NCBI GenBank assembly: GCA_011033025.1
Contig: WFMF01000169.1
Location: 1 to 64,000, forward strand
Length of the DNA: 64,000 nt
Source of the DNA: Beroe forskalii
Lineage: Eukaryota > Ctenophora > Nuda > Beroida > Beroidae
Direction of reading: 5' to 3'
Shown: in pieces, positions 1 to 64,000 of the stretch
Numbering within the stretch: the stretch's first letter is position 1
Layout of the letters: each line of letters begins with the position of its first letter
The notes under the pieces: generated by a model
The model's database searches: none
Told to the model about the DNA's origin: nothing
The model's input: only the letters and a program-made list of their open reading frames with translations
Made by a program: the position numbers and the translations under genes

Positions 1-466
1 ACCATTATTCTTATTTAATTTACCAACATATCAAGACCAACTGAAAGGCAGAATTTTCCCCAGCTATTGACAAGGTCAAGACACAGAGTCACTGAGCAAC
101 AGAGTGTCGGTATGCAGTGACGTATTGACAAGCATAGGGTTTGAGCGGGAACTCTCTCTCTCTACAAGCTCATACGTCATTACGTCACTGTGTACTGTGT
201 ACAGTGCTCGTGCCTTGACATTGCCAAGGTGTATATGTATAATGTGTATTGTATTTCACATAATAGACAGTAGATTGTCGTATTATATATTCAGTGCATT
301 TTCTAATAAATTAATTTAATTCAATTATTTATAGATTTAGTTAAGATAAGACGTAGTGATATGAGTATGTTGGTGTGTCAGTTGTATGTTCTAACCAATT
401 AACTTCTCAGAATGTATGACTATGATGAATGATATATTCATTGAAATATCACAAGAACACGACGTT
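1..466. other. AT-rich non-coding stretch, nothing recognised
   Basis: The only ORF here is short and shows no coding character. I see no RNA gene or repeat structure before the transposon that begins near 467. Confidence 0.5.
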
Positions 467-2432
467 TTAAAGGGGTTGGCAACTACAGAAAAAGTACCAT
501 ATTTTATTATCTAATTTACCTATAAATACTGTGGAAAAATGTGTGAAATCCCCATGTTTCAGCCCCTCCAATCGTGAGATATCGCACCTTTATGTTACCG
601 CACGATTGCGTCACAGTGGCAGTTCACCACAACCCAGCGCTAGGATCACTAGGTTAATGTTGTATTTTATTATATTTGAGCATTGAGATGCATATTAGTG
701 CATACTGACGAGGCGAAGCCGAGTTTCATATGAACAATATGCATTGTAATGGCCAATACTAATATTAGTAGGTCAGCAGAAATATAGTAATGCATAAGCA
801 TGTTATAATATGCATGTGAAAAGTGAGGGAACCTACACTATAATTTAGTATAAATTATTGCTCCACCATAACAGAGCGTCGAGTTAGTTTGAGGCCCGAG
901 TTGGTATGGGGGCCAGAGTTTGTGGGTGAGCCCGAGTTGGTTGAGGTGCAAATAATCAAATTATAGTATAGGGTATAGGGGAGCCCAGCTTTGCATGGGT
1001 GATGGGGGAGCCCTGGAAGTTAGTAAGGGGTCCAGCCCAAATTAGTGTGGAGGAGCCTGAATTAGTATGGGGGAGCCCGAATTAGTATGGGGGAGCCCAG
1101 GTTAGTATGGGGGAGCCCGAGTTAATATGGGGGAGACCGAGTTAGTATGGGGGAGCCAAGGTTAGAATGGGGGAACCCAAGTTAGTATGGGGGAGCTCTG
1201 GTTAGTATGGGGGAGCCCGAGTTAGTATTGGGTAGCCCCGGTTGGTAGGGGAGTGTGGGGGAGCCCAAGCTATGGTGAAGCCCAGGATAAGGTGGAGCCT
1301 AGGATAAGGTGGAGTCAGGTATGGTGAAGCCCAAGGTAAGGGCGAGCCTCGTTTGGGTGATCCCATATTTCAGAGTTAGTCCAAAATATCAGTAAGGCCC
1401 AGGATAAAGTGGAGCCTGTTATGGTGAACCCCGGCAATGAGGTGAGTCTGGTAAGGCTGAGCCCTTGTATCGGGGTTATGCCAAAGGCATTGATGGAGCC
1501 CAGAGTTAGGTGGAGCCTCGTATGGTGACGCCTGGCAATGCGGTGAGTCTGGTTAAAGGTGGGCACCGAGTAGAGGTGAGCCCCGGAAAATCAGGTGAGC
1601 CCTAGATTCAGGGGAGTGGTGTATAGGTGAGCCCGTGATTAGAGGTGATCCCATGTGAAGGGGAAGCCTGGGTACGGGTGTCGCTGTTATAGTGTTATGT
1701 GTGATTTCAGGAATAGGGGGAACATTAATGCATCCCCTTATTCCGGGCTCCCATACTTGCCAACCCCATTGTCACTGCATATGACCCGATACATTGTTCT
1801 TTCCTGTATTGTACGGCTTGCTAGATAATTTTCTGACGAGTAAACTGTCTTGAAAGCTGGACAATGGACATGGATCTGTTATATCGCACATGCATTTTTG
1901 ACCCATCATAAATGTCAATTTTTCAAAGCAGGCCTTGGCTTCTTAAATTTAAAACTTCAAAAACCTATTCGTCTTGATTAGCGTATTTTCATGGCTAAGA
2001 AGTGATGAGCAAATATAAAAGGGGTTTCACGCACAGTAAGTAATATGTCTACTCAGATCCCCTAACCACCAGTTATGAATAATATAGATAACGTATGTGT
2101 TATGACTGAAGACTGAGAAAACTTCGACAAACGGAGATGATCCAAACTTCAAGGAATCAAATAAATAAATAAAAAATCTGGTTAAATCGTAAAGGAATTA
2201 GCACCTAAAACACAATACAGCCGTTTTACTAGTAATGTAACGCAGCGCAATAACATGTTACTGCCACAGTGACGTCATCGCGCTAAAATCTTTAAACCGC
2301 AATAACTCGCGAAATAATTAAGATAGAGAGGTGAGATTTTCTCCATTTTTTAACATGCTAGGTGAGAATTGATAAAAACATAATTATTTTCACGTTCCTG
2401 CTAGTCAATTCTATAGTTGCCAACCCCTTTAA
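467..2432. mobile_element. Non-autonomous TIR element with TTAA target duplication (Kolobok/piggyBac-like)
   Basis: The left end AGGGGTTGGCAACTA begins at 471 and is repeated inverted at the right end, finishing at 2428. TTAA flanks both sides (467-470 and 2429-2432), as expected of a TTAA-targeting element. Inside, a diverged second tier of inverted similarity is visible (CACAGTGGCAGT near 612 against its complement near 2262), so the inverted ends are probably about 200 bp in all. No transposase ORF is present, so the copy is non-autonomous. Purine-rich termini with TTAA targets are more typical of Kolobok than piggyBac; the assignment is inference. Confidence 0.6.
880..1680. repeat. GAGCCC-rich minisatellite inside the TTAA element
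   Basis: From about 1050 to 1240 the unit is an almost exact 20-mer (GAGCCCGAGTTAGTATGGGG). On both sides it decays into looser GAGCC-containing repeats. It sits in the interior of the TIR element at 471-2428. Confidence 0.75.
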
Positions 2433-2485
2433 TTGTTACAATTGAAGATGTTCGTAACCACTCTACTCGTCCTATTTCTGATTAA

Positions 2486-2940
2486 ATCTACAGGTAGTGT
2501 GATGTACTGGTGTCAGGGACAGCTACATGGTTTTGACGTACTGGTGTCAGGGACAGCTACAGGTAGTGTGACGTACTAGTGTCAGATACAGCTACGGGTC
2601 GTATGACGAACTGGCGTCAGGGACAGCTACAGGTCGTGTGACATATTGATTACTGGTGTCAGGGACAGCTACAGGTCGTATGACGTACTGGTGTCAGGGA
2701 CAGCTACAGGTAGTGTGACGTACTGGTGTCAGGAACAGCTGCACGTCACAGGACGTACTGGTGTCAGGGACAGCTACAGGTCGTGTTACGTACTGGTGTC
2801 AGGAACAGCTACAGATCGTGTGACGTACTGGTGTCAGGGACAGCTACAAGCTGTGAATAAGACAGAATCGAACACAATTAAACGTACTGATGTTAGGGAC
2901 AGCTGCGGGTTGTGTTACATACTGGTGTCAGAGATGAGAG
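2486..2940. repeat. 35-bp tandem repeat
   Basis: About a dozen imperfect copies of a unit with core ACTGGTGTCAGGGACAGCTA. Because 35 is not a multiple of three, translation cycles through three peptide phrases every three units. The 125-codon ORF across it is a by-product of the repeat and not a gene. Confidence 0.8.
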
Positions 2941-3368
2941 ACCCTAATTCTAACCAGATACTCCATACAGGGTCGGCAGATAAATTTGACACCACCTCTA
3001 TCTCACAGCCTCTCCTCTTATAATTTTGCTATTTACTAGGTTTTGCTCCTGTTCCAACTGCCATAAGGCCAATGATAGGTATCGAAGGATCCAAATATAG
3101 CTAATAACGTTAGCAAATGAAATTAAATCAATGATTTAATCGCCCAAGACTTACATGCATTGAGCAGCTCCTATTTTGAACCTCCTGCACAGTTTCCTGT
3201 TCACTCAGTTGGGTGAACCACGCCTGGGGAGAACTAGGGTCGGGTAGCAACCCCCCTTTTTACTTAAAGTATAATATCATTAAATATTATTATGCGAAAA
3301 TTAGTATAGTCAAGTGCGAACTAGAATTAGCATCTAAGGTATATAACCTACTTCCTGTTAAACTAGGG

Positions 3369-6300
3369 ATGTCAGATAAAAGAGACAGGGAATCTTCATA
3401 CTCAAGTACTAATGGTTGGTACTACATTGATTTTCCTAGTTTATTGCCCACAAACTGATATTGTTGACATTTAAGTTATTTCACCATTTGACAAGCAAAC
3501 CATTGCAGTCACAGCAAGGCATAAGTTTAAAAGTTTACTTAATTCAATTCAAGATTTTATTATGAATATTTTCTAGCACTTCAAATAGGTAAATATTTAC
3601 TTAGAGCTTTAGAGTATCTAAGTATATAATAGAGTATATAATATGTACCAATCAAATAATTGTATCTTTATTTGATTGTAATCCTGTTTCAGATAACAGA
3701 AGCAAAAGAGGGTTCTCTGCTCCTAAATCAGATCACATTAAAGTACGATCATCAAATAGTAGCAGTAGTGGGAACAGATATAGCCCATATGGTAGACCCA
3801 TAAATCACTCAAACAGTCAGTCTATGAGTCCTGATACCAATAAGCAGGAAAATATCCATCATAAATCAGAAAGATTGGTTTCAAGAGCCGATGATGCTTG
3901 CAAAGCTGAAAATGTTTACCATGTCCCAACACAGAAATACAAAGACTTTGAGGTAATTCGAAGAGGGACTCTGCCTTACCAGTTTGATGAAAAGATGTTC
4001 GATTACTTTCTGAGATGAATTCCATTAATGCGATCGAAATTCTAAAAAACAGCAATTCTTCAGGCTAAAAGTACTCCCCCAAAAGTAGCTGAAGATGCAG
4101 CCCCTAAAACGAAGTTAACTGTAGCTTCCGTCTTTAACTGTGACAGCTCTGAGGTTTGTGGATCTAGGTACTTTGTGAGGACTTCATACAATTTCTCATG
4201 CATTTTCATCAGTTTATATCATGAAAAAGCATGGGGAATGCTTGAAAATAATGATAAAATCTAATTCAACTCTCTAAATGTCTATCAAGCCATTCAGTAT
4301 GTTTTGAAACCATTAAGTTTCAAGAAAACTTATGAATGGCATAAAATCCTTTTGATGTGAAAAGATTCCAATATTTGCCAAAAACATTAAACGTTATTAA
4401 TACGTCAAGGTTTTTAAGTTTTTAGGATATTTTTGGGTTAAGGTCCTTAACCCAAAAAATCAAAATAAACCAAAAACAATAATTTTCCGATTCTTGAGCT
4501 TGTTTGTACTTTGTATGTAGTTTTGTACCTCTTGTACCTCTTGTAGGTTCTTGCTGGAAATCCGAGCTAGACCATCTGTTGTAGACCACCTGTGCTCCAG
4601 TCCAGTAGCGAGTTTGAGTTGGGAGAGGTATACCCGGGTACTGGTGGTTGATCTGGATACGTGCTCATGATATGGGATGTTAGTCTCGATTTGAAAGACT
4701 CTATGGACGGAGCACAGGTGACGCTGCAGGGGAGATGTTCCAAAGCTTGGGCCAGTCACTGCGAATGATTTATCAAACAGTGACTTGGCGTAGGATGGGG
4801 CTTTCTTGGGTAGAGGTGGAACAGAGCATCGAGTTCCTAGACGGATGTGTTCGTAGGACTTCAGTTGGAGGTCATTGGGAGCGATACCTTTGAGAATCTT
4901 CCAAACCTGGATGATGATGTATCTTTCTCGGCGTCTCTGGATTGACATGAGATCCTAACTTTTTAGGCGTTCCCAATAACTGAGACCTTGCAGCCGGATA
5001 TTTGACGAGTGAAGGCTCTTTGTGGTGATTCTAGCCTTTGGATATCACTCGTTAGTGTGGGTTCCATACTGGACAAAGTATTCCAGTCTGCTTCGGACAA
5101 TGGACTTGAAGAGGGTGAGCATGGTATTTCGGGATCTGTCTGAAGACACTAAGCACCCAGTTTGCCATTTTGTTGGCCTTTCGACAGCAGTCTTGACCTG
5201 AGTCGACCATTTCAAGTCAGGGGTGAGCATTATGCCAAGGTCTTTAACACTTGGTTTAAGGGGTATTTCTTGACCAGACGTAGTGATGTACTTGGTCCAC
5301 TGGGATGTGAATGGAAGCTGCTGGAGAAGGTGGCTTCTAGGTGTTCTGTAGAAGTATTAGTGCTGTCAAGTATTAGTGCTGCAATCAATGTTTTTAAAGT
5401 CTATAGGTATTATTTAAGTAATTTAAATGTAAATATAGAGTATCTTCAATTTCCTATCCTCTCATCAGCATAAAGACGACACCAGGCATATTCAAGCACC
5501 TACACAATCGATAACTAATGCCCTTTATTAGATCATCAGTATATGAACATAACAACAGCAAATGTAACAATAATATTCGTGATTTTTCATGCCACACCAT
5601 TCTATAATTATCTTGGAGTGCTGATAGCTGTCCCATTAGCAAATACTATATCGAATCACACTACATAACATCGTAACTTGATCAATGAATTTTATTCATC
5701 TCCGTAGATTTAAATCAGCATGATTAGATTTGTAACTGTAGCGATCTACAGGATGAAGAAGAAATACCAATGCAAGCCAGGATGAGAATGAGAAATGTGG
5801 GCAAGTAAGTGCAGCTCTTTGGTTTTCCATCATACAAAAATGCTTTTCTTCTTCATACAAATAATGCTTTTCGTTGTCTTTTGTCATTCCATCCCATTCC
5901 TTGATGTGAAGCATAGTAAAGCATACTTGATTGCAGTCAGTGATTGCACCATAATCTTAAACGCTGTGACATGCTTATGATTAATTGATCATTGCGAATA
6001 TTTAAGTGCCATGCATCTGAAATAGCAATATCCTTACCTGATGATCAATTATGCAGCAAGAGCGATTGCACAGCAGAAAGCCATTTATATTTTAAATGGG
6101 GCAGTGATAGATATTACTCATAAATTTTGAGTTCGTGATTCTGTCATAGTGGATAAACTTGGATAAACTCAGCTTCTGAGAGAATGGTTTTGTGCGTGTC
6201 TAAAGGCCCATTCGGCATTCTTATCGGTCACAATGATGAAATTTACTCTTTGTACGACGCAATGCAAGACGAATGACGAATTTGAAGGTGTCCTGCAATT

Positions 6301-7594
6301 CACGTGCGCGTTCTGATCACGCGCGCGTTCGATCGTGCGCACTCACTTATCTTAAAATTTTTATTACCGACTATGTTTTTGGCCACAACTTGGCTTTTTG
6401 GGGGAAGTTTGACCCTAAAAGTGTGATAACATACTTTGCTTGCCATGCTGATCAGATGATGACGAGGATCAAATAAGGGGGATCATCTCTTCAACACTAC
6501 CCACCATCCTCTTCAATCTTCATCCTAAAATTTAAAGTGGACATCCGCTTTTAAAAAATGGACGTCCACTTTTGAAGGGCAGACGATTTAGGAAATTTTG
6601 ATTGATTTTATCGGTATTTTCACAAGGAATTTCACAGCTTTTTCAAATTTTTCGAGAAGTCCGGGGGAGGGATGAGTTTTCGAATTTCGAAAAAAGGGGA
6701 AAGAGTGGTCTAAAATGGCTGGAATTTTGTGGACGTCCTTCATGTTTGGCCCCCTATCATGATGGCCTTTTCCCAGAGTTTATGAACATGTTACAAAACT
6801 AATGTAATCAATAAATAAGACACATTTATTTATTTGATATTTTCCATTTGTATGAAATTAATATGACCTTTTTGTACCAAATTATTTCCAATGGAAAGGT
6901 CACTTGCATCTACTGGAGGTACAAGGTGCCATGAATTAAGTTTGGTGAAAGGGCGACAGCTAGGCAATCTGCAGATATTTTATCTGGATTAACATGGTAT
7001 GATATATCGAAATTGAATTGAAATCATGCCCCATTCACAATGGAGTCATGAAATTTATTCGGATTTGGCTCATCCGAATAAATTTGGTGTATAAAATTAA
7101 TGAGCGATGAGCCGATGAATTTCGTGTTGTACTGTATGGAATATTTTGTAGTTGATTTAAAAGTGAAATTTGTTATATCAGTCATATCGATTTTATCAAC
7201 AAAATTACTTCGTTTATTTATAGACCATCAAACTTTATCTGTTCAACGTGGATTGCAGATTTTTAGGCATTTAGCCAAAATTGCTTAAAAACTTTTCCAA
7301 TTTCACGAGCCTCCTGTGCTTGTAGTTTTTCCGATATATGAAGGATTCACTTTGAATCCAATCATACGGGCTACTTTGCATATTTCAATGTGGTTGTTCA
7401 GCATTGTAGGTAACAAGTAACAACAATATTTCAGGAATACTCCAACATCCTCTGGTCCGAATAGCTTTGGTAAAACGAAGAGGGGATTTACAGATACTGT
7501 GAAGATGTGGGAGAAGGATCCTGTCAAAGTTGCTCAATTTATCGTGGAAAAACGAAAAGAAGGCGACGCACCCACTGAACCGAAAAAGATCTGA
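3369..7594 (+). CDS. PCNP: PCNP, PEST proteolytic signal-containing nuclear protein (5 exons)
   Basis: Exons: 3369-3414, 3693-3952, 4064-4153, 5752-5804 and 7435-7594 (TGA at 7592). Phases join exactly (1, 0, 0, 2) and all junctions are GT/AG, giving about 202 aa against about 178 in vertebrates. Recognition rests on the C-terminal half: APKTKLTVASVFN followed by acidic residues, then MRMRNVGKNTPTSSGPNSF, then a Lys/Glu-rich tail. This matches the conserved C-terminal block of PCNP, a small nuclear PEST protein linked in vertebrates to cell-cycle control and UHRF ubiquitin ligases. The Ser/Lys/Arg-rich N-terminal half (exon 2) is low-complexity and not conserved, as usual for the family. Intron 3 (4154-5751) carries a decayed LINE. 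An upstream in-frame ATG at 3213 exists but would add unrelated sequence. The identity is solid; the N-terminal exons are less certain. Confidence 0.82.
4480..5350 (-). mobile_element. Fragment of a non-LTR retrotransposon (RT C-terminal region), degenerate
   Basis: Read on the minus strand from about 5345 to 4480, broken frames give reverse-transcriptase C-terminal phrases in order: KDLGIMLTPDLKWSTQV, then TLFKSIVRSRLEYFVQYGTH, then SIQRRRERYIIIQVWKILKG. These are typical of CR1/L2/Jockey-type LINEs downstream of the catalytic YADD. Stops and frameshifts separate the pieces, so it is dead. It lies antisense in intron 3 of PCNP. Confidence 0.75.
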
Positions 7595-8463
7595 ATATGT
7601 CGCAACACTTCACTGTGGACATATATCAGTATGTTGCCTCCATGTAATATAAGGTTAGAGAGCGATGATTCCCAGACTATTTAAACTGAAAAGTCATTCA
7701 AACTTTCAATTTCATAGAACTTGGAACTCCCTCTGAGTTTTTTGTAGTTGGGATCTCGCAGGTTTAAATGAGAAACTGTCTGTAGCTTCTGCAATCGTCT
7801 AGCTTAACAACCGGCCCTTTGGCCAAATGTTTGTTCATAAAGGACGTTTTCCTAGGAGGGGGTCAGGGTGTTGTCAATACGGACCTTAGGGGTGGGTGTA
7901 TACGGACCAATTGTGGGCGTCAGAATTACCTGAATCTCTTTTTCCATAGGATGCCTGGTGTCAGTCACAAATGAGATGCCATTTAACTTTCGGGTGATTT
8001 TTCAAATTTTGTGTATCAATTCAATGATCAAATCTTTTGAAAACTATTCATGGTATTTGACGGGGGTTTATCGAACAGGGGTGAGGTACCCATAACCCAA
8101 AGTTCCAAAACAGATAGCAATTTTTGGAAATCCGAGGGCAGGCTTTCTATAACATTGCCAGGAAAATAAATTTTATTTGGTTGCGTGCATTAGGTGTAAA
8201 TGAACGTCTGACAAATTCTCTAAACTAAAACACAGGAGTTGAAATTATTGGGGAGGATTTTGACCCACTACGAGTAGTCGCAAGTCGTAGACCCACTATG
8301 AAGCTATGAATTATGATAATCCGTATCCGTAATTGACCCCCCCCCCCCTTCGGTTGATTACATTATATTTCAAGAAGCATTGTGATTTAAATCTTTCCCA
8401 ATGACAAAGGCGTTACATTTATGGGTGACTAAAAAACGTCTGCAATTTATTTCAATTATAATA
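7595..8463. other. Downstream of PCNP, no gene recognised
   Basis: No coding exon or structured repeat is evident. A CCGGCCCTTTGG motif near 7812 resembles the interior of the TIR element at 31993-32383. Confidence 0.4.
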
Positions 8464-8895
8464 AGGGATCGTTCACATATAACGTAATCTGTTGTTGACC
8501 ATGTTCGATCCCTCCCTCCTCCTCGTAATCAAACGTAATCAAAGTCCAACCCCCCTCTTGAGGTAATCATGGTTTACCCTTCCCCTCCCCCCCCCCTACT
8601 TGAGTAGAAACTGAAGAAAACGGACAGATTTAATACTTGAATATTGCTTATGTTTCAATTTTGGAAAACTCAGATGAAAATATTGAGGAAAGTTTTGAAA
8701 AATTTTGGTGACAAATGTTGATATTGAGTCGGTTTTCTGTCAAAAAATACCGAAAATTTCAAAGTCAAACATTGTGACGAAAATTGGATATTTTGATTAC
8801 GTAATCAAGTTCAACCACCGAAACCCTCTCCCCTCCCCGTAATCATTTGAAAACACCCCCTTCCCTAGATGATTGCATAATATGTGAGCGATCCC
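8464..8895. mobile_element. MITE with AGGGATCGTTCACAT ends
   Basis: The left end AGGGATCGTTCACATAT is mirrored by ATATGTGAGCGATCCCT at the right end. The interior has C-rich patches and several GTAATC motifs. Shorter relatives with the same ends lie at 36872-37040 and 48099-48272, and diverged copies at 35450-35615 and 44740-44888. Confidence 0.7.
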
Positions 8896-8911
8896 TCATA
8901 TAACTATTATC

Positions 8912-9272
8912 TTAGGGGCTCATCACTTGGGTATGTATGTATGTTTTGGAAATGATGAGGTAGTATGTATGTAGGTTTGCAAAATGATGAGCTCATCACT
9001 TAGAGGCGAAATTTTGACATCAACCATTCGAGGGAAAATTGGACCAAGGTTGTACCTAAATTACAATTTAGATGATCTAACTTAAATTGCAGTAGTGACG
9101 TCACTTTAGCCTTTCATATTGAATGAGTGACGTAACATAAATCTTGAAATGATGAGATGAGGTTGGGGTATGTATGTATCTTTCCCAAAAGATGAGGTAT
9201 TGATGAGGTAGTATGTATGTATGTTCAAAAAAGGCCGATTTTTGATGAGCTCATTTCTGGATGGCCCCTTAT
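8912..9272. mobile_element. Small repeat element rich in GATGAG and GTATGTATGT
   Basis: The left end (AGGGGCTCATCA) and right end (GATGAGCTCATT...GGCCCCTTATAA) are partly inverted to each other. The interior repeats GATGAGGTAGTATGTATGTA at least three times. It is a likely non-autonomous element with imprecise ends. Confidence 0.45.
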
Positions 9273-9337
9273 AAATAGTTGGTATGTTTTGACAATCTTT
9301 GACATTGACCTATTACAAAAATTATATGAAGGTGACA

Positions 9338-9516
9338 CTATCTATAATTGCCCATATGTGTGAACATGCATCGATCGATGAAGGGATTGATAATCATAAT
9401 GACGCGCATTTTACAGTGCGTGCAACTTACTTTTCATGGAATTTCTACTTCTATCGAAAGTCCAATAATCGCGTTTTTATCGATCGATCCATGTGCACAC
9501 ATGGGTTATAGACTTG
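9338..9516. mobile_element. Foldback element, about 40-bp inverted ends
   Basis: Left arm CCATATGTGTGAACATGCAT plus CGATCGAT at about 9351 pairs with ATCGATCGATCCATGTGCAC plus ACATGGG ending near 9507. The interior is non-coding. A diverged relative lies at 9787-9957. Confidence 0.65.
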
Positions 9517-9655
9517 ATCAATTGACATTTTCTTTTTATATTTTCATTGACAATTTCATGGACAAACAAACATCTGATAGTTTTCACGGAATTGTAGATT
9601 TGAAATTTATCAATTTATTGTTATGTTGAGCTAAGATTATTTATTTATCTAACTG

Positions 9656-9750
9656 TTATGCTTTTTGCTGCGCGTAAAAAAGTGTGGTAATGCGCAAATG
9701 TATTTTCCATTTAATCGAAAAGTGCATCTGTGCGCTGCAAAAAGCACAAC
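9656..9750. repeat. Palindromic repeat, TGCTTTTTGC ends
   Basis: GTTATGCTTTTTGCTGCGCG at the left pairs with TGCGCTGCAAAAAGCACAAC at the right across a loop of about 50 bases, so the sequence can fold into a single stem. Confidence 0.6.
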
Positions 9751-9786
9751 ACGTGTTGTGACGATGATAAACTATACGGTTTGTCG

Positions 9787-9957
9787 ATACTAACGCATAT
9801 GTGTGCAGATCTCTCGATTGACAGAGGCCTCGATAAAGACGCGCGGATTTCCTCTGCGCGCTTCAACTCTCTTTATAAATTCCGTCAAAAGCACACAATT
9901 TTTGCGCGTCTCTATCGAGCCCTTCTTAAATCCAGCGGTCTGCACAAATATGGGTAA
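9787..9957. mobile_element. Foldback element related to 9338-9516
   Basis: The left arm from about 9792 (CGCATATGTGTGCAGATCTC) and the right arm (GGTCTGCACAAATATGGGT, ending about 9955) are inverted copies over roughly 44 bp with mismatches. CATATGTGTG near the end is shared with the element at 9338. No ORF of its own. Confidence 0.6.
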
Positions 9958-10106
9958 AAGCAGAAAGGCAGGAACCACCCGAATTCACAAAATTTTCGTT
10001 AAGCCTCGAACCAAAATTGACGCGTTTAGATCTGTGACGTCACTCAGCCCCGTTTACATGGGAGACATACCGAAACAGTTGCGGTTTGACGATGTCAGAC
10101 AATTTT

Positions 10107-10182
10107 GTCTGACGTCGTCAGACCCATTATTTGAAATTCAATATTTCGCGCTCGTGAGGGGGTCAGGCAACGCCTGACAAAG
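10107..10182. mobile_element. Very short TIR element, TTGTCTGACG...CGCCTGACAA
   Basis: About 75 bp with inverted ends of roughly 20 bp. The right half (GTGAGGGGGTCAGGCAACGC) closely resembles the right half of the 50-bp insertion at 44690-44739, so the two look like one family. Confidence 0.5.
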
Positions 10183-10312
10183 ACAATTAGAACGCACATC
10201 TCAAAAAACTAGAGATCTGGTTACTTGCTGCAATGTGCAAGTAACCAGTAATACGGTATGTGTCCCATATAACTCTGGCTGAGTGACGTCACCGACCTAA
10301 ATGTCAATTTTT

Positions 10313-10415
10313 CTGTATCCTAAACCTAACCATGACCCTAACCAAAACCCTAACCTTAATCCTAACACTAACCCTAATAAATCCTGACCCTAATCGTGAC
10401 CCTAATCCTAGTCCT
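10313..10415. repeat. Degenerate interstitial telomere-like repeat
   Basis: A run of CCCTAA, CCTAAC and CCCTAAT variants covers about 100 bp, equal to decayed TTAGGG on the opposite strand. The surrounding sequence is ordinary, so this is an interstitial tract and not a chromosome end. Confidence 0.6.
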
Positions 10416-10539
10416 TAAAGCGCTAGGTGCGCTTAACTATATTTTTCTGACTGACGTCATTATCATAGATAATGAAGAGCCAGGAGTTATATGGGACACT
10501 AGTCAGTAATACTTGCATAATCAACAGTAATGACCTGAA

Positions 10540-10665
10540 TACCGCTGTCCTTGAATATTTGATTATCCAACTGGAGACAGTCTTCTTTTACAATCAAAAC
10601 AGTTTTTGAGGGCTTAGGGTAGCATCCATATTGAGGCTGGGAGGCCCTCTAACACACACGAAGTC
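10540..10665 (-). mobile_element. Small RT fragment of the 33-47 kb retrotransposon family
   Basis: On the minus strand it encodes YGCYPKPSKTVLIVKEDCLQ followed by NQIFKDSGIQV. This matches the segment of the 32.9-34.9 kb element that reads HP(stop)PSKTVLNVKKD and then QIFKGSGIQV. Upstream stops show it is a relic. Confidence 0.65.
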
Positions 10666-11196
10666 TCACCTATTAATTGATTCAATTGAATTTGACTGAC
10701 CTCTGCCACTGTTTTATGAAAGCGATCCATCTGGAATATCATCCATTATTCAATCCAATGTCTTATCTATAAAGGTGTATGGGTATACTACAAACATAAC
10801 AAAATACTGTACATCGATTTTCTAATTCAAGGATTGACATAGGAGGCGGAAGAGACTAAACTGTGAATCATCAGCGGTTACCCTACAGTTGTAAGGTCTC
10901 CCTGCCATCTGCGATGTAGGTGTCCCATCAGCAGGTGTCCATCCTGAGATCTTGAATTTGAAGTGATGAAAAAAAAGAAATTTTCAAAAAATAAAGCAAA
11001 GCATTTAACATAAGTAGAGTAATAGAAAGGACTCTCAGAGAAATGATTATAAGCTGCATGTGCACAAAAAGTGATTCATAGCAACAGCACCAATAAGTAC
11101 TTTTTGCCTGCATATTTTTTTGATAATTTCATGGCCATCTTGGCAAGGTAAATTTTAATTGTGTGTGCCTGCACAATCGGAGGTGGTTTCATCATT
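10666..11196. other. No gene recognised
   Basis: AT-rich sequence with short ORFs only; no recognisable repeat structure. Confidence 0.4.
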
Positions 11197-11326
11197 CTGC
11201 ATCGATCAAATGAACTGATCAAATGAAAAAACATGCACAATACACTTTTACAATGATGTCCACTCAAAAGAGCAAGCACAAGCGATTGTGTGCATTTTTT
11301 CATTTGATCAGTTCATTTGATCGATG
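11197..11326. repeat. Long perfect-type hairpin (about 42-bp arms)
   Basis: CATCGATCAAATGAACTGAT and its continuation through AAATGAAAAAACATGCACAAT is repeated almost exactly inverted, ending GATCGATG near 11325. The loop is about 45 bases. This is a foldback transposon or MITE; weaker inverted similarity (CCTGCAC) extends outward on both sides. Confidence 0.75.
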
Positions 11327-11759
11327 TGGAATGGTGCAGGTGTGGGACATTTTTCACCTGCACTCTCTCCGAATAATAAGTATGATTATTATGAATTCCA
11401 GAGAAAACTATCCAGAAAATAAGGCTGGATAGCAAAGTTATCATAAACTTGTGAGCATTTTGTGTTTGTTTCTTTTTGCATTAAAACTGTGTGATATTAT
11501 AACACGTTTTGTGCCTAGCAATACATTGCACCAGGCACCTGTGATAAGAAGTTTTGCCTATAGCCCTTATTCAACAGGCCCTTTAGTACTTAAGGACAAA
11601 ATGCACTATGGATTTTATTTAATACAACAAAATTTTGGTGGATGCTAGAAATTTTGGTGTGAAGAGCTGGTTAAATGATTAAGGTATAATGCAATTTTCG
11701 ATTTGTGCTGGAAAATTATGGGCAGATACAGAGGTAAGGTATAACCAATTGATCAGATC

Positions 11760-13338
11760 ATGACTTATTTGAGGAAAATGCCATCAAATCAGTTCCTACG
11801 TAACAAGAAGCAGATATATGTGAAATTAAAGCTAATAAATGGTTCAGAAGAGCTAACATCAGTTGTAATATATGAAGATCAAAGTTCAGAAGAAATCAAA
11901 AAAATCTTTATGCTCAAATGTGACATAGTTGATGAAAGATTGGTTCTCAAATTGAGGAATAAAAATGGGTCAATAATCCCATTTTCATACCAGTCATTTG
12001 AGGTCAATAATCGTGGGCAGCCATATATTCTAGAGGCTGTCAGACCTCATGCCACTATTCCTTTGAGTGAGCGAACCATCAACAATGATGCTACCTATTC
12101 TATTGAGGTAAGAATTGTGTATTTAAATTCTTAAAACATAGCTGCAGTCTAGTTTGTTATTTTTAGGGTGTAGGAAAACTAATTTTAGGAAAAAATGTAG
12201 GTATGTTGAACTTGATTGCTTAAAGCCTTGACTGAGGGGACCCCATAGTGAAACACTTAAAATGCAATAATGGATTCAAATCAGATCTACTTTTCACCAC
12301 TGATTTACTGCCAGTTTCGAGAATATAACATTGAAAATGATTATATTAACTCTCGTCTTCAGAAAACACCATATGGTGATAAGCACCTTCCTCAAATTTG
12401 ATTGTAATTAGTAGTGTTGTTAAGTTTAAAAAAATGTAGGTATCATTTTATATTCATCTTTTTCAATAAAATAAGATATTCTTTCCCTTCTCTCAATAAG
12501 TTTTGTTTTTGTGGCACAGCTGTGCATTGAAATAAGTTGATGTGCCACTATAATATAAAATTATTATTATTATTATTAAATTAACCAAATCTTTATTTGT
12601 TGTGAAGTATGAAATATTCATTATTATCTCTGAGCATCATAATATGTGATAATACCTTATGTATTGATTGACCCTTATTTCACAGACCATTAAGGACAAA
12701 GAATGGGGCCAGATTAATGAAACAACAGTTAAACTATAAGCCAGTTAATTTAAGCCAAATGAAACTTTATTACTTAGCTTATACAGTGTAAAGTAACTAA
12801 AACATCATTATATAACAGAGATACCCAATGATTTATTAAATCATAATTTTAGATCAGGAATTGGGTTTGATGCATTTGTGAAAATTTGATTAGGCAGGGG
12901 TCTTGTCAGCCCCATGATATAAACAGACTGATGATCCCCAATGGCTATCCTTAACAAAGTTATCTCAATTGTGTCCAGTGGTTCAGCCAAGGGTCATGAC
13001 CAAATGTATCCCTTAGGACCGAGTTCTAAGCATTTCTGGTCGTGTGGCTGCATTAGAAAAGGCAATTGTGGAGCTTCCAGTGCGACGACGTGAAAAAATA
13101 AATGCTGATCTAGCTCAAATAAATGGGCAGGTAAGAGTCCTTTCATGCTAAGGTATCATTTCATATACGTTATTATGTATATGAGAGATCAAGAAATTAT
13201 TGTTTGGTTGAAAATATTGAGTAATTTTTTCATTCTGGTTTAATGCAGAAAATTCAGGTGTCGTTTTTACTACAAAAAATGGAACTCACAAGTACATCCA
13301 ACTGGAAAGGAATGTTTGGAAGGAATCCACTCTGGTGA
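11760..13338 (+). CDS. Unrecognised three-exon gene: beta-rich N-terminal domain, short coiled coil, WKGMF...PLW tail
   Basis: Exons 11760-12107, 13017-13130 and 13249-13338 (TGA at 13336) are all phase 0 with clean junctions (GAG|GTAAGA, CCTTAG|GAC, CAG|GTAAGA, ATGCAG|AAA). They give 183 aa. Residues 1-116 alternate beta-like and helical segments (QIYVKLKLINGSEELTSVVI, then EEIKKIFMLKCDI, then LVLKLRNKNGSIIPF), suggesting a ubiquitin-like or RA/PB1-type fold. Residues 117-165 are helical with heptad spacing (RVAALEKAIVELP). The protein ends STSNWKGMFGRNPLW, which looks like a short conserved terminal motif. An in-frame stop lies 15 bases before the ATG. I do not recognise the family and assign no function. 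Upstream non-coding or extra coding exons cannot be excluded. Confidence 0.7.
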
Positions 13339-14307
13339 ATACTAATAGATTAAAATGTGTTATTTTTATGTTTTATCATGCTGGGGTGCTGGGAACTTAG
13401 GTATAAATGATAATATTTTAAAAAATCCCCTGGCATATATAACAGTATAACAGCCCTCTCACAGTGACTTGTACCTATCATGTTAATGTGTTATTAATGA
13501 CTAATCGCTGTGGATTGTAAAGACAAAATCAAGTTTCAGCTCTGTATCTGAAACACCCCTGTAAATAGTGCCCTAATACTACTTTGATATTTTAATGATA
13601 TTTTAATGATTTACCTTAGGTGGTGTATTTATGTGGAGTAAAATTTTGGTGTTTACAAATTTGGTAGTTTTAATTTGGGGATCTTTCTCAAGTCATTACT
13701 CTAGTTAACATATGATGATGACGTCATTTTGAACTGTCATGGTGGGTAAAAATATGGGGATTTTTCCGAAAAATCCCCAAATTACAACCTTTATAAATAC
13801 ACCTCCTAAGGTAATTATCATAATCTTAATTTCGTGACATATTTTGCTGTATCAATGTTTTGAATTATCATATATCACAATTTATTACCTTTTTTGTTCA
13901 GATTACGATGTGTTTCAATGTTTGAATGAATATAAGACTATGAGATGTCTTTGCTTGCTGTAATGAATGAGCAGAAATAACTAAGAACTAAATAAAACTA
14001 GGCATGGGTAAAGGTCGTGTATATTGGGGGGTATATTTTATATTGCAGTGACTTGTTAGAAATAGTTAATCTCTAGAAGTCTCTAAGGTTATTCAAGATT
14101 GTAACGTTGTAACAGAAATTCGAACAATTGAGGCTAAGGACTGATTGAAAACATGCTCTGCAAAATTTCCGTGTGTTTGCCTTTAGTCGTATTAAATGAT
14201 ATATGATAGCATGATAAGGACAGTACTAAATGAGTAAAAAGTTCTACCTAGCAACGAAGCTAAGACCTTTCACTGTCGAGCAACTAACCCACTTCCCAGA
14301 GAATAGC

Positions 14308-16621
14308 ATGGCAGGGAAAGCTGGTCACAACCCTAACAAGAGGGCGCTCAGTAAAAGCATCTTACAAATGAAATTCATGTCGAGATCTGCTCCTGTGGAC
14401 CTCTCTGCTAACACAAGTTTCAGGGATACGAAGTGGCTTGTAGAGTCAGAGGATGTTCCAGAACGAACCATTCATATTGAGGGTTTGTAACCGACTTAAA
14501 TGAGTAAATGTTTGTTAACTGGAATTGAATAAATATTTAAACCATCTTTGAACACTAAAATTCTATGCTGAGAATTGAAATTCAATCAAAATTTGATGAA
14601 GAATTCTATGAAAATCGATAAATATTAAATCATGTCTTATAATTACTAAAAGGGTTCATCAAATCTTCCAATCAGGTTTAAAAAAGAATTAATTTTCCTT
14701 CATTATTTATAACGTATCCCCCATGTTACTATATTGTGACAAATTTACCTTACTAGTTACTTCCGGTTTCCGGCTCTTTCAGATTTTAATTATACCAGAA
14801 TGGATAAAAGTAGTTTACACAAAATCATTCAAAATTCCTCGGACCACTTGCCTCTAACCCTTACAGAGGCAAACCCCCTGGCCCCTCCTCATAGCCCCTC
14901 GTAATTCAAAAACAACCACAGAGGGATATATGAAGCTAGAAGACCTGTGTGAAATAGGAAGAATCACTTCCCGACAATTCAACCCCTACATAGAGAAACT
15001 CCTTGCTGAAAAAAAGAGAGTTTTTAAAGTTTCAAGCAATATCAGTTTATTTCATCCAATTTATATTGATCCTAAACTAAGATGAAAAATTATTGAGAAC
15101 TTATCAATTCCTTCATGAGTTCTTAGATAAGTATAACTATAATGTTTGTATGACTACCTCAGGAGAGCCAAGGATGAGCCACTGTCTGAGGAGGAAGTTG
15201 AGGAAATGGAGGGAGTCTCAGCTGCAGAAATGTTCTCCAGGTATGGATCAAAGTGCCTTGAATTCACAATGAATCAAATCATAATTTCGTCACCTAAATA
15301 TAGAAAGGGCCTATGTTAACATAGGCCCTTTTAATTTGTTTTGACATTTTCAGAATCCTCATCAACATACCTATCATGTCCCAAAATATCGAAGATATTT
15401 GACGTAAAATACCGACCCTTGAATTTTTTAAAAGGGCCTAAGTCAACATAGGCCCCAGAATTTTATGTCATTATACCATCCCATGAAACTTAGAAAAGGG
15501 GCCTATGTTAACATAGACCCCATATTTTTCGTGGTTCATGTCTGTTTCGTTGCGTAGAAAGGTCCTAAGTAAATATAGGTCTTATTTTTTCAGTACAATT
15601 TTTGAAACATAAAAAAGGCCTATGTTAACATAGGCCCCCAAAATATTGGAAAATTGGATAATTTGTTGTGTAAAAAGGGCCTATATCAGTTTTTAAGTCC
15701 CCACCAAAAACTCTACAAAGACATCAATGGTTGCAAATCATCTAATATCAATGCTTTAGACACTGAAGAAGTAATATAATTCAAATTCTGACCTAATTTC
15801 CGAACATTGTGGCCAATATTCAGTTTTTATCGATTATCTCAAAACACGTTTTTTCGACATAGGCCCTTTCTATGTTTAGGTGACGATTTGTAGAAACAGT
15901 ATTGTTGGTAAAATCAGATAAGGGGGGTGGGACTAGGTTTGGGGTGTCACTGTTCATTTTGTCCGGAATTTAAAAAAAGTAAACCAGTAAAGAGAGCAAA
16001 ACGTGCAAATGGGCCAAAGAGAATAATTCATAAAGAGTAAAATGGGCATAATATGCCCCCAAAATTGCAGGGAAATGATGTCTTTGATGAAAAGGCCTAT
16101 GTCAGATTACAAGGCCCCACCAAAATAGAAACTTAGGAAAGTAGGAATGCTTTAAACAATGAAAAAGTGTTATATAATTGAAAATCCATTTTGAAACATT
16201 ATGGCCGCCGGCCGTTCAACAATTTTAAAGTTCTAATTGATTTTCTTAAAATTCATCCTCCAACATTGGCCCTTTCTATATTTAGGATTTCAAGTATTTA
16301 GGTGACGATATAAATAATAGATTATTAAATGAGTAAATGTCGCTATGCACGTATGCACAGAGATCTAATAGTTTTCAACTTTCAGCAACACTACTAAGTA
16401 CAATCGTACTTGAGAAGGTGGCAAGCCTCTCTACATGGTGATTGGTACGTTTGCTTGCGTCTTAAAATACCAACTTATAAATATACATTCTTGTCTTCAG
16501 GTATGATAGCCTGGTGAGCAGTTCAAAGCGTGCACCTGGTCTCGGAGACGAGGAAGACAATTCAGAAGGAGAAGAAAACTTCAATAATAACTCAAGGAGA
16601 AAGTTCCTTAAACCCAGTTGA
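14308..16621 (+). CDS. MPHOSPH6: MPHOSPH6, M-phase phosphoprotein 6 / exosome cofactor (4 exons)
   Basis: Exon 1 is 14308-14482 (MAGKAGHNPNKRALSKSILQ then MKFM), exon 2 starts at 14922 (EGYMKLEDLCEIGRITSRQF then NPYIEKL), exon 3 ends at 15240 and exon 4 is 16501-16621 (YDSLVSSSKRAP, acidic run, RRKFLKPS, stop). These reproduce the family order: LSKNLLRMKFM-like start, acidic middle with CEDL and F-N-P-x-x-E-K-L, RYxxLV, and the KxFLKP end. MPHOSPH6 binds the nuclear exosome and assists 5.8S rRNA 3' trimming. The exon 2-3 junction is unresolved. Donor 15019 with acceptor 15163 is out of phase. Donor 15044 with acceptor 15168 keeps frame and yields about 163 aa, close to the usual 160. I chose the ATG at 14308 because family members start just before LSK; another in-frame ATG lies at 14230. 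Confidence 0.85.
15288..15885. mobile_element. MITE in MPHOSPH6 intron 3, with internal GGGCCTATGTTAACATAGG palindromes
   Basis: Ends CGTCACCTAAATATAGAAAG and its near-exact inverse (ending GGTGACG at 15885) are flanked by ATTT on both sides (15284-15287, 15886-15889), a 4-bp target duplication. The interior repeats an AAAAGGGCCTATGTTAACAT-type palindrome about every 60 bp (near 15305, 15432, 15494, 15558, 15613, 15673). No ORF. Confidence 0.7.
15886..16308. mobile_element. Second partial copy of the CGTCACC-ended MITE
   Basis: It contains AAAAGGCCTATGTCAG near 16090 and ends with GGCCCTTTCTATATTTAGG, then TTTAGGTGACG near 16303, matching the right end of the preceding element. It has no matching left end, so it is truncated or nested. 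Confidence 0.5.
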
Positions 16622-17638
16622 AATGCGTTTATATCTAGGTTGAAATGAAGCAAAACTTATAATGTTAGTTCAAAATATGACCAGCTTTTATAATAAGTAA
16701 AAAGAAGTAAAACTCCATGGGTTAGACCCAAAACAGGCGGGGACAAATTCCGTGAAATGTATTGCACACAACACACTACACGAAAACAATTTGGTTGTAC
16801 TGGTACAAGTTAAAATTTTGTGTTCACTACTTTATCTTGTACTAGAATAAATATAGAGCCAAAAAATCGAGGCAACGGGCGCAATTATTGTTGAGCTGTT
16901 TTTTCCCGTCTGTTTTGGGTCTTAGATATTTTGTCCAATAATGAACCTTTTGCTGCTATCTTTGATGAATTAATGGGACCAGCTTTTTTATAACGAATAA
17001 TCCAATACTCTAATAGTCTTATAGTTACCTTGGCATGAATGATGATAAGAGTAATTATTTTTATTCAACAATTTGTGTTTGATTTGCACTTAGTTTTCGG
17101 TATCAAATTTTGTGCCAAAAACGTATTTTTTGGTTTTCAATGTGCCTCAAAAAGTCCCATTGATGAATTTGAACTGTCATTAATTAGCTTTTGATTGAAA
17201 TTGGTAATATAATCTTTGATAAATATGGGGGACGGTTACCAACCATAGGTAGCAGGGCAGTAAACCCCACCACTCTTATTTGAAACTCTTCCCCCCTCTT
17301 ACAACTAAAGACTTACGCATGGGGACACTTATTTTACAGCCCCCAGATCTATTTGATACTGAAGAGTAGAGGTAGTGTTTATTAATTTCTGACAGTTCAG
17401 AATGTTTCCATTTTTAACCCTTCCTCAATGCATACATGCCTTTTTGTAAGACAAAAAGGCGAAGGGGAAGTTAAAAATAAGCATTTGAAGTAAACATCAA
17501 TCCTTCAATAAGATGTAAATGGCCTGCAAGACACCAAAACCCCATATATAAGAACTTAAGAAGTTTGAAAGTAGGAAGGCTCTACATCGACCTGAAAGCT
17601 CAAGCACTCAGCTGTACTCTATTGGCAAAAGTTTTCCC
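16622..17638. other. MPHOSPH6 3' region to URM1 start, no gene recognised
   Basis: This holds the probable MPHOSPH6 3' UTR and the URM1 5' region. I see no exon or structured repeat. URM1 may have a 5' non-coding exon here that cannot be identified. Confidence 0.35.
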
Positions 17639-18281
17639 ATGAACATTACTCTGGAATTTGCTGGTGGAGCAGAGTTGCTGTTTGACAACAAGAAGAAGCA
17701 CTCAGTAACCCTTGAAGAGGGAGCGTGGACTGTCGGTAAACTCCTACCTTGGATTAAAGACAACCTTCTTCAGGTAGAGTAGTGATAGTCCTGTCGTGAG
17801 ATATATATTTCATGTATGCGTGGGTTCAACTATCTGTCATTGATTTATATTAGTTGAGTTAGCGGTTTTATAAACGTGAGTCATGCAGGCATTGGGAACT
17901 CTTTTTCCTAATTTCTTAAATATTAATTAAATGTTCAAAAGTCAGAGATTTCAATTTGTACAAGTACAACGTTGAGGACAAGTAATCATATCATCTACGA
18001 AGCTTCTGATAAAGACATTTGTCGTTTCTTTTAATCGTTTATTAATAAGCTGTTACCCTTTGAGTACAATATACAAAATAGTATCTGGATTCTGATTTAT
18101 GACGATAATATACTAATATTGATCGTAGGAAAGAGCAGAGCTGTTCATGCAAGGGAAGACGATACGTCCAGGAATCCTCGTCTTGATAAACGATGCTGAT
18201 TGGGAGTTGGTCGGAGAGCTGGACTATGCGTTGGAAAAAGGGGACAATATCATGTTCATATCTACTTTACATGGGGGATAG
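17639..18281 (+). CDS. URM1: URM1, ubiquitin-related modifier / sulfur carrier (2 coding exons)
   Basis: Exon 1 is 17639-17773 ([20 protein letters not shown] then HSVTL), exon 2 is 18129-18281 ([20 protein letters not shown] then [15 protein letters not shown], ending FISTLHGG, stop TAG). The join is phase 0 and gives 95 aa, against about 100 usually. Family features are intact: the GGAELLF strand, the WxxxxLLxWIKxNLL helix, the [20 protein letters not shown] core and the C-terminal Gly-Gly, which is adenylated and thiocarboxylated by MOCS3/Uba4. The protein supplies sulfur for 2-thiolation of wobble uridine in cytosolic tRNAs and can be conjugated to proteins. The start lacks a few residues seen in vertebrates but the fold is complete. 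MTFMT begins 628 bases downstream on the same strand. Confidence 0.93.
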
Positions 18282-18909
18282 CGAGATGAAGAGAATAGAG
18301 TAAGAAAGACAATTATTATACCTTCAACCCACCCTTGCTGCGCAACATGAGCGACGAGATATTCTACCAATCATAGTGTCTGCAGATGGTTATTGGAATC
18401 GCTTTTACCACTTGTTCTGATTAATTCCTGTTTTATCTATTTTACACTCAAATCAATTTATTTAACTGAAGTCTGAAGTCTGAACTATATTATGTTGAAT
18501 TCTAAATGTTGTTTAGACCTTACAACATGAAGCTTGTATATCAGCAATAATAATATCAACAAATATTCAGAAATGCTACAAAATTGACTTCTTGATTGAA
18601 ATTTTTTCGTAAATCATTTCTTTCATCTGAATTGGCATGATTTATGTAGCCGTATAAAAACAATAAAACTACGTATACGATTATCAAGTTTCTTCTTCTA
18701 GGATGATATCATGGAAGCAGGATTCATGCTAGAGTTGTACTGCTGAAACCTCCGGCCAAATATCAGATGCACTATCAGACATCCTCACAGATCACCAGCA
18801 CACCATCCCATTTCTTCCTTACTGCACACCATCTCGTTTAAATTGCATCTCGTTAATAAGCTCCCCTTGACCAGTCAATCCATAAGACACCTGACACTAA
18901 TCACCTGAA

Positions 18910-21900
18910 ATGAGTCAATTGAAGAGGATCTTGTTCTATGGGACCGACAGTTTGTCTGCAGCCGTATTGTCACAACTCCATCAGCAAGGTTATGAAGTTC
19001 GGAGTGTCACGAAGCATCCCCGGACACCAGTACACAAGTACTGCACCCGACATGGTCTGCCTGTGGAAGTGTTTGCCAGGGGAGCTCCGCCCTTTCCTTC
19101 AAATAAGGTTTGTTATTACCTCGTGCGACGAAAATAGGGGTTCGCTGTTATCAGTTCGGCATTCTGAGTAATGATGTCACTTTCAATCACGAGTCTTGTT
19201 GCTTTATTGGTGGAACATGATTTCCTGAATATTTCACTGTTTCATCCGGTTTCATAAGCATTTTTTACTTTAAACTTTTAAAATTCAGATACCTTCTTTT
19301 TCTGGGGCGTAGGCATGGCATGCAATTGGTAAACTACACGTAATATCATTCATACTTTCATACTTGGACTCCTCCATGGGCAGGCCCCCTCTAGTTTTCA
19401 AAAGGCCCCCTCTAGAAAAATCTAAGGGGGGGGGGGTGAGCTTGGACCTACCTAGGATTTTCTAAAAAAATTCATCGAAAGGAAGTTAGTATTAAGTTCA
19501 GTTAGACAGAAAATTTCCTGATATTCACCTTTTCAAGAGTTAAATCAACCAATAAAACATTATTTCAGTTGTAAGTTTATGCAAAATAGTGAAATTAGGG
19601 CCATGAAAAATGAAAATTTGCTTACGTAAATTTTGGCCCCCCTTAGTTTTGAAAAGACCCCCCCCCCCTATAAAAAATCTAGGGGGGGCCTTGGCCCCCA
19701 CTAGCTCAAAACAGTGTGTAATGGCATGCACTCCTCGGATATTATGCTGTAATACGATGGAATGATTTTACCCTCCCAGACCCAAGCACCAGAACTTGGA
19801 GTGGTCGCATCCTTTGGTGGCATGATACCTGGCTCTGTCATCAGGAGCACTAAGCGGGGTTTCGTCAATGTTCACCCATCTCTCATCCCCAAATACAAGG
19901 TAACTTACCGCCCTTCCTACCGTTTATTGTTTAAGCAACCCCATCCCAGTTCTTCCCAACCTCACTTTCCTGACAGTACAATCACTACCTTAACACTTGA
20001 GTGTAGTGGCCTGTTGGTGTAACAGAGTAACAATTACATGTAACATGCTTCATTCGTTATGTATCTCCCGATCCTTTCCTACTGTCGGCTGTATTAGAAC
20101 TGCTTATGAATTAACAATCACTTCCCCTTCCTGCTGGATCCCTTCAACAACCTTACCCTCCACACACGTACAGTAGCTTATCAATCTGAAACATAAGATA
20201 ATATTTTCTTTAGTTCTTCTTTCAACTCCCACTTCTCACCAGGGTCCTGCACCTCTCCCCACACCCTCCTAAACCCCCACTTCTCCCCAGGGTCCTGCAC
20301 CTCCCCCCCACACCCTTTTAAACCCCCACTTCTCCCCAGGGTCCTGCACCTCTCCCCCACACCCTCCTAAACCCCCACTTCTCACCAGGGTCCTGCACCT
20401 CTCCCTCACACCCTCCTAAACGGGGACACCTCACCAGGGTCCTGCACCTCTCCCCCACACCCTCCTATACCCCCACTTCTCACCAGGGTCCTGCGCCTCT
20501 CCCCCACACCCTCCTAAACCCCCACTTCTCACCAGGGTCCTGCACCTCTCCCCCACCCTCCTAAACCCCCACTTCTCCCAGGGTCCTGCACCTCTCCCAC
20601 ACCCTCCTAAACCCCACTTCTCACCAGGGTCCTGCACCTCTCCCCACACCCTCCCTAAACCCCCACTTCTCCCAGGGTCCTGCACCTCTCCCCCACACCC
20701 TCCTAATCCCCCACTTCTCCCAGGGTCCTGCCTCTCCCCACACCCTCCTAAACCCCCACTTCTCCCCAGGGTCTGCACCTCTCCCCCACACCCTCCTAAA
20801 CCCCCACTTCTCCCCCGCACCTCTCCCTACACCCTCCTAAACCCCCACTTCTCCCAGGGTCCTGCACCCACCCTCCTAAACCCCCACTTCTCCCCAGGGT
20901 CCTGCACCTCTCCCCCACACCCTCCTAAACCCCCACTCCTCACCAGGGTCCTGCACCTCTACCCCACACCCTCCTAAACCCCCACTTCTCCCCAGGGTCC
21001 TGCACCTCTTCCCTACACCCTCCTAAACCCCCACTTCTCCCCAGGGTCCTGCACCTCTCCCCCACACCCTCCTAAACCCCCACTTCTCACCAGGGTCCTG
21101 CACCTCTCCCCATCACCCTCCTAAACCTCACTTTTCCCCAGGGTCCTGCACCTCTCCAACACCCTCCTAAACCCCCACTTCTCCCCAGGGTCCTGCACCT
21201 CTCCCCCCCACCCTCCTAAACCCCCACTTCTCCCAGGGTCCTGCACCTCTCCCCCCACCCTCCTAAACCCCCACTTCTCCCCAGGGTCCTGCACCTCTCC
21301 CCCACACCCTCCTAAACCCCCACTTCTCACCAGGGTCCTGCACCTCTCCCCCACACCCTCCTAAACCCCACTTCTCCCCAGGGTCCTGCACCTCTCCCCC
21401 ACACCCTCCTAAACCCCCACTTCTCACCAGGGTCCTGCACCTCTCCCCATCACCCTCCTAAACCCCACTTCTCCCAGGGTCCTGCACCTCTCCAACACCC
21501 TCCTAAACCCCCACTTCTCCCCAGGGTCCTGCACCTCTCCCCCACCCTCCTAAACCCCCACTTCTCCCCAGGGTCCTGCACCTCTCCCCCCCACCCTCCT
21601 AAACCCCCACTTCTCCCCAGGGTCCTGCACCTCTCCCCCACACCCTCCTAAACCCCCACTTCTCCCCAGGGTCCTGCACCTCTCCCCCACACCCTCCTAA
21701 ACCCCCACTTCTCACCAGGGTCCTGCACCTTTCCAACACCCTCCTAAACCCCCACTTCTCACCAGGGTCCTGCACCTCTCCCTCACACCCTCCTAAACGG
21801 GGACACTGACTACGGGATTACCTTGTTGGAAGCCTTGCCTCGGTCCTTCGACCAAGGGAAGATCCTCCACCAAAGGCAGCTGCCAGTTCCCCTCCACATG

Positions 21901-24900
21901 AGTGGTGGGGAGTTCTGGGATCACACTGGTCGTCTGATGGGGGAAACTCTGGTGGGGTACTTGAATACCAAGCCTACCTTTCAGGTGGGATATTTTGTTA
22001 TTTATGTGTTTACTGGCCTAAATAAACCTTATCAATATTGTAAAACAGAGAGGTAGTTTGGAGACGTGGGCAAATAAATTACACAAATTGAGCCGAATGC
22101 CTTGAATTTATGTAGGGTGTTAGGAAGACGATCAGAATCTGGTTTAGAAGTCTATTTGACCATAACTTGTTCTGTTGCACGTCTGGAATGGCGAGAAAAA
22201 TCAAGTGCAAATGCTAAAATCCACTGTTACTATTATAACGCGCGCAAAGCAACACGTATAAAAGATCTTTTCTTACCACGGGGTTTACGTTTTTGTCCAT
22301 AATTTATGTCTTTTCATAATGTGAAAACTGAATTTATGAATTTTTCAATCGGCTTACTGTAATTATTATTTTATTGTCCAAGAAAAGCTTGAAAGCTTGA
22401 ACAGTTATATGAAGTATGATATTATTGACGTGTTTTATCTTCAGATAACCTTACACCTTCTATCAATGATACGTCCAAACTCCAAACGTCCAATTGAAAT
22501 TTTAGATGTATTGCAAATTTTTAATTTCTTTGAATTGCGATGTTCAAAAACTAAGCGCTCGCTCAGCGGCGCTGAGCGAGCTATATATTAGAATTTTTGA
22601 CAGGGTAAAAAGAATAATCCGTTTGATGCAGGGAGAATTCTATTGAGATTTTCAAACAGACAAATTAGTGAATCACTTCTTGTAAAATATGTTATTACAC
22701 TCTCAATGTCGACTTGAGCCAGCTAAGGAGGCAACAGCTATAGAGCCAGTAGCTAAAGCAAAACCGTAGACTACTTTTTCTCCAATATCCTCAAAGAAAC
22801 CTTTCGGAGGTTTGAAATCCCATTGTTCAGTCTGAGCGGCTTTATCAAAAATCTTTTTAGCAAAATGCTGACAGTTGTTATTGTTTATGTCATATCCTAT
22901 GTTGCTTTCTTTTTCTAGAATTTTCAGCAATTCATCCATACGGTAGATGGACGTATCTTGTTTCAGCCGCTCAACCGGCTTTTTCCTTGCACTCATAGAA
23001 GGTCCATTATTCACTATCATTTTCCGAGAAATTTGGTTGCATCCAATATAAACTCCTTCGTTGTTTCTTTCGAGAGAAATATAAATCCCAGCGTTTGTCT
23101 CCAATACCACGAAGGCATGGTAGTCTATGGACACCTTCATGTAAAAGTGGCAATTTTGCCTGATTCCAAGTTTTGTCAGAGAATGTGATTTTATTATCAT
23201 TAGACAAAGTTTACACAATAATTGACCTTGACCTTCGTTAAATAGAGTGGTGGTGGCATACAATGTCGAAAAAATCAAAACCAAAATTGATCTGTGAAAA
23301 GAATTAGAACTAAATTAATCTCGGCCATTTTAATGATAACAGAAACACAGGCCTCAAGCAATGAAGATGATAACGTGGTCTATAATCCGAATTTCAACCA
23401 CTTTTATCAATATCTAACTACCAGATAATTGAAGCACTGGTACACTGGACCATACCTACTGAAAATTGTATTGATTTATTAATCATGATAACAAAACACG
23501 AGTTTAAAGTTGATACAAGCCTCTTCTTAGAGAGACTGCAATTCCAAGCCAGGCCTGAATTGAGGCTTCCAAGGCTGGTAAAAATGTGAGGCACTACATA
23601 ATTGATGGCTTAGCTAGGATAAAAATTCATATCATAAGCCAAAATGGAGCATTAAGACACATTTCCCTGTGGTACAACTTGCTTCTCTATTGCTAGAACG
23701 TGTTTTTGAAACCTCATTTTCGATCTTTTTAGTGATTTTCGGTTATTTCTTGGTTACCAAATGCTTTGGATTGATCTTGCAGTGATTTTAAGGAATTATA
23801 GAAAACAGAATATTCATTATCTGGCCGAATTTGGATAATTTTGTCACTATCATACCGAAGTGTGTGTAAATTATCAGTTTTGAGCACAAATATAATCATT
23901 AGCCACATTTCAATGAATAGGATGACAAGAGTAACCCTTTACAATCATCTTGACAGGAGTTGCCAATCCTATAGCCAAAGTTTATGGTTATAAAGACACA
24001 ATTCTATTATTTTCTCTCCAGAATTCACAACTTAGTGTTTTTTAAACCTATGTAAGTGGTTGATAGTTAAATCTTCACTTTATTTGGCGAGAATTTTAGG
24101 TACTGCTATGCAATAAAGAACCAATTAGTAATCATATCAAAAGAAATGTAATGTTAGTTGGCCAGAAATGGATTAGAATATCACAATTGTGTATAAATTA
24201 TCATTTTTCGGCCATTTTAACTAATTCAGATAAATTTTTTGATTTGTATGCGATAGCAAACATTTTCACTATCTCTTATACAAGAAAAAGGCATAAATGC
24301 TGCTAAATTATTGATAATAACACATTTAGCTTTGTGTGTTGAAATTACCATATTGAGGCGATTTATGCGTGTTTCCATGACCCCAGATCAGCCACATATT
24401 GAGAAGTGACATATCAACAGGGCTAGTTACCTCCTTTAGCCTCTATGGTTATATTCAGTGTTCCAATGGATAGCAAAGTCACAAAAAAGTGTTTTTGTAT
24501 CAAATCGGGCCTTATTAATGAAATTTTGTATTTTTAGTGATTCCATTATCCTCAAATTACCCACTTGCTGATATCTGAAAAATTTCAACTGATTATCATG
24601 TTAATTGTCAAAGATATTCAACATTTTCGATTTTAACCAATTTCTGAAAAGCGGGAAATTGCCACTTTTACATGAAGGTGTCCATATGGGAGTAACCTGA
24701 GATCCAGAACCATCAGATCCACCTGGAACAGAAAATCCAGAACCACTGCCGAGGGCCGTGAGTGGAGTTTTGTACACTGATACGTGAGTTATTACCACGT
24801 CCCAACTCATTCTCATGGGGTATTCGCCAAAGATTTTACTCATGATGTTGGTATCTGGTCTAATCTTAAACCAAATATTTCCGGACGGATCTTTAGGAAA

Positions 24901-27900
24901 TTGGTTCATGGTTTTCTCTGATACTTCCTTAAATGACATTAATAGGTTAAAGTGGTATCAATCTCCATTTTACTCTGCAGTAACATCATCTAAAAATTTT
25001 CGTTTGTTCATTCAAACACAACCGAACTGCAAAGAAATGAATATTCTTCTAATTTGGAATATGCTTCTAATTTAGAATATGCTTCAAATTTAGTGATCAG
25101 ACTTATAATACTTCGAGAAATATATAATAACGAAAATGGCAAGACAACTTCTTTTGAAATATCATTTTTTCCTGTTCCCAATCGCGTTTTTGTTTTACAA
25201 AAAGGCATTGAGAAAAGGTTAGCAGAGATCGTGTTTTGTGGGGGTTGTGTGTATACTACCTTTACGCGTACTGTTAAATCTGAAATAGGTGGTGCGACGG
25301 AATTTGGTATGTAATGTGTATGTGTGTATGTATGCTCCATTTTCATACATTCAACTGCTCCTTTATAATATCACTCGCGCCAATATAGCTTGGTGTAGTG
25401 GCATCCGGTACGGTGTGCACTGCAGCTAGCTTACTGAGTTACTGGTGTTCCGGTTCGATCCTCTGTCCATCCTAATGTAGAAATTTGAAATTGATTCTTT
25501 TCATAATCTTCATCATATTTTACCAAATTTGAAGGACAAGAGGTGCACGAATGTCTAACGATTTTCTAGGAAACTCCATCAAATTTGATTGGGTTTCGAT
25601 CAAATTAACATTTTTTCTATTAAATAAAAGACAATTGACAATGAGCAATTTGAGTTCGATCAATGATGATTGACCTTAGCAATTGTACTGAGGAAAGTGA
25701 GAGATGAAATTTTGTCCCGGTACCTGATATTAATTTACGATATCCGACCCTTCGATCTTGGTTAGTAATCCTTCTCTTTATCTTCAAGTTGGCAAGGTTG
25801 ATCTTAAAATCACATATTTCGACGCCCAGGAAGTACATTGCATTTGGTTGAATATCAATAGTCACCATGAGAAATCCTTGATCAAGTTTTTTTTAAAGTG
25901 AGCTCTGACTGTGATAGCTGAGCAATATAAACTCAAACTGCAGAAACTTGCAAGGACAGAAAATAATGCGATTTCGTATGATATAATCATTGTCATAAAT
26001 GGAAACGCTTGATAAATAAGAGCACGAGATATCACACAAAACTCAAAAGGAAACAACCAAGAATGAATGGGTACGCGCGTAAACGGGAAACAGAACATGG
26101 CAGGTGTTGCGCGCAAACAGAACATGGCAGGTGTTGCGCGCGCAATAAAATGCACGTGCGATTTGTGATCACGTACGAACTTTCCTGAAATTTAAGCGCT
26201 CGCCGATGTTAGAGAAAATGAGTACAATAATTGTTTTCAGTCTATACTTATGAACGAATATTTATAAAATTGATTCAATGATATTGGTACTTAATTGGTA
26301 TTATGATGTGACAGTGTGACACTTGATAGCAGTGTTTTATCGTCATTCGTCAACTCATCATGTCAGTAAATGAGACGGACAATGGTCAACGATCAAATGA
26401 CGGCATGTTTTATACCAGCCCCGGGGAACAGGAAATTAAGCGCCTGCATACCGGAACAAAGGGCACAAGAAATGCGCCGGCAGGCGCAATTCTTGTTAAA
26501 ATGGTATTTGAAATTCTGGGGAAAGGTATGTGCCAACATTTAGAATCATAGAACTTAGTTGTACGTTGTACACATTGAAATATAATAAATAACAAGTGAT
26601 CTAACATTATTAACAAAATAACAAGGAACCATGAAATCGGGAACTTCTTTGCAAGCAAATGTGACCGGCCTTGCTTTAGATTATTATGCAGCTATGCTGC
26701 CCAATGCCCATATTCAAGGTCATTGCTAAATCTTGGCAAGCTATTAAATTACAGATGCACGCATGAAAGCGGCAAACAATCATGGGAAAGTATCGAAGTT
26801 TGCGATTAAAAACTATGGTTATCTAAGTATCGACTGCCTAATCAGAGACATTGCATCCCAGGGTGGGCCTAAAACAAGGCTATTGTTCAATAAACAGTGC
26901 GTTACCGGTTCTCATCGCACGAGGAGTAGCCGAGTGTGATGAGAACCTTATACCACGAGGCGAATTACCTTCCGAAACAGAAAATCCCTCGGTAATACCT
27001 TTTTTAGTCTAATCACTTTCAAACATAATTTTTCTGTAGTCCACTCGCACTATATTTCATTGGCAACGTGAATAATTGAATGCAATGGCCTGCCGCAGGC
27101 AAAAATCTTGTTTTTACGGAGATGCGTTTTTTGATTGTTTAGAGCAATATTATAGAGTTACATAACGAGCAACAGTGAAGTAACATGATTTATGCCTCGA
27201 GCGAAGCGAGTGGCATTAATTGCATTATTCACCGAAGCCGAAGGCTGAGTTGAATAATGATTTGTTTTCATCGAGGGCGCAGCTCGAGTTGAAAACAAAA
27301 AACATTTTTTTACTCTCCAAATAAATTACAAAACAAATAGACCTTGAATTTATGTAAGGGTGGGGAAGACGATCAGGATCTGGTTTAGAAGTGCCTTTGA
27401 CCATAATTTGTTCTGTTGCACGTCTGGAATGGCGAGAAAAATCAAGTAAATGCTAAAATCCACTGTTACTAATTTAACGCGCGCAAAGCAACACGTATAA
27501 AAGATCGTTTCTTACCACGGGGTTTACGTTTTTGTCCATAATTTATGTCTTTTCATAATGTGAAAACTGAATTTATGAATTTTCCAATCGGCTTACTGTA
27601 ATTATTATTTTATTGTCCAAGAAAAGCTTGAAAGCTTGAACAGTTATGAAGTATGATATTATTGACGTGTTTTATCAGATAACCTTACACTTCTATCAAT
27701 GTACGTCAAACTCCAACGTCAATTGAAATTTTAGATGTGCAAATTTTTAATTTCTTTGAATTGCGATGTTCAAAAACTAAGCGCTCGCTCAGCGGCGCTG
27801 AGCAGTATATATTAGAATTTTGACAGGGTAAAAAGAATAATCCGTTTGATGCAGGAGAATTCTATTGAGATTTTCAAACAGACAAATTAGTGAATCACTT

Positions 27901-30900
27901 CTTGTAAAATATGTTATTACACTCTCAATGTCGACTTGAGCCAGCTAAGGAGAGAAGGAGGAAGCCGCTACAGAGCCAGTAGCTAAGGCAAAACCGTAGA
28001 CTACTTTTTCTCCAATATCCTCAAAGAAACCTTTCGGAGGTTTGAAATCCCATTGTTCAGTCTGAGCGGCTTTATCAAAAATCTTTTGTAAAAATGCTGA
28101 CAGTTGTTATTGTTTATGTCATATCCTATGTTGCTTTCATTTTCTAGAATTTTCAGCAATTCATCCATACGGTAGTTGGACGTATCTTGTTTCAGCCGCT
28201 CAACCGGCTTTTTCCTTGCACTCATAGAAGGTCCATCATTCACTATCATTTTCCGAGAAATTTCGTTGCATCCCATATAAACTCCTTCGTTGTTTCTTTC
28301 GAGAGAAATGTAAACCCCAGCGTTTGTCTTCATTACCACGAAGGCGTGGTAGTCTATGGGAGTAACCTGAGATCCAGAACCATCAGATCCACCTGGAACA
28401 GAAAATCCAGAACCACTGCCGAGGGCCGTGAGTGGAGTTTTGTACACCGATACGTCAATTATTACCACGTCCCGACTCATTCTCATGGGATATTCATCAA
28501 AGAGTTTACTCATGATGTTGGTATCTGGTTTAATCTTAAACCAAATATTTCCGGACGGATCTTTAGGAAATTGGATCATGGTTTTCTCTGATACTTCCTT
28601 TAATGACATGAATAGGTTAAAGTGGTATCAATCTCCATTTCACGCTAACATCATCTAAAAATTTTCGTTTGTTCATTCAAACACAACCGAACTGCAAAGA
28701 AATGAATATTCTTCTAATTTGGAATATGCTTCTAATTTAGAATATGCTTCAAATTTAGTGATCAGACTTATAATACCTCGAGAAATATAACGAAAATGGC
28801 AAGACAACTTCTTTTTTAATATGATTTTTAAAATGGTATTTGAAATTCTGGGGAAAGGAATGTGCCAACATTTAGAATCATAGAACTTAGTTGTACGTTG
28901 TACACATTGAAATATAATAAATAACAAGTGATCCAACATTATAAACAAAATAACAAGGAACCATGAAATCGGGAACTTCTTTGCAAGCAAATGTGACCGG
29001 CCTTGCTTTAGATTATTATGCAGCTATGCTGCCCAATGCCCATATTCAAGGTCATTGCTAAATCTTGGCAAGCTATTAAATTACAGATGCACGCATGAAA
29101 GCGGCAAACAATCATGGGAAAGTATCGAAGTTTGTGATTAAAAACTATGGTTATCAAGTATCTACTGCCTAATCAGAGACATTGTATCCCAGGGTGGGCC
29201 TAAAACAAGGCTATTGTTCAATAAACAGTGCGTTACCGGTTCTCATCGCACGAGGAGTAGCCGAGTGTGATGAGAACCTTATACCACGAGGCGAATTACC
29301 TTCCGAAACAGGAAATCCCTCGGTAACACCTTTTTTAGTCTAATCACTTTCAAACATAATTTTTCTGTAGTCCACTCGCACTATATTTCATTGGCAACGT
29401 GAATAATTGAATGCAATGGCCTGCCGCAGGCAAAAATCTTGTTTTTACGGAGATGCGTTTTTTGATTGTTTAGAGCAATATTAGACAATATTTGCATTTC
29501 GTGATAATCTAATAATTTATATCTTATGATTCGATTTATGGTTATCGTTAAAAAGTTGATATTTCCTTTAAAATAATTTTAAAAAGTAAATGATTGTAAA
29601 AGGTTAATGATTTTAAAAGTAAATAATTTATATGAGTATATGTGTGGTAATCGTTAACAAGTAAATATTTGCTTTTTAATGGACTTTTTAGTTTACAAAG
29701 AACCCAGACACAGAAACCAAAATGTTTCTCCCCATCCAACATAATATCATACTTTTCACTTTCTTATGCATCACAGTACTTCAAGGATAATGAAATAATA
29801 AATGCCAATCAGAAAATATGTTTCACATTAAAAGATTTAAAGACATAAAATGGACGCCTAACGTTTAAACTGTGGTAAGTACCATGGCTTGAATATTCGC
29901 CTTTCAACGCGATTTTTAGCGAACGTTTTTTGAAATTAACCTAGTACCAGAACTCCAGAAATATAGGCGACTAATAATTAAGTCGCAAGATATAAAGGCG
30001 ACAAGTTATTAAGGCGATTTTTTCCTGGAGTTCAAATTGAAGTTTTTTTCGAAAATAAACGATTTTTTTCAATTGAAATGGCTATGAAATGACTATAAAA
30101 TTGAACAAAAATACAGAAAATTTCTTGTTGAGTGAGCCCTCAAACTCTCAAAATACAGTACCTACATCAGATCCTGAGATTTTTAAACCGGTCAATCAAC
30201 ATTCTAGAGTCAATACCGGCATCTTTACATCAGATGAAGATTAGAATGATAAAGAGATTTCCAATAAAATAATACTTGAATAGGTATTTTAATTTGTTTT
30301 TGCTGGCTATCAAGTGATTTATTGTGTTCCTATATTGGGAATAGTCGATTGAGGAGAAAAAATAACTGAAAACAAAGTCTTATAAAAAATTAAGACGACC
30401 ATATATTTAGACGACCAGATATTAAGGCGACAAGAAAATAAGGTGATTTTTCCAAAATCGCCTTAATTTCTTGTCGCCTATATTTCACTAACGAATTCTT
30501 TCAAAGATCGCGACTTTTTGACTCCATTTGCGTCAGTTGTGTCCTTACTTAGCGGCTAGCCTGTCACTGCTTTAAATTTATGTAAATGCTGTAAGACTAC
30601 CAATTGTGACGGAAACCAATTGTGTTTCAGAGCAAGCAACAAGACTTACGACACGCATCCTCTGCCCCTAAAATCTCCGCGAAACAAATGAAGACCGTGG
30701 TACGAGTATGTCCGCACCTCCACACTGCTGATCAGATCTTCAACATTTCCCGCTGTGCTGATCTCTTCAAACTCTGTCCAACAGTATCATGGAAAGACAA
30801 GGCTCTCAAACTCAAAGGAGTCCACCTGGTCCGTGATGCTGACATAGTGAGTGTGCTGTCCTCCAGACTTAGACCCTGTCAGTTTGTGATGCACGAGGGA

Positions 30901-31009
30901 ACGCTCCTGTTACGGTGTGCTGAGGGTACTGTCCTGGGCATATCCCAGATAGTCCTACCTTTCAAGGACGTGCAAAGTGCTCAGCATTTCTACCGGGACC
31001 AGTGCCATG
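18910..31009 (+). CDS. MTFMT: MTFMT, mitochondrial methionyl-tRNA formyltransferase (exons 1-4; last exon uncertain)
   Basis: Exons: 18910-19107 (QLKRILFYGTDSLSAAVL), 19780-19899 (ELGVVASFGG then NVHPSLIPKYK), 21766-21984 (GPAPLPHTLLNGDTDYGITL, then FDQGKIL) and 30631 to about 31009 (APKISAKQMK and the C-terminal domain). All internal joins are phase 0. The enzyme formylates Met-tRNA for mitochondrial translation using 10-formyl-THF. The catalytic Asn and His (NVHPS) and the Asp (FDQG) are present. No mitochondrial targeting sequence precedes MSQLKR, so a 5' exon may be missing. Donor GTAAGA at 31010 suggests a further 3' exon that I cannot find; otherwise the frame runs on to a stop at 31099. 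Intron 2 ends in a minisatellite made from its own acceptor. Intron 3 (8.6 kb) contains two LRAT-like gene copies on the other strand. Confidence 0.9.
19375..19715. repeat. G/C-tract inverted repeat in MTFMT intron 1
   Basis: GGCCCCCTCTAGTTTTCAAA near 19383 is partly inverted in the TCTAGGGGGGGCCTTGGCCC stretch near 19678-19700. Runs of eight or more G or C occur at both ends. It is a likely small foldback element with imprecise limits. Confidence 0.4.
20231..21794 (+). repeat. Splice-acceptor minisatellite: about 32 tandem copies of the MTFMT intron 2/exon 3 junction
   Basis: The roughly 49-bp unit reads CCCCCACTTCTCCCCAG then GGTCCTGCACCTCTCCCCCA then CACCCTCCTAAA. The true exon 3 starts at 21766 with GGTCCTGCACCTCTCCCTCA, CACCCTCCTAAAC, encoding GPAPLPHTLLN, so each unit is a pyrimidine tract, an acceptor AG and the first 27 or so exon bases. 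The first acceptor-like AG ends at 20242 and the last, used one at 21765. The unit near 20389-20437 reads on into CGGGGACAC, which is exon sequence normally found only after the last copy, proving the exon is the source. A 49-bp unit shifts frame by one, so inclusion of several units meets TAA in CTCCTAAAC. Confidence 0.95.
22703..24939 (-). pseudogene. LRAT-like protein gene copy A, split by a transposon
   Basis: The 5' part is 24939-24685 (MSFKEVSEKTMNQFPKDPSG to GSGSQVTPI). The 3' part is 23127-22703 (DYHAFVVLETNAGIYISLER, then DINNNNCQHFAKKIFDKA, ending ASLAGSSRH). Copy B at 27945-28609 shows these are one reading frame interrupted by the element at 23128-24684. A His in an early strand (DYHAF) and an N-C-x-x-F motif (NNNCQHFAKKIF) fit the circularly permuted NlpC/P60 fold of LRAT/H-rev107-like acyltransferases, with Cys as nucleophile. 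That family call is inferred from motifs. The C-terminal stretch EKVVYGFALATGSIAVAS is weakly hydrophobic. Unless the element is removed as an intron, the product is truncated. Confidence 0.6.
23128..24684. mobile_element. 1557-bp non-autonomous TIR element, TA target duplication (Tc1/mariner-type)
   Basis: The left end TGGACACCTTCATGTAAAAG (continuing TGGCAATTT) is exactly inverted at the right end over 29 bp. TA flanks both sides (23126-23127 and 24685-24686). The paralogous copy B has the unoccupied site TAGTCTATGGGAG at 28350-28362. The interior is AT-rich with no transposase ORF. Confidence 0.88.
25385..25478 (+). repeat. tRNA-like (SINE head) sequence
   Basis: TGGTGTAGTGGCATCCGG resembles a pol III A box (TRGCNNAGTNGG). 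About 50 bases on, CCGGTTCGATCCTC is a B box (GGTTCGANTCC). The arms do not form a full tRNA cloverleaf, so this looks like the head of a tRNA-derived SINE. It lies in the segment present only in duplication copy A. Confidence 0.5.
26360..26525 (+). CDS. Candidate first exon of an unrecognised gene
   Basis: ATG at 26360 opens 55 codons (MSVNETDNGQRSNDGMFYTS, then KGTRNAPAGAILVKMVFEIL, GK) ending at a good donor, AAAG|GTATGT, phase 1. The peptide looks protein-like, hydrophilic then an amphipathic segment, but matches nothing I know. It is divergent from the LRAT-like gene A, whose start is 1.4 kb away, so they could share a control region. In duplication copy B only the last 30 or so bases of this exon remain (near 28830-28858) and the donor reads GGAATG, which is not usable. 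No downstream exon was found. Confidence 0.35.
26890..27310. repeat. Cluster of hairpins with GC cores
   Basis: Four stems in 420 bp: GGTTCTCATC...GATGAGAACC (26907-26948), TGCCTCGAGCGAAGCGAGTG plus GCA (27192-27214), a stem on CATTATTCA...TTGAATAATG (27222-27260) and one on TTGTTTTCA...TTGAAAACAA (27261-27298). Each has a short GC core such as CGAGGGCGCAGCTCGAG. The first also occurs in copy B at about 29237-29277. They are probably foldback elements. Confidence 0.6.
27343..29485. repeat. Direct duplication, copy B
   Basis: This is the shorter copy of the block at 22085-27145, about 95% similar by eye. It lacks the TA-flanked transposon and the 25160-26497 segment. Its right end (TTTAGAGCAATATTAGA) coincides with the end of copy A. 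Confidence 0.85.
27945..28609 (-). pseudogene. LRAT-like protein gene copy B, frameshifted
   Basis: ATG at 28609 opens MSLKEVSEKTMIQFPKDPSG and runs uninterrupted across the site where copy A carries a transposon (GSGSQVTPIDYHAFVVMKT), down to the NNNNCQHF motif. Immediately after that motif the DNA is one base shorter than copy A (near 28086-28092), shifting the frame. In the shifted frame the remaining codons correspond to copy A's FDKAAQTEQWDFKPPKGFFE region up to a TAG at 27945. The break falls just after the putative catalytic Cys. A sequencing error could also explain it. Domain assignment is as for copy A. Confidence 0.6.
29958..30486. mobile_element. MITE with AGGCGAC motifs in MTFMT intron 3
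   Basis: GAAATATAGGCGAC at 29958 is inverted as GTCGCCTATATTTC ending at 30486, with weaker pairing to about 25 bp. Further TTAAGGCGACAAG motifs recur inside on both strands. No ORF and no obvious target duplication. Confidence 0.6.
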
Positions 31010-31013
31010 GTAA

Positions 31014-31219
31014 GACGAGGAGGGTGTTGGAGATGCTCTACAACCCTCGTGATATGGGGTGTGACGAGGAGGGTGTTGGAGATGCTCTACAACCCTCGTG
31101 ATATGGAGTGCGACGAGGCAGGTGTTGGAGATGCTCTACAACCCTTGTGATATGGAGTGGGACGAGGCAGGTGTTGGAGATGCTCTATAACCCTCGTGAC
31201 ATGGAGTGGGACGAGGGCG
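31014..31219 (+). repeat. 49-bp minisatellite starting at the MTFMT exon 4 donor
   Basis: Four complete units starting at 31014, 31063, 31112 and 31161 plus a partial unit from 31210. The core is GTGTTGGAGATGCTCTACAA with CCCTCGTGATATGG. The first unit begins 4 bases after the predicted donor (ATG|GTAAGACGAGG). Unit boundaries read ATGGGGTGTGACGAGG or ATGGAGTGGGACGAGG, so the junction sequence may be part of the repeat. Confidence 0.85.
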
Positions 31220-31992
31220 GGACTGTACTGGGAGGGAGAAATGGGGATCAAAGGTGGAGACCCTCTCAGATGTCACACGAGGAGACTCTTCAGCTTGGCA
31301 AATTGAATGGGTACGAGTTCTTTTCTTTCTATTACCATTAAATAGGGTGGGCGACAAATTGCTCCGCGACAGTTTACCCCATATCTAATCAGGTCAACAA
31401 TCATCAATGAATCTAATCACACCTGTGTCCGGTGTAACTAAAGTTTCTATACAGTCACGATTTTACCAGTATACCCTTCAGAGAATGGTTCCTTGAATAG
31501 CGGTTACTTTAGGACAGTACTCTTCTCGGTGGCCCGAGAAGAGTACTGTTCTAACCAACCCATGCCTTTATTCAAACTATCTGAACGTCAGAAATTTACT
31601 TTCCGTGAAAATGTCTCTTAACTCAACCAATTGTATACCACGTGACTTGCACATGACTAACACAATATTGTACTTTTGTAGACTCGCTGTTACTCGCGCG
31701 CGTCATCATCTGATCATTCAAAAGTTCAAACGCACGTGCCAATGGTTTCAGAGCCTTATCCTCCAGGCAAAGTGTGTCTTTCACAGTTTCTGTGCTTCAT
31801 TGTTCTTTCGTTCAAGCGTTTTTTCTCCTACTAATGGCAAGGAAAAGTCCCTTTATATAACGTCTCCCTGTATTATCTGCAGATTAACGTATCTTATTCA
31901 TTATCGTATCTTACTCATTAATATGTTGGTTTTTTTATTTGTTATTTTGCAGAACAGTGTTCTCCGTGCAAGTCTGCATAATATGGTGAACC
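31220..31992. other. Downstream of MTFMT exon 4, no exon recognised
   Basis: I searched for a terminal MTFMT exon and found no convincing match. ORFs at 31206-31388 and 31605-32027 have no recognisable domain. A hairpin-like repeat (GAGAAGAGTACTG) sits near 31520-31552. Confidence 0.35.
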
Positions 31993-32383
31993 AACTTATT
32001 GGTCTTTATTTAGCCGGCCTTTTTTAACCGGCCCTATGGACAAAAATCGAATCGTTTTTGAATCGTTTTAACCGGCCCCTCGGACAAAAAATTTTCTGGT
32101 GGTTGCCAGATCAAGGATTTTATGCTCTAAAATAATCACTATTAAAAGCCCTTTATATTTGATTAATTACATCAAAAGACCCAAATCCCGGTCTAATATA
32201 ATGATTCAGATCAGTATCGTGTTATATAATGACGTTCCAATGACTTTTACACTATATTAGCCAAGTCATAAAAGTTTCATTTGACCTAAAATTAACTGGC
32301 CTTTAAATTTACCGGCTCTTTGGACAGAAAATTTGAAAGTCGTTTTTGTGCTAAAGGGCCGGATAAATAAAGGCCAATAAGGT
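31993..32383. mobile_element. MITE with AACTTATTGG / CCAATAAGG ends
   Basis: AACTTATTGGTCTTTATTTA at the left is inverted at the right (TAAATAAAGGCCAATAAGGT). The interior has AACCGGCCC motifs; a relative of the interior is at 61290-61440. Confidence 0.65.
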
Positions 32384-32939
32384 ATGAGATAAATTGAAAC
32401 ATGCCTCTATCTAATTTATTCTTTCAATTATTATTCTATTATTGTTCATAAACTGTCTTTCTTTTTTCGTCCTCAATTCTCCGAAGTTTCAATTCAACCA
32501 ATTTAAGCACTAAAGCTCTTGAAATGCTTGTTCTGTCAATTGTTATACTAGTTAATTCCATGAACTGTGTTCTCAGACCCTCATATGATAACCCGGACTC
32601 ATATTTAATTGCCCGCTCAGAGTCTATGACCTATGTAATCCCTTGACTTCGTCTTGGGACTACACATGGAAAAAATCTGATAGAACGCGCTGCGCGGTTT
32701 CTGTCTGAAATTTATCACTTTGCGAACCGTGTGGATGCATCTTATATCATGTGAGTTACTAATGGCACCAGATACTAATGTAAATTGTACTTATTGAATT
32801 GAACTAATTTATGGTAGCAATTAAACGAAAGATATTTAGATAAATATTCGATCCGAACCATGGCGATTACATAAACCCATAATTTCAGCCATGATTGCAT
32901 GAAGGGAGGAGAATTTCAACTTAAACAATTCTGTCCCGA

Positions 32940-34887
32940 CCCAGTATTTTGTTTTCCCGCAATTTCCACATTATATAATATATGTTACATAACACATTTC
33001 ATGATAAAACCAAACTGGAATTCTAAGACGCCAATTGGGCATTGTGGCAATGGAAATCAAGAAAAAATGAAATCCCCTGTCAATCCTTCCGGGATGAGAT
33101 TGAACGAAACCTCTGAAATCGGAATTTCGCGCTTGTGAGAAGATTTGCCCCGAGATCCTCTCACTGACATGAGCACACTTTTAAGAAGTGCAAAGGACAG
33201 TTTTACTCGCATGATACTGATAACGTCGCGGTATTCCTCGTTTGTCTTCTCAGCAATGAGTTCTGCAATCCTCTTATGAAAAGCCTGCGCATGTGGAGCC
33301 ATTCCTCCTGACGTGCTGTACACGAGGGGTGTAAAGCTGCACTTCTCCACCTGGATGACTCGCTGTTCATAGTCCCTCTTCATGATGTTCTCATGCTGGG
33401 TGTAGACCGACTTGATGTCGCGATCCTTGTAAGTGTCAGCATTTGGATGGAAGATTCTGACATCGAACATAGTCTTCTGGAAAGGTCCCCATAACCCTCG
33501 AGCAGAAATATCGAGGCGAGCTCTTTCTTCCGTATTCCCTTGGACTGTCTGACTAGAGTCAATCGGGATCAACTCAGGCTCAGTTCTAACGTCATGGCAA
33601 ACTTCCCGTAGAAACGCAGCATTTGTGTCACGAATCTTGTTGTGTCTGAAGATCAAGTAGCCACCATTTTTACAAATCAAGGTGTGGTCTACAGAGTTCT
33701 TCTTGCCACAAACACAAATTGCTGGGATGTTAGGAATCTGCCAGCCGTATCTCAGCCTGAGTGCATCCCGAAACTCTTCCTTGTTCAGCACCCACCCGAG
33801 AGAACCTTGGGGAAGAACAGTGAGCCATGCCCCGGCACCCTTCTCTTGGGCCAGGGTGATCGACCTTTTCAGCCTCTCATCAGAAGAGTTGGATACGATG
33901 GCAGAGATCCTCCTCAGCAGCCTCATCCCCTTGTCCTTCAAGCAATCACTAGTCGCCTCAGCCACAGCACCAGCCTGATACCCATCAAGGGATGACTCTT
34001 GTCCAATAATTAACTTCTTCAGATTGTCTGTGATTTTCACAGAAGCCTGAAATTCGAGTTCTGATCCTTCGACCGGGTTAGAAATATCAAGTCCACCAAG
34101 TCTCACAGGCAAGGTGAACAAGTCTCTCTCCGTATCCGAGATCTGTCTCCCTATTATTGCTGGTAGAAAGCACTGTCGAAGAGCATCTTCCAAAGGACGA
34201 AACAGTTCTGAAATTCCGGGTATGGTCCTCTGAACAAGTCCACCGGTGGCACAGCGCTTTCGTATAGGCAGTGTAGGCAGCCTGCGGATCGTCCTTACCT
34301 ATTTCCGCTAACTGCTCTACGTCTCTCACCCACTTAGCCACCTTATCTCTCACATATCTCTTCCTGAACTCCTCTGTCCCCAACACTGCACCGAGATGAT
34401 GCTCACCCTCGCTGGTGACCTGGATGCCACTACCCTTGAAGATCTGTTTAGCAGTCTGATAGCAGTCCTTCTTCACGTTCAAAACAGTTTTCGAGGGTTA
34501 AGGGTGATATCCATACCCAGGCCCCCTAACACACAGGGTGTCCCACCACTTCTTGATCTCATCAAGTCTCCCAGCTGCAGTTGAATCGTCTGCATACCAT
34601 GTCTGCTTACAAGCAGACGGATTAACCGCAGATGACAGCTCTGTGATAAGTGGCTTGACCCCCAGTGCGTAGAAAGCCATAGAAGCAACATCCCCCTGTG
34701 TGCAGCTCTCATGAGATCCAATGTACTCCACCTTCTGCCCATCATTCACAACAAGCATTGCCGGGCTCTGGTAGGTGTTGGCTATGAACTGATGCAAGGG
34801 TGGACATAGCTGTCTGATGTTGTGAACCGCCAGCTCTCTGTTGATAGTGTTGAAAGCGTTGTCTGCATCCACCAGCATAACACCCTT
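32940..34887 (-). mobile_element. RLE-type non-LTR retrotransposon, 5'-truncated, in unit X
   Basis: It is flanked by a 12-bp direct repeat AACTTAAACAAT (32928-32939 and 34888-34899); unit Y holds the empty site near 44175-44186. On the minus strand it starts mid-RT (LVDADNAFNTINRELAVHNI), includes the catalytic YADD at about 34604-34615, and ends in a C-terminal domain. That domain has CVCGK...DHTLIC, a zinc-knuckle pattern, then RARLDISARGLW and FDVRIF, fitting a restriction-like endonuclease as in R2/R4/NeSL-type elements. A stop (HP-stop-PSKTV) at 34498 and a frameshift near 34230 disable it. There is no poly(A) tail. Confidence 0.8.
33057..34886 (-). pseudogene. Reverse transcriptase / endonuclease ORF remnant (unit X)
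   Basis: The longest intact piece, 33057-34193, covers the connector (LFTLPVRLGGLDISNP), the CVCGKKNSVDHTLIC zinc pattern and the endonuclease-like C-terminus. Upstream pieces at 34087-34482 and 34498-34886 hold the RT palm with YADD. The RT fingers and any N-terminal domains are missing through 5' truncation. Confidence 0.75.
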
Positions 34888-35449
34888 AACTTAAACAATG
34901 CGTTCTCTACCCCAGGAACGCGCAATAAGCCCCGCTAAATTTGCCACAATTCTGCTTGAAGACATGGTATTTTATTTTCCGCGTTGTGCTTCCTAGAATC
35001 ACTCTCGTATAGATTGGAAAGTTTCATGACATTATAACGAAGGAATTTGGAGATATGCCTGTTGTACCCAATCGACCTTGTTAAAATCAAAATATATGCT
35101 TGTGTTTAACTGTAGCGAAAAATTTGGTCTTAGGCCCTTGTTTTTCAAGTTTTTGGCCTCTTGGGATCATTCTCGAATAGATTAAAATTTCATTGATTTT
35201 TGAGATATCGACGAGTTTAACATAGAATCCTCAATCCTCTAAAATCGCAGTTTGGCACAATTAGATTGCGGTCCTTCTTTTTACGCACAAGTGTGGGAGA
35301 CGCACGTACAGACTTTATCTTAGAACCGCGCGATTTTCCAATTATGTGTAGCGCCGCGCGCGCAGGCTAGGCCCGATCTGTTGCATTGCCGCGCTGTATC
35401 GGCTCCGATATTGACGACGTTTTTAATCGACATCAAAATTCTGACGTTC

Positions 35450-35615
35450 GCATGTTACATAATCAATTTAAGCCCATTTTGACCCCCCTCACCCTCGTCA
35501 GCAAGTTAACACTGGTTTCAGTTGTTACAATAAAATGTAACGGAATCATTGTGAAACCCCCCTCCCCTTTGGTGATAGCCTTATTTGTGAAAATATTCCC
35601 GTAGGTAGCCCCAGT
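35450..35615. mobile_element. Diverged AGGGATC-family MITE in unit X
   Basis: ATGTTACATAATCAATTTAA, the GTTACAATAAAATGTAACGG core and the TTGGTGATAGCC right side match the MITE at 36872-37040 and the paralogous copy at 44740-44888. Ends are eroded. Confidence 0.5.
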
Positions 35616-36871
35616 TTGAACAGTTTTCCCTTGAAGTGTACATACGGAAGCCTGCATAGTTTTAACTTCCTCTATGACACAGTAATTACGTGCTATACAC
35701 TTTTTTGCGTTACAAAAAGGCGCATATCTCCGAGGTTTTTCGAGCAATCTTGATGAAACTTTTAGGATATTTCGGGCAACATTTGAACAAAATGACCCTG
35801 TAGTAGCTAACATTTTTGAGTCCCAGAACCAGAGATATGGGCAAAAAACCGCTTTTCGTTGATAATTGAGACATTTTGTTGATAACTCGGACATATTTTG
35901 AGCTAGACACTTCAAATTAATGGTGCAAAAACTTATAGCCTATACCTATGACATCCCAAAATTTCATCAAGAAACTCCAATCGAAAGCCGAAAAATTGAC
36001 TCTCAAAAGCTGCAATAAGGCCGAAAAACCGGCTTTTTGTTGATAACTCGGACATTTTTTGAGCTAGAAACTTCAAATTTTGTGAGCAAAAATTTTCATC
36101 CTATATTTGGCATCCTAAAATTTCATTAAGAAACTTCAAAGACAAGCCGAGTAATTGAGGTCTACAATTGTCTACTTTTTTTGGTACACCCGGTATGAGG
36201 GGTGAACGCCCCCCCCCCCTCCCTTAATGCAATTGCAATGCCACGAAGGGTCTTTCTTGAGCCCTTTTGCCAACTCCTTCGACCTGCTGCTTTCGACCTA
36301 TGAGCGGTGAGCACACATATCAGTAATAATTGTCAATTTAATAATCCAGAAGACGAATCCTCAAAATACCAACCGGCACTATTGTGAAATGTTTCGAAAT
36401 TGGAATGGCAGATGGCTTGAAGAGCGTCTGGTTAGCCACAGAAAGTCATAAAAACAGACGTAAACTGTAATTGTCATTTTAGCTTGGCTGTCGATCGTAA
36501 TCTTCAGTTATCGTCCAAATGTGCGCTTCTTTCATCCCAAAACAAAATATCAATCATCTTCCTGGTCTGAGATGTAATAATTGCCTCTGCCATGTGTTGC
36601 AGGTGTCCAAAAATCAGTTTTTTTCTTTCGAGCTTTCTGAGCCAAGTTACGATTTTTTCACTGATCAATCGGCTGTTCCTCAACTTAAAATCCATTTTAA
36701 TATAGCACTCCCTGACGAAAAGTTGCAAGATCGATTTTTTGGCAAAAAAATTAGGAGACAGTTAGAATTGCTTGTTGTAGAATTTTTTCCGATTCCGAAA
36801 TATTTTGAGCCAGATTTGACCCCATTAATAGCTTAATAAGAATTGTTTTTATGATCTCCACATTTTTCGTA

Positions 36872-37040
36872 AGGGATCGTTCACATAGTACGTAATCAAT
36901 TTTTGGCCGATTTTACCCCCTCATAATCAAGTTTACAGTAACTTTGTATTTGTTACAATAAAATGTTACGTAATCATTCGGTTAAACTCCCTTCCCCATT
37001 GGTGATTACGACTTACGTAATATTATGTAGACGATCGAAT
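36872..37040. mobile_element. AGGGATC-family MITE in unit X
   Basis: AGGGATCGTTCACATAGTAC at the left; the right end TATTATGTAGACGATC is a damaged inverse. The paralogous copy in unit Y (48099-48272) keeps an intact right end. Confidence 0.6.
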
Positions 37041-39738
37041 TGAACTTTACAGTAAGCAGGGATAAATTGAAGTTTTGTTTTTTTTGTCAATTCCCTTTCA
37101 TCGAACGAAGTCTCAAAGATTTGTTTTTGATTAGTAAGGTTCGGTTTGTTTCATTTAGTTGGTAGTTAAAGGTGCTTTAAAGTATATGTTTCAATATCAT
37201 AGGTGTTACCTGGCCTCTGAGAAACTGTCGACTATTTGATTATCTAGGTTAATTGCTTTTTGCAAAATTATCTACCATATTCAAATAATAAGTTCTTAAA
37301 AGTGTTGGTGATTCCCTGTCTCCGCTACTCTGGTAAGGGACGCTCATGATGACAAATCATCGGCTTTCAGTCTATCGGACTGTTAACACCTCAAGAAAAT
37401 GATGTACGGTTTTTAATGGAAATATTCAAATATCAATTTATGTATTTTGTTCCGTTTTTCAGGTCCTTCTGGCGCAGTTTTAGATGATTTTAAAGTGCCA
37501 TGGCACCGGTTTAATAAGTTAATATTATTTGCTTTTACGAGCATATGATTTCACAATTTTGCATGGCCTGGATTCTTATTATATATATATTAGAGCATGT
37601 CTGGGAATGTGCTACTTTTAAACGTACAATTAATGAAATTCTTTTAATGAAATTATATTTATGTCCGTGAAGTTTTAGGTCCGTGAAACTTAAGTCTGAT
37701 AAGGTAGTAGACAAAAATCGTATGACGATTTAAGCATTTTTTGATGCTTGCTGAGCTCAAGAATAGCACTATTCTTGAAGTTAAACACACGACTGGCCAT
37801 TGAAGTGCAAATTCGTTCAAAAGGTGTCAAATATGATGGCATTTTTTTTCGTAGCAAATTTCCCTTTATAAGATACAGATCGGTCGACATTGTTATGATA
37901 GTGTTATGGCGTCTCTTTGGTTGAATGGTTGAAAAGTACTGACAATACTACGAACCCTGAATCCAAATACCAGAGTAGAATTTAATTCGTGTCCTCGTTT
38001 CACTCTCATTATTGCGTTCCATCCCACGGCACTCTCTTATTGGGTATAACTTCGTACTTATCTTAAGTAGTTAAGTATACGGATACCCTTCCTATCATAT
38101 TCAACAGAATGGTGGAATGATGACAGATCATGCTTCACACTTGTTTTTAGAGAAATAATATGATAATGGATGTTTTTCATGTTTTCATACGCCCTAGCAA
38201 ATCTAAAGTGCTTTAGGTACTGAGTGCTATATTTTTCAGATTTACATCTTAGCAAAACAACTGATGCCTTTGCATGTCAAATCGAAGTTTTTTTGTTTTT
38301 TACCATCTTTATTCATCAAAGTCGTTACAATTGAAAATGCAATGGAGTGACTGAGAGCAAGGACAACCAAATTTCAATTTTTGTAGCGCCCTAATCCAGC
38401 ATTTTTTTTTGTAAAATTCGCTCACACCTATCATAAAATCTGAAACCAATCAGACGAGTTCGTCCAAACACTGACAATACCTTATTTAGTAATATTCCTA
38501 CACCTGATAATCGATGAAGGCTAGTTTTATACGTTTGTAAATGGACCCCCAAATAGTATTGCTATATGATTATATTTCTTAGTTTCATTACTATAATGGG
38601 ATGCTTGTGGTCCTACGCATACGATTTCAACATACATATAAGTGCAAATTTTAAATTCTTAAGTTGGTAAAATATGAACAGGTATTCCGACAGATTCCGT
38701 AGGTTATATCAGTGGTTCAAGTACAGTCTGACACTGGAATTTTAAAATATTTAACACTACCTTCCCGTTTTTTAAGTTTTTTTCTGTTATTTACTTTTAA
38801 ACTGCTTTGAGGGTTTAAAGCCGGGTTTTATTTAGTTAATGTAATTAAATTATCAATGCAGTTTGCACAGACATATAACCCATGAACAACATATTAGTTA
38901 GTGAGCCAGCCCCTTCCATTTATAGCTATGGGAGTAGAAATCAAATAATCAATCTCAATCTGAATACCAATCAAAATCACCAAATATATTCTATGGATCT
39001 GCTTATGCTATTTACTTGATCTTGGTATAAAGTCAATCCTGTTGGTATCTTTATCCTTAAAAGCGTGCACTGATAAGTGTGAAAAATTGGACCACATAAT
39101 TTAATTGCAAACATTCTAATTATCTGGCAATTTATGACTTTTGCGGATTATTTCGCAAGATTTGAAATTTCGACCAATTTTGCCATATTTTCTCGTGAAA
39201 AACATGCCCAGTTGCTTTTCTATATAACATTTGTTCCAGACACCCAACAGCCTAATTTTCTATTGTAAATGGTGAACCTGAAGCCCCCTCCCATATTTTT
39301 GATAGCAAGTATATTATTTCTACTCTACAATAAGTGGAATAATAATAAACTTCCTGGAAAGATTGATCCCACTCAGATTCTTCGTTTGCCTGCTTCAAAT
39401 TTTGTATCCGGACACTTTTTCTCACAAAAACAATTACTATGATGCAGTTCTCTGGATGCAAGCTTACTAAAACTGATGTGTATTTGATTATTTGAATTAA
39501 GATTAGCAGGCCAATTTTACTGTATTCTAATCTAATGCTAATTCTATGGCAGCTTTAACTACAAAAATTCCCATCTAAGTGATTCGGAAGTTTTACTGGG
39601 TCTCCTTCATGATATGGTTATACTTGTATGACTTCATGACCTCAAATCATAACAATTCTTTTGGCAGTCATCAAATTGATTCCTGACAAATGCCAGTTTC
39701 AACTCGTCTTGCAGTCAAAGTGATATTATTATATGATA
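37041..39738. other. Non-coding body of unit X
   Basis: It is paralogous to about 48273-50968 of unit Y with many small indels, including frame-breaking ones in every ORF. I see no exon or RNA gene. Confidence 0.5.
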
Positions 39739-39741
39739 TAC

Positions 39742-42700
39742 TAATACAGCCGATTTTTGCAAAAATCGGGATGGACCTGGAACTGTTTTATAACAATTCA
39801 TTTTTGGTTTCAGGGGCTAGTATAGGGTCTCAGGAAACCACAACAGAAAGTTTAAGATCCAAGCTAATGGGGGCGATGGTTTTTGGGCCACGCCCTTTTT
39901 TGCAGGTGACAACGTAATCCCTAAAAAATTAAAATCTTTATTTTTTTTGTCCGATTTTGTTGAGTTTGGTGTCTAAATAGGGGTATTTTTGATACGATAA
40001 AACGATGAAATGATATTATTTACTTTTGGGCATGATTTTACGTCCTAAAATTCAAAAAAAATGTGATTTTATGTTGTTTTTGGCCACTCCGGTAGCCCAG
40101 CCAAAGTCAGTATTCAATATCCGAGCAGAGAGAGTTTCTCAACGGTTTTGATAGATCTTAGGGTCTTTTATCGGAAAAATTTGCTGCCCTCCCGTGAATC
40201 GACGTCCTGATGGTGCTGGTGCCCGCCCATTTTTTCCGCTGAGACGCGTATGGGTTTAAACCCATAACTTGGCTCCAGGAAGGTCGTACAGACTCCGTTT
40301 TGGGCTCAAACGAATCGCAATGGCCATGTTTATATACGACTTGTCAATAAACATATGCCCTAAAATGCTCACAAACCAAGTTATGGACGAAAAACTGATT
40401 TTTGAGCCCAAGCGCAAACCAAAATTTGGCTCTTTTTCATAATTTGTGCCAGGAATGTCTAAATCTAAATCTTGGCTGTATAATCACATTCGTCGCAATA
40501 GCAATGTTCTCATTTATATAAAAACGCAATTATCATGTTTACATTTATCATGAGAATAAAAATACAAAAACTGGGTAACAGACCAAAAGCTGGATTTTGA
40601 TCACATAAATTGCAATGCAATACCTATCATGGGTTCATTCAGCCTCGGAAATCTATGCTATCAAGTTATTAAAAGGTTAATATTGATCAATTACTTTACT
40701 ATTGAGTTGCTGAAAAGAGCCTGACAGGACTCCTAAATATTCCAATGAAGATCTTTGGCATATGTGGCTTCTTCAACAACCAATGTCAGTACACTTCCAT
40801 GACCGGGGAGCAGCGAGAGCTTTTTGTTGATCGGGTATTCGAGCTGATGAATCCCCCTCAACATGAGTTGGCTGATCTCAGTGTCAATGGGAGATTCCTA
40901 TACCTGGAAGTGAACCTGGTGCAGGCAAGTTCTACACCATGAACACCATTATCGATCGGTGTCGTGCTGAAGGAATTGGCTACGCTGCAACGGCTATGAC
41001 AGGTATGGCTTCACTGCTCATCTCCGATGGTAGAACTGCATTCTACTTTGAAATTCCTATCCCTGTACGAGTTCGAACAAGTGCGACGTCGCACCTGACT
41101 CCCCCCTGGGGCGAAAGGCCGAAAGCTCTGGGCGTGTGAATTTCTGGCATTGATGAAGGATCAATGATAACCATATTTCACACAGATGCCATTGATAGGA
41201 TGCACAGGGATATTGTGGAACAGACAGACACCTTTCGGAGCCAAAGTGCTCGTGATTATGGGTCAGTTTGATCAGACTCTATGTGTCGTCCCAGGGGTGA
41301 CGGAGGGCGAGTGCAGAGAACGTGCCTATTCAGTCATCCCGAGTAATGGCCTCTCTGGTCCGTCGGTATACGTTCACACGTAACATGCGTGCTGATGCCA
41401 ACAACCCAGATGTCGTAAGTTGGAATAACTGGCTAAGTCAGGTCTCAGGGTATTACATCTCTCAACGCTCTTCTGACCCCCTCCCCGGGCAGATTGATAT
41501 CCCTGAGGAATGCCGTTCAATTCATCTAGATACAGGGGATATAATTGGGGAAGTGTTTGGCAATTTTGAGGATGACAAACGTGGTATCCTTGCACGGCTT
41601 AACTAACACACTGACAATATGAATGAACGGATACTTAGGTTGTACACGGCTTACAATAAGGTTAATTGGGACGGCTAGAATCACCTGTAACACCAGAGCA
41701 AATGGCCCAAGTGAAATTTGGAAGTCTTCCTTCTCACAAATTTAACGTTATGGTCGGTGGCATAGTGATGTTGATTAGGAAGTAGGAACCTGGACAGTAG
41801 GCGAGGCCCCACAAACGGTGTTCGTCTTAGGGTTGTTGAGCTTGGCGAGCATGTAATTAAGGTTAGAACTTAGACAGGATCACCGGAATTAAAGGCCTTC
41901 ATCCCCAAAGTTACTCTGGATGCCACCCCAGATCAGGCTCAAACGGCTTCAACACAGAGCTGGACGAAGTTAAGCTTGCCTGGGCTATGACAATCAACAA
42001 ATCAAACTTTCGAGCGTGTTGGCCTAATGCTGCCAGAGCCTGTTTTTGGCAAGGCCTGTTCTATGTTGCTTTCAGCAGAACCCGAGGTTATGATCGCTTC
42101 GTGGTTGCCATTGGAGCCATTCACAATGGTAAAAGTTAATGATCAATTTTAACATTTATTAACATAATGTGGATTTTGGATGCTGAATGGTCCCAATATT
42201 GGATTGCAATTTATGTAACAAAAATCTTGTTTTTGCTTGATTTTTGTGCATTTTAGAGCAAATATTATTTTCAAGATAGATGTAAACATGATAATTAAAA
42301 ATCTTTTGAACTATTAACTATTAAGTAATTGCTGAGACATTCCTTGCACAAGTTAGAAAAACCAAATTTTGGCTTCGCTGGGCTCAAAAAAGTTTTTTGT
42401 TCTTAACGGGTTTTTGGCCCAAAAGGGTGTTTATTGACAAGTCGTTTTAAACATTTGGGCCCTTAAATTCTTTGAGCCCCCAAAAAGGCTTCGACCCTTC
42501 CCGAAACCCAAAAACTCGCTCCCGCTGGGGAAAAAATGGGCGGCCCCCACCCATGGGCGTCGTTCACCGGGGGCCTTTTTTGATTAAACCCCGGGTCTAT
42601 CAAAAAACCGGAAAACCCCTGCTCGGAATTTTTGACGGCGGGGTTCCGGGGTGCCCAAAAAAAACTTCCATTTTTTTTTGGGAAAGTGAAAAACATGCCC

Positions 42701-42960
42701 AAAAAAAAAATTTATTTCCATCGTTTTTTTCGTAAACAAAAACCCATTTGAAAACCCCAAAATCCAAAAGGGCAAAAAAAATTTTTAAATTTTTTGGGCT
42801 TCTGCGTCACCCGTAAAAGGCGTGGCCCAAAAACCATCGCCCCATTAGCTAGGATCTTAAACTTTCTGTTGTGGTTTCCTGAGACCCTATACTAGCCCCT
42901 GAAACCGAAAATGAATTGTTATAAAACAGTTCCAGGTCATTTCAAAAATCGGCTGTATTA
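39742..42960. mobile_element. 3.2-kb element with about 700-bp terminal inverted repeats
   Basis: The left end TAATACAGCCGATTTTTG is inverted at 42960. The inverted similarity runs inward with growing divergence to about 40,440 on the left and 42,330 on the right. A 3-bp repeat TAC flanks it (39739-39741 and 42961-42963), and unit Y has the empty site ATATGATATACATATGG near 50959-50975. Between the repeats lies a decayed PIF1-like helicase. The TIRs rule out a simple Helitron. No recognisable DDE transposase is present, so the superfamily is unknown to me. Confidence 0.85.
40745..42135 (+). pseudogene. PIF1-type helicase (Helitron-like) remnant inside the long-TIR element
   Basis: Broken frames in order give NTIIDRCRAEGIGYAATAMT then SLLISDGRTAF (after the Walker A position), FGAKVLVIMGQFDQTLCVVP (Walker B/motif III region), FTRNMRADANNPD, IDIPEECRSIHLDTGDIIGE, and finally AMTINKS, TFERVGLMLPEPVFG and YVAFSRTRGYDRF. 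These are the successive motifs of the PIF1 helicase that forms the C-terminal half of Helitron Rep-Hel proteins. The Walker A loop itself is eroded. No HUH Rep domain is seen upstream. Several stops and frameshifts make it non-functional. Confidence 0.75.
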
Positions 42961-42963
42961 TAC

Positions 42964-43786
42964 ATATGGATATCCAAAAACAATTTTTTGGGTTCTGCTG
43001 CCACTTAGTAAACATAAACTAATAATAATGATATGTATTTTAATCTACGAACTGCAGTACAGTTCAAGTGCTTTTGTTCGATCCATCCATATCGTTTTGT
43101 TACAAAAGGCAAACAAATTATGAACCAATAATGAATATACATGCAATCATAGACGACTTAATTATGATCATAGACAACTTAATTTAATCGTAACCCAGTC
43201 GTGGCAGTGCATTGTGGTTGCAAAGCTAGTCTGTGGTTGCAAAATTACTCGTATTTTACGCCCTTGCATTATATCCCGTTAGAATAAAGTTGATACCTCT
43301 TTCTGTTCTTGAGATTAGCCGTTAATTACATTTACTTTAATTGGCCAATTAACCAATTACAATTTCTATAATCTAATATTTATGAAATTTTCGTTGTGAT
43401 TCATAGGTTTTAACGGTACTGAGTAGTGCGAACATTAGGCTTAATATTTTCAACTTTTCAAGTCTTGCTGATTTTTTTTTGATTCTTCATCATTTTATTT
43501 TATTTTTGTTGTCTAATTTCAATTTTGGTTCTAAATTTCGAAATTTTGGAAAATTGCATCGCATCCCCTACGAACGTAAAATTGCTCCAGATAACCATAA
43601 GTGCCGTAAAATGTTAAATTTTTCAAAATTTCTGCGACTCTATCATTCGTCCAATTGACGATATGTCCAATTGACGATATGTCCAATTGACTATACATCG
43701 AATTAAGAAGAAAACCCAACGGGTTTTCTCGTAAAATTTGTAAATATATCATTTTGCGAATTAGCGAATCAATTTCGGGCGAATTT
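42964..43786. other. Right end of unit X, non-coding
   Basis: Paralogous to about 50970-51776. It contains three copies of TCCAATTGACGATATG near 43648-43695 (fewer in unit Y) and a CCCAACGGG hairpin at 43709-43729. Confidence 0.5.
43709..43729 (+). repeat. CCCAACGGG hairpin (possible Helitron-type 3' end)
   Basis: AGAAAACCC AAC GGGTTTTCT is a perfect 9-bp stem with a three-base loop. It is identical in unit Y (51695-51715), and the hairpin at 58349-58369 has the same form with two paired base changes. Confidence 0.5.
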
Positions 43787-44689
43787 CCGAAGTTTCAATT
43801 CAACCAACCAAGCACTAAAGCTCTGGAAATGTGCTTGTTCTGCCAATTGTTATACTAGTTAATTCCATGAAGTGTGTCTCAGACTCATGTAATAACCAGA
43901 CCCATATTTAATTGCCCGCTCAGAGTCTATGTAATCCCTTGACTTGTCTTATTTCACATGGAAATTTATCACTTTGCGGACCGTGTGGATGTATCATATA
44001 TAGCATGTGAGTTACTAATGGCACCAGATACTAATGTAAATTGTACTAATTTATGAACTAATTTATGGTAGCAATTAAACGAAAGATATTTAGATAAATA
44101 TTCGATCCGAACCATGACGATAATATAAACCCATAATTTCAGCCATGATTGCATGAAGGGAGGAGAATTTCAACTTAAACAATGCGTTCTATACCCCAGG
44201 AACGCGCAATGGTATTTTATTTTCCGCGTTGTGCTTGCTAGAATCACTCTCGAATAGATTCGAAAGTGTCATGACATTATAGCGGAGGAATTTGGAGATA
44301 TGCCTGTTGTACACAATCGACCTTGTTAAAATCAAAATAAATGCTTGTGTTTAACTGTAGCGAAAAAAATTGGTCTTAGGCCCTTGTTTTTCAAGTTTTT
44401 GGCCTCTTGGGATCATTCTCGAATAAATTAAAATTTCATTAATTTTTGAGATATCGACGAGTTTAACATAGAATCCTCTAAATCGCAGCTTGGCACAATT
44501 TAGATTTCGGTCCTCCTTTTTACGCACAAGTGTGGAAGACGCACGTACAGACTTTAGCTTAGGAACGCGCGATTTTCCAATTATGTGTAGCTTAGCGCCG
44601 CGCAGGCTAGGCTCGATCTGCTGCCATGCATTGCTCCGATATTGAAGACGTTTTTAATCGGCATCAAAATTCTGACGTTCGCATGTTAC

Positions 44690-44739
44690 TTGCCAGACGT
44701 TGTCTGCCCAGACGCGAGGGGGCGGGCAACGTCTGGCAA
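44690..44739. mobile_element. 50-bp mini-element with 8-bp target duplication
   Basis: TTGCCAGACGTTG at the left is exactly inverted as CAACGTCTGGCAA at the right. CATGTTAC is duplicated on each side (44682-44689 and 44740-44747). Unit X has the unoccupied sequence CGCATGTTACATAATC near 35451. An 8-bp target duplication is the hAT signature. Interior: GC-rich, CAGACGCGAGGGGGCGGG. Confidence 0.85.
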
Positions 44740-44888
44740 CATGTTACGTGATCAATTTTAGCCCATTTTTACCCACCTCACCCTCGTTATCAAGTTTACA
44801 CTGGTTTCAGTTGTTACAATAAAATGTAACGGAATCATTCGGAAACCCCCTCCCCCTTGGTGATAGCCTAATATGTGAACAATCCCTC
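44740..44888. mobile_element. Diverged AGGGATC-family MITE in unit Y
   Basis: Paralog of 35450-35615, retaining the right end ATATGTGAACAATCCCTCAT. Confidence 0.5.
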
Positions 44889-45168
44889 ATGTCATATGTG
44901 AAATGTGAATTCATTGGTCGAAAGTAACATGCCGAAAAGATGTGGATCGAAAGGACAGGTAGAACTGAAAATATTCCCGCAGGTAGCCCTAGTTTGAACA
45001 GTTTTCCCTTGAGGAACTATCTTTTCCTTACCTCTCTTGAAGATTGACACAATGATATTTAATGCAATTGCAATGCCACGAAGGGTATTTATTGAGCCCT
45101 TTTGCCTACTCCTTCGACCTGCTGCTTTCGACCTATGAGCGGTGAGCACACATACCAGTAATAATTGT

Positions 45169-47566
45169 CTAATTGAACATAAATGTGCACAAAGATCAAT
45201 CATCAAGCGAGAATGTCATTGGTATCTACCCTCTCATTAAGAGAATGTGACCTCATTAGAAGCGACTTGAAAAACCTCAAAAGCCGAAACAGAAAATCAA
45301 CGCAGGCATTTCAGATTACGAAAAAGAAACATCCCCTCTCAGCCCATCTGGAATAAGATTAAACGAAACATCCGAAATCGGCGATTCTCGCTCACGAGAG
45401 TACTTGCCCCGAGATCCCCTTACTGACACCAGCACACTCTTCAGGAATGCAAATGACAGCTTTTTTCTTATAGTACTGATAACGTCGCGATAATCCTCAT
45501 TGTTCTTCTCTGCTACCCGTTCTGCAATCCTCTTATGAAAAGCCTGTGCCTGAGGAGCCATGCCTCCTGACGTACTGTACACGAGTGACGTGAAGCTGCA
45601 CTTCTCCACTTGTATGACTCGCTGCTCATACTCCCTCTTCTTAATGTTCTCGTGTTGGGTGTATACCGACTTGATGTCTCGATCCTTGTATGAGTCGGCA
45701 TTCGGATGGAAGATCCTGACATCGAACATCGTCTTCTGGAAAGGTCCCCAAAGCCCTCGAGCAGAGATGTCAAGGCGAGCCCTCTCCTCCACATTCCCTA
45801 GGATTGACTGAGAAGAGTCAATAAGAATCAGCTCAGGCTCGGTCTTAACGTCGTGGCAGACTTCCCTAAGAAACGCAGCGTTTGTGTCTCGAACTTTGTT
45901 GTGTCTGAAGATCAAGTAGCCACCATTTTTGCAAATTAAAGTGTGGTCTACCGAATTCTTCTTGCCACAAACACAAACTGCTGGAATGTTAGGGATCTGC
46001 CAGCCGTACCTCAGCCTGAGTGCATCCCGAAACTCCTCCTTGTTCAGCACCCCTCCGAGAGAACCGATAGGGAGAACAGGTAACCACGCCCCGGCACCCT
46101 TCTCTTGGGCTAAGGTGATGGACCTTTTCAGATTGCCAACAGACGAGTCTGATACAATCTCAGAGATCTTCCTCATCATCCTCACCTCCTTGTCCTTTAA
46201 GCAATCCCTGGTCACTTCCGCCACACTCGCAGCCTGATAACCATCAAGAGTTTGCTGTTGATCACATATTAGCTTTCTCAGGTTGTCCGTGATTTTCACT
46301 GAGGCCTGGAACTCAATATCTGAAGCTTCAACTGGGTTTGAGATTCCAAGCCCCCCGAGTCTGACAGGAAGAGTAAACAGTTTCCTCTCCACATCTGATA
46401 CTTGCCTTCCTACAATGGCCGGCAGGAAGCTCTGTCGCAGGGCATTTTCCAGCGGACCAAACAGTTCAGAGATGCCTGGGATAGTCCTCTGAACAAATGT
46501 CCCATGTACTCCGTCGTCAGACCGTCATTAACAACAAGCATGGCGGGTCGCTGATAAGTGTTAGCAATGAAGCGATGGAAGGGTGGGCACAACTCCCTGA
46601 TATTGTGTACTGCCAGCTCTCTGTTGATGGAGTTATAAGCATTGTCCGCATCAACCAGCAATACACCCTGAGTAGCTGGCAGCTCCCACTGTTCCCGTGT
46701 AGCGTGGATGGAGGCCTCAATGCCCGCCTTCAGACCCGCACAAGTATGCAGTGGTCCTGCAGCATGCTGGATGTCGTTCCTTAGGACACCGAGGACCAGT
46801 TTGCCCACAATTCGCCGAAGTACCTCACCAACACCCACTGGTCTCACTCCGATGCCTCCCCGCTTATCGTTGCCCTTGTCCAGGGGGATAAGACGACAAG
46901 CCAGAAGTTCTTCCAAGGCAGTTGGGTTGACTTCTTTAGTGCTGATGTACTTAGCAAGCTCAGCGATGGATTCACACAGCTTCTCAGATGCCTTTCCATA
47001 GGACTTGCAACACAGGATGTGTTTCCATCCATCTGCATCCAAGAGCGTGGGCCCACCAGAACCATGCACATTTTTGGCGACTCTGTAGACCATCTGACTA
47101 TCAATTTCCTCGAAGATCACAGGCTGGGGTTCTGGGGTCGTTATCTCCATCTTCAACTGCTGAGGTGCTACTTTGGCATCAGGGTGTTTGCACGCCAGGA
47201 CTTTCTTGACAGGACGAGTCAGCTTATGAACACCCTTAACATCACTGTTACTGTCTATCAACTTCACAGCTTTCCCAACTTGGCCCAACAACATCAATCG
47301 TGTGAAGGCAACATGGCAGCTGGTCTCCTTCTTCTTTGCTACCTGAGATAACCGCACCTGGATTTCCCTGGCTTTGTCCATGAGACTCTGCAGATCCCCC
47401 TCACTCCATTTAGCAAGTCTCAGTGCTAAGAACTTGGCATTAGTCTTGGCTTTAGAGTTCATTGAAGGCTTCTGAAGCATCAGGGGGATGAACACATGAA
47501 CCATAGACAATGACAGATCTTTCCACGCAGTCTGGTCAGTGAACAAGAGGATGAGGCGAGGATGAC
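45169..47566 (-). mobile_element. RLE-type non-LTR retrotransposon in unit Y, internally deleted
   Basis: It is flanked by TAATAATTGT (45159-45168 and 47567-47576), and unit X has the empty site near 36322. The minus strand encodes more N-terminal sequence than the unit X element (CHVAFTRLMLLGQVGKAVKL; then RLIPLDKGNDKRGGIGVRPV, RT fingers). The palm ends abruptly at VVNDGLTTEYMG and joins TFVQRTIPGISELFGPLENA. About 0.5 kb with the YADD motif is missing compared with the unit X element. It cannot make active RT. Confidence 0.8.
45316..47546 (-). pseudogene. Reverse transcriptase / endonuclease ORFs with palm deletion (unit Y)
   Basis: Two long frames remain: 47546-46410 (N-terminal helical region and RT fingers) and 46392-45316 (connector, CVCGKKNSVDHTLIC, RARLDISARGLW, FDVRIF). 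The deletion junction near 46500 shifts frame. Protein identity to the unit X copy over the shared C-terminal part is high, so both insertions come from one recent family. Confidence 0.8.
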
Positions 47567-48098
47567 TAATAATTGTACATTTAATAATCCAAAAGACGGA
47601 TCCACAAAATACCTACCGGCACTATTGTGAAATGTTTCGAAATTGGAATGGCAAATGGCTTGAAAAGCGTCTGGTTAGCCACAGAAAGTCATAAAAACAG
47701 ACGTAAACTGTAATTGTCATTTTAGCTTGGCTGTCGATCGTAATCTTCAGTTATCGTCCAAATGTGCGCTTCTTTTCATCCCAAAACAAAATATCAATCA
47801 TCTTCCTGGTCTGAGATGTAATAATTGCCTCTGCCATGTGTTGCAGGTGTCCAAAAATCAGTTTTTTCTTTCGAGCTTTCTGAGCCAAGTTACGATTTTT
47901 TCACTGATCAGTCGGCTGTTCCTCAACTTAAAATCCCTGACGAAAAGTTGCAAGATCGATTTTTGGGCAAAAAAGTTAGGAGACAGTTAGAATCGTTTGT
48001 TGTAGAATTTTTTTCCGATTCCGAAATATTTTGAGCCAGATTTGACCCCATTAATAGCTTAATAGGAATTGTTTTTATGATCTCCACATTTTTCGTAA

Positions 48099-48272
48099 GG
48101 GATCGTTGACATAGTACGTAATCAATTTTTGGCCGATTTTACCCCCCCCCCCCCTCATAATCAAGTTTACAGTAACTTTGTATTTGTTACAATAAAATGT
48201 TACGTCATCATTCGGTTAAACTCCCTTCCCCATAGGGTATTACGACTTACGTAATATTATGTGAACGATCCC
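48099..48272. mobile_element. AGGGATC-family MITE in unit Y
   Basis: AGGGATCGTTGACATAG at the left and ATGTGAACGATCCCT at the right are inverted; the total is about 174 bp, with a C-tract at about 48145. Confidence 0.65.
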
Positions 48273-50968
48273 TGAATCGAACTTTTCACAGTAAGCAGGG
48301 ATATATTGAAGTGTTGTTTTCTGTTCAATTCCTTTCATCGAACGAAGTCTCAAAGTGGTTCTTGATTAGTATGTAGTTTGTTTCCTTCATGGTAGTTAAA
48401 GGTGCTTTAAAAGTGTATATGTTTCAATATCATAGGTGTTACCTGGCCTCTGAGAAACTGTCGACTATTTGATTATCTAGGTTAATTGCTTTTTGCAACA
48501 TCCTGCCATATTCAAATAATAAGTTCTTAAAGTGTTGGTGATTCCCTGTCTCCGCTACTCTGGTAAGGGACGCTCATGATGACAAATCATCGGCTTTCAG
48601 TCTATCCCGGACTGTTAACACCTCCAAGAAAATGATGTACGGATTTTAATGGAAATATTCAAATATCAATTTATGTATTTTGTTCCGTTTTTCAGGTCCT
48701 TCTGGCGCAGTTTTAGATGATTTTAAAGTGCCATGGCACCGGTTTAATAAGTTAATATTATTTGCTTTTACGAGCATATGATTTCACAATTTTACATGGC
48801 CTGGATTCTTTTTATATATATTAGAGCATGGCTGGGAATGTGCTACTTTTAAACGTAAAAATAATAAAATTCTTTTAATGAAATTATATTTATGTCCGTG
48901 AAGTTGTAGGTCCGTGAAACTTGAGTCCGATAAGGTAGTAGACAAAAATCGTATGACGATTTAAGCATTTTTTGATGCTTGCTGAGCTCAAGAATAGCAC
49001 TATTCTTGAAGTTAAACACACGACTGGCCATTGAAGTGCAAATTCGTTCAAAAGGTTTCAAATATGATGGCAATTTTTTTCGTAGCAAATTTCCCTTTAC
49101 TTTAAGATACAGATCGGTCGACATTGTTATGATAGTGTTATGGCGTCTCTTCGGTTGAATGGTTGAAAAGTACTGACAATACTACGAACCCTGAATCCAA
49201 ATACCAGAGTAGAATTTAATTCGGGTCCTCGTGTCACTCTCATTATATTGCGTTCCATCCCACGGCACTCTCTTATTCGGTATAACTTCTTTTCTTAAGT
49301 AGTTAAGTATATCCTTCCTATCATATTCAACAGAATGGTCGAATACTAGCATGATGACAGATCATGCTTCACACTTGTTTTTAGAGAAATAATATGATAA
49401 TGGATGTTTTTCATGTTTTCATACGCCCTAGCGAATCTAAAGTGCTTTAGGTACTGAGTGCTATATTTTTCAGATTTACATCTTAGCAAAATAACTGATG
49501 CGTTTGCATGCCAAATCGAAGTTTTTTGTTTTTTACCATCTTCATTCATCAAAGTCGTTACAATTGAAAATGGAGTGACTTAGAGCAAGGACAACCAAAT
49601 TTCAATTTTTGTAGCGCCCTAATCCAGCATTTTTTTTGTAAAATTCGCTCACACCTATCATAAAATCTAAAACCAATCAGACGAGTTCGTCCAAACACTG
49701 ACAATACCTTATTTAGTAATATTCCTACACCTGATAATCGATGAAGGCTAGTTTTATACGTTTGTAAATGGACCCCCAAATATTATTGCTATATGATTAT
49801 ATTTCTTAGTTTCATTACTATAATGGGATGCTTGTTGTCCTACGCATACGATTTCAACATACATATAAGTGCAAATTTTAAATTCTTAAGTTGGTAAAAT
49901 ATGAACAGGTATTCCGACAGATTCCGTAGGTTATATCAGTGGTTCAAGTACAGTCTGACACTGGAATTTTAAAATATTTAACACTACCTTCCCGTTTTTT
50001 AAGTTTTTTTTTTCTGTTATTTACTTTTAAACTGCTTTGAGGGTTTAAAGCCGGGTTTTATTTAGTTAATGTAATTAAATTATCAATGCAGTTTGCACAG
50101 ACATATTACCCATGAACAACATATTAGTTAGTGAGCCAGCCCCTTCCATTTATAGCTATAGGAGGAGAATTCAAATAATCAATCTCAATCTGAATACCAA
50201 TCAAAATCACCAAATATATTCTATGGATCTGCTTATGCTATTTACTTGATCTTGGTATAAAGTCAATCCTGTTGGTATCTTTATCCTTAAAAGCGTGCAC
50301 TGATAAGTGTGAAAAATTGGACCACATAATTTAATTGCAAACATTCTAACTATCTGGCAATTTATGACTTTTGCGGATTATTTCGCAAGATTTGACATTT
50401 CGACCAATTTTGACATATTTTCTCGTGAAAAACATACCCAGTTGCTTTTCTATATAACATTTGTTCCAGACACCCAACAGCCTAATTTTCTATTGTAAAT
50501 GGTAAACCTGAAGCCCCCTCCCATATTTTTGATAGCATTTATATTATTTCTACTCTACAATAAGTGGAATAATAATAAACTTCCTGGAAAGATTGATCCC
50601 ACTCAGATTCTTCGTTTGCCTGCTTCAAATTTTGTATCCGGACACTTTTTCTCACAAAAACAATTACTATGATGCAGTTCTCTGGATGCAAGCTTACTAA
50701 AACTGATGTGTATTTGATTATTTGAATTAAGATTAGCAGGCCAATTTTACTGTATCCTAATCTAATGCTAATTCTATGGCAGCTTTAACTACAAAAATTC
50801 CCATCTAAGTGATCGGAAGTTTTACTAGGTCTCCTTCATGATATGGTTATACTTATATGACTTCATGACCTCAAATCATACACAATTCTTTTGGCAGTCA
50901 TCAAATTGATTCCTGACAAATGCCAGTTTCAACTCGTCTTGCAGTCAAAGTGATATTATTATATGATA
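48273..50968. other. Non-coding body of unit Y
   Basis: Paralogous to 37041-39738. Scattered indels break every ORF differently in the two copies, arguing against coding. Confidence 0.5.
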
Positions 50969-51694
50969 TACATATGGATATCCAAAAACAATTTTTTGGG
51001 TTCTGCTGCCACTTACACTTAGTAAACATAAACTAATGATAATGATATGTATTTTAATCTACGAACTGCAGTACAGTTCAAGTGCTTTTGTCCGATCAAT
51101 CCATATCGTTTTGTTACAAAAGACAAACAAATTATGAACCAATAATGAATATACATGCAATCATAGACAACTTAATTATGATCATAGACAACTTAATTTA
51201 ATCGTAACCAAGTCGTGGCAGTGCATTGTGGTTGCAAAGCTAGTCTGTGGCTGCAAAATTACTCGTATTTTACGCCCTTGCATTATATCCCGTTGGAATA
51301 AAGTTAATACCTCTTTCTGTTCTTGAGATTAGCCGTTGATTACATTTACTTTAATTGGCCAATTAACCTATTACAATTTCTATAATCTAATATTTATGAA
51401 ATTTTCGTTGTGATTCATAGGTTTTAACGGTACTGCGTAGTGCGAACTTTAGGCTTAATATTTTCAACTTTTAAAGTCTTGCTGATTTTTTTGATTCTTC
51501 ATCATTTCATTTTATTTTTGTTATCTTTTGGTTCTAAATTTCGAAATTTTGGAAAATTGCACCGCAAACCCTACGAACGTAAAATTGCTCCAGATAATCA
51601 TTAGTGCCATAAAATGTTCAATTGTCAAAATTTCTGCGATTCTATCATTCGTCCAATTGACCATATGTCCAATTGACTATGCATCGAATTAAAA

Positions 51695-51715
51695 AGAAAA
51701 CCCAACGGGTTTTCT
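51695..51715 (+). repeat. CCCAACGGG hairpin, unit Y copy
   Basis: Identical to 43709-43729. Confidence 0.5.
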
Positions 51716-51879
51716 CGTAAAATTTGTAAATATATCATTTTGCGAATTAGCAAATCGGAATTTTGGACGAATTTTCTGCCATGAACAAGTTTGTCATTAT
51801 AGCTATTGTTTGAAAAAAATTTCGAAATTTTCGATATGAGGGTAAACTGATAAAGACAAAAGTCATAAAATTCTCAACA

Positions 51880-51938
51880 AGGTAAAACTAGAACAAAACC
51901 CCTACGCTCAGCTGTCGAATCTGCTGCAAGGGAGCAAG
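51880..51938 (+). CDS. Weak candidate exon
   Basis: AAG|GTAAAACTAG onward reads KVKLEQNPYAQLSNLLQGSK and stops at a donor-like AAG|GTAAAT. Composition looks coding, but I find no partner exon and the acceptor is uncertain. Confidence 0.2.
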
Positions 51939-52586
51939 GTAAATTCAAACCTAGCTGTTTTGCGTAATGATTCTTATTATCAGCATAATGAGAGTGACAT
52001 GATGAGTCCTAATCGAGAGGCTGGGGGCAGGGATTCGACTAGGTGCTCATTATGATAAGTAGATGAGAGTGTCAGCACAATCTGAATTGGAGCATCGCTA
52101 CAAGATGCAGGGACCAGGCAACTAGGTATTCACCATGAGGCTGTGATTTCAAAGCATGTTTACTGGGTAGCTTGCAAAGGAGGAAGTGTGGTAGTCTTGA
52201 AGACAATGAAAATCCTGCGTTTTAGAGACAAAAACCTGCGAATATATTGGATTTGGAATACTAGGCTATTATAAATCCTGAATTGCATTAATGTTTGAAT
52301 ATTTTGAATAGGTACTGAATCATTGATTGCATAAGTGATTGAGCCAAAGAATCAGGTCTCTGAATTTGTTTTCTCCTTGTGTTTGTTCTCTGGTCGTGGT
52401 ATGAATCTTTGAAAAGATCCTAGGACCAAGAGAACAGTTGCAATTAGACTGAAAGGCGTATTCATGTGGATAAGTCCAGCCGCCGACTCTAACAACTAAA
52501 CAAGGGGTGAACTTAATAGACATTTTGTCAGGGAGGACGTATCTGGATACTCGGGATGAATCTACATTAAAGTTCCCGTTATTTCA

Positions 52587-52775
52587 TAGCAACGATTACA
52601 TAACTCCATGAAACGCGTCACATTATTCACTGTTGTTACCATAGTAACACGTCAGGTTATTCACTGTTGTTCATCATAGCAACGCGTCGCATTATCCACT
52701 GTTGTTACCATAGCAAGTAGCAACACGTCACATTATTCACTGTCGTCACCATAGCACCACTTCACATTATTAAAG
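52587..52775. repeat. About 41-bp tandem repeat, four to five units
   Basis: The unit contains TTATTCACTGTTGTTACCAT and AGCAACACGTCACA, with variable length. The final unit abuts the hairpin at 52772. Confidence 0.7.
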
Positions 52776-52813
52776 GCCCTCCCCAACGGGGAGCTCGTAA
52801 GGGCTTTCTCTAG
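52772..52813 (+). repeat. CCCAACGGG-type hairpin followed by CTAG
   Basis: An AAAGGCCCT ... AGGGCTTT outer stem encloses CTCCCC AAC GGGGAG, then TCTCTAG|T. A hairpin just before CTAG with T following is the form of a Helitron 3' end. No matching 5' end was identified. Confidence 0.4.
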
Positions 52814-52917
52814 TTTTCATATTATCGGCGCTGGCAAATATCTTTTTCAATACTTGGAAAACGGTCTCGCTGTAACATTCAACACTTCATGCTGGTACTA
52901 CTGACATGTTTGATGCA

Positions 52918-53010
52918 TCTGACCAGCAGTCCCGGCCCAAAGGTCCGGGACCGCTGACCTGTTCGGCTGCCCTCGGCCCTTCAGGCCGGGGATGCTGACT
53001 CTCAGATCGG
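52918..53010. repeat. GC-rich double hairpin
   Basis: CAGCAGTCCCGGCCCAAAGG with TCCGGGACCGCTG forms one stem, and CCTCGGCCCTTCAGGCCGGGG a second. The function is unknown. Confidence 0.45.
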
Positions 53011-53069
53011 ATGCCCTTGTCGGAATTGTAGCCCAAACGGTGGCTTGTCAGCGACCTGATATGTTTCAT

Positions 53070-54148
53070 AGGATGATATTACATCAGCGTTTTCTATATT
53101 CGTATTGAAATATTTACTCTAAATGAGCACGAAGTGAATTAAGTCTCAGAGATTCCTTGTATTTTGTCTTCGATGTCAGCACCTGGGTCCATAGTAAATA
53201 ATAATAATACTCTCTCGATATTTCAATCAGCTCTCTTTCCCTCCCAAGGCACGGTATCGGAATGATTAGAGATTTAGTTAGCTATAGCAAATTATTGGAA
53301 ATTATAATTACGTGTGTATTTTTGTCGTGCTTTCAAGACTGAAGCATATTTTCATCAATGGTCCTCCTCTCCCGCAAGCAGGAGTTGTAGTAGTTCGCGC
53401 GGCATATAAGCTGAGTCAGGAAAGGTATATTTTAGTGACTTTTTCACGGAATCGCCGATTTTAGAGAAGGCACATATTACACCTTGAAAATATCAAAATC
53501 ACGTCCTGATTTCTAGCATCGTAAATCCTTTGTAAGTTTCTCAATATAACTCCAAAATTAACCAAAATATCTATACTGATTTTCTTTTTCTCGCGAGTTT
53601 TTGGTTTTATCTAAGTAAAAAAGGTTCCTGTTTCATGAGTTGAGACACAATTTTGAATAGCCTACTTTTAAATGGATGTTTGAAGACAACCAAAATTAAT
53701 AAGTGTTTCCTAATTATGCGAAAAAGTAAAAACCCATGGACAATCACAAAGGCCGGTGAACATTGTATTATTTTGAGTTTTTGTGTAATAATTACTGGCT
53801 GAACAAACATTCTTACATGAAATTTCATAACAGTTTTACGCGATTTGACGTAATACTACAGCGCACGGCACGCTTCTTTATAAAAGTCCCGGCTGATTTA
53901 GTGATTCGCATAGAACAAAAATTTCGCCAAAAATTAGTGCCAAAAATTACGCGGCCGGTCATTCCTATCCATCTTTAACACACGAAGTTTGTTCGTGCAT
54001 TGAAAATAAGTAGTAACAGTCAGTTACTATTATGATACTGCAACTGCAGTATATCTGGATATATTTTGTTGCAAAACTGCTAAAAACGAGTGGCCTTCGA
54101 AACAAACCTAATATTATGTTCAACACTATAGTGGTTGCAGTATTATAA
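53070..54148. other. No gene recognised
   Basis: AT-rich, with short ORFs only; none shows domains or splice-consistent structure. Confidence 0.4.
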
Positions 54149-54292
54149 AATACATAGACACGCGCCTATCGGGTCCATTTTGGGATACTGCCCGAGGGCG
54201 TAAGCCCGAGGGATGTATCCGGTTTTGGCCCGAGCCCGTAGGGCGGGGGTCTAAACCAATATGGACCCGATCATGCAAGTGTCTATGTATTA
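54149..54292. mobile_element. Foldback element with ATACATAGACAC ends
   Basis: ATACATAGACAC...CGGGTCCAT at the left is inverted as ATGGACCCG...GTGTCTATGTAT at the right. The interior is GC-rich with CCCGAGGGCGTAAGCCCGAG-type palindromes. Confidence 0.65.
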
Positions 54293-54330
54293 TAGACCCG
54301 CATGAAAACGTCAGAGGGTTCTATAAGTAC

Positions 54331-54393
54331 GTAATACGGTTCGTAATAATGGCTCGCCCCCTCGGGGCCCGACATTATTACTCACCGTATTAC
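54331..54393. repeat. 63-bp palindrome with GC core
   Basis: GTAATACGGT...GTAATAATGG pairs with its inverse ending CCGTATTAC. The core GGCTCGCCCCCTCGGGGCCC resembles those of the 26.9-27.3 kb hairpins. Confidence 0.6.
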
Positions 54394-56331
54394 TATTAAT
54401 CTATTACTTCATTAACTAATACTGCACCAGTAGCGGAGCACTATTATGAAATACAGTGATTCACCGCAGTGTTCTAAAGTACTTATAATAATTGCATCTA
54501 TTAGGTACATATATTTCTAATGTCATACCATAGCCTTCAGTTTTATGCATGAAGTTTCTATCTAAGTGTCTCCTTTGGAATTTGCTACATTCTCAGGATT
54601 ACAATTAAATATGAGATATGCCATCCGAGAATTGTTTATTGCCATTTGCCAGCGTATTGCGTTCAGTATTTGTTTGTGTAATTTATTCCTGAAGGGTTTA
54701 ACTTTAGTTTTAGGCACTTATTAATTGAATATTGTTAGGAGCAGGGAAAGTCAATGAACTTGAAAGAATTTATTATCTTCTGACGTTCGACTGGATCCGC
54801 AAGTTCAGTCGAAATAAATATCAAAAGTGTGTGAAGTGTTGTCATGACCTACACAGTACACACCGCACCCTACTCCCAGTACTTACTCGCCATTTCTGGC
54901 GGCGCATATTTTAATCTAGGGCACTGGTTAGGAGTCAGGGCACTGCAAGAATTGTCACCCACCGTGTGAAAGCCTGTGATGCTACCAGCCCTATCAAGGC
55001 CACTTCAGTCTGTAATCAGCTCTGTTGCCTTTCCACCACTTCACTTGGCTAACTTCTCAACTCCAAAACAATAAACCAAGGCGGCCACAGGGTCGGGGTG
55101 CTCGGAGCCCACAACGTCCCTGACCTACACTGCTTCACTTGTGCGCACAAGTTGAGGAAACAGTGTTACAGCCGCATGCATCTCAGGATCCTGTTGCCAT
55201 ATACAAATAATACATCTCAATAAATCTTTGTTAGGGCGAATCCTATATTGCTTTCCAAACCAATCTGATGTCTTTGGTCTTGAAACAACTGATTCACTGC
55301 ACTCAGTGTCATGTCAAACCCCATATGCCAGGTGCCATAGTATCTCAGTGGAGCATTTTCGTAATGAAGCACCTAAGAATGGGTATTGTCCCGGCCAACT
55401 GGGTTGTCATTCCTGACGACACCTCAAGACATATCAGCATTTCCCTTCATGGTCACACATCTCATATTTTAAAACGTTAACCTCGTTGGAATGTCTGTGG
55501 ACGGATCAGTGGACCAAAAATTCCTAACCTGACTCTTTAGTTTGTTAGTTTAGAACGGGCTGCAAATATGGTCACCCTGAGACCTTGAGAGTAATAAATT
55601 TAACTTTTTTAAGTAACAGGATTCCAACGCACATTTCAGTTTTTCACAGTTAGTACGGTATTCTTCGCAAGGAGCGAGGGTTATTCCTAAGGTCACTTAA
55701 TTATTTGCTGATTTGTGAAGCGTCTGGGCTTTGTCTAACACGTTATGTAGTGCAAGGCTCTCTAATTACTAGAGTGTTCTTAAGAATTTGAATGCTGTGA
55801 ACGTTTAACGTTAGTCATTTTCAAATAACTTAAATTGTACGTGTTTTTTTTCGAATCTTCACCACCCGACATTTTTGATGATCTGGTCGCGTTTTTGTTT
55901 TATTGATTGTTCAGACTTAAATATTTTGTAATTATCGAGAAAGTTGTGTAATACAACCATAATTATCATAAACTATTTCTCATTTTGTAAGTTTGTATTT
56001 ATAATTGATCTCATTTAAATCTGAAAAACGTTGTGATTTCGCACTTCTATTATTCGAGCCTCAGTTGCTTCTACCTCAATGCTAGAGTATAGTGGCTTAG
56101 AGTTGAATGAAACTAGAAAAACTGAAGGATTTGTCAAGGCAGTTCAAATGCCGCGTGCACTAAAAATCAGGGTTTCGACTGACGACTCACCAATGTGTTA
56201 TTTCAAAGCAAATAATGACATCGCTATAACTGGACAAAGTGTATTATGACATCTAATTCCTTCAGGAACATGACATGAGACCTGGAAGGAGGGTGGAAAT
56301 AACATAGTCGAAGGAGGGGAAATTGTGAGGC
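54394..56331. other. No supported gene
   Basis: The 54.9-55.5 kb part has richer composition and overlapping ORFs (for example HCTQCHVKPHMPGAIVSQWS at 55268-55480) that might be a decayed element. I recognise no domain and cannot place exons. Confidence 0.35.
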
Positions 56332-56417
56332 ATGAAAAACGTGCACTACCAGAACAAAGTCCAGGGGAAGAGTGGGAACGCTGCCAACGACATTACCAGT
56401 CATCTCTACCAGTATGG
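56332..56417 (+). CDS. Candidate first coding exon ending in a repeated donor
   Basis: ATG at 56332, after an in-frame TGA, opens MKNVHYQNKVQGKSGNAAND then ITSHLYQY, ending phase 2 at TATGG|GTAAGT. The donor is a consensus match and the peptide has balanced, protein-like composition. I do not recognise the family and find no next exon in the window. The last 21 exon bases and 19 intron bases form the unit of the tandem array that follows. Confidence 0.45.
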
Positions 56418-56735
56418 GTAAGTGTTTCACTGTCACCAGTCATCTCTACCAGTATGGGTAAGTGTTACACTGTCACCAGTCATCTCTACCAGTATGGGTA
56501 AGTTTTTCACTGTCACCAGTCATCTCTACCAGTATGGGTAAGTGTAACACTGTCACCAGTCAGCTCTACCAGTATGGGTAAGTGTTTCACTGTCACCAGT
56601 CAGCTCAACCAGTATGGGTAAGTGTTTCACTGTCACTAGTCATCTCTACCAGTATGGGTAAGTGTTTCACTGTCACCAGTCATCTCTACCAGTATGGGTA
56701 AGTGTTACACTGTCACTAGTCATATCTACCTTTAC
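56397..56735 (+). repeat. 40-bp splice-donor minisatellite
   Basis: Eight units, exactly 40 bp apart, each reading CAGTCATCTCTACCAGTATG then GGTAAGTGTTTCACTGTCAC, plus a decayed ninth. GTAAGT occurs at 56418, 56458 and so on. The first unit overlaps the end of the candidate exon at 56332-56417. Confidence 0.92.
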
Positions 56736-58139
56736 TCGTTACTAAACGCTTCATATTTATATACCGACTAAACGCAACAAAATGAAAACTCGAAACACGA
56801 CACGTCGGTTATCAAACACAAGGAAAATTTTCGAGCCAAAAATATACTCATTGCTCTCGACTAAGCTTCTGAATGTACCACATCACATAAACTGTTTCTG
56901 ACTTTGCGGTTTTATTTCGACACATTTAATTCTAAATATTCGATATTCGCTCACGAAGTGGTTTTTGTGGGGTAAGGAAAGCAAAAAAACGATCGGTCAT
57001 CATCGCTTCAATTAGCGATTCCATGATCGACTATTACCTGTTATTATCGCTTTCATATGGGAAAGGGAAATACGCAATTAGCGGTTATAACCTGTTTTCT
57101 GAGACGAAAAGCGGTTACAAAACGCCAAAGTCGCCAACTGACGATTTTCCCCGTAAATGCCTGCCTCTGCCTCGGCGGTCAGAGGCAGGCACAGTCTCAC
57201 CCCGGGGCTATCCTCCTGCGAACCTTCTGGTCCGGCCGGCCTCTCTTTTATATCTATTATTATAATCGAGAGAGGTAGTTATAAGTAGGAGCCTCCGCTC
57301 TCCCAGAAAATCTGACAAACTAGGAGTTGACAAACCGCGATTTTTTGCAGGGTGGTAGAACAAAGGTTTCTTCGTATTGCTACATTCTTCTTTTTTGTAA
57401 AGGCTTTAGATTTTTTGTGTTTAACACTCAAAGTTGGAAAAAGGGTCCCGAAAACAAGATCGAGTTTTAGATTTGATTCACCAGTTGCGCACGTTGTTAT
57501 GGATACATGGCTAGCGCGCGCAAACTGCACGTGCATTTTCACGATGAATCTGCCATTTCGTTGTTGTATAATTTGGAAACGTTTCCACTGTTGAAATTCA
57601 TAATTTATACGTTCCCAATAGAATTTTCGAGTTCGGTAAAAAAATTTGACCGAAGACTAACTCTTATCACCATCGTAGGAGCTTAGGAGAAATGGTAAGA
57701 GTTGTTCCATTATGAAAATTAGCGATAATTCTTTCAAGAAAGAAATTGATGGCTTGCTGCGTGAGAATTCGACGGAATGAGGAAGCTAGAAGTGGGTTAT
57801 GAACAGATAAAAATGCAAACAATTTTGATTTTAATGAGCTCGGATTCAAATTTGTTTCCCATCTATTCTCCTAATCTGAACTTTAGATTTAAAAACATTA
57901 ACCTTGAGTTCTTCTTATTTAACAGCTGTTTGTTCGAGGTTAATATGCAATCGTAAAATTTGGTCTATATTTTCATTTATTTTCAAAGCCTTTATAGTGA
58001 ATATTTCATAATTTCGTTATGTTGCACCCCCATCCCCAGTAACAAAAAATGACATCAATGACTTACTTACGGTAGTGTAAGATATCACATTTGACACTTC
58101 CAAACTTTAAAAAACCGCAATTGATCATTTTATTACAAT
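56736..58139. other. No gene recognised
   Basis: Short ORFs at 57023-57278 and 57352-57594 lack domains and conserved features. A GCCTGCCTCTGCCTCGGCGG / AGAGGCAGGC hairpin lies near 57158-57190. Confidence 0.4.
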
Positions 58140-58371
58140 TTCATACGTTTCAATTGTTCTTGTCATTAATTTTCATAATTCAATATTTATGAAACCTGCG
58201 TTGTGGCTCATGAATTTTGAAAATACTGTGTACTTTAATGTCCATTTTTTCAACTTTTCAAGTCTAAGAAAGCAGGGTTCTGACTATAGGGCAATTATAT
58301 GCTGGCGCCCTGTAGCCAGCATTGAAAGGGTCGGGTGTGCTATGACCCAGAAGGCCCAACGGGCCTTCTAG
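58140..58371 (+). mobile_element. Possible Helitron-type 3' terminus
   Basis: The hairpin AGAAGGCCC AAC GGGCCTTCT (58349-58369) runs directly into CTAG followed by T, matching the Helitron rule of a 3' hairpin, CTRR and insertion between A and T. The preceding 200 bases (TATTTATGAAACCTGCGTTG, TTTTTTCAACTTTTCAAGTC) resemble 43375-43475 in unit X. The 5' end is not identified. Confidence 0.4.
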
Positions 58372-59859
58372 TATATATATGTTCGAAAAAGTGATAGATT
58401 CCTGTAATTCATTGGTTTTTCTAGAACCATTCATAAGCACTGAGCCAGTGCTAAATTGTCGGTATTGTTTGAAATACGACAATCTAGCGCTTTTTAGCGA
58501 CTGTCCCTACTGGTAAACTGAGACACTCTGAATGTGCTATCTTTTTTGCGTAAAGTTATTCACTTGAAGTAACAGGTGTTTTAGACTTTGGGAGATGGGA
58601 CGCAGAAGCCAGCCGCAGTCAGGCGCACGGAAACCTTTTATGGAGACCTGAGCCTTGTGCTAAGTCACTTACTGCGAATAAAGAATTGTATATGCTTCTG
58701 TTCAACAGACACTTTATCAATACTTATAGTTTAGCAGTTTTAGTTGTGGCAACCCCGACCGTTTAGCAAGTAAAAGTGGCGGTAACCACAACATATTCTA
58801 CTGTATAATTGGTCATTTCATGGCATTTTTCTCTCTTTTCCCTTCAAAACAACCCATCGCGTCATCACTATTATTTATTCACCCTACCAATATGTAAAAG
58901 TATAGAGCAATAACAATGCGACTAATTTGATAATTTGCTTCATGATATATTTCCGAAGCTTTCACTGTTATAATACAGGAAATACAGCGCAAGTGAAGCC
59001 TCATAAACTACAAAACTATAAAATCCCGTAGTTTTATCGGTTGTTATTCCCTTTACTTCTAATTACCATTCTGCCCATGTTTTTTCCAACTTGAACGTCC
59101 CAAACGATTTTTGGAGTGCAGTGTTAATACAAGTCTATGTTTTCTGTTTTAATTAGTTTATTGTATGCGATAAGAAATAAGTTTTAATGACGCTCATTGG
59201 AACTAGGATCTCAAAAAATATGAAAAATAATGCTCAGAAATTAAAAAGTTGCTCTATAAATCGTCTTTCATTCTGTATTTCTCTGATTGTTCAAAATTGA
59301 GCTACATAATATTCTCAATTGAGCTATTCTCAATTTCACCAGTGCCCTGGTATGACTTCTGATGATTTTTACATTTACAACCTGTATCATCGACACTCTC
59401 CCCGGGCTATAATTGACATAGTTTAAAAACATTCCCTATTATATGTTGTGACAAGAACATTTTTCGTGACAAAAACATTTTTCGGTTATCCATAAAATCT
59501 ACTGAAAGTCAAATTAATCACGGAAGCAATCCTTTTTATTTTTAAAGTATTCTAAAGTAAAATTATCACGAGCCTGGAATGCTTCTTCTAAATTCGACAG
59601 TGCTTCCGGCTCCGTTATTCGTGAAATCATTTTTTATTCTACAGATTCTCGTACAAATTTTCTTTATTGGACGGATTTTAGCATACAACGCATCTTAAAT
59701 TCCTGAACGGAATAAATTAAGAAGTAAAATTATACTGGGCAGCCCAGTATTTAATTAATTTCCTTAGCGGCAGCGGATTGTGCTAAAACAACATACTATA
59801 ATATAATATCCCAAATCTTCCTTAACATCTAAAAAAGTAAATTAAACTAGCGTTATATG
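58372..59859. other. No gene recognised
   Basis: AT-rich, no long ORF, and no inverted-repeat structure clear enough to report. Confidence 0.4.
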
Positions 59860-60204
59860 TCAGTATAATTTGCTGTAAAATTCTTTAATTATGCTTAACT
59901 CTAATAAGCCGTCCTCCACCCGTCTGTATTCACATAAATACCATCCTTTCACTATAGCACCTGACGTTTTATTAGTTATATTCATTATGTTTAATAGTCC
60001 CCTTCTAGCATGCTTGACATCCTCAATACGCCCTAGTTTGCCGAATAGGCCCCGTGACAGGCGAATATAAAGTGGTTTGCTGCCTCCGTCCGCATGGCAG
60101 ACAGTTCTGTCGAGTTTTTGTTCTTTGGTAGTAGATGAGGCCCTCTGAATTCTTACCATCCTCGGCTCACGTTTTGAAATGTATTGGTTCATGAAGGATA
60201 TCAC
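59860..60204 (-). CDS. Unrecognised 114-codon ORF
   Basis: It opens MISFMNQYISKREPRMVRIQ and ends LLELSIIKEFYSKLY before a stop. It is rich in Arg/Lys with mixed hydrophobics (KPLYIRLSRGLFGKLGRIED), which is more protein-like than other ORFs nearby. It could be a single-exon gene, a terminal exon or a retroelement relic. No domain recognised. Confidence 0.3.
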   Translation of the reverse strand: MISFMNQYISKREPRMVRIQRASSTTKEQKLDRTVCHADGGSKPLYIRLSRGLFGKLGRIEDVKHARRGLLNIMNITNKTSGAIVKGWYLCEYRRVEDGLLELSIIKEFYSKLY

Positions 60205-61289
60205 CGTACCTGTTTTTACTAACGAGTTGACAAGTCAGATAGCTCACACAGCCACACGGTGATCGAACATTCGAACATTCGTCCAAATAGCTCTTTTGAG
60301 GCGTTGGACAAGTATATAATCGACTGGGGAATTTGGTTTCTTATATTGAAATAAAATTTCCGCCCGTTCTGACTATTTTGGGGTACTTTCTGTCTTTTTT
60401 CTGTTTCTGATACCTATATAATACCGAAAAGTCCACCGGGACTGATAGATGGATTGTTCCAGCGATGATTTTACAGCAGAGCTTTGATTCAACTGATACG
60501 GTAACCACTAGGTTAAGTTACGATATCATTAATGACAATATATACCTATCAGTTGTGCGACGTAGCGTCTACAAGATAATTAAAGGCTGTGCAGGAAAGT
60601 AGGCAGCTGGGTGTCACCAGTTGCCCATGCTAGACCCCGGGGATGACGTCACTTCACTTTAGTACTAGGTGTAGGGGCAATACAGGCACTCACCCTGCAT
60701 CATCCAATATACAAGGGGGTATACCCATGTGTATATGGTCTAAATGGGTAGAAGGGCAGCTCTGGCATTAATAATAGTGGCTTCCACCAATAGTCGTAGT
60801 TGTCGTGGAAATAGTGGCTTTGAGACACTGTTTCCACCTAATTCTCTGGACTCTGGACTCTGTTGGCCTGGAGCAGTAGTTATTCTTCACGCTTTCAGTA
60901 ACTTTGGGCTTTCGACAGTAGTCCTAGTTGTGGTGGTTTTGTTTGATCCCTCATCTGATTGTTGAGAGAAAAATCGGCCCAGGAAATTTCCAGCCTACCC
61001 AGAATAAGAGAATAACAGTTATAACGAAGATATTTAATTTTGGGTGAGGAAATTGGAAATTAGTGAAATCTTTAGTGAGTGGTGTTAATTATGCATTGTG
61101 TGCGAATCAATAAATAGTCATTACTGATTAAGCTATTTCTTGTTTACGTTTAAATAATCGCGTCTCTACCGAGCTTAATTATTATCGGGAATTGCTTTAA
61201 TGCAGGTGCAGTGCTGTCAAAGTTTCGAATTTAATTTTTCAATTGTCTTATTTCCTTTTTTTCACTTTTTCAGAAAACTTTTCCGGTAA
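60205..61289. other. No gene recognised
   Basis: The ORF at 60744-60965 has no recognisable features and an improbable hydrophobic repeat. Confidence 0.35.
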
Positions 61290-61440
61290 TTGTTTAACCG
61301 GCCACAAAAGACGATCATAATTATATTAAGCCAAGTTATAAAATTTCATTTGACCTCAATTAATCGACCTTTGACTGAACCGGTCCCACTTTAACCGAAA
61401 TTTTAACCGGCCCTTTGGAGTAGTCCGATATTTGTCCGAC
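61290..61440. mobile_element. Fragment related to the 31993-32383 MITE
   Basis: AACCGGCC, AAATTTCATTTGACCT and AACCGGCCCTTTGG occur in the same order as in the interior of the element at 31993-32383. Terminal repeats are missing. Confidence 0.5.
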
Positions 61441-64000
61441 GGACACATGCACGAAAATTCCATAACAATTTCTTCATTTGTTCAAACTAAGAGAAACTCA
61501 TTAGGGGAACTCATTGTAGGAAACAGACACTTGCTTTTTCCGAATAACGCATAACTCACAGCCACAGAGCCACTGCTTCTGCATTTGGGCAGTAGAGAGA
61601 CCCCTGGGCATCATGGTTGGAGTGGTCAGTGTCAGGGGTTGCAAACTGCGGTGATACTCGTTCATTGGCAGTAAAAGCAGCCAGCTGGATCAAACCCTCG
61701 AGATCAAACCCTCAAGATTATTCCCTTATTAAGTTATTTTAAGCTTTTTAGGGCGCTTTTTCGTCTTGTTGTCAAATGCTTTCTTCTCTTCACTCTTATT
61801 CCTGTTTCGTCTTGACCATGATACTCAGATGTGAGAAGAGACCTCTTATTCACATTGACACATTAACCGGGAATAATTTTCAATTGACGTTGTGTCCTAA
61901 ATTCTGAATTCTCAAGCCCATCAGAGACAATTTCAATGCTTGTCTAAGCAGGAATACTTTGATAGCACCTATTAACTACTCTGTCGCTATTAATGAACTG
62001 TGCCAGGCATTTGTATGTCTCTGGGCTTCAGTAACGTGAATATCACTTTACACCTGAACATAATTTCCTGTGGCAAATTTGTTTTCAATAGATGACAACT
62101 CGCAGTTCTGTACTTCTGTTCAGATTCGCGGCTCCTGCAAGACGTCTCAAGCAGGGGGGGGGGGGGTGTTTTGCCTAAAAATTTGCCGAATTTAAAGCAA
62201 GATGGATTAGCCCGAATTGAGATGGATTTACCCGGTTTAATTCATTGATGAGATAGATTGCTTTCCTGCTCAACATATGTTCTTTTAATCACAGCCATCT
62301 CAAATCTCGATGATTTATGGAATGCATATAATAAATCACATCATGAATACGCGGATAGGAAATATTTTCAAGGACAAGTTTTCTTAGTTTATTGTTTCGC
62401 CAATAAGTGAAATTAGTAATTACAATAATCTGAAATATATTTTAGAAATATTGAGATGTGGAAAACTCCCCCCCCCCCCCCCCGATAATAGTAAACTTTT
62501 CGTCAATTCGAAACTTCTATCCCAGATATCTTGGCTAGGTACGCTTCCTATCATCAGATATTGCCTGGCAACTTCACACTGAACTAACGTGACAATGTTC
62601 GTCAACGAATTCCTTACCAAACTCCTTTTGGTACTCTGCCATAATTTTTATTCCTCCCGAAACTTCGGAAGTCTCAACGTTTCTCCCAAGTATCACTATC
62701 GTTCATACCTGTTCTTTCCACGATAAAATAATGATAAATATCTCATTGATAAGCGCATTTTCCTTTAACTTCAATTGACAACATTTAGCATTTTGTACCA
62801 TGATATAAGCATCGATTTATTTAGCTTTGATAAGTATAATTTCCTGCTTTTGTTGAATCTTTATGCTTTCCTCCAGCCTGAGAATTTCAGCTCAATCAGT
62901 TCGGAGCGCCTCAATCATGTTCCAAGTCATCTTGCTTGCACCCCTTGTAGGTCTTGCTACTGATTAATAATAACAGCAACACAATATATCCTATTTCACA
63001 TAAATCATGTCTGGAGCGTACAATACACCCACTACCATAGTAAGTATAGTGCACTGCCCACTTTATATTGAGCCTGGTCATCACGATGGAGCAACAATTC
63101 AATCGCTTCATGTGCCAAGGGATGATATTAAAGGGCGAGGAATGGCTACCCCGCCATTATTATCATTATTATTATTATCGTTGTACACTGAACCCTGTTC
63201 ATTCCCCATCATGATATGACAGGCTGAGCAGTGAGGTACCTTCATATGCAGTAGGTGGTTGAAATGGCGATGCCATTGTTAAGGTTTGAAATGTTCAACT
63301 GATGACCGAGAACTACGTACGTTTTGTTGGCGGCAGATCTAAATGTGACACACGAAGCTTGCTTTGACTCTGAGCAGTCAGCAATGAGTAGTCAGCATAC
63401 TCATTCGAGCGTAAAGTTTCTCTTTATAAGTGTACGTGTGTGTCAAACCACGACGTATGCATGTCTTTTATCTCTCATATTTATTATCGTGTTGCTTTGT
63501 TGTTGTTGTTGTAGCAACCTTTTCTACTCCCCACCAGTCATAAGCCGTATTCAGGTGGAGGTGAGGGTGCGTTCATCTGGAAATACCTGCCATAGTTTTT
63601 GTTCTTCACGAAAGATGGACGGTGAAGTCTGACATCATTTTCTTGGTTTTCAGTTGTGAATCGTTGCACCTATTCCTTCTTCACGCGCATATCCGACCTG
63701 CATAGCACAGGACATGAAGCCTTTAATATCTACCGTTATATAACGTTTGCAAAACACAACAAAGACGACGCCAGGGCGGGGTATTGAGGTTACAACCGGA
63801 AAATAGCCGGTGTCACGCCGTAAATAGCCCACTTTAAGTCGTGCTTATGACGTCACTAGAGCCCAGCTCAACCGATCATTATTCGTAACTAATAATGTTT
63901 AGCAGCGGATTTTACCTTGGGTGTTGTAATTGTAAGATGGGAGTTTAGAGTGGTGTCCGGGTGCACCGTATCTTCGGATTTTCCGTCTTTAGATGCAGCC
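61441..64000. other. No supported gene; homopolymer tracts
   Basis: Contains a G-tract at 62154-62166, a C-tract at 62467-62483 and a TTA/TCA microsatellite near 63158-63180. ATG at 63007 followed by 11 codons and a GTAAGTATAG donor could be a first exon, but nothing supports it further. Confidence 0.35.

Follow-up and report, generated by a model that had tools for sequence, protein, structure and literature searches.

A boundary-spanning minisatellite multiplies the 3' splice site of intron 2 in an apparently intact ctenophore MTFMT gene

The intron 2/exon 3 boundary of the MTFMT gene of Beroe forskalii is occupied by a 49-nt minisatellite that offers 32 acceptors in series, only the last of which leads to a full-length protein in spliced models. 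The locus is probably best explained as a boundary-spanning minisatellite, of the kind called 'mirage' in lancelets, in an apparently intact ctenophore gene, in which the last copy is used and the decoys are wasted. The features on which the argument is built lie within the 64,000-nt stretch of DNA analysed here (the window) and are as follows, with a slash marking splice sites:

18910-19107, plus strand: MTFMT exon 1, 66 codons, donor AAG/GTTTGT; start inferred from an ATG after an in-frame stop
19780-19899, plus strand: MTFMT exon 2, 40 codons, Formyl_trans_N, donor AAG/GTAACT; from PF00551 and splice sites
19900-21765, plus strand: MTFMT intron 2 at present, 1866 nt; from the spliced-model coordinates
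20224-21798, plus strand: 49-nt minisatellite, 33 units, 32 acceptors CAG/GGTC; from TRF, split at the acceptor
20389-20437, plus strand: copy 4, exon-like through CGGGGACAC, then in register to CTCACCAG
about 20807-20857, plus strand: unit without the acceptor AG, apparently deleted; from the unit alignment
21749-21765, plus strand: pyrimidine tract and AG of the last copy, the sole acceptor yielding an open frame; from frames and scores
21766-21984, plus strand: MTFMT exon 3, 73 codons, donor CAG/GTGGGA; from homology and splice sites
30631-31101, plus strand: MTFMT exon 4 to the stop, C-terminal Fmt domain; from the human probe and the fmt model

The preliminary description had reported an array built from the acceptor region of exon 3; the array is real, although its limits are slightly wider and it comprises, as assembled, 33 units with 32 acceptors. 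It is the top-scoring TRF array within the window (period 49, 33.1 copies, score 2511). Its unit does derive from the intron/exon boundary, as had been proposed, and combines the terminal 16 nt of intron 2 with the 33 nt that open exon 3, the exon half being established by homology. In the consensus, the exon side reads GGTCCTGCACCTCTCCCCCACACCCTCCTAAAC (33 nt) and is followed by the intron side CCCCACTTCTCMCCAG (16 nt). When split at the acceptor, 32 of the 33 units retain the AG/GGTC boundary, and the distance from one acceptor to the next is 40-88 nt (46-49 nt in 29 of 31 spacings). The last copy continues directly into GGGGACACTGACTACGGG..., the body of exon 3.

The units are alike rather than identical. 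Their mean pairwise identity, with gaps counted, is 0.892 and that of adjacent units is 0.895, which leaves hardly any neighbour signal; the longest exact repeat inside the array (99 nt, offset 337) may represent the copy of a multi-unit block. Of the 49 columns of the unit alignment, 40 are conserved in 30 or more of the 32 units, and for 35 of them the figure is 31 or more. Moreover, 18 G4-type motifs were found in the array vs 3 in the rest of the window, on either strand. The G-rich strand is the complementary one, and this G-richness may help to explain the instability of the array.

The identity of the host gene has been established on the joined model (18910-19107, 19780-19899, 21766-21984 and 30631-31101), which gives 335 residues with GT donors and AG acceptors at all three introns. 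Homology to the N- and C-terminal Fmt domains is found along this protein, residues 6-303 of which match TIGR00460 (NCBIfam fmt) with E 2e-37, at 129 bits, below the curated bacterial equivalog cut-off of 201.5. The best match among PDB Fmt chains has E 2.1e-17, and in it the N-x-H and D positions of Fmt, which we take to be catalytic, are aligned and kept. Exon 1 alone has no Pfam match (query 18913-19089) and lies within the stretch that TIGR00460 matches in the joined protein, while exon 2 matches PF00551 with E 3.2e-9 (query 19777-19899, beginning 3 nt upstream). Exon 3 (GPAPLPHTLLNGDTDYG...) aligns with Fmt homologues: tblastn with bacterial-type Fmt relatives places it at 21766-21984, a human MTFMT probe matches it with 40% identity and E 2.7e-10, and its PF00551 match is weak and below cut-off (E 0.015). 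The same probe finds exon 4 from about 30634 (E 0.010, 27% identity). A protein search with exons 1-3 returned 5 Fmt-like proteins, taken for bacterial, and the comparison of MTFMT is limited to such relatives. A second Formyl_trans_N locus exists in the assembly, on contig C440; it reads IVYHPSILPAHRG... and ...DGLDTGPILLQ, presumably a 10-formyltetrahydrofolate (10-formyl-THF) dehydrogenase. Judged by its sequence, the MTFMT gene is apparently intact.

Several further elements were observed around the gene. A second 49-nt array (4.1 copies, 31014-31216) is found at the 3' end of exon 4, beginning right after a donor-like CATG/GTAAGA; either it sets the C-terminal tail and the stop of the MTFMT model, or exon 4 ends before the array. 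Intron 3 harbours two related open frames on the minus strand (22703-23314 and 28001-28627), which suggests a duplicated segment; the former has a sub-threshold match to PPPDE peptidase (PF05903). On the same strand, frames with a YADD motif at 33057-34890 look, by eye, like a retroelement reverse transcriptase. Rfam gave no matches on the window and on contig C213 (the contig of the MTFMT array), segments L015-L022, and one borderline SNORD36 on segments L023-L034.

The consequences of using each acceptor were followed in spliced models, joining exon 2 in turn to each of the 32. The full 335-residue protein is obtained from copy 32 only (21766), and all 31 upstream acceptors lead to a premature stop located 175-1712 nt before the exon 3/4 junction. 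In 30 of these 31 cases translation first meets the TAA contained in the CCTAA of the repeat, and with the copy 29 acceptor it ends at a TGA within exon 3; ten of the upstream acceptors share the frame of exon 3 and are non-productive all the same. Both predictions of the preliminary description, that the last copy alone keeps the frame and that most upstream choices run into the TAA of the repeat, are thereby confirmed. According to the usual 50-55 nt rule, which is vertebrate-based, a stop lying farther than this before an exon junction leads to nonsense-mediated decay, so that by this rule all 31 upstream products would be decay targets.

The strength of the acceptors was estimated with a generic matrix, the frequencies of which, like the branch-point rules applied, are vertebrate-based. 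With this generic matrix, 31 of the 32 array acceptors score 7.8-11.6, no lower than the two other acceptors of MTFMT (7.5 for exon 2 and 4.3 for exon 4; 4.1 for exon 2 of URM1). The description of the acceptors as near-identical needs one correction: copy 5 scores only -0.9, its pyrimidine tract being ruined because the CGGGGACAC substitution of copy 4 directly precedes it. A score of at least 9 is reached by 20 of the 32 array acceptors vs 0.98% of the 3371 other AGs in the window; the acceptor signals of the array are not due to chance. In the nine copies inspected, a TNA candidate branch point is always present 18-19 nt upstream of the AG, and the AG-free zone upstream of the acceptor extends over 45-47 nt in eight of them and 27 nt in copy 1; inside the repeat, the candidate branch point is the exon-derived CTAAAC. 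The last acceptor scores 8.5 with the generic matrix and ranks 21 of 32, with ties. Local acceptor score, then, does not single out the last copy; what is unique to it is the full exon 3 downstream, with a donor 219 nt away. Recursive splicing within the array was rejected by inspection, since the AG is followed by GGTCC and not by GTRAG.

From this anatomy, and from the frames and stops, a plausible history of the locus can be drawn. A segment straddling the boundary, with 16 nt from intron 2 and 33 nt from exon 3, would have been duplicated and then amplified to 33 units, probably by slippage or unequal exchange. Through this growth, 1.5 kb would have come to separate the working acceptor from the original intron sequence upstream; measured to the first array acceptor, intron 2 would be 343 nt long (19900-20242). 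The typical unit would constitute a small self-contained 3' splice site in which CTAAAC, the candidate branch point some 19 nt upstream, is followed by a C-rich pyrimidine tract and CAG. A working enzyme could be made from the last copy only, and this copy is most likely chosen often enough because, in the manner of exon definition, it alone adjoins the complete exon of 219 nt with its donor. Transcripts from the other 31 acceptors would be wasted, with stops placed for nonsense-mediated decay, and the array may have persisted in a near-neutral manner. Under intron definition, however, the first copy could be preferred, since it retains the original context upstream and would make the shortest intron; the gene would then be largely silenced.

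Two further arrays at exon boundaries have been found on contig C213; neither they nor the lancelet precedent had been foreseen in the preliminary description. The first, a 45-nt unit repeated 101 times (TRF, 179779-184299), adjoins an Ephrin_rec_like exon (PF07699, E 2.3e-8) and holds 98 intact CAG/GTAAC donors. From one chosen acceptor, only the first two of these donors leave the exon open and in phase with the one that follows; this supposed following exon has no Pfam match. The second (188276-188780, minus strand; a 55-nt unit repeated 9.3 times, TRF) lies on the acceptor side of a papain-like exon (PF00112, E 2.5e-6 with two exons joined). Its unit, ..TGACAG/GTAGGAGCAATTGAAGCA.., reads VGAIEA, continuing the papain-like exon, and twelve GACAG/GT sites are present; the remainder of this gene was not located. 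In most of the units (TGACAG/GTAGGAG) the acceptor is directly followed by a donor-like GT, an arrangement that resembles recursive splice sites. In addition, a 40-nt unit repeated 8.4 times at 56395-56730 of the window contains eight copies of donor-like TATGG/GTAAGT, and the adjoining open frame has no Pfam match. Similarly, a 55-nt unit at C213:137635-137826 (minus strand) with CACTCTG/GTAAGTCTG, donor-like and scoring 10.7, adjoins an open frame with the look of a signal peptide and no Pfam match.

Over 260 kb of C213, 86 arrays that do not overlap take up 32.6 kb, and a general excess of splice motifs in their units did not reach significance at any of the thresholds tried. With the first thresholds, a strong donor was found in 3 of the 86 arrays and a strong acceptor also in 3, vs means of 3.6 and 3.0, respectively, in non-repeat segments; this donor threshold misses the Ephrin_rec_like array (8.6) and that at 56395 (8.8). 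Lowering it to 8.5 gives 7 of 86 arrays vs a non-repeat mean of 4.6 (17% of 300 draws reach 7), and to 8.0 gives 8 of 86 vs 6.7 (reached in 35% of draws). Without significant enrichment, the boundary arrays look like a by-catch of many arrays. As a rough estimate, 86 founding units (of some 50 nt, a guess) in 260 kb would span about 3 of about 200 junctions (also a guess). Read most simply, minisatellites arise readily in this genome, and some of them happen to start on exon edges.

Among the other explanations, the one that survives best, although it is unlikely, is that the loss of the mitochondrially encoded tRNA-Met, its usual substrate, has left MTFMT under relaxed constraint or decaying in this lineage, and that the array is tolerated for that reason. 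The COX1 of the assembly (Pfam match E 2.2e-99) is located on contig C1134, of 13,339 nt and 82.5% A+T. All the recognised mitochondrial long open frames are on one strand of this contig, with no open frame of at least 80 codons listed on the opposite strand. TGA is read as W, and AGA occurs at arginines such as those in PRINN and DTRFYFASAT, which we take to be conserved positions; AGA as arginine speaks against bilaterians, lancelets included. ARAGORN, set to the bacterial code and run on the 13.3 kb contig in three pieces, called no tRNAs. In Beroe cucumis and other ctenophores, mitochondrial genes on the same strand, no tRNAs, about 81.5% A+T and fast evolution have been described, the genome of B. 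cucumis being shorter (10,487 bp; PMC7687593); translation table 4, the lack of tRNAs and unidirectional transcription are likewise given for ctenophore mitochondria (PMC6991124). C1134 is therefore a ctenophore-type mitochondrial contig. Two of its open frames, 4311-4691 and 7546-8649, share about 50 residues near their N-terminal ends, and one of them may correspond to the unidentified reading frames known from ctenophores.

Ctenophores have been reported without any mitochondrial tRNAs, in an account that does not mention MTFMT (PMC4558845), and such a loss means that the constraint on MTFMT itself may be relaxed. It would also fit this explanation that no N-terminal extension directly precedes the first ATG, where a further upstream exon is possible. 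Against it stand the open 335-residue frame, the GT-AG sites, the full-length fmt match and the aligned active-site positions; moreover, the arrays at other genes need no such excuse.

Less probable still is that the array acts as a tunable brake, as put forward in the preliminary description, and is kept by selection: its length would determine how large a fraction of transcripts is diverted to decoy acceptors, and hence the level of MTFMT. The non-productive outcome of all 31 upstream acceptors, with stops at least 175 nt before the exon 3/4 junction, and the range of 7.8-11.6 of 31 of the 32 acceptors with the generic matrix speak for such a brake. The two AG columns, however, are kept in 31 of 32 units each, no better than ordinary columns, and conservation across the units gives no sign of selection for decoy acceptors. 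One unit lacks the AG, another has a ruined pyrimidine tract, and similar arrays occur at unrelated genes on C213. The brake is thus possible yet unsupported. A broader proposition, that boundary minisatellites are frequent in ctenophore genes, that the choice among copies is made by position alone and that array length is a heritable, fast-mutating dial of expression, is equally improbable; if true, near-identical signals would compete, with the last acceptor and the first donor as the productive ones, and array length would quantitatively set the yield of correct mRNA.

It is scarcely credible that the array arose through the chance arrival of a satellite or as an artefact of assembly, and the first of these is largely refuted: C213 is indeed very rich in minisatellites, but the unit matches the end of the local intron and the start of the exon and was found nowhere else in the assembly, and the many private variants of the units, at the mean identity already given, speak against copied reads. 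A search of the 216 Mb assembly, which skips very common words, gave 15 matches to the unit, all inside C213:20224-21795, so that the same unit far from MTFMT, looked for as a refutation of the boundary origin, did not appear; exon 3 itself is single copy. Since the exon half is conserved Fmt coding sequence, the array arose from the gene and not the reverse. Copy 4 had been proposed as proof of this direction; it does run into CGGGGACAC, present in the window only at 20421 and 21798, but it looks like an in-register chimera of exon 3 and repeat, best read as conversion between copies, and the protein homology of the exon half is a better ground for the direction.

The locus offers a ready-made competition experiment among 32 near-identical acceptors in series, one of them productive in models, with a clean read-out (full-length frame or early stop). 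Together with the mirror-image array of 98 donors, it could help to separate intron definition, exon definition and scanning in an early-branching animal.

Several known systems resemble this array. In NAGNAG and other tandem acceptors, two 3' splice sites a few nt apart compete, whereas here 32 sites, with their own tracts, are 40-88 nt apart. The minisatellite of human IFI6 (6-16; Turri et al. 1995) also offers many copies of one splice site, but these are donors with reported usage, two downstream units being used (PMC4526556), while the MTFMT array offers acceptors; with both strands of its unit scored, the best donor-like score is 5.8, on the other strand. Intron gain by tandem genomic duplication, as in the potato RdRp, likewise alters gene structure by duplication at a splice signal (PMC4974935); at MTFMT no new intron is evident, and an existing one is about 1.5 kb longer.

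The closest relatives are the lancelet mirages, described as minisatellite-like tandem duplications across an intron/exon boundary in amphioxus BflGb6, BflGb9, Adh3 and TnC, with imperfect ones in PGBD5 (PMC3087553, PMC3902484). Like the MTFMT array, the BflGb6 mirage repeats the 3' end of an intron and the 5' part of an exon, with 6 and 3 units of 150-160 bp in its two haplotypes; Adh3 units are of 10-72 bp, and the Adh3 data and globin RT-PCR suggest that regular splicing is left undisturbed (PMC3087553). Many, although not all, units of the amphioxus mirages carry splice signals (PMC3087553, PMC3902484), compared with 32 of 33 at MTFMT. Splicing was looked at there by RT-PCR, and the host is a cephalochordate, whereas the present case is a ctenophore array of 33 x 49 nt with 32 acceptors. 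The mirage hosts on record are cephalochordates, which is a matter of record and not of definition. A literature search, with most subscription journals outside its scope, found, among the papers listed, no report of boundary-spanning arrays in ctenophores, which is weak evidence of absence. The MTFMT array thus belongs to a known kind, the boundary-spanning minisatellite, but occurs outside the phylum of the lancelets and exceeds the lancelet globin mirages in copy number. What it adds is this new phylum and higher copy number, together with a frame that is lost at every decoy and two further boundary arrays on the same contig. The occurrence of mirages in a ctenophore as well as in lancelets suggests that they are no peculiarity of lancelets but arise as a by-product in genomes rich in minisatellites.
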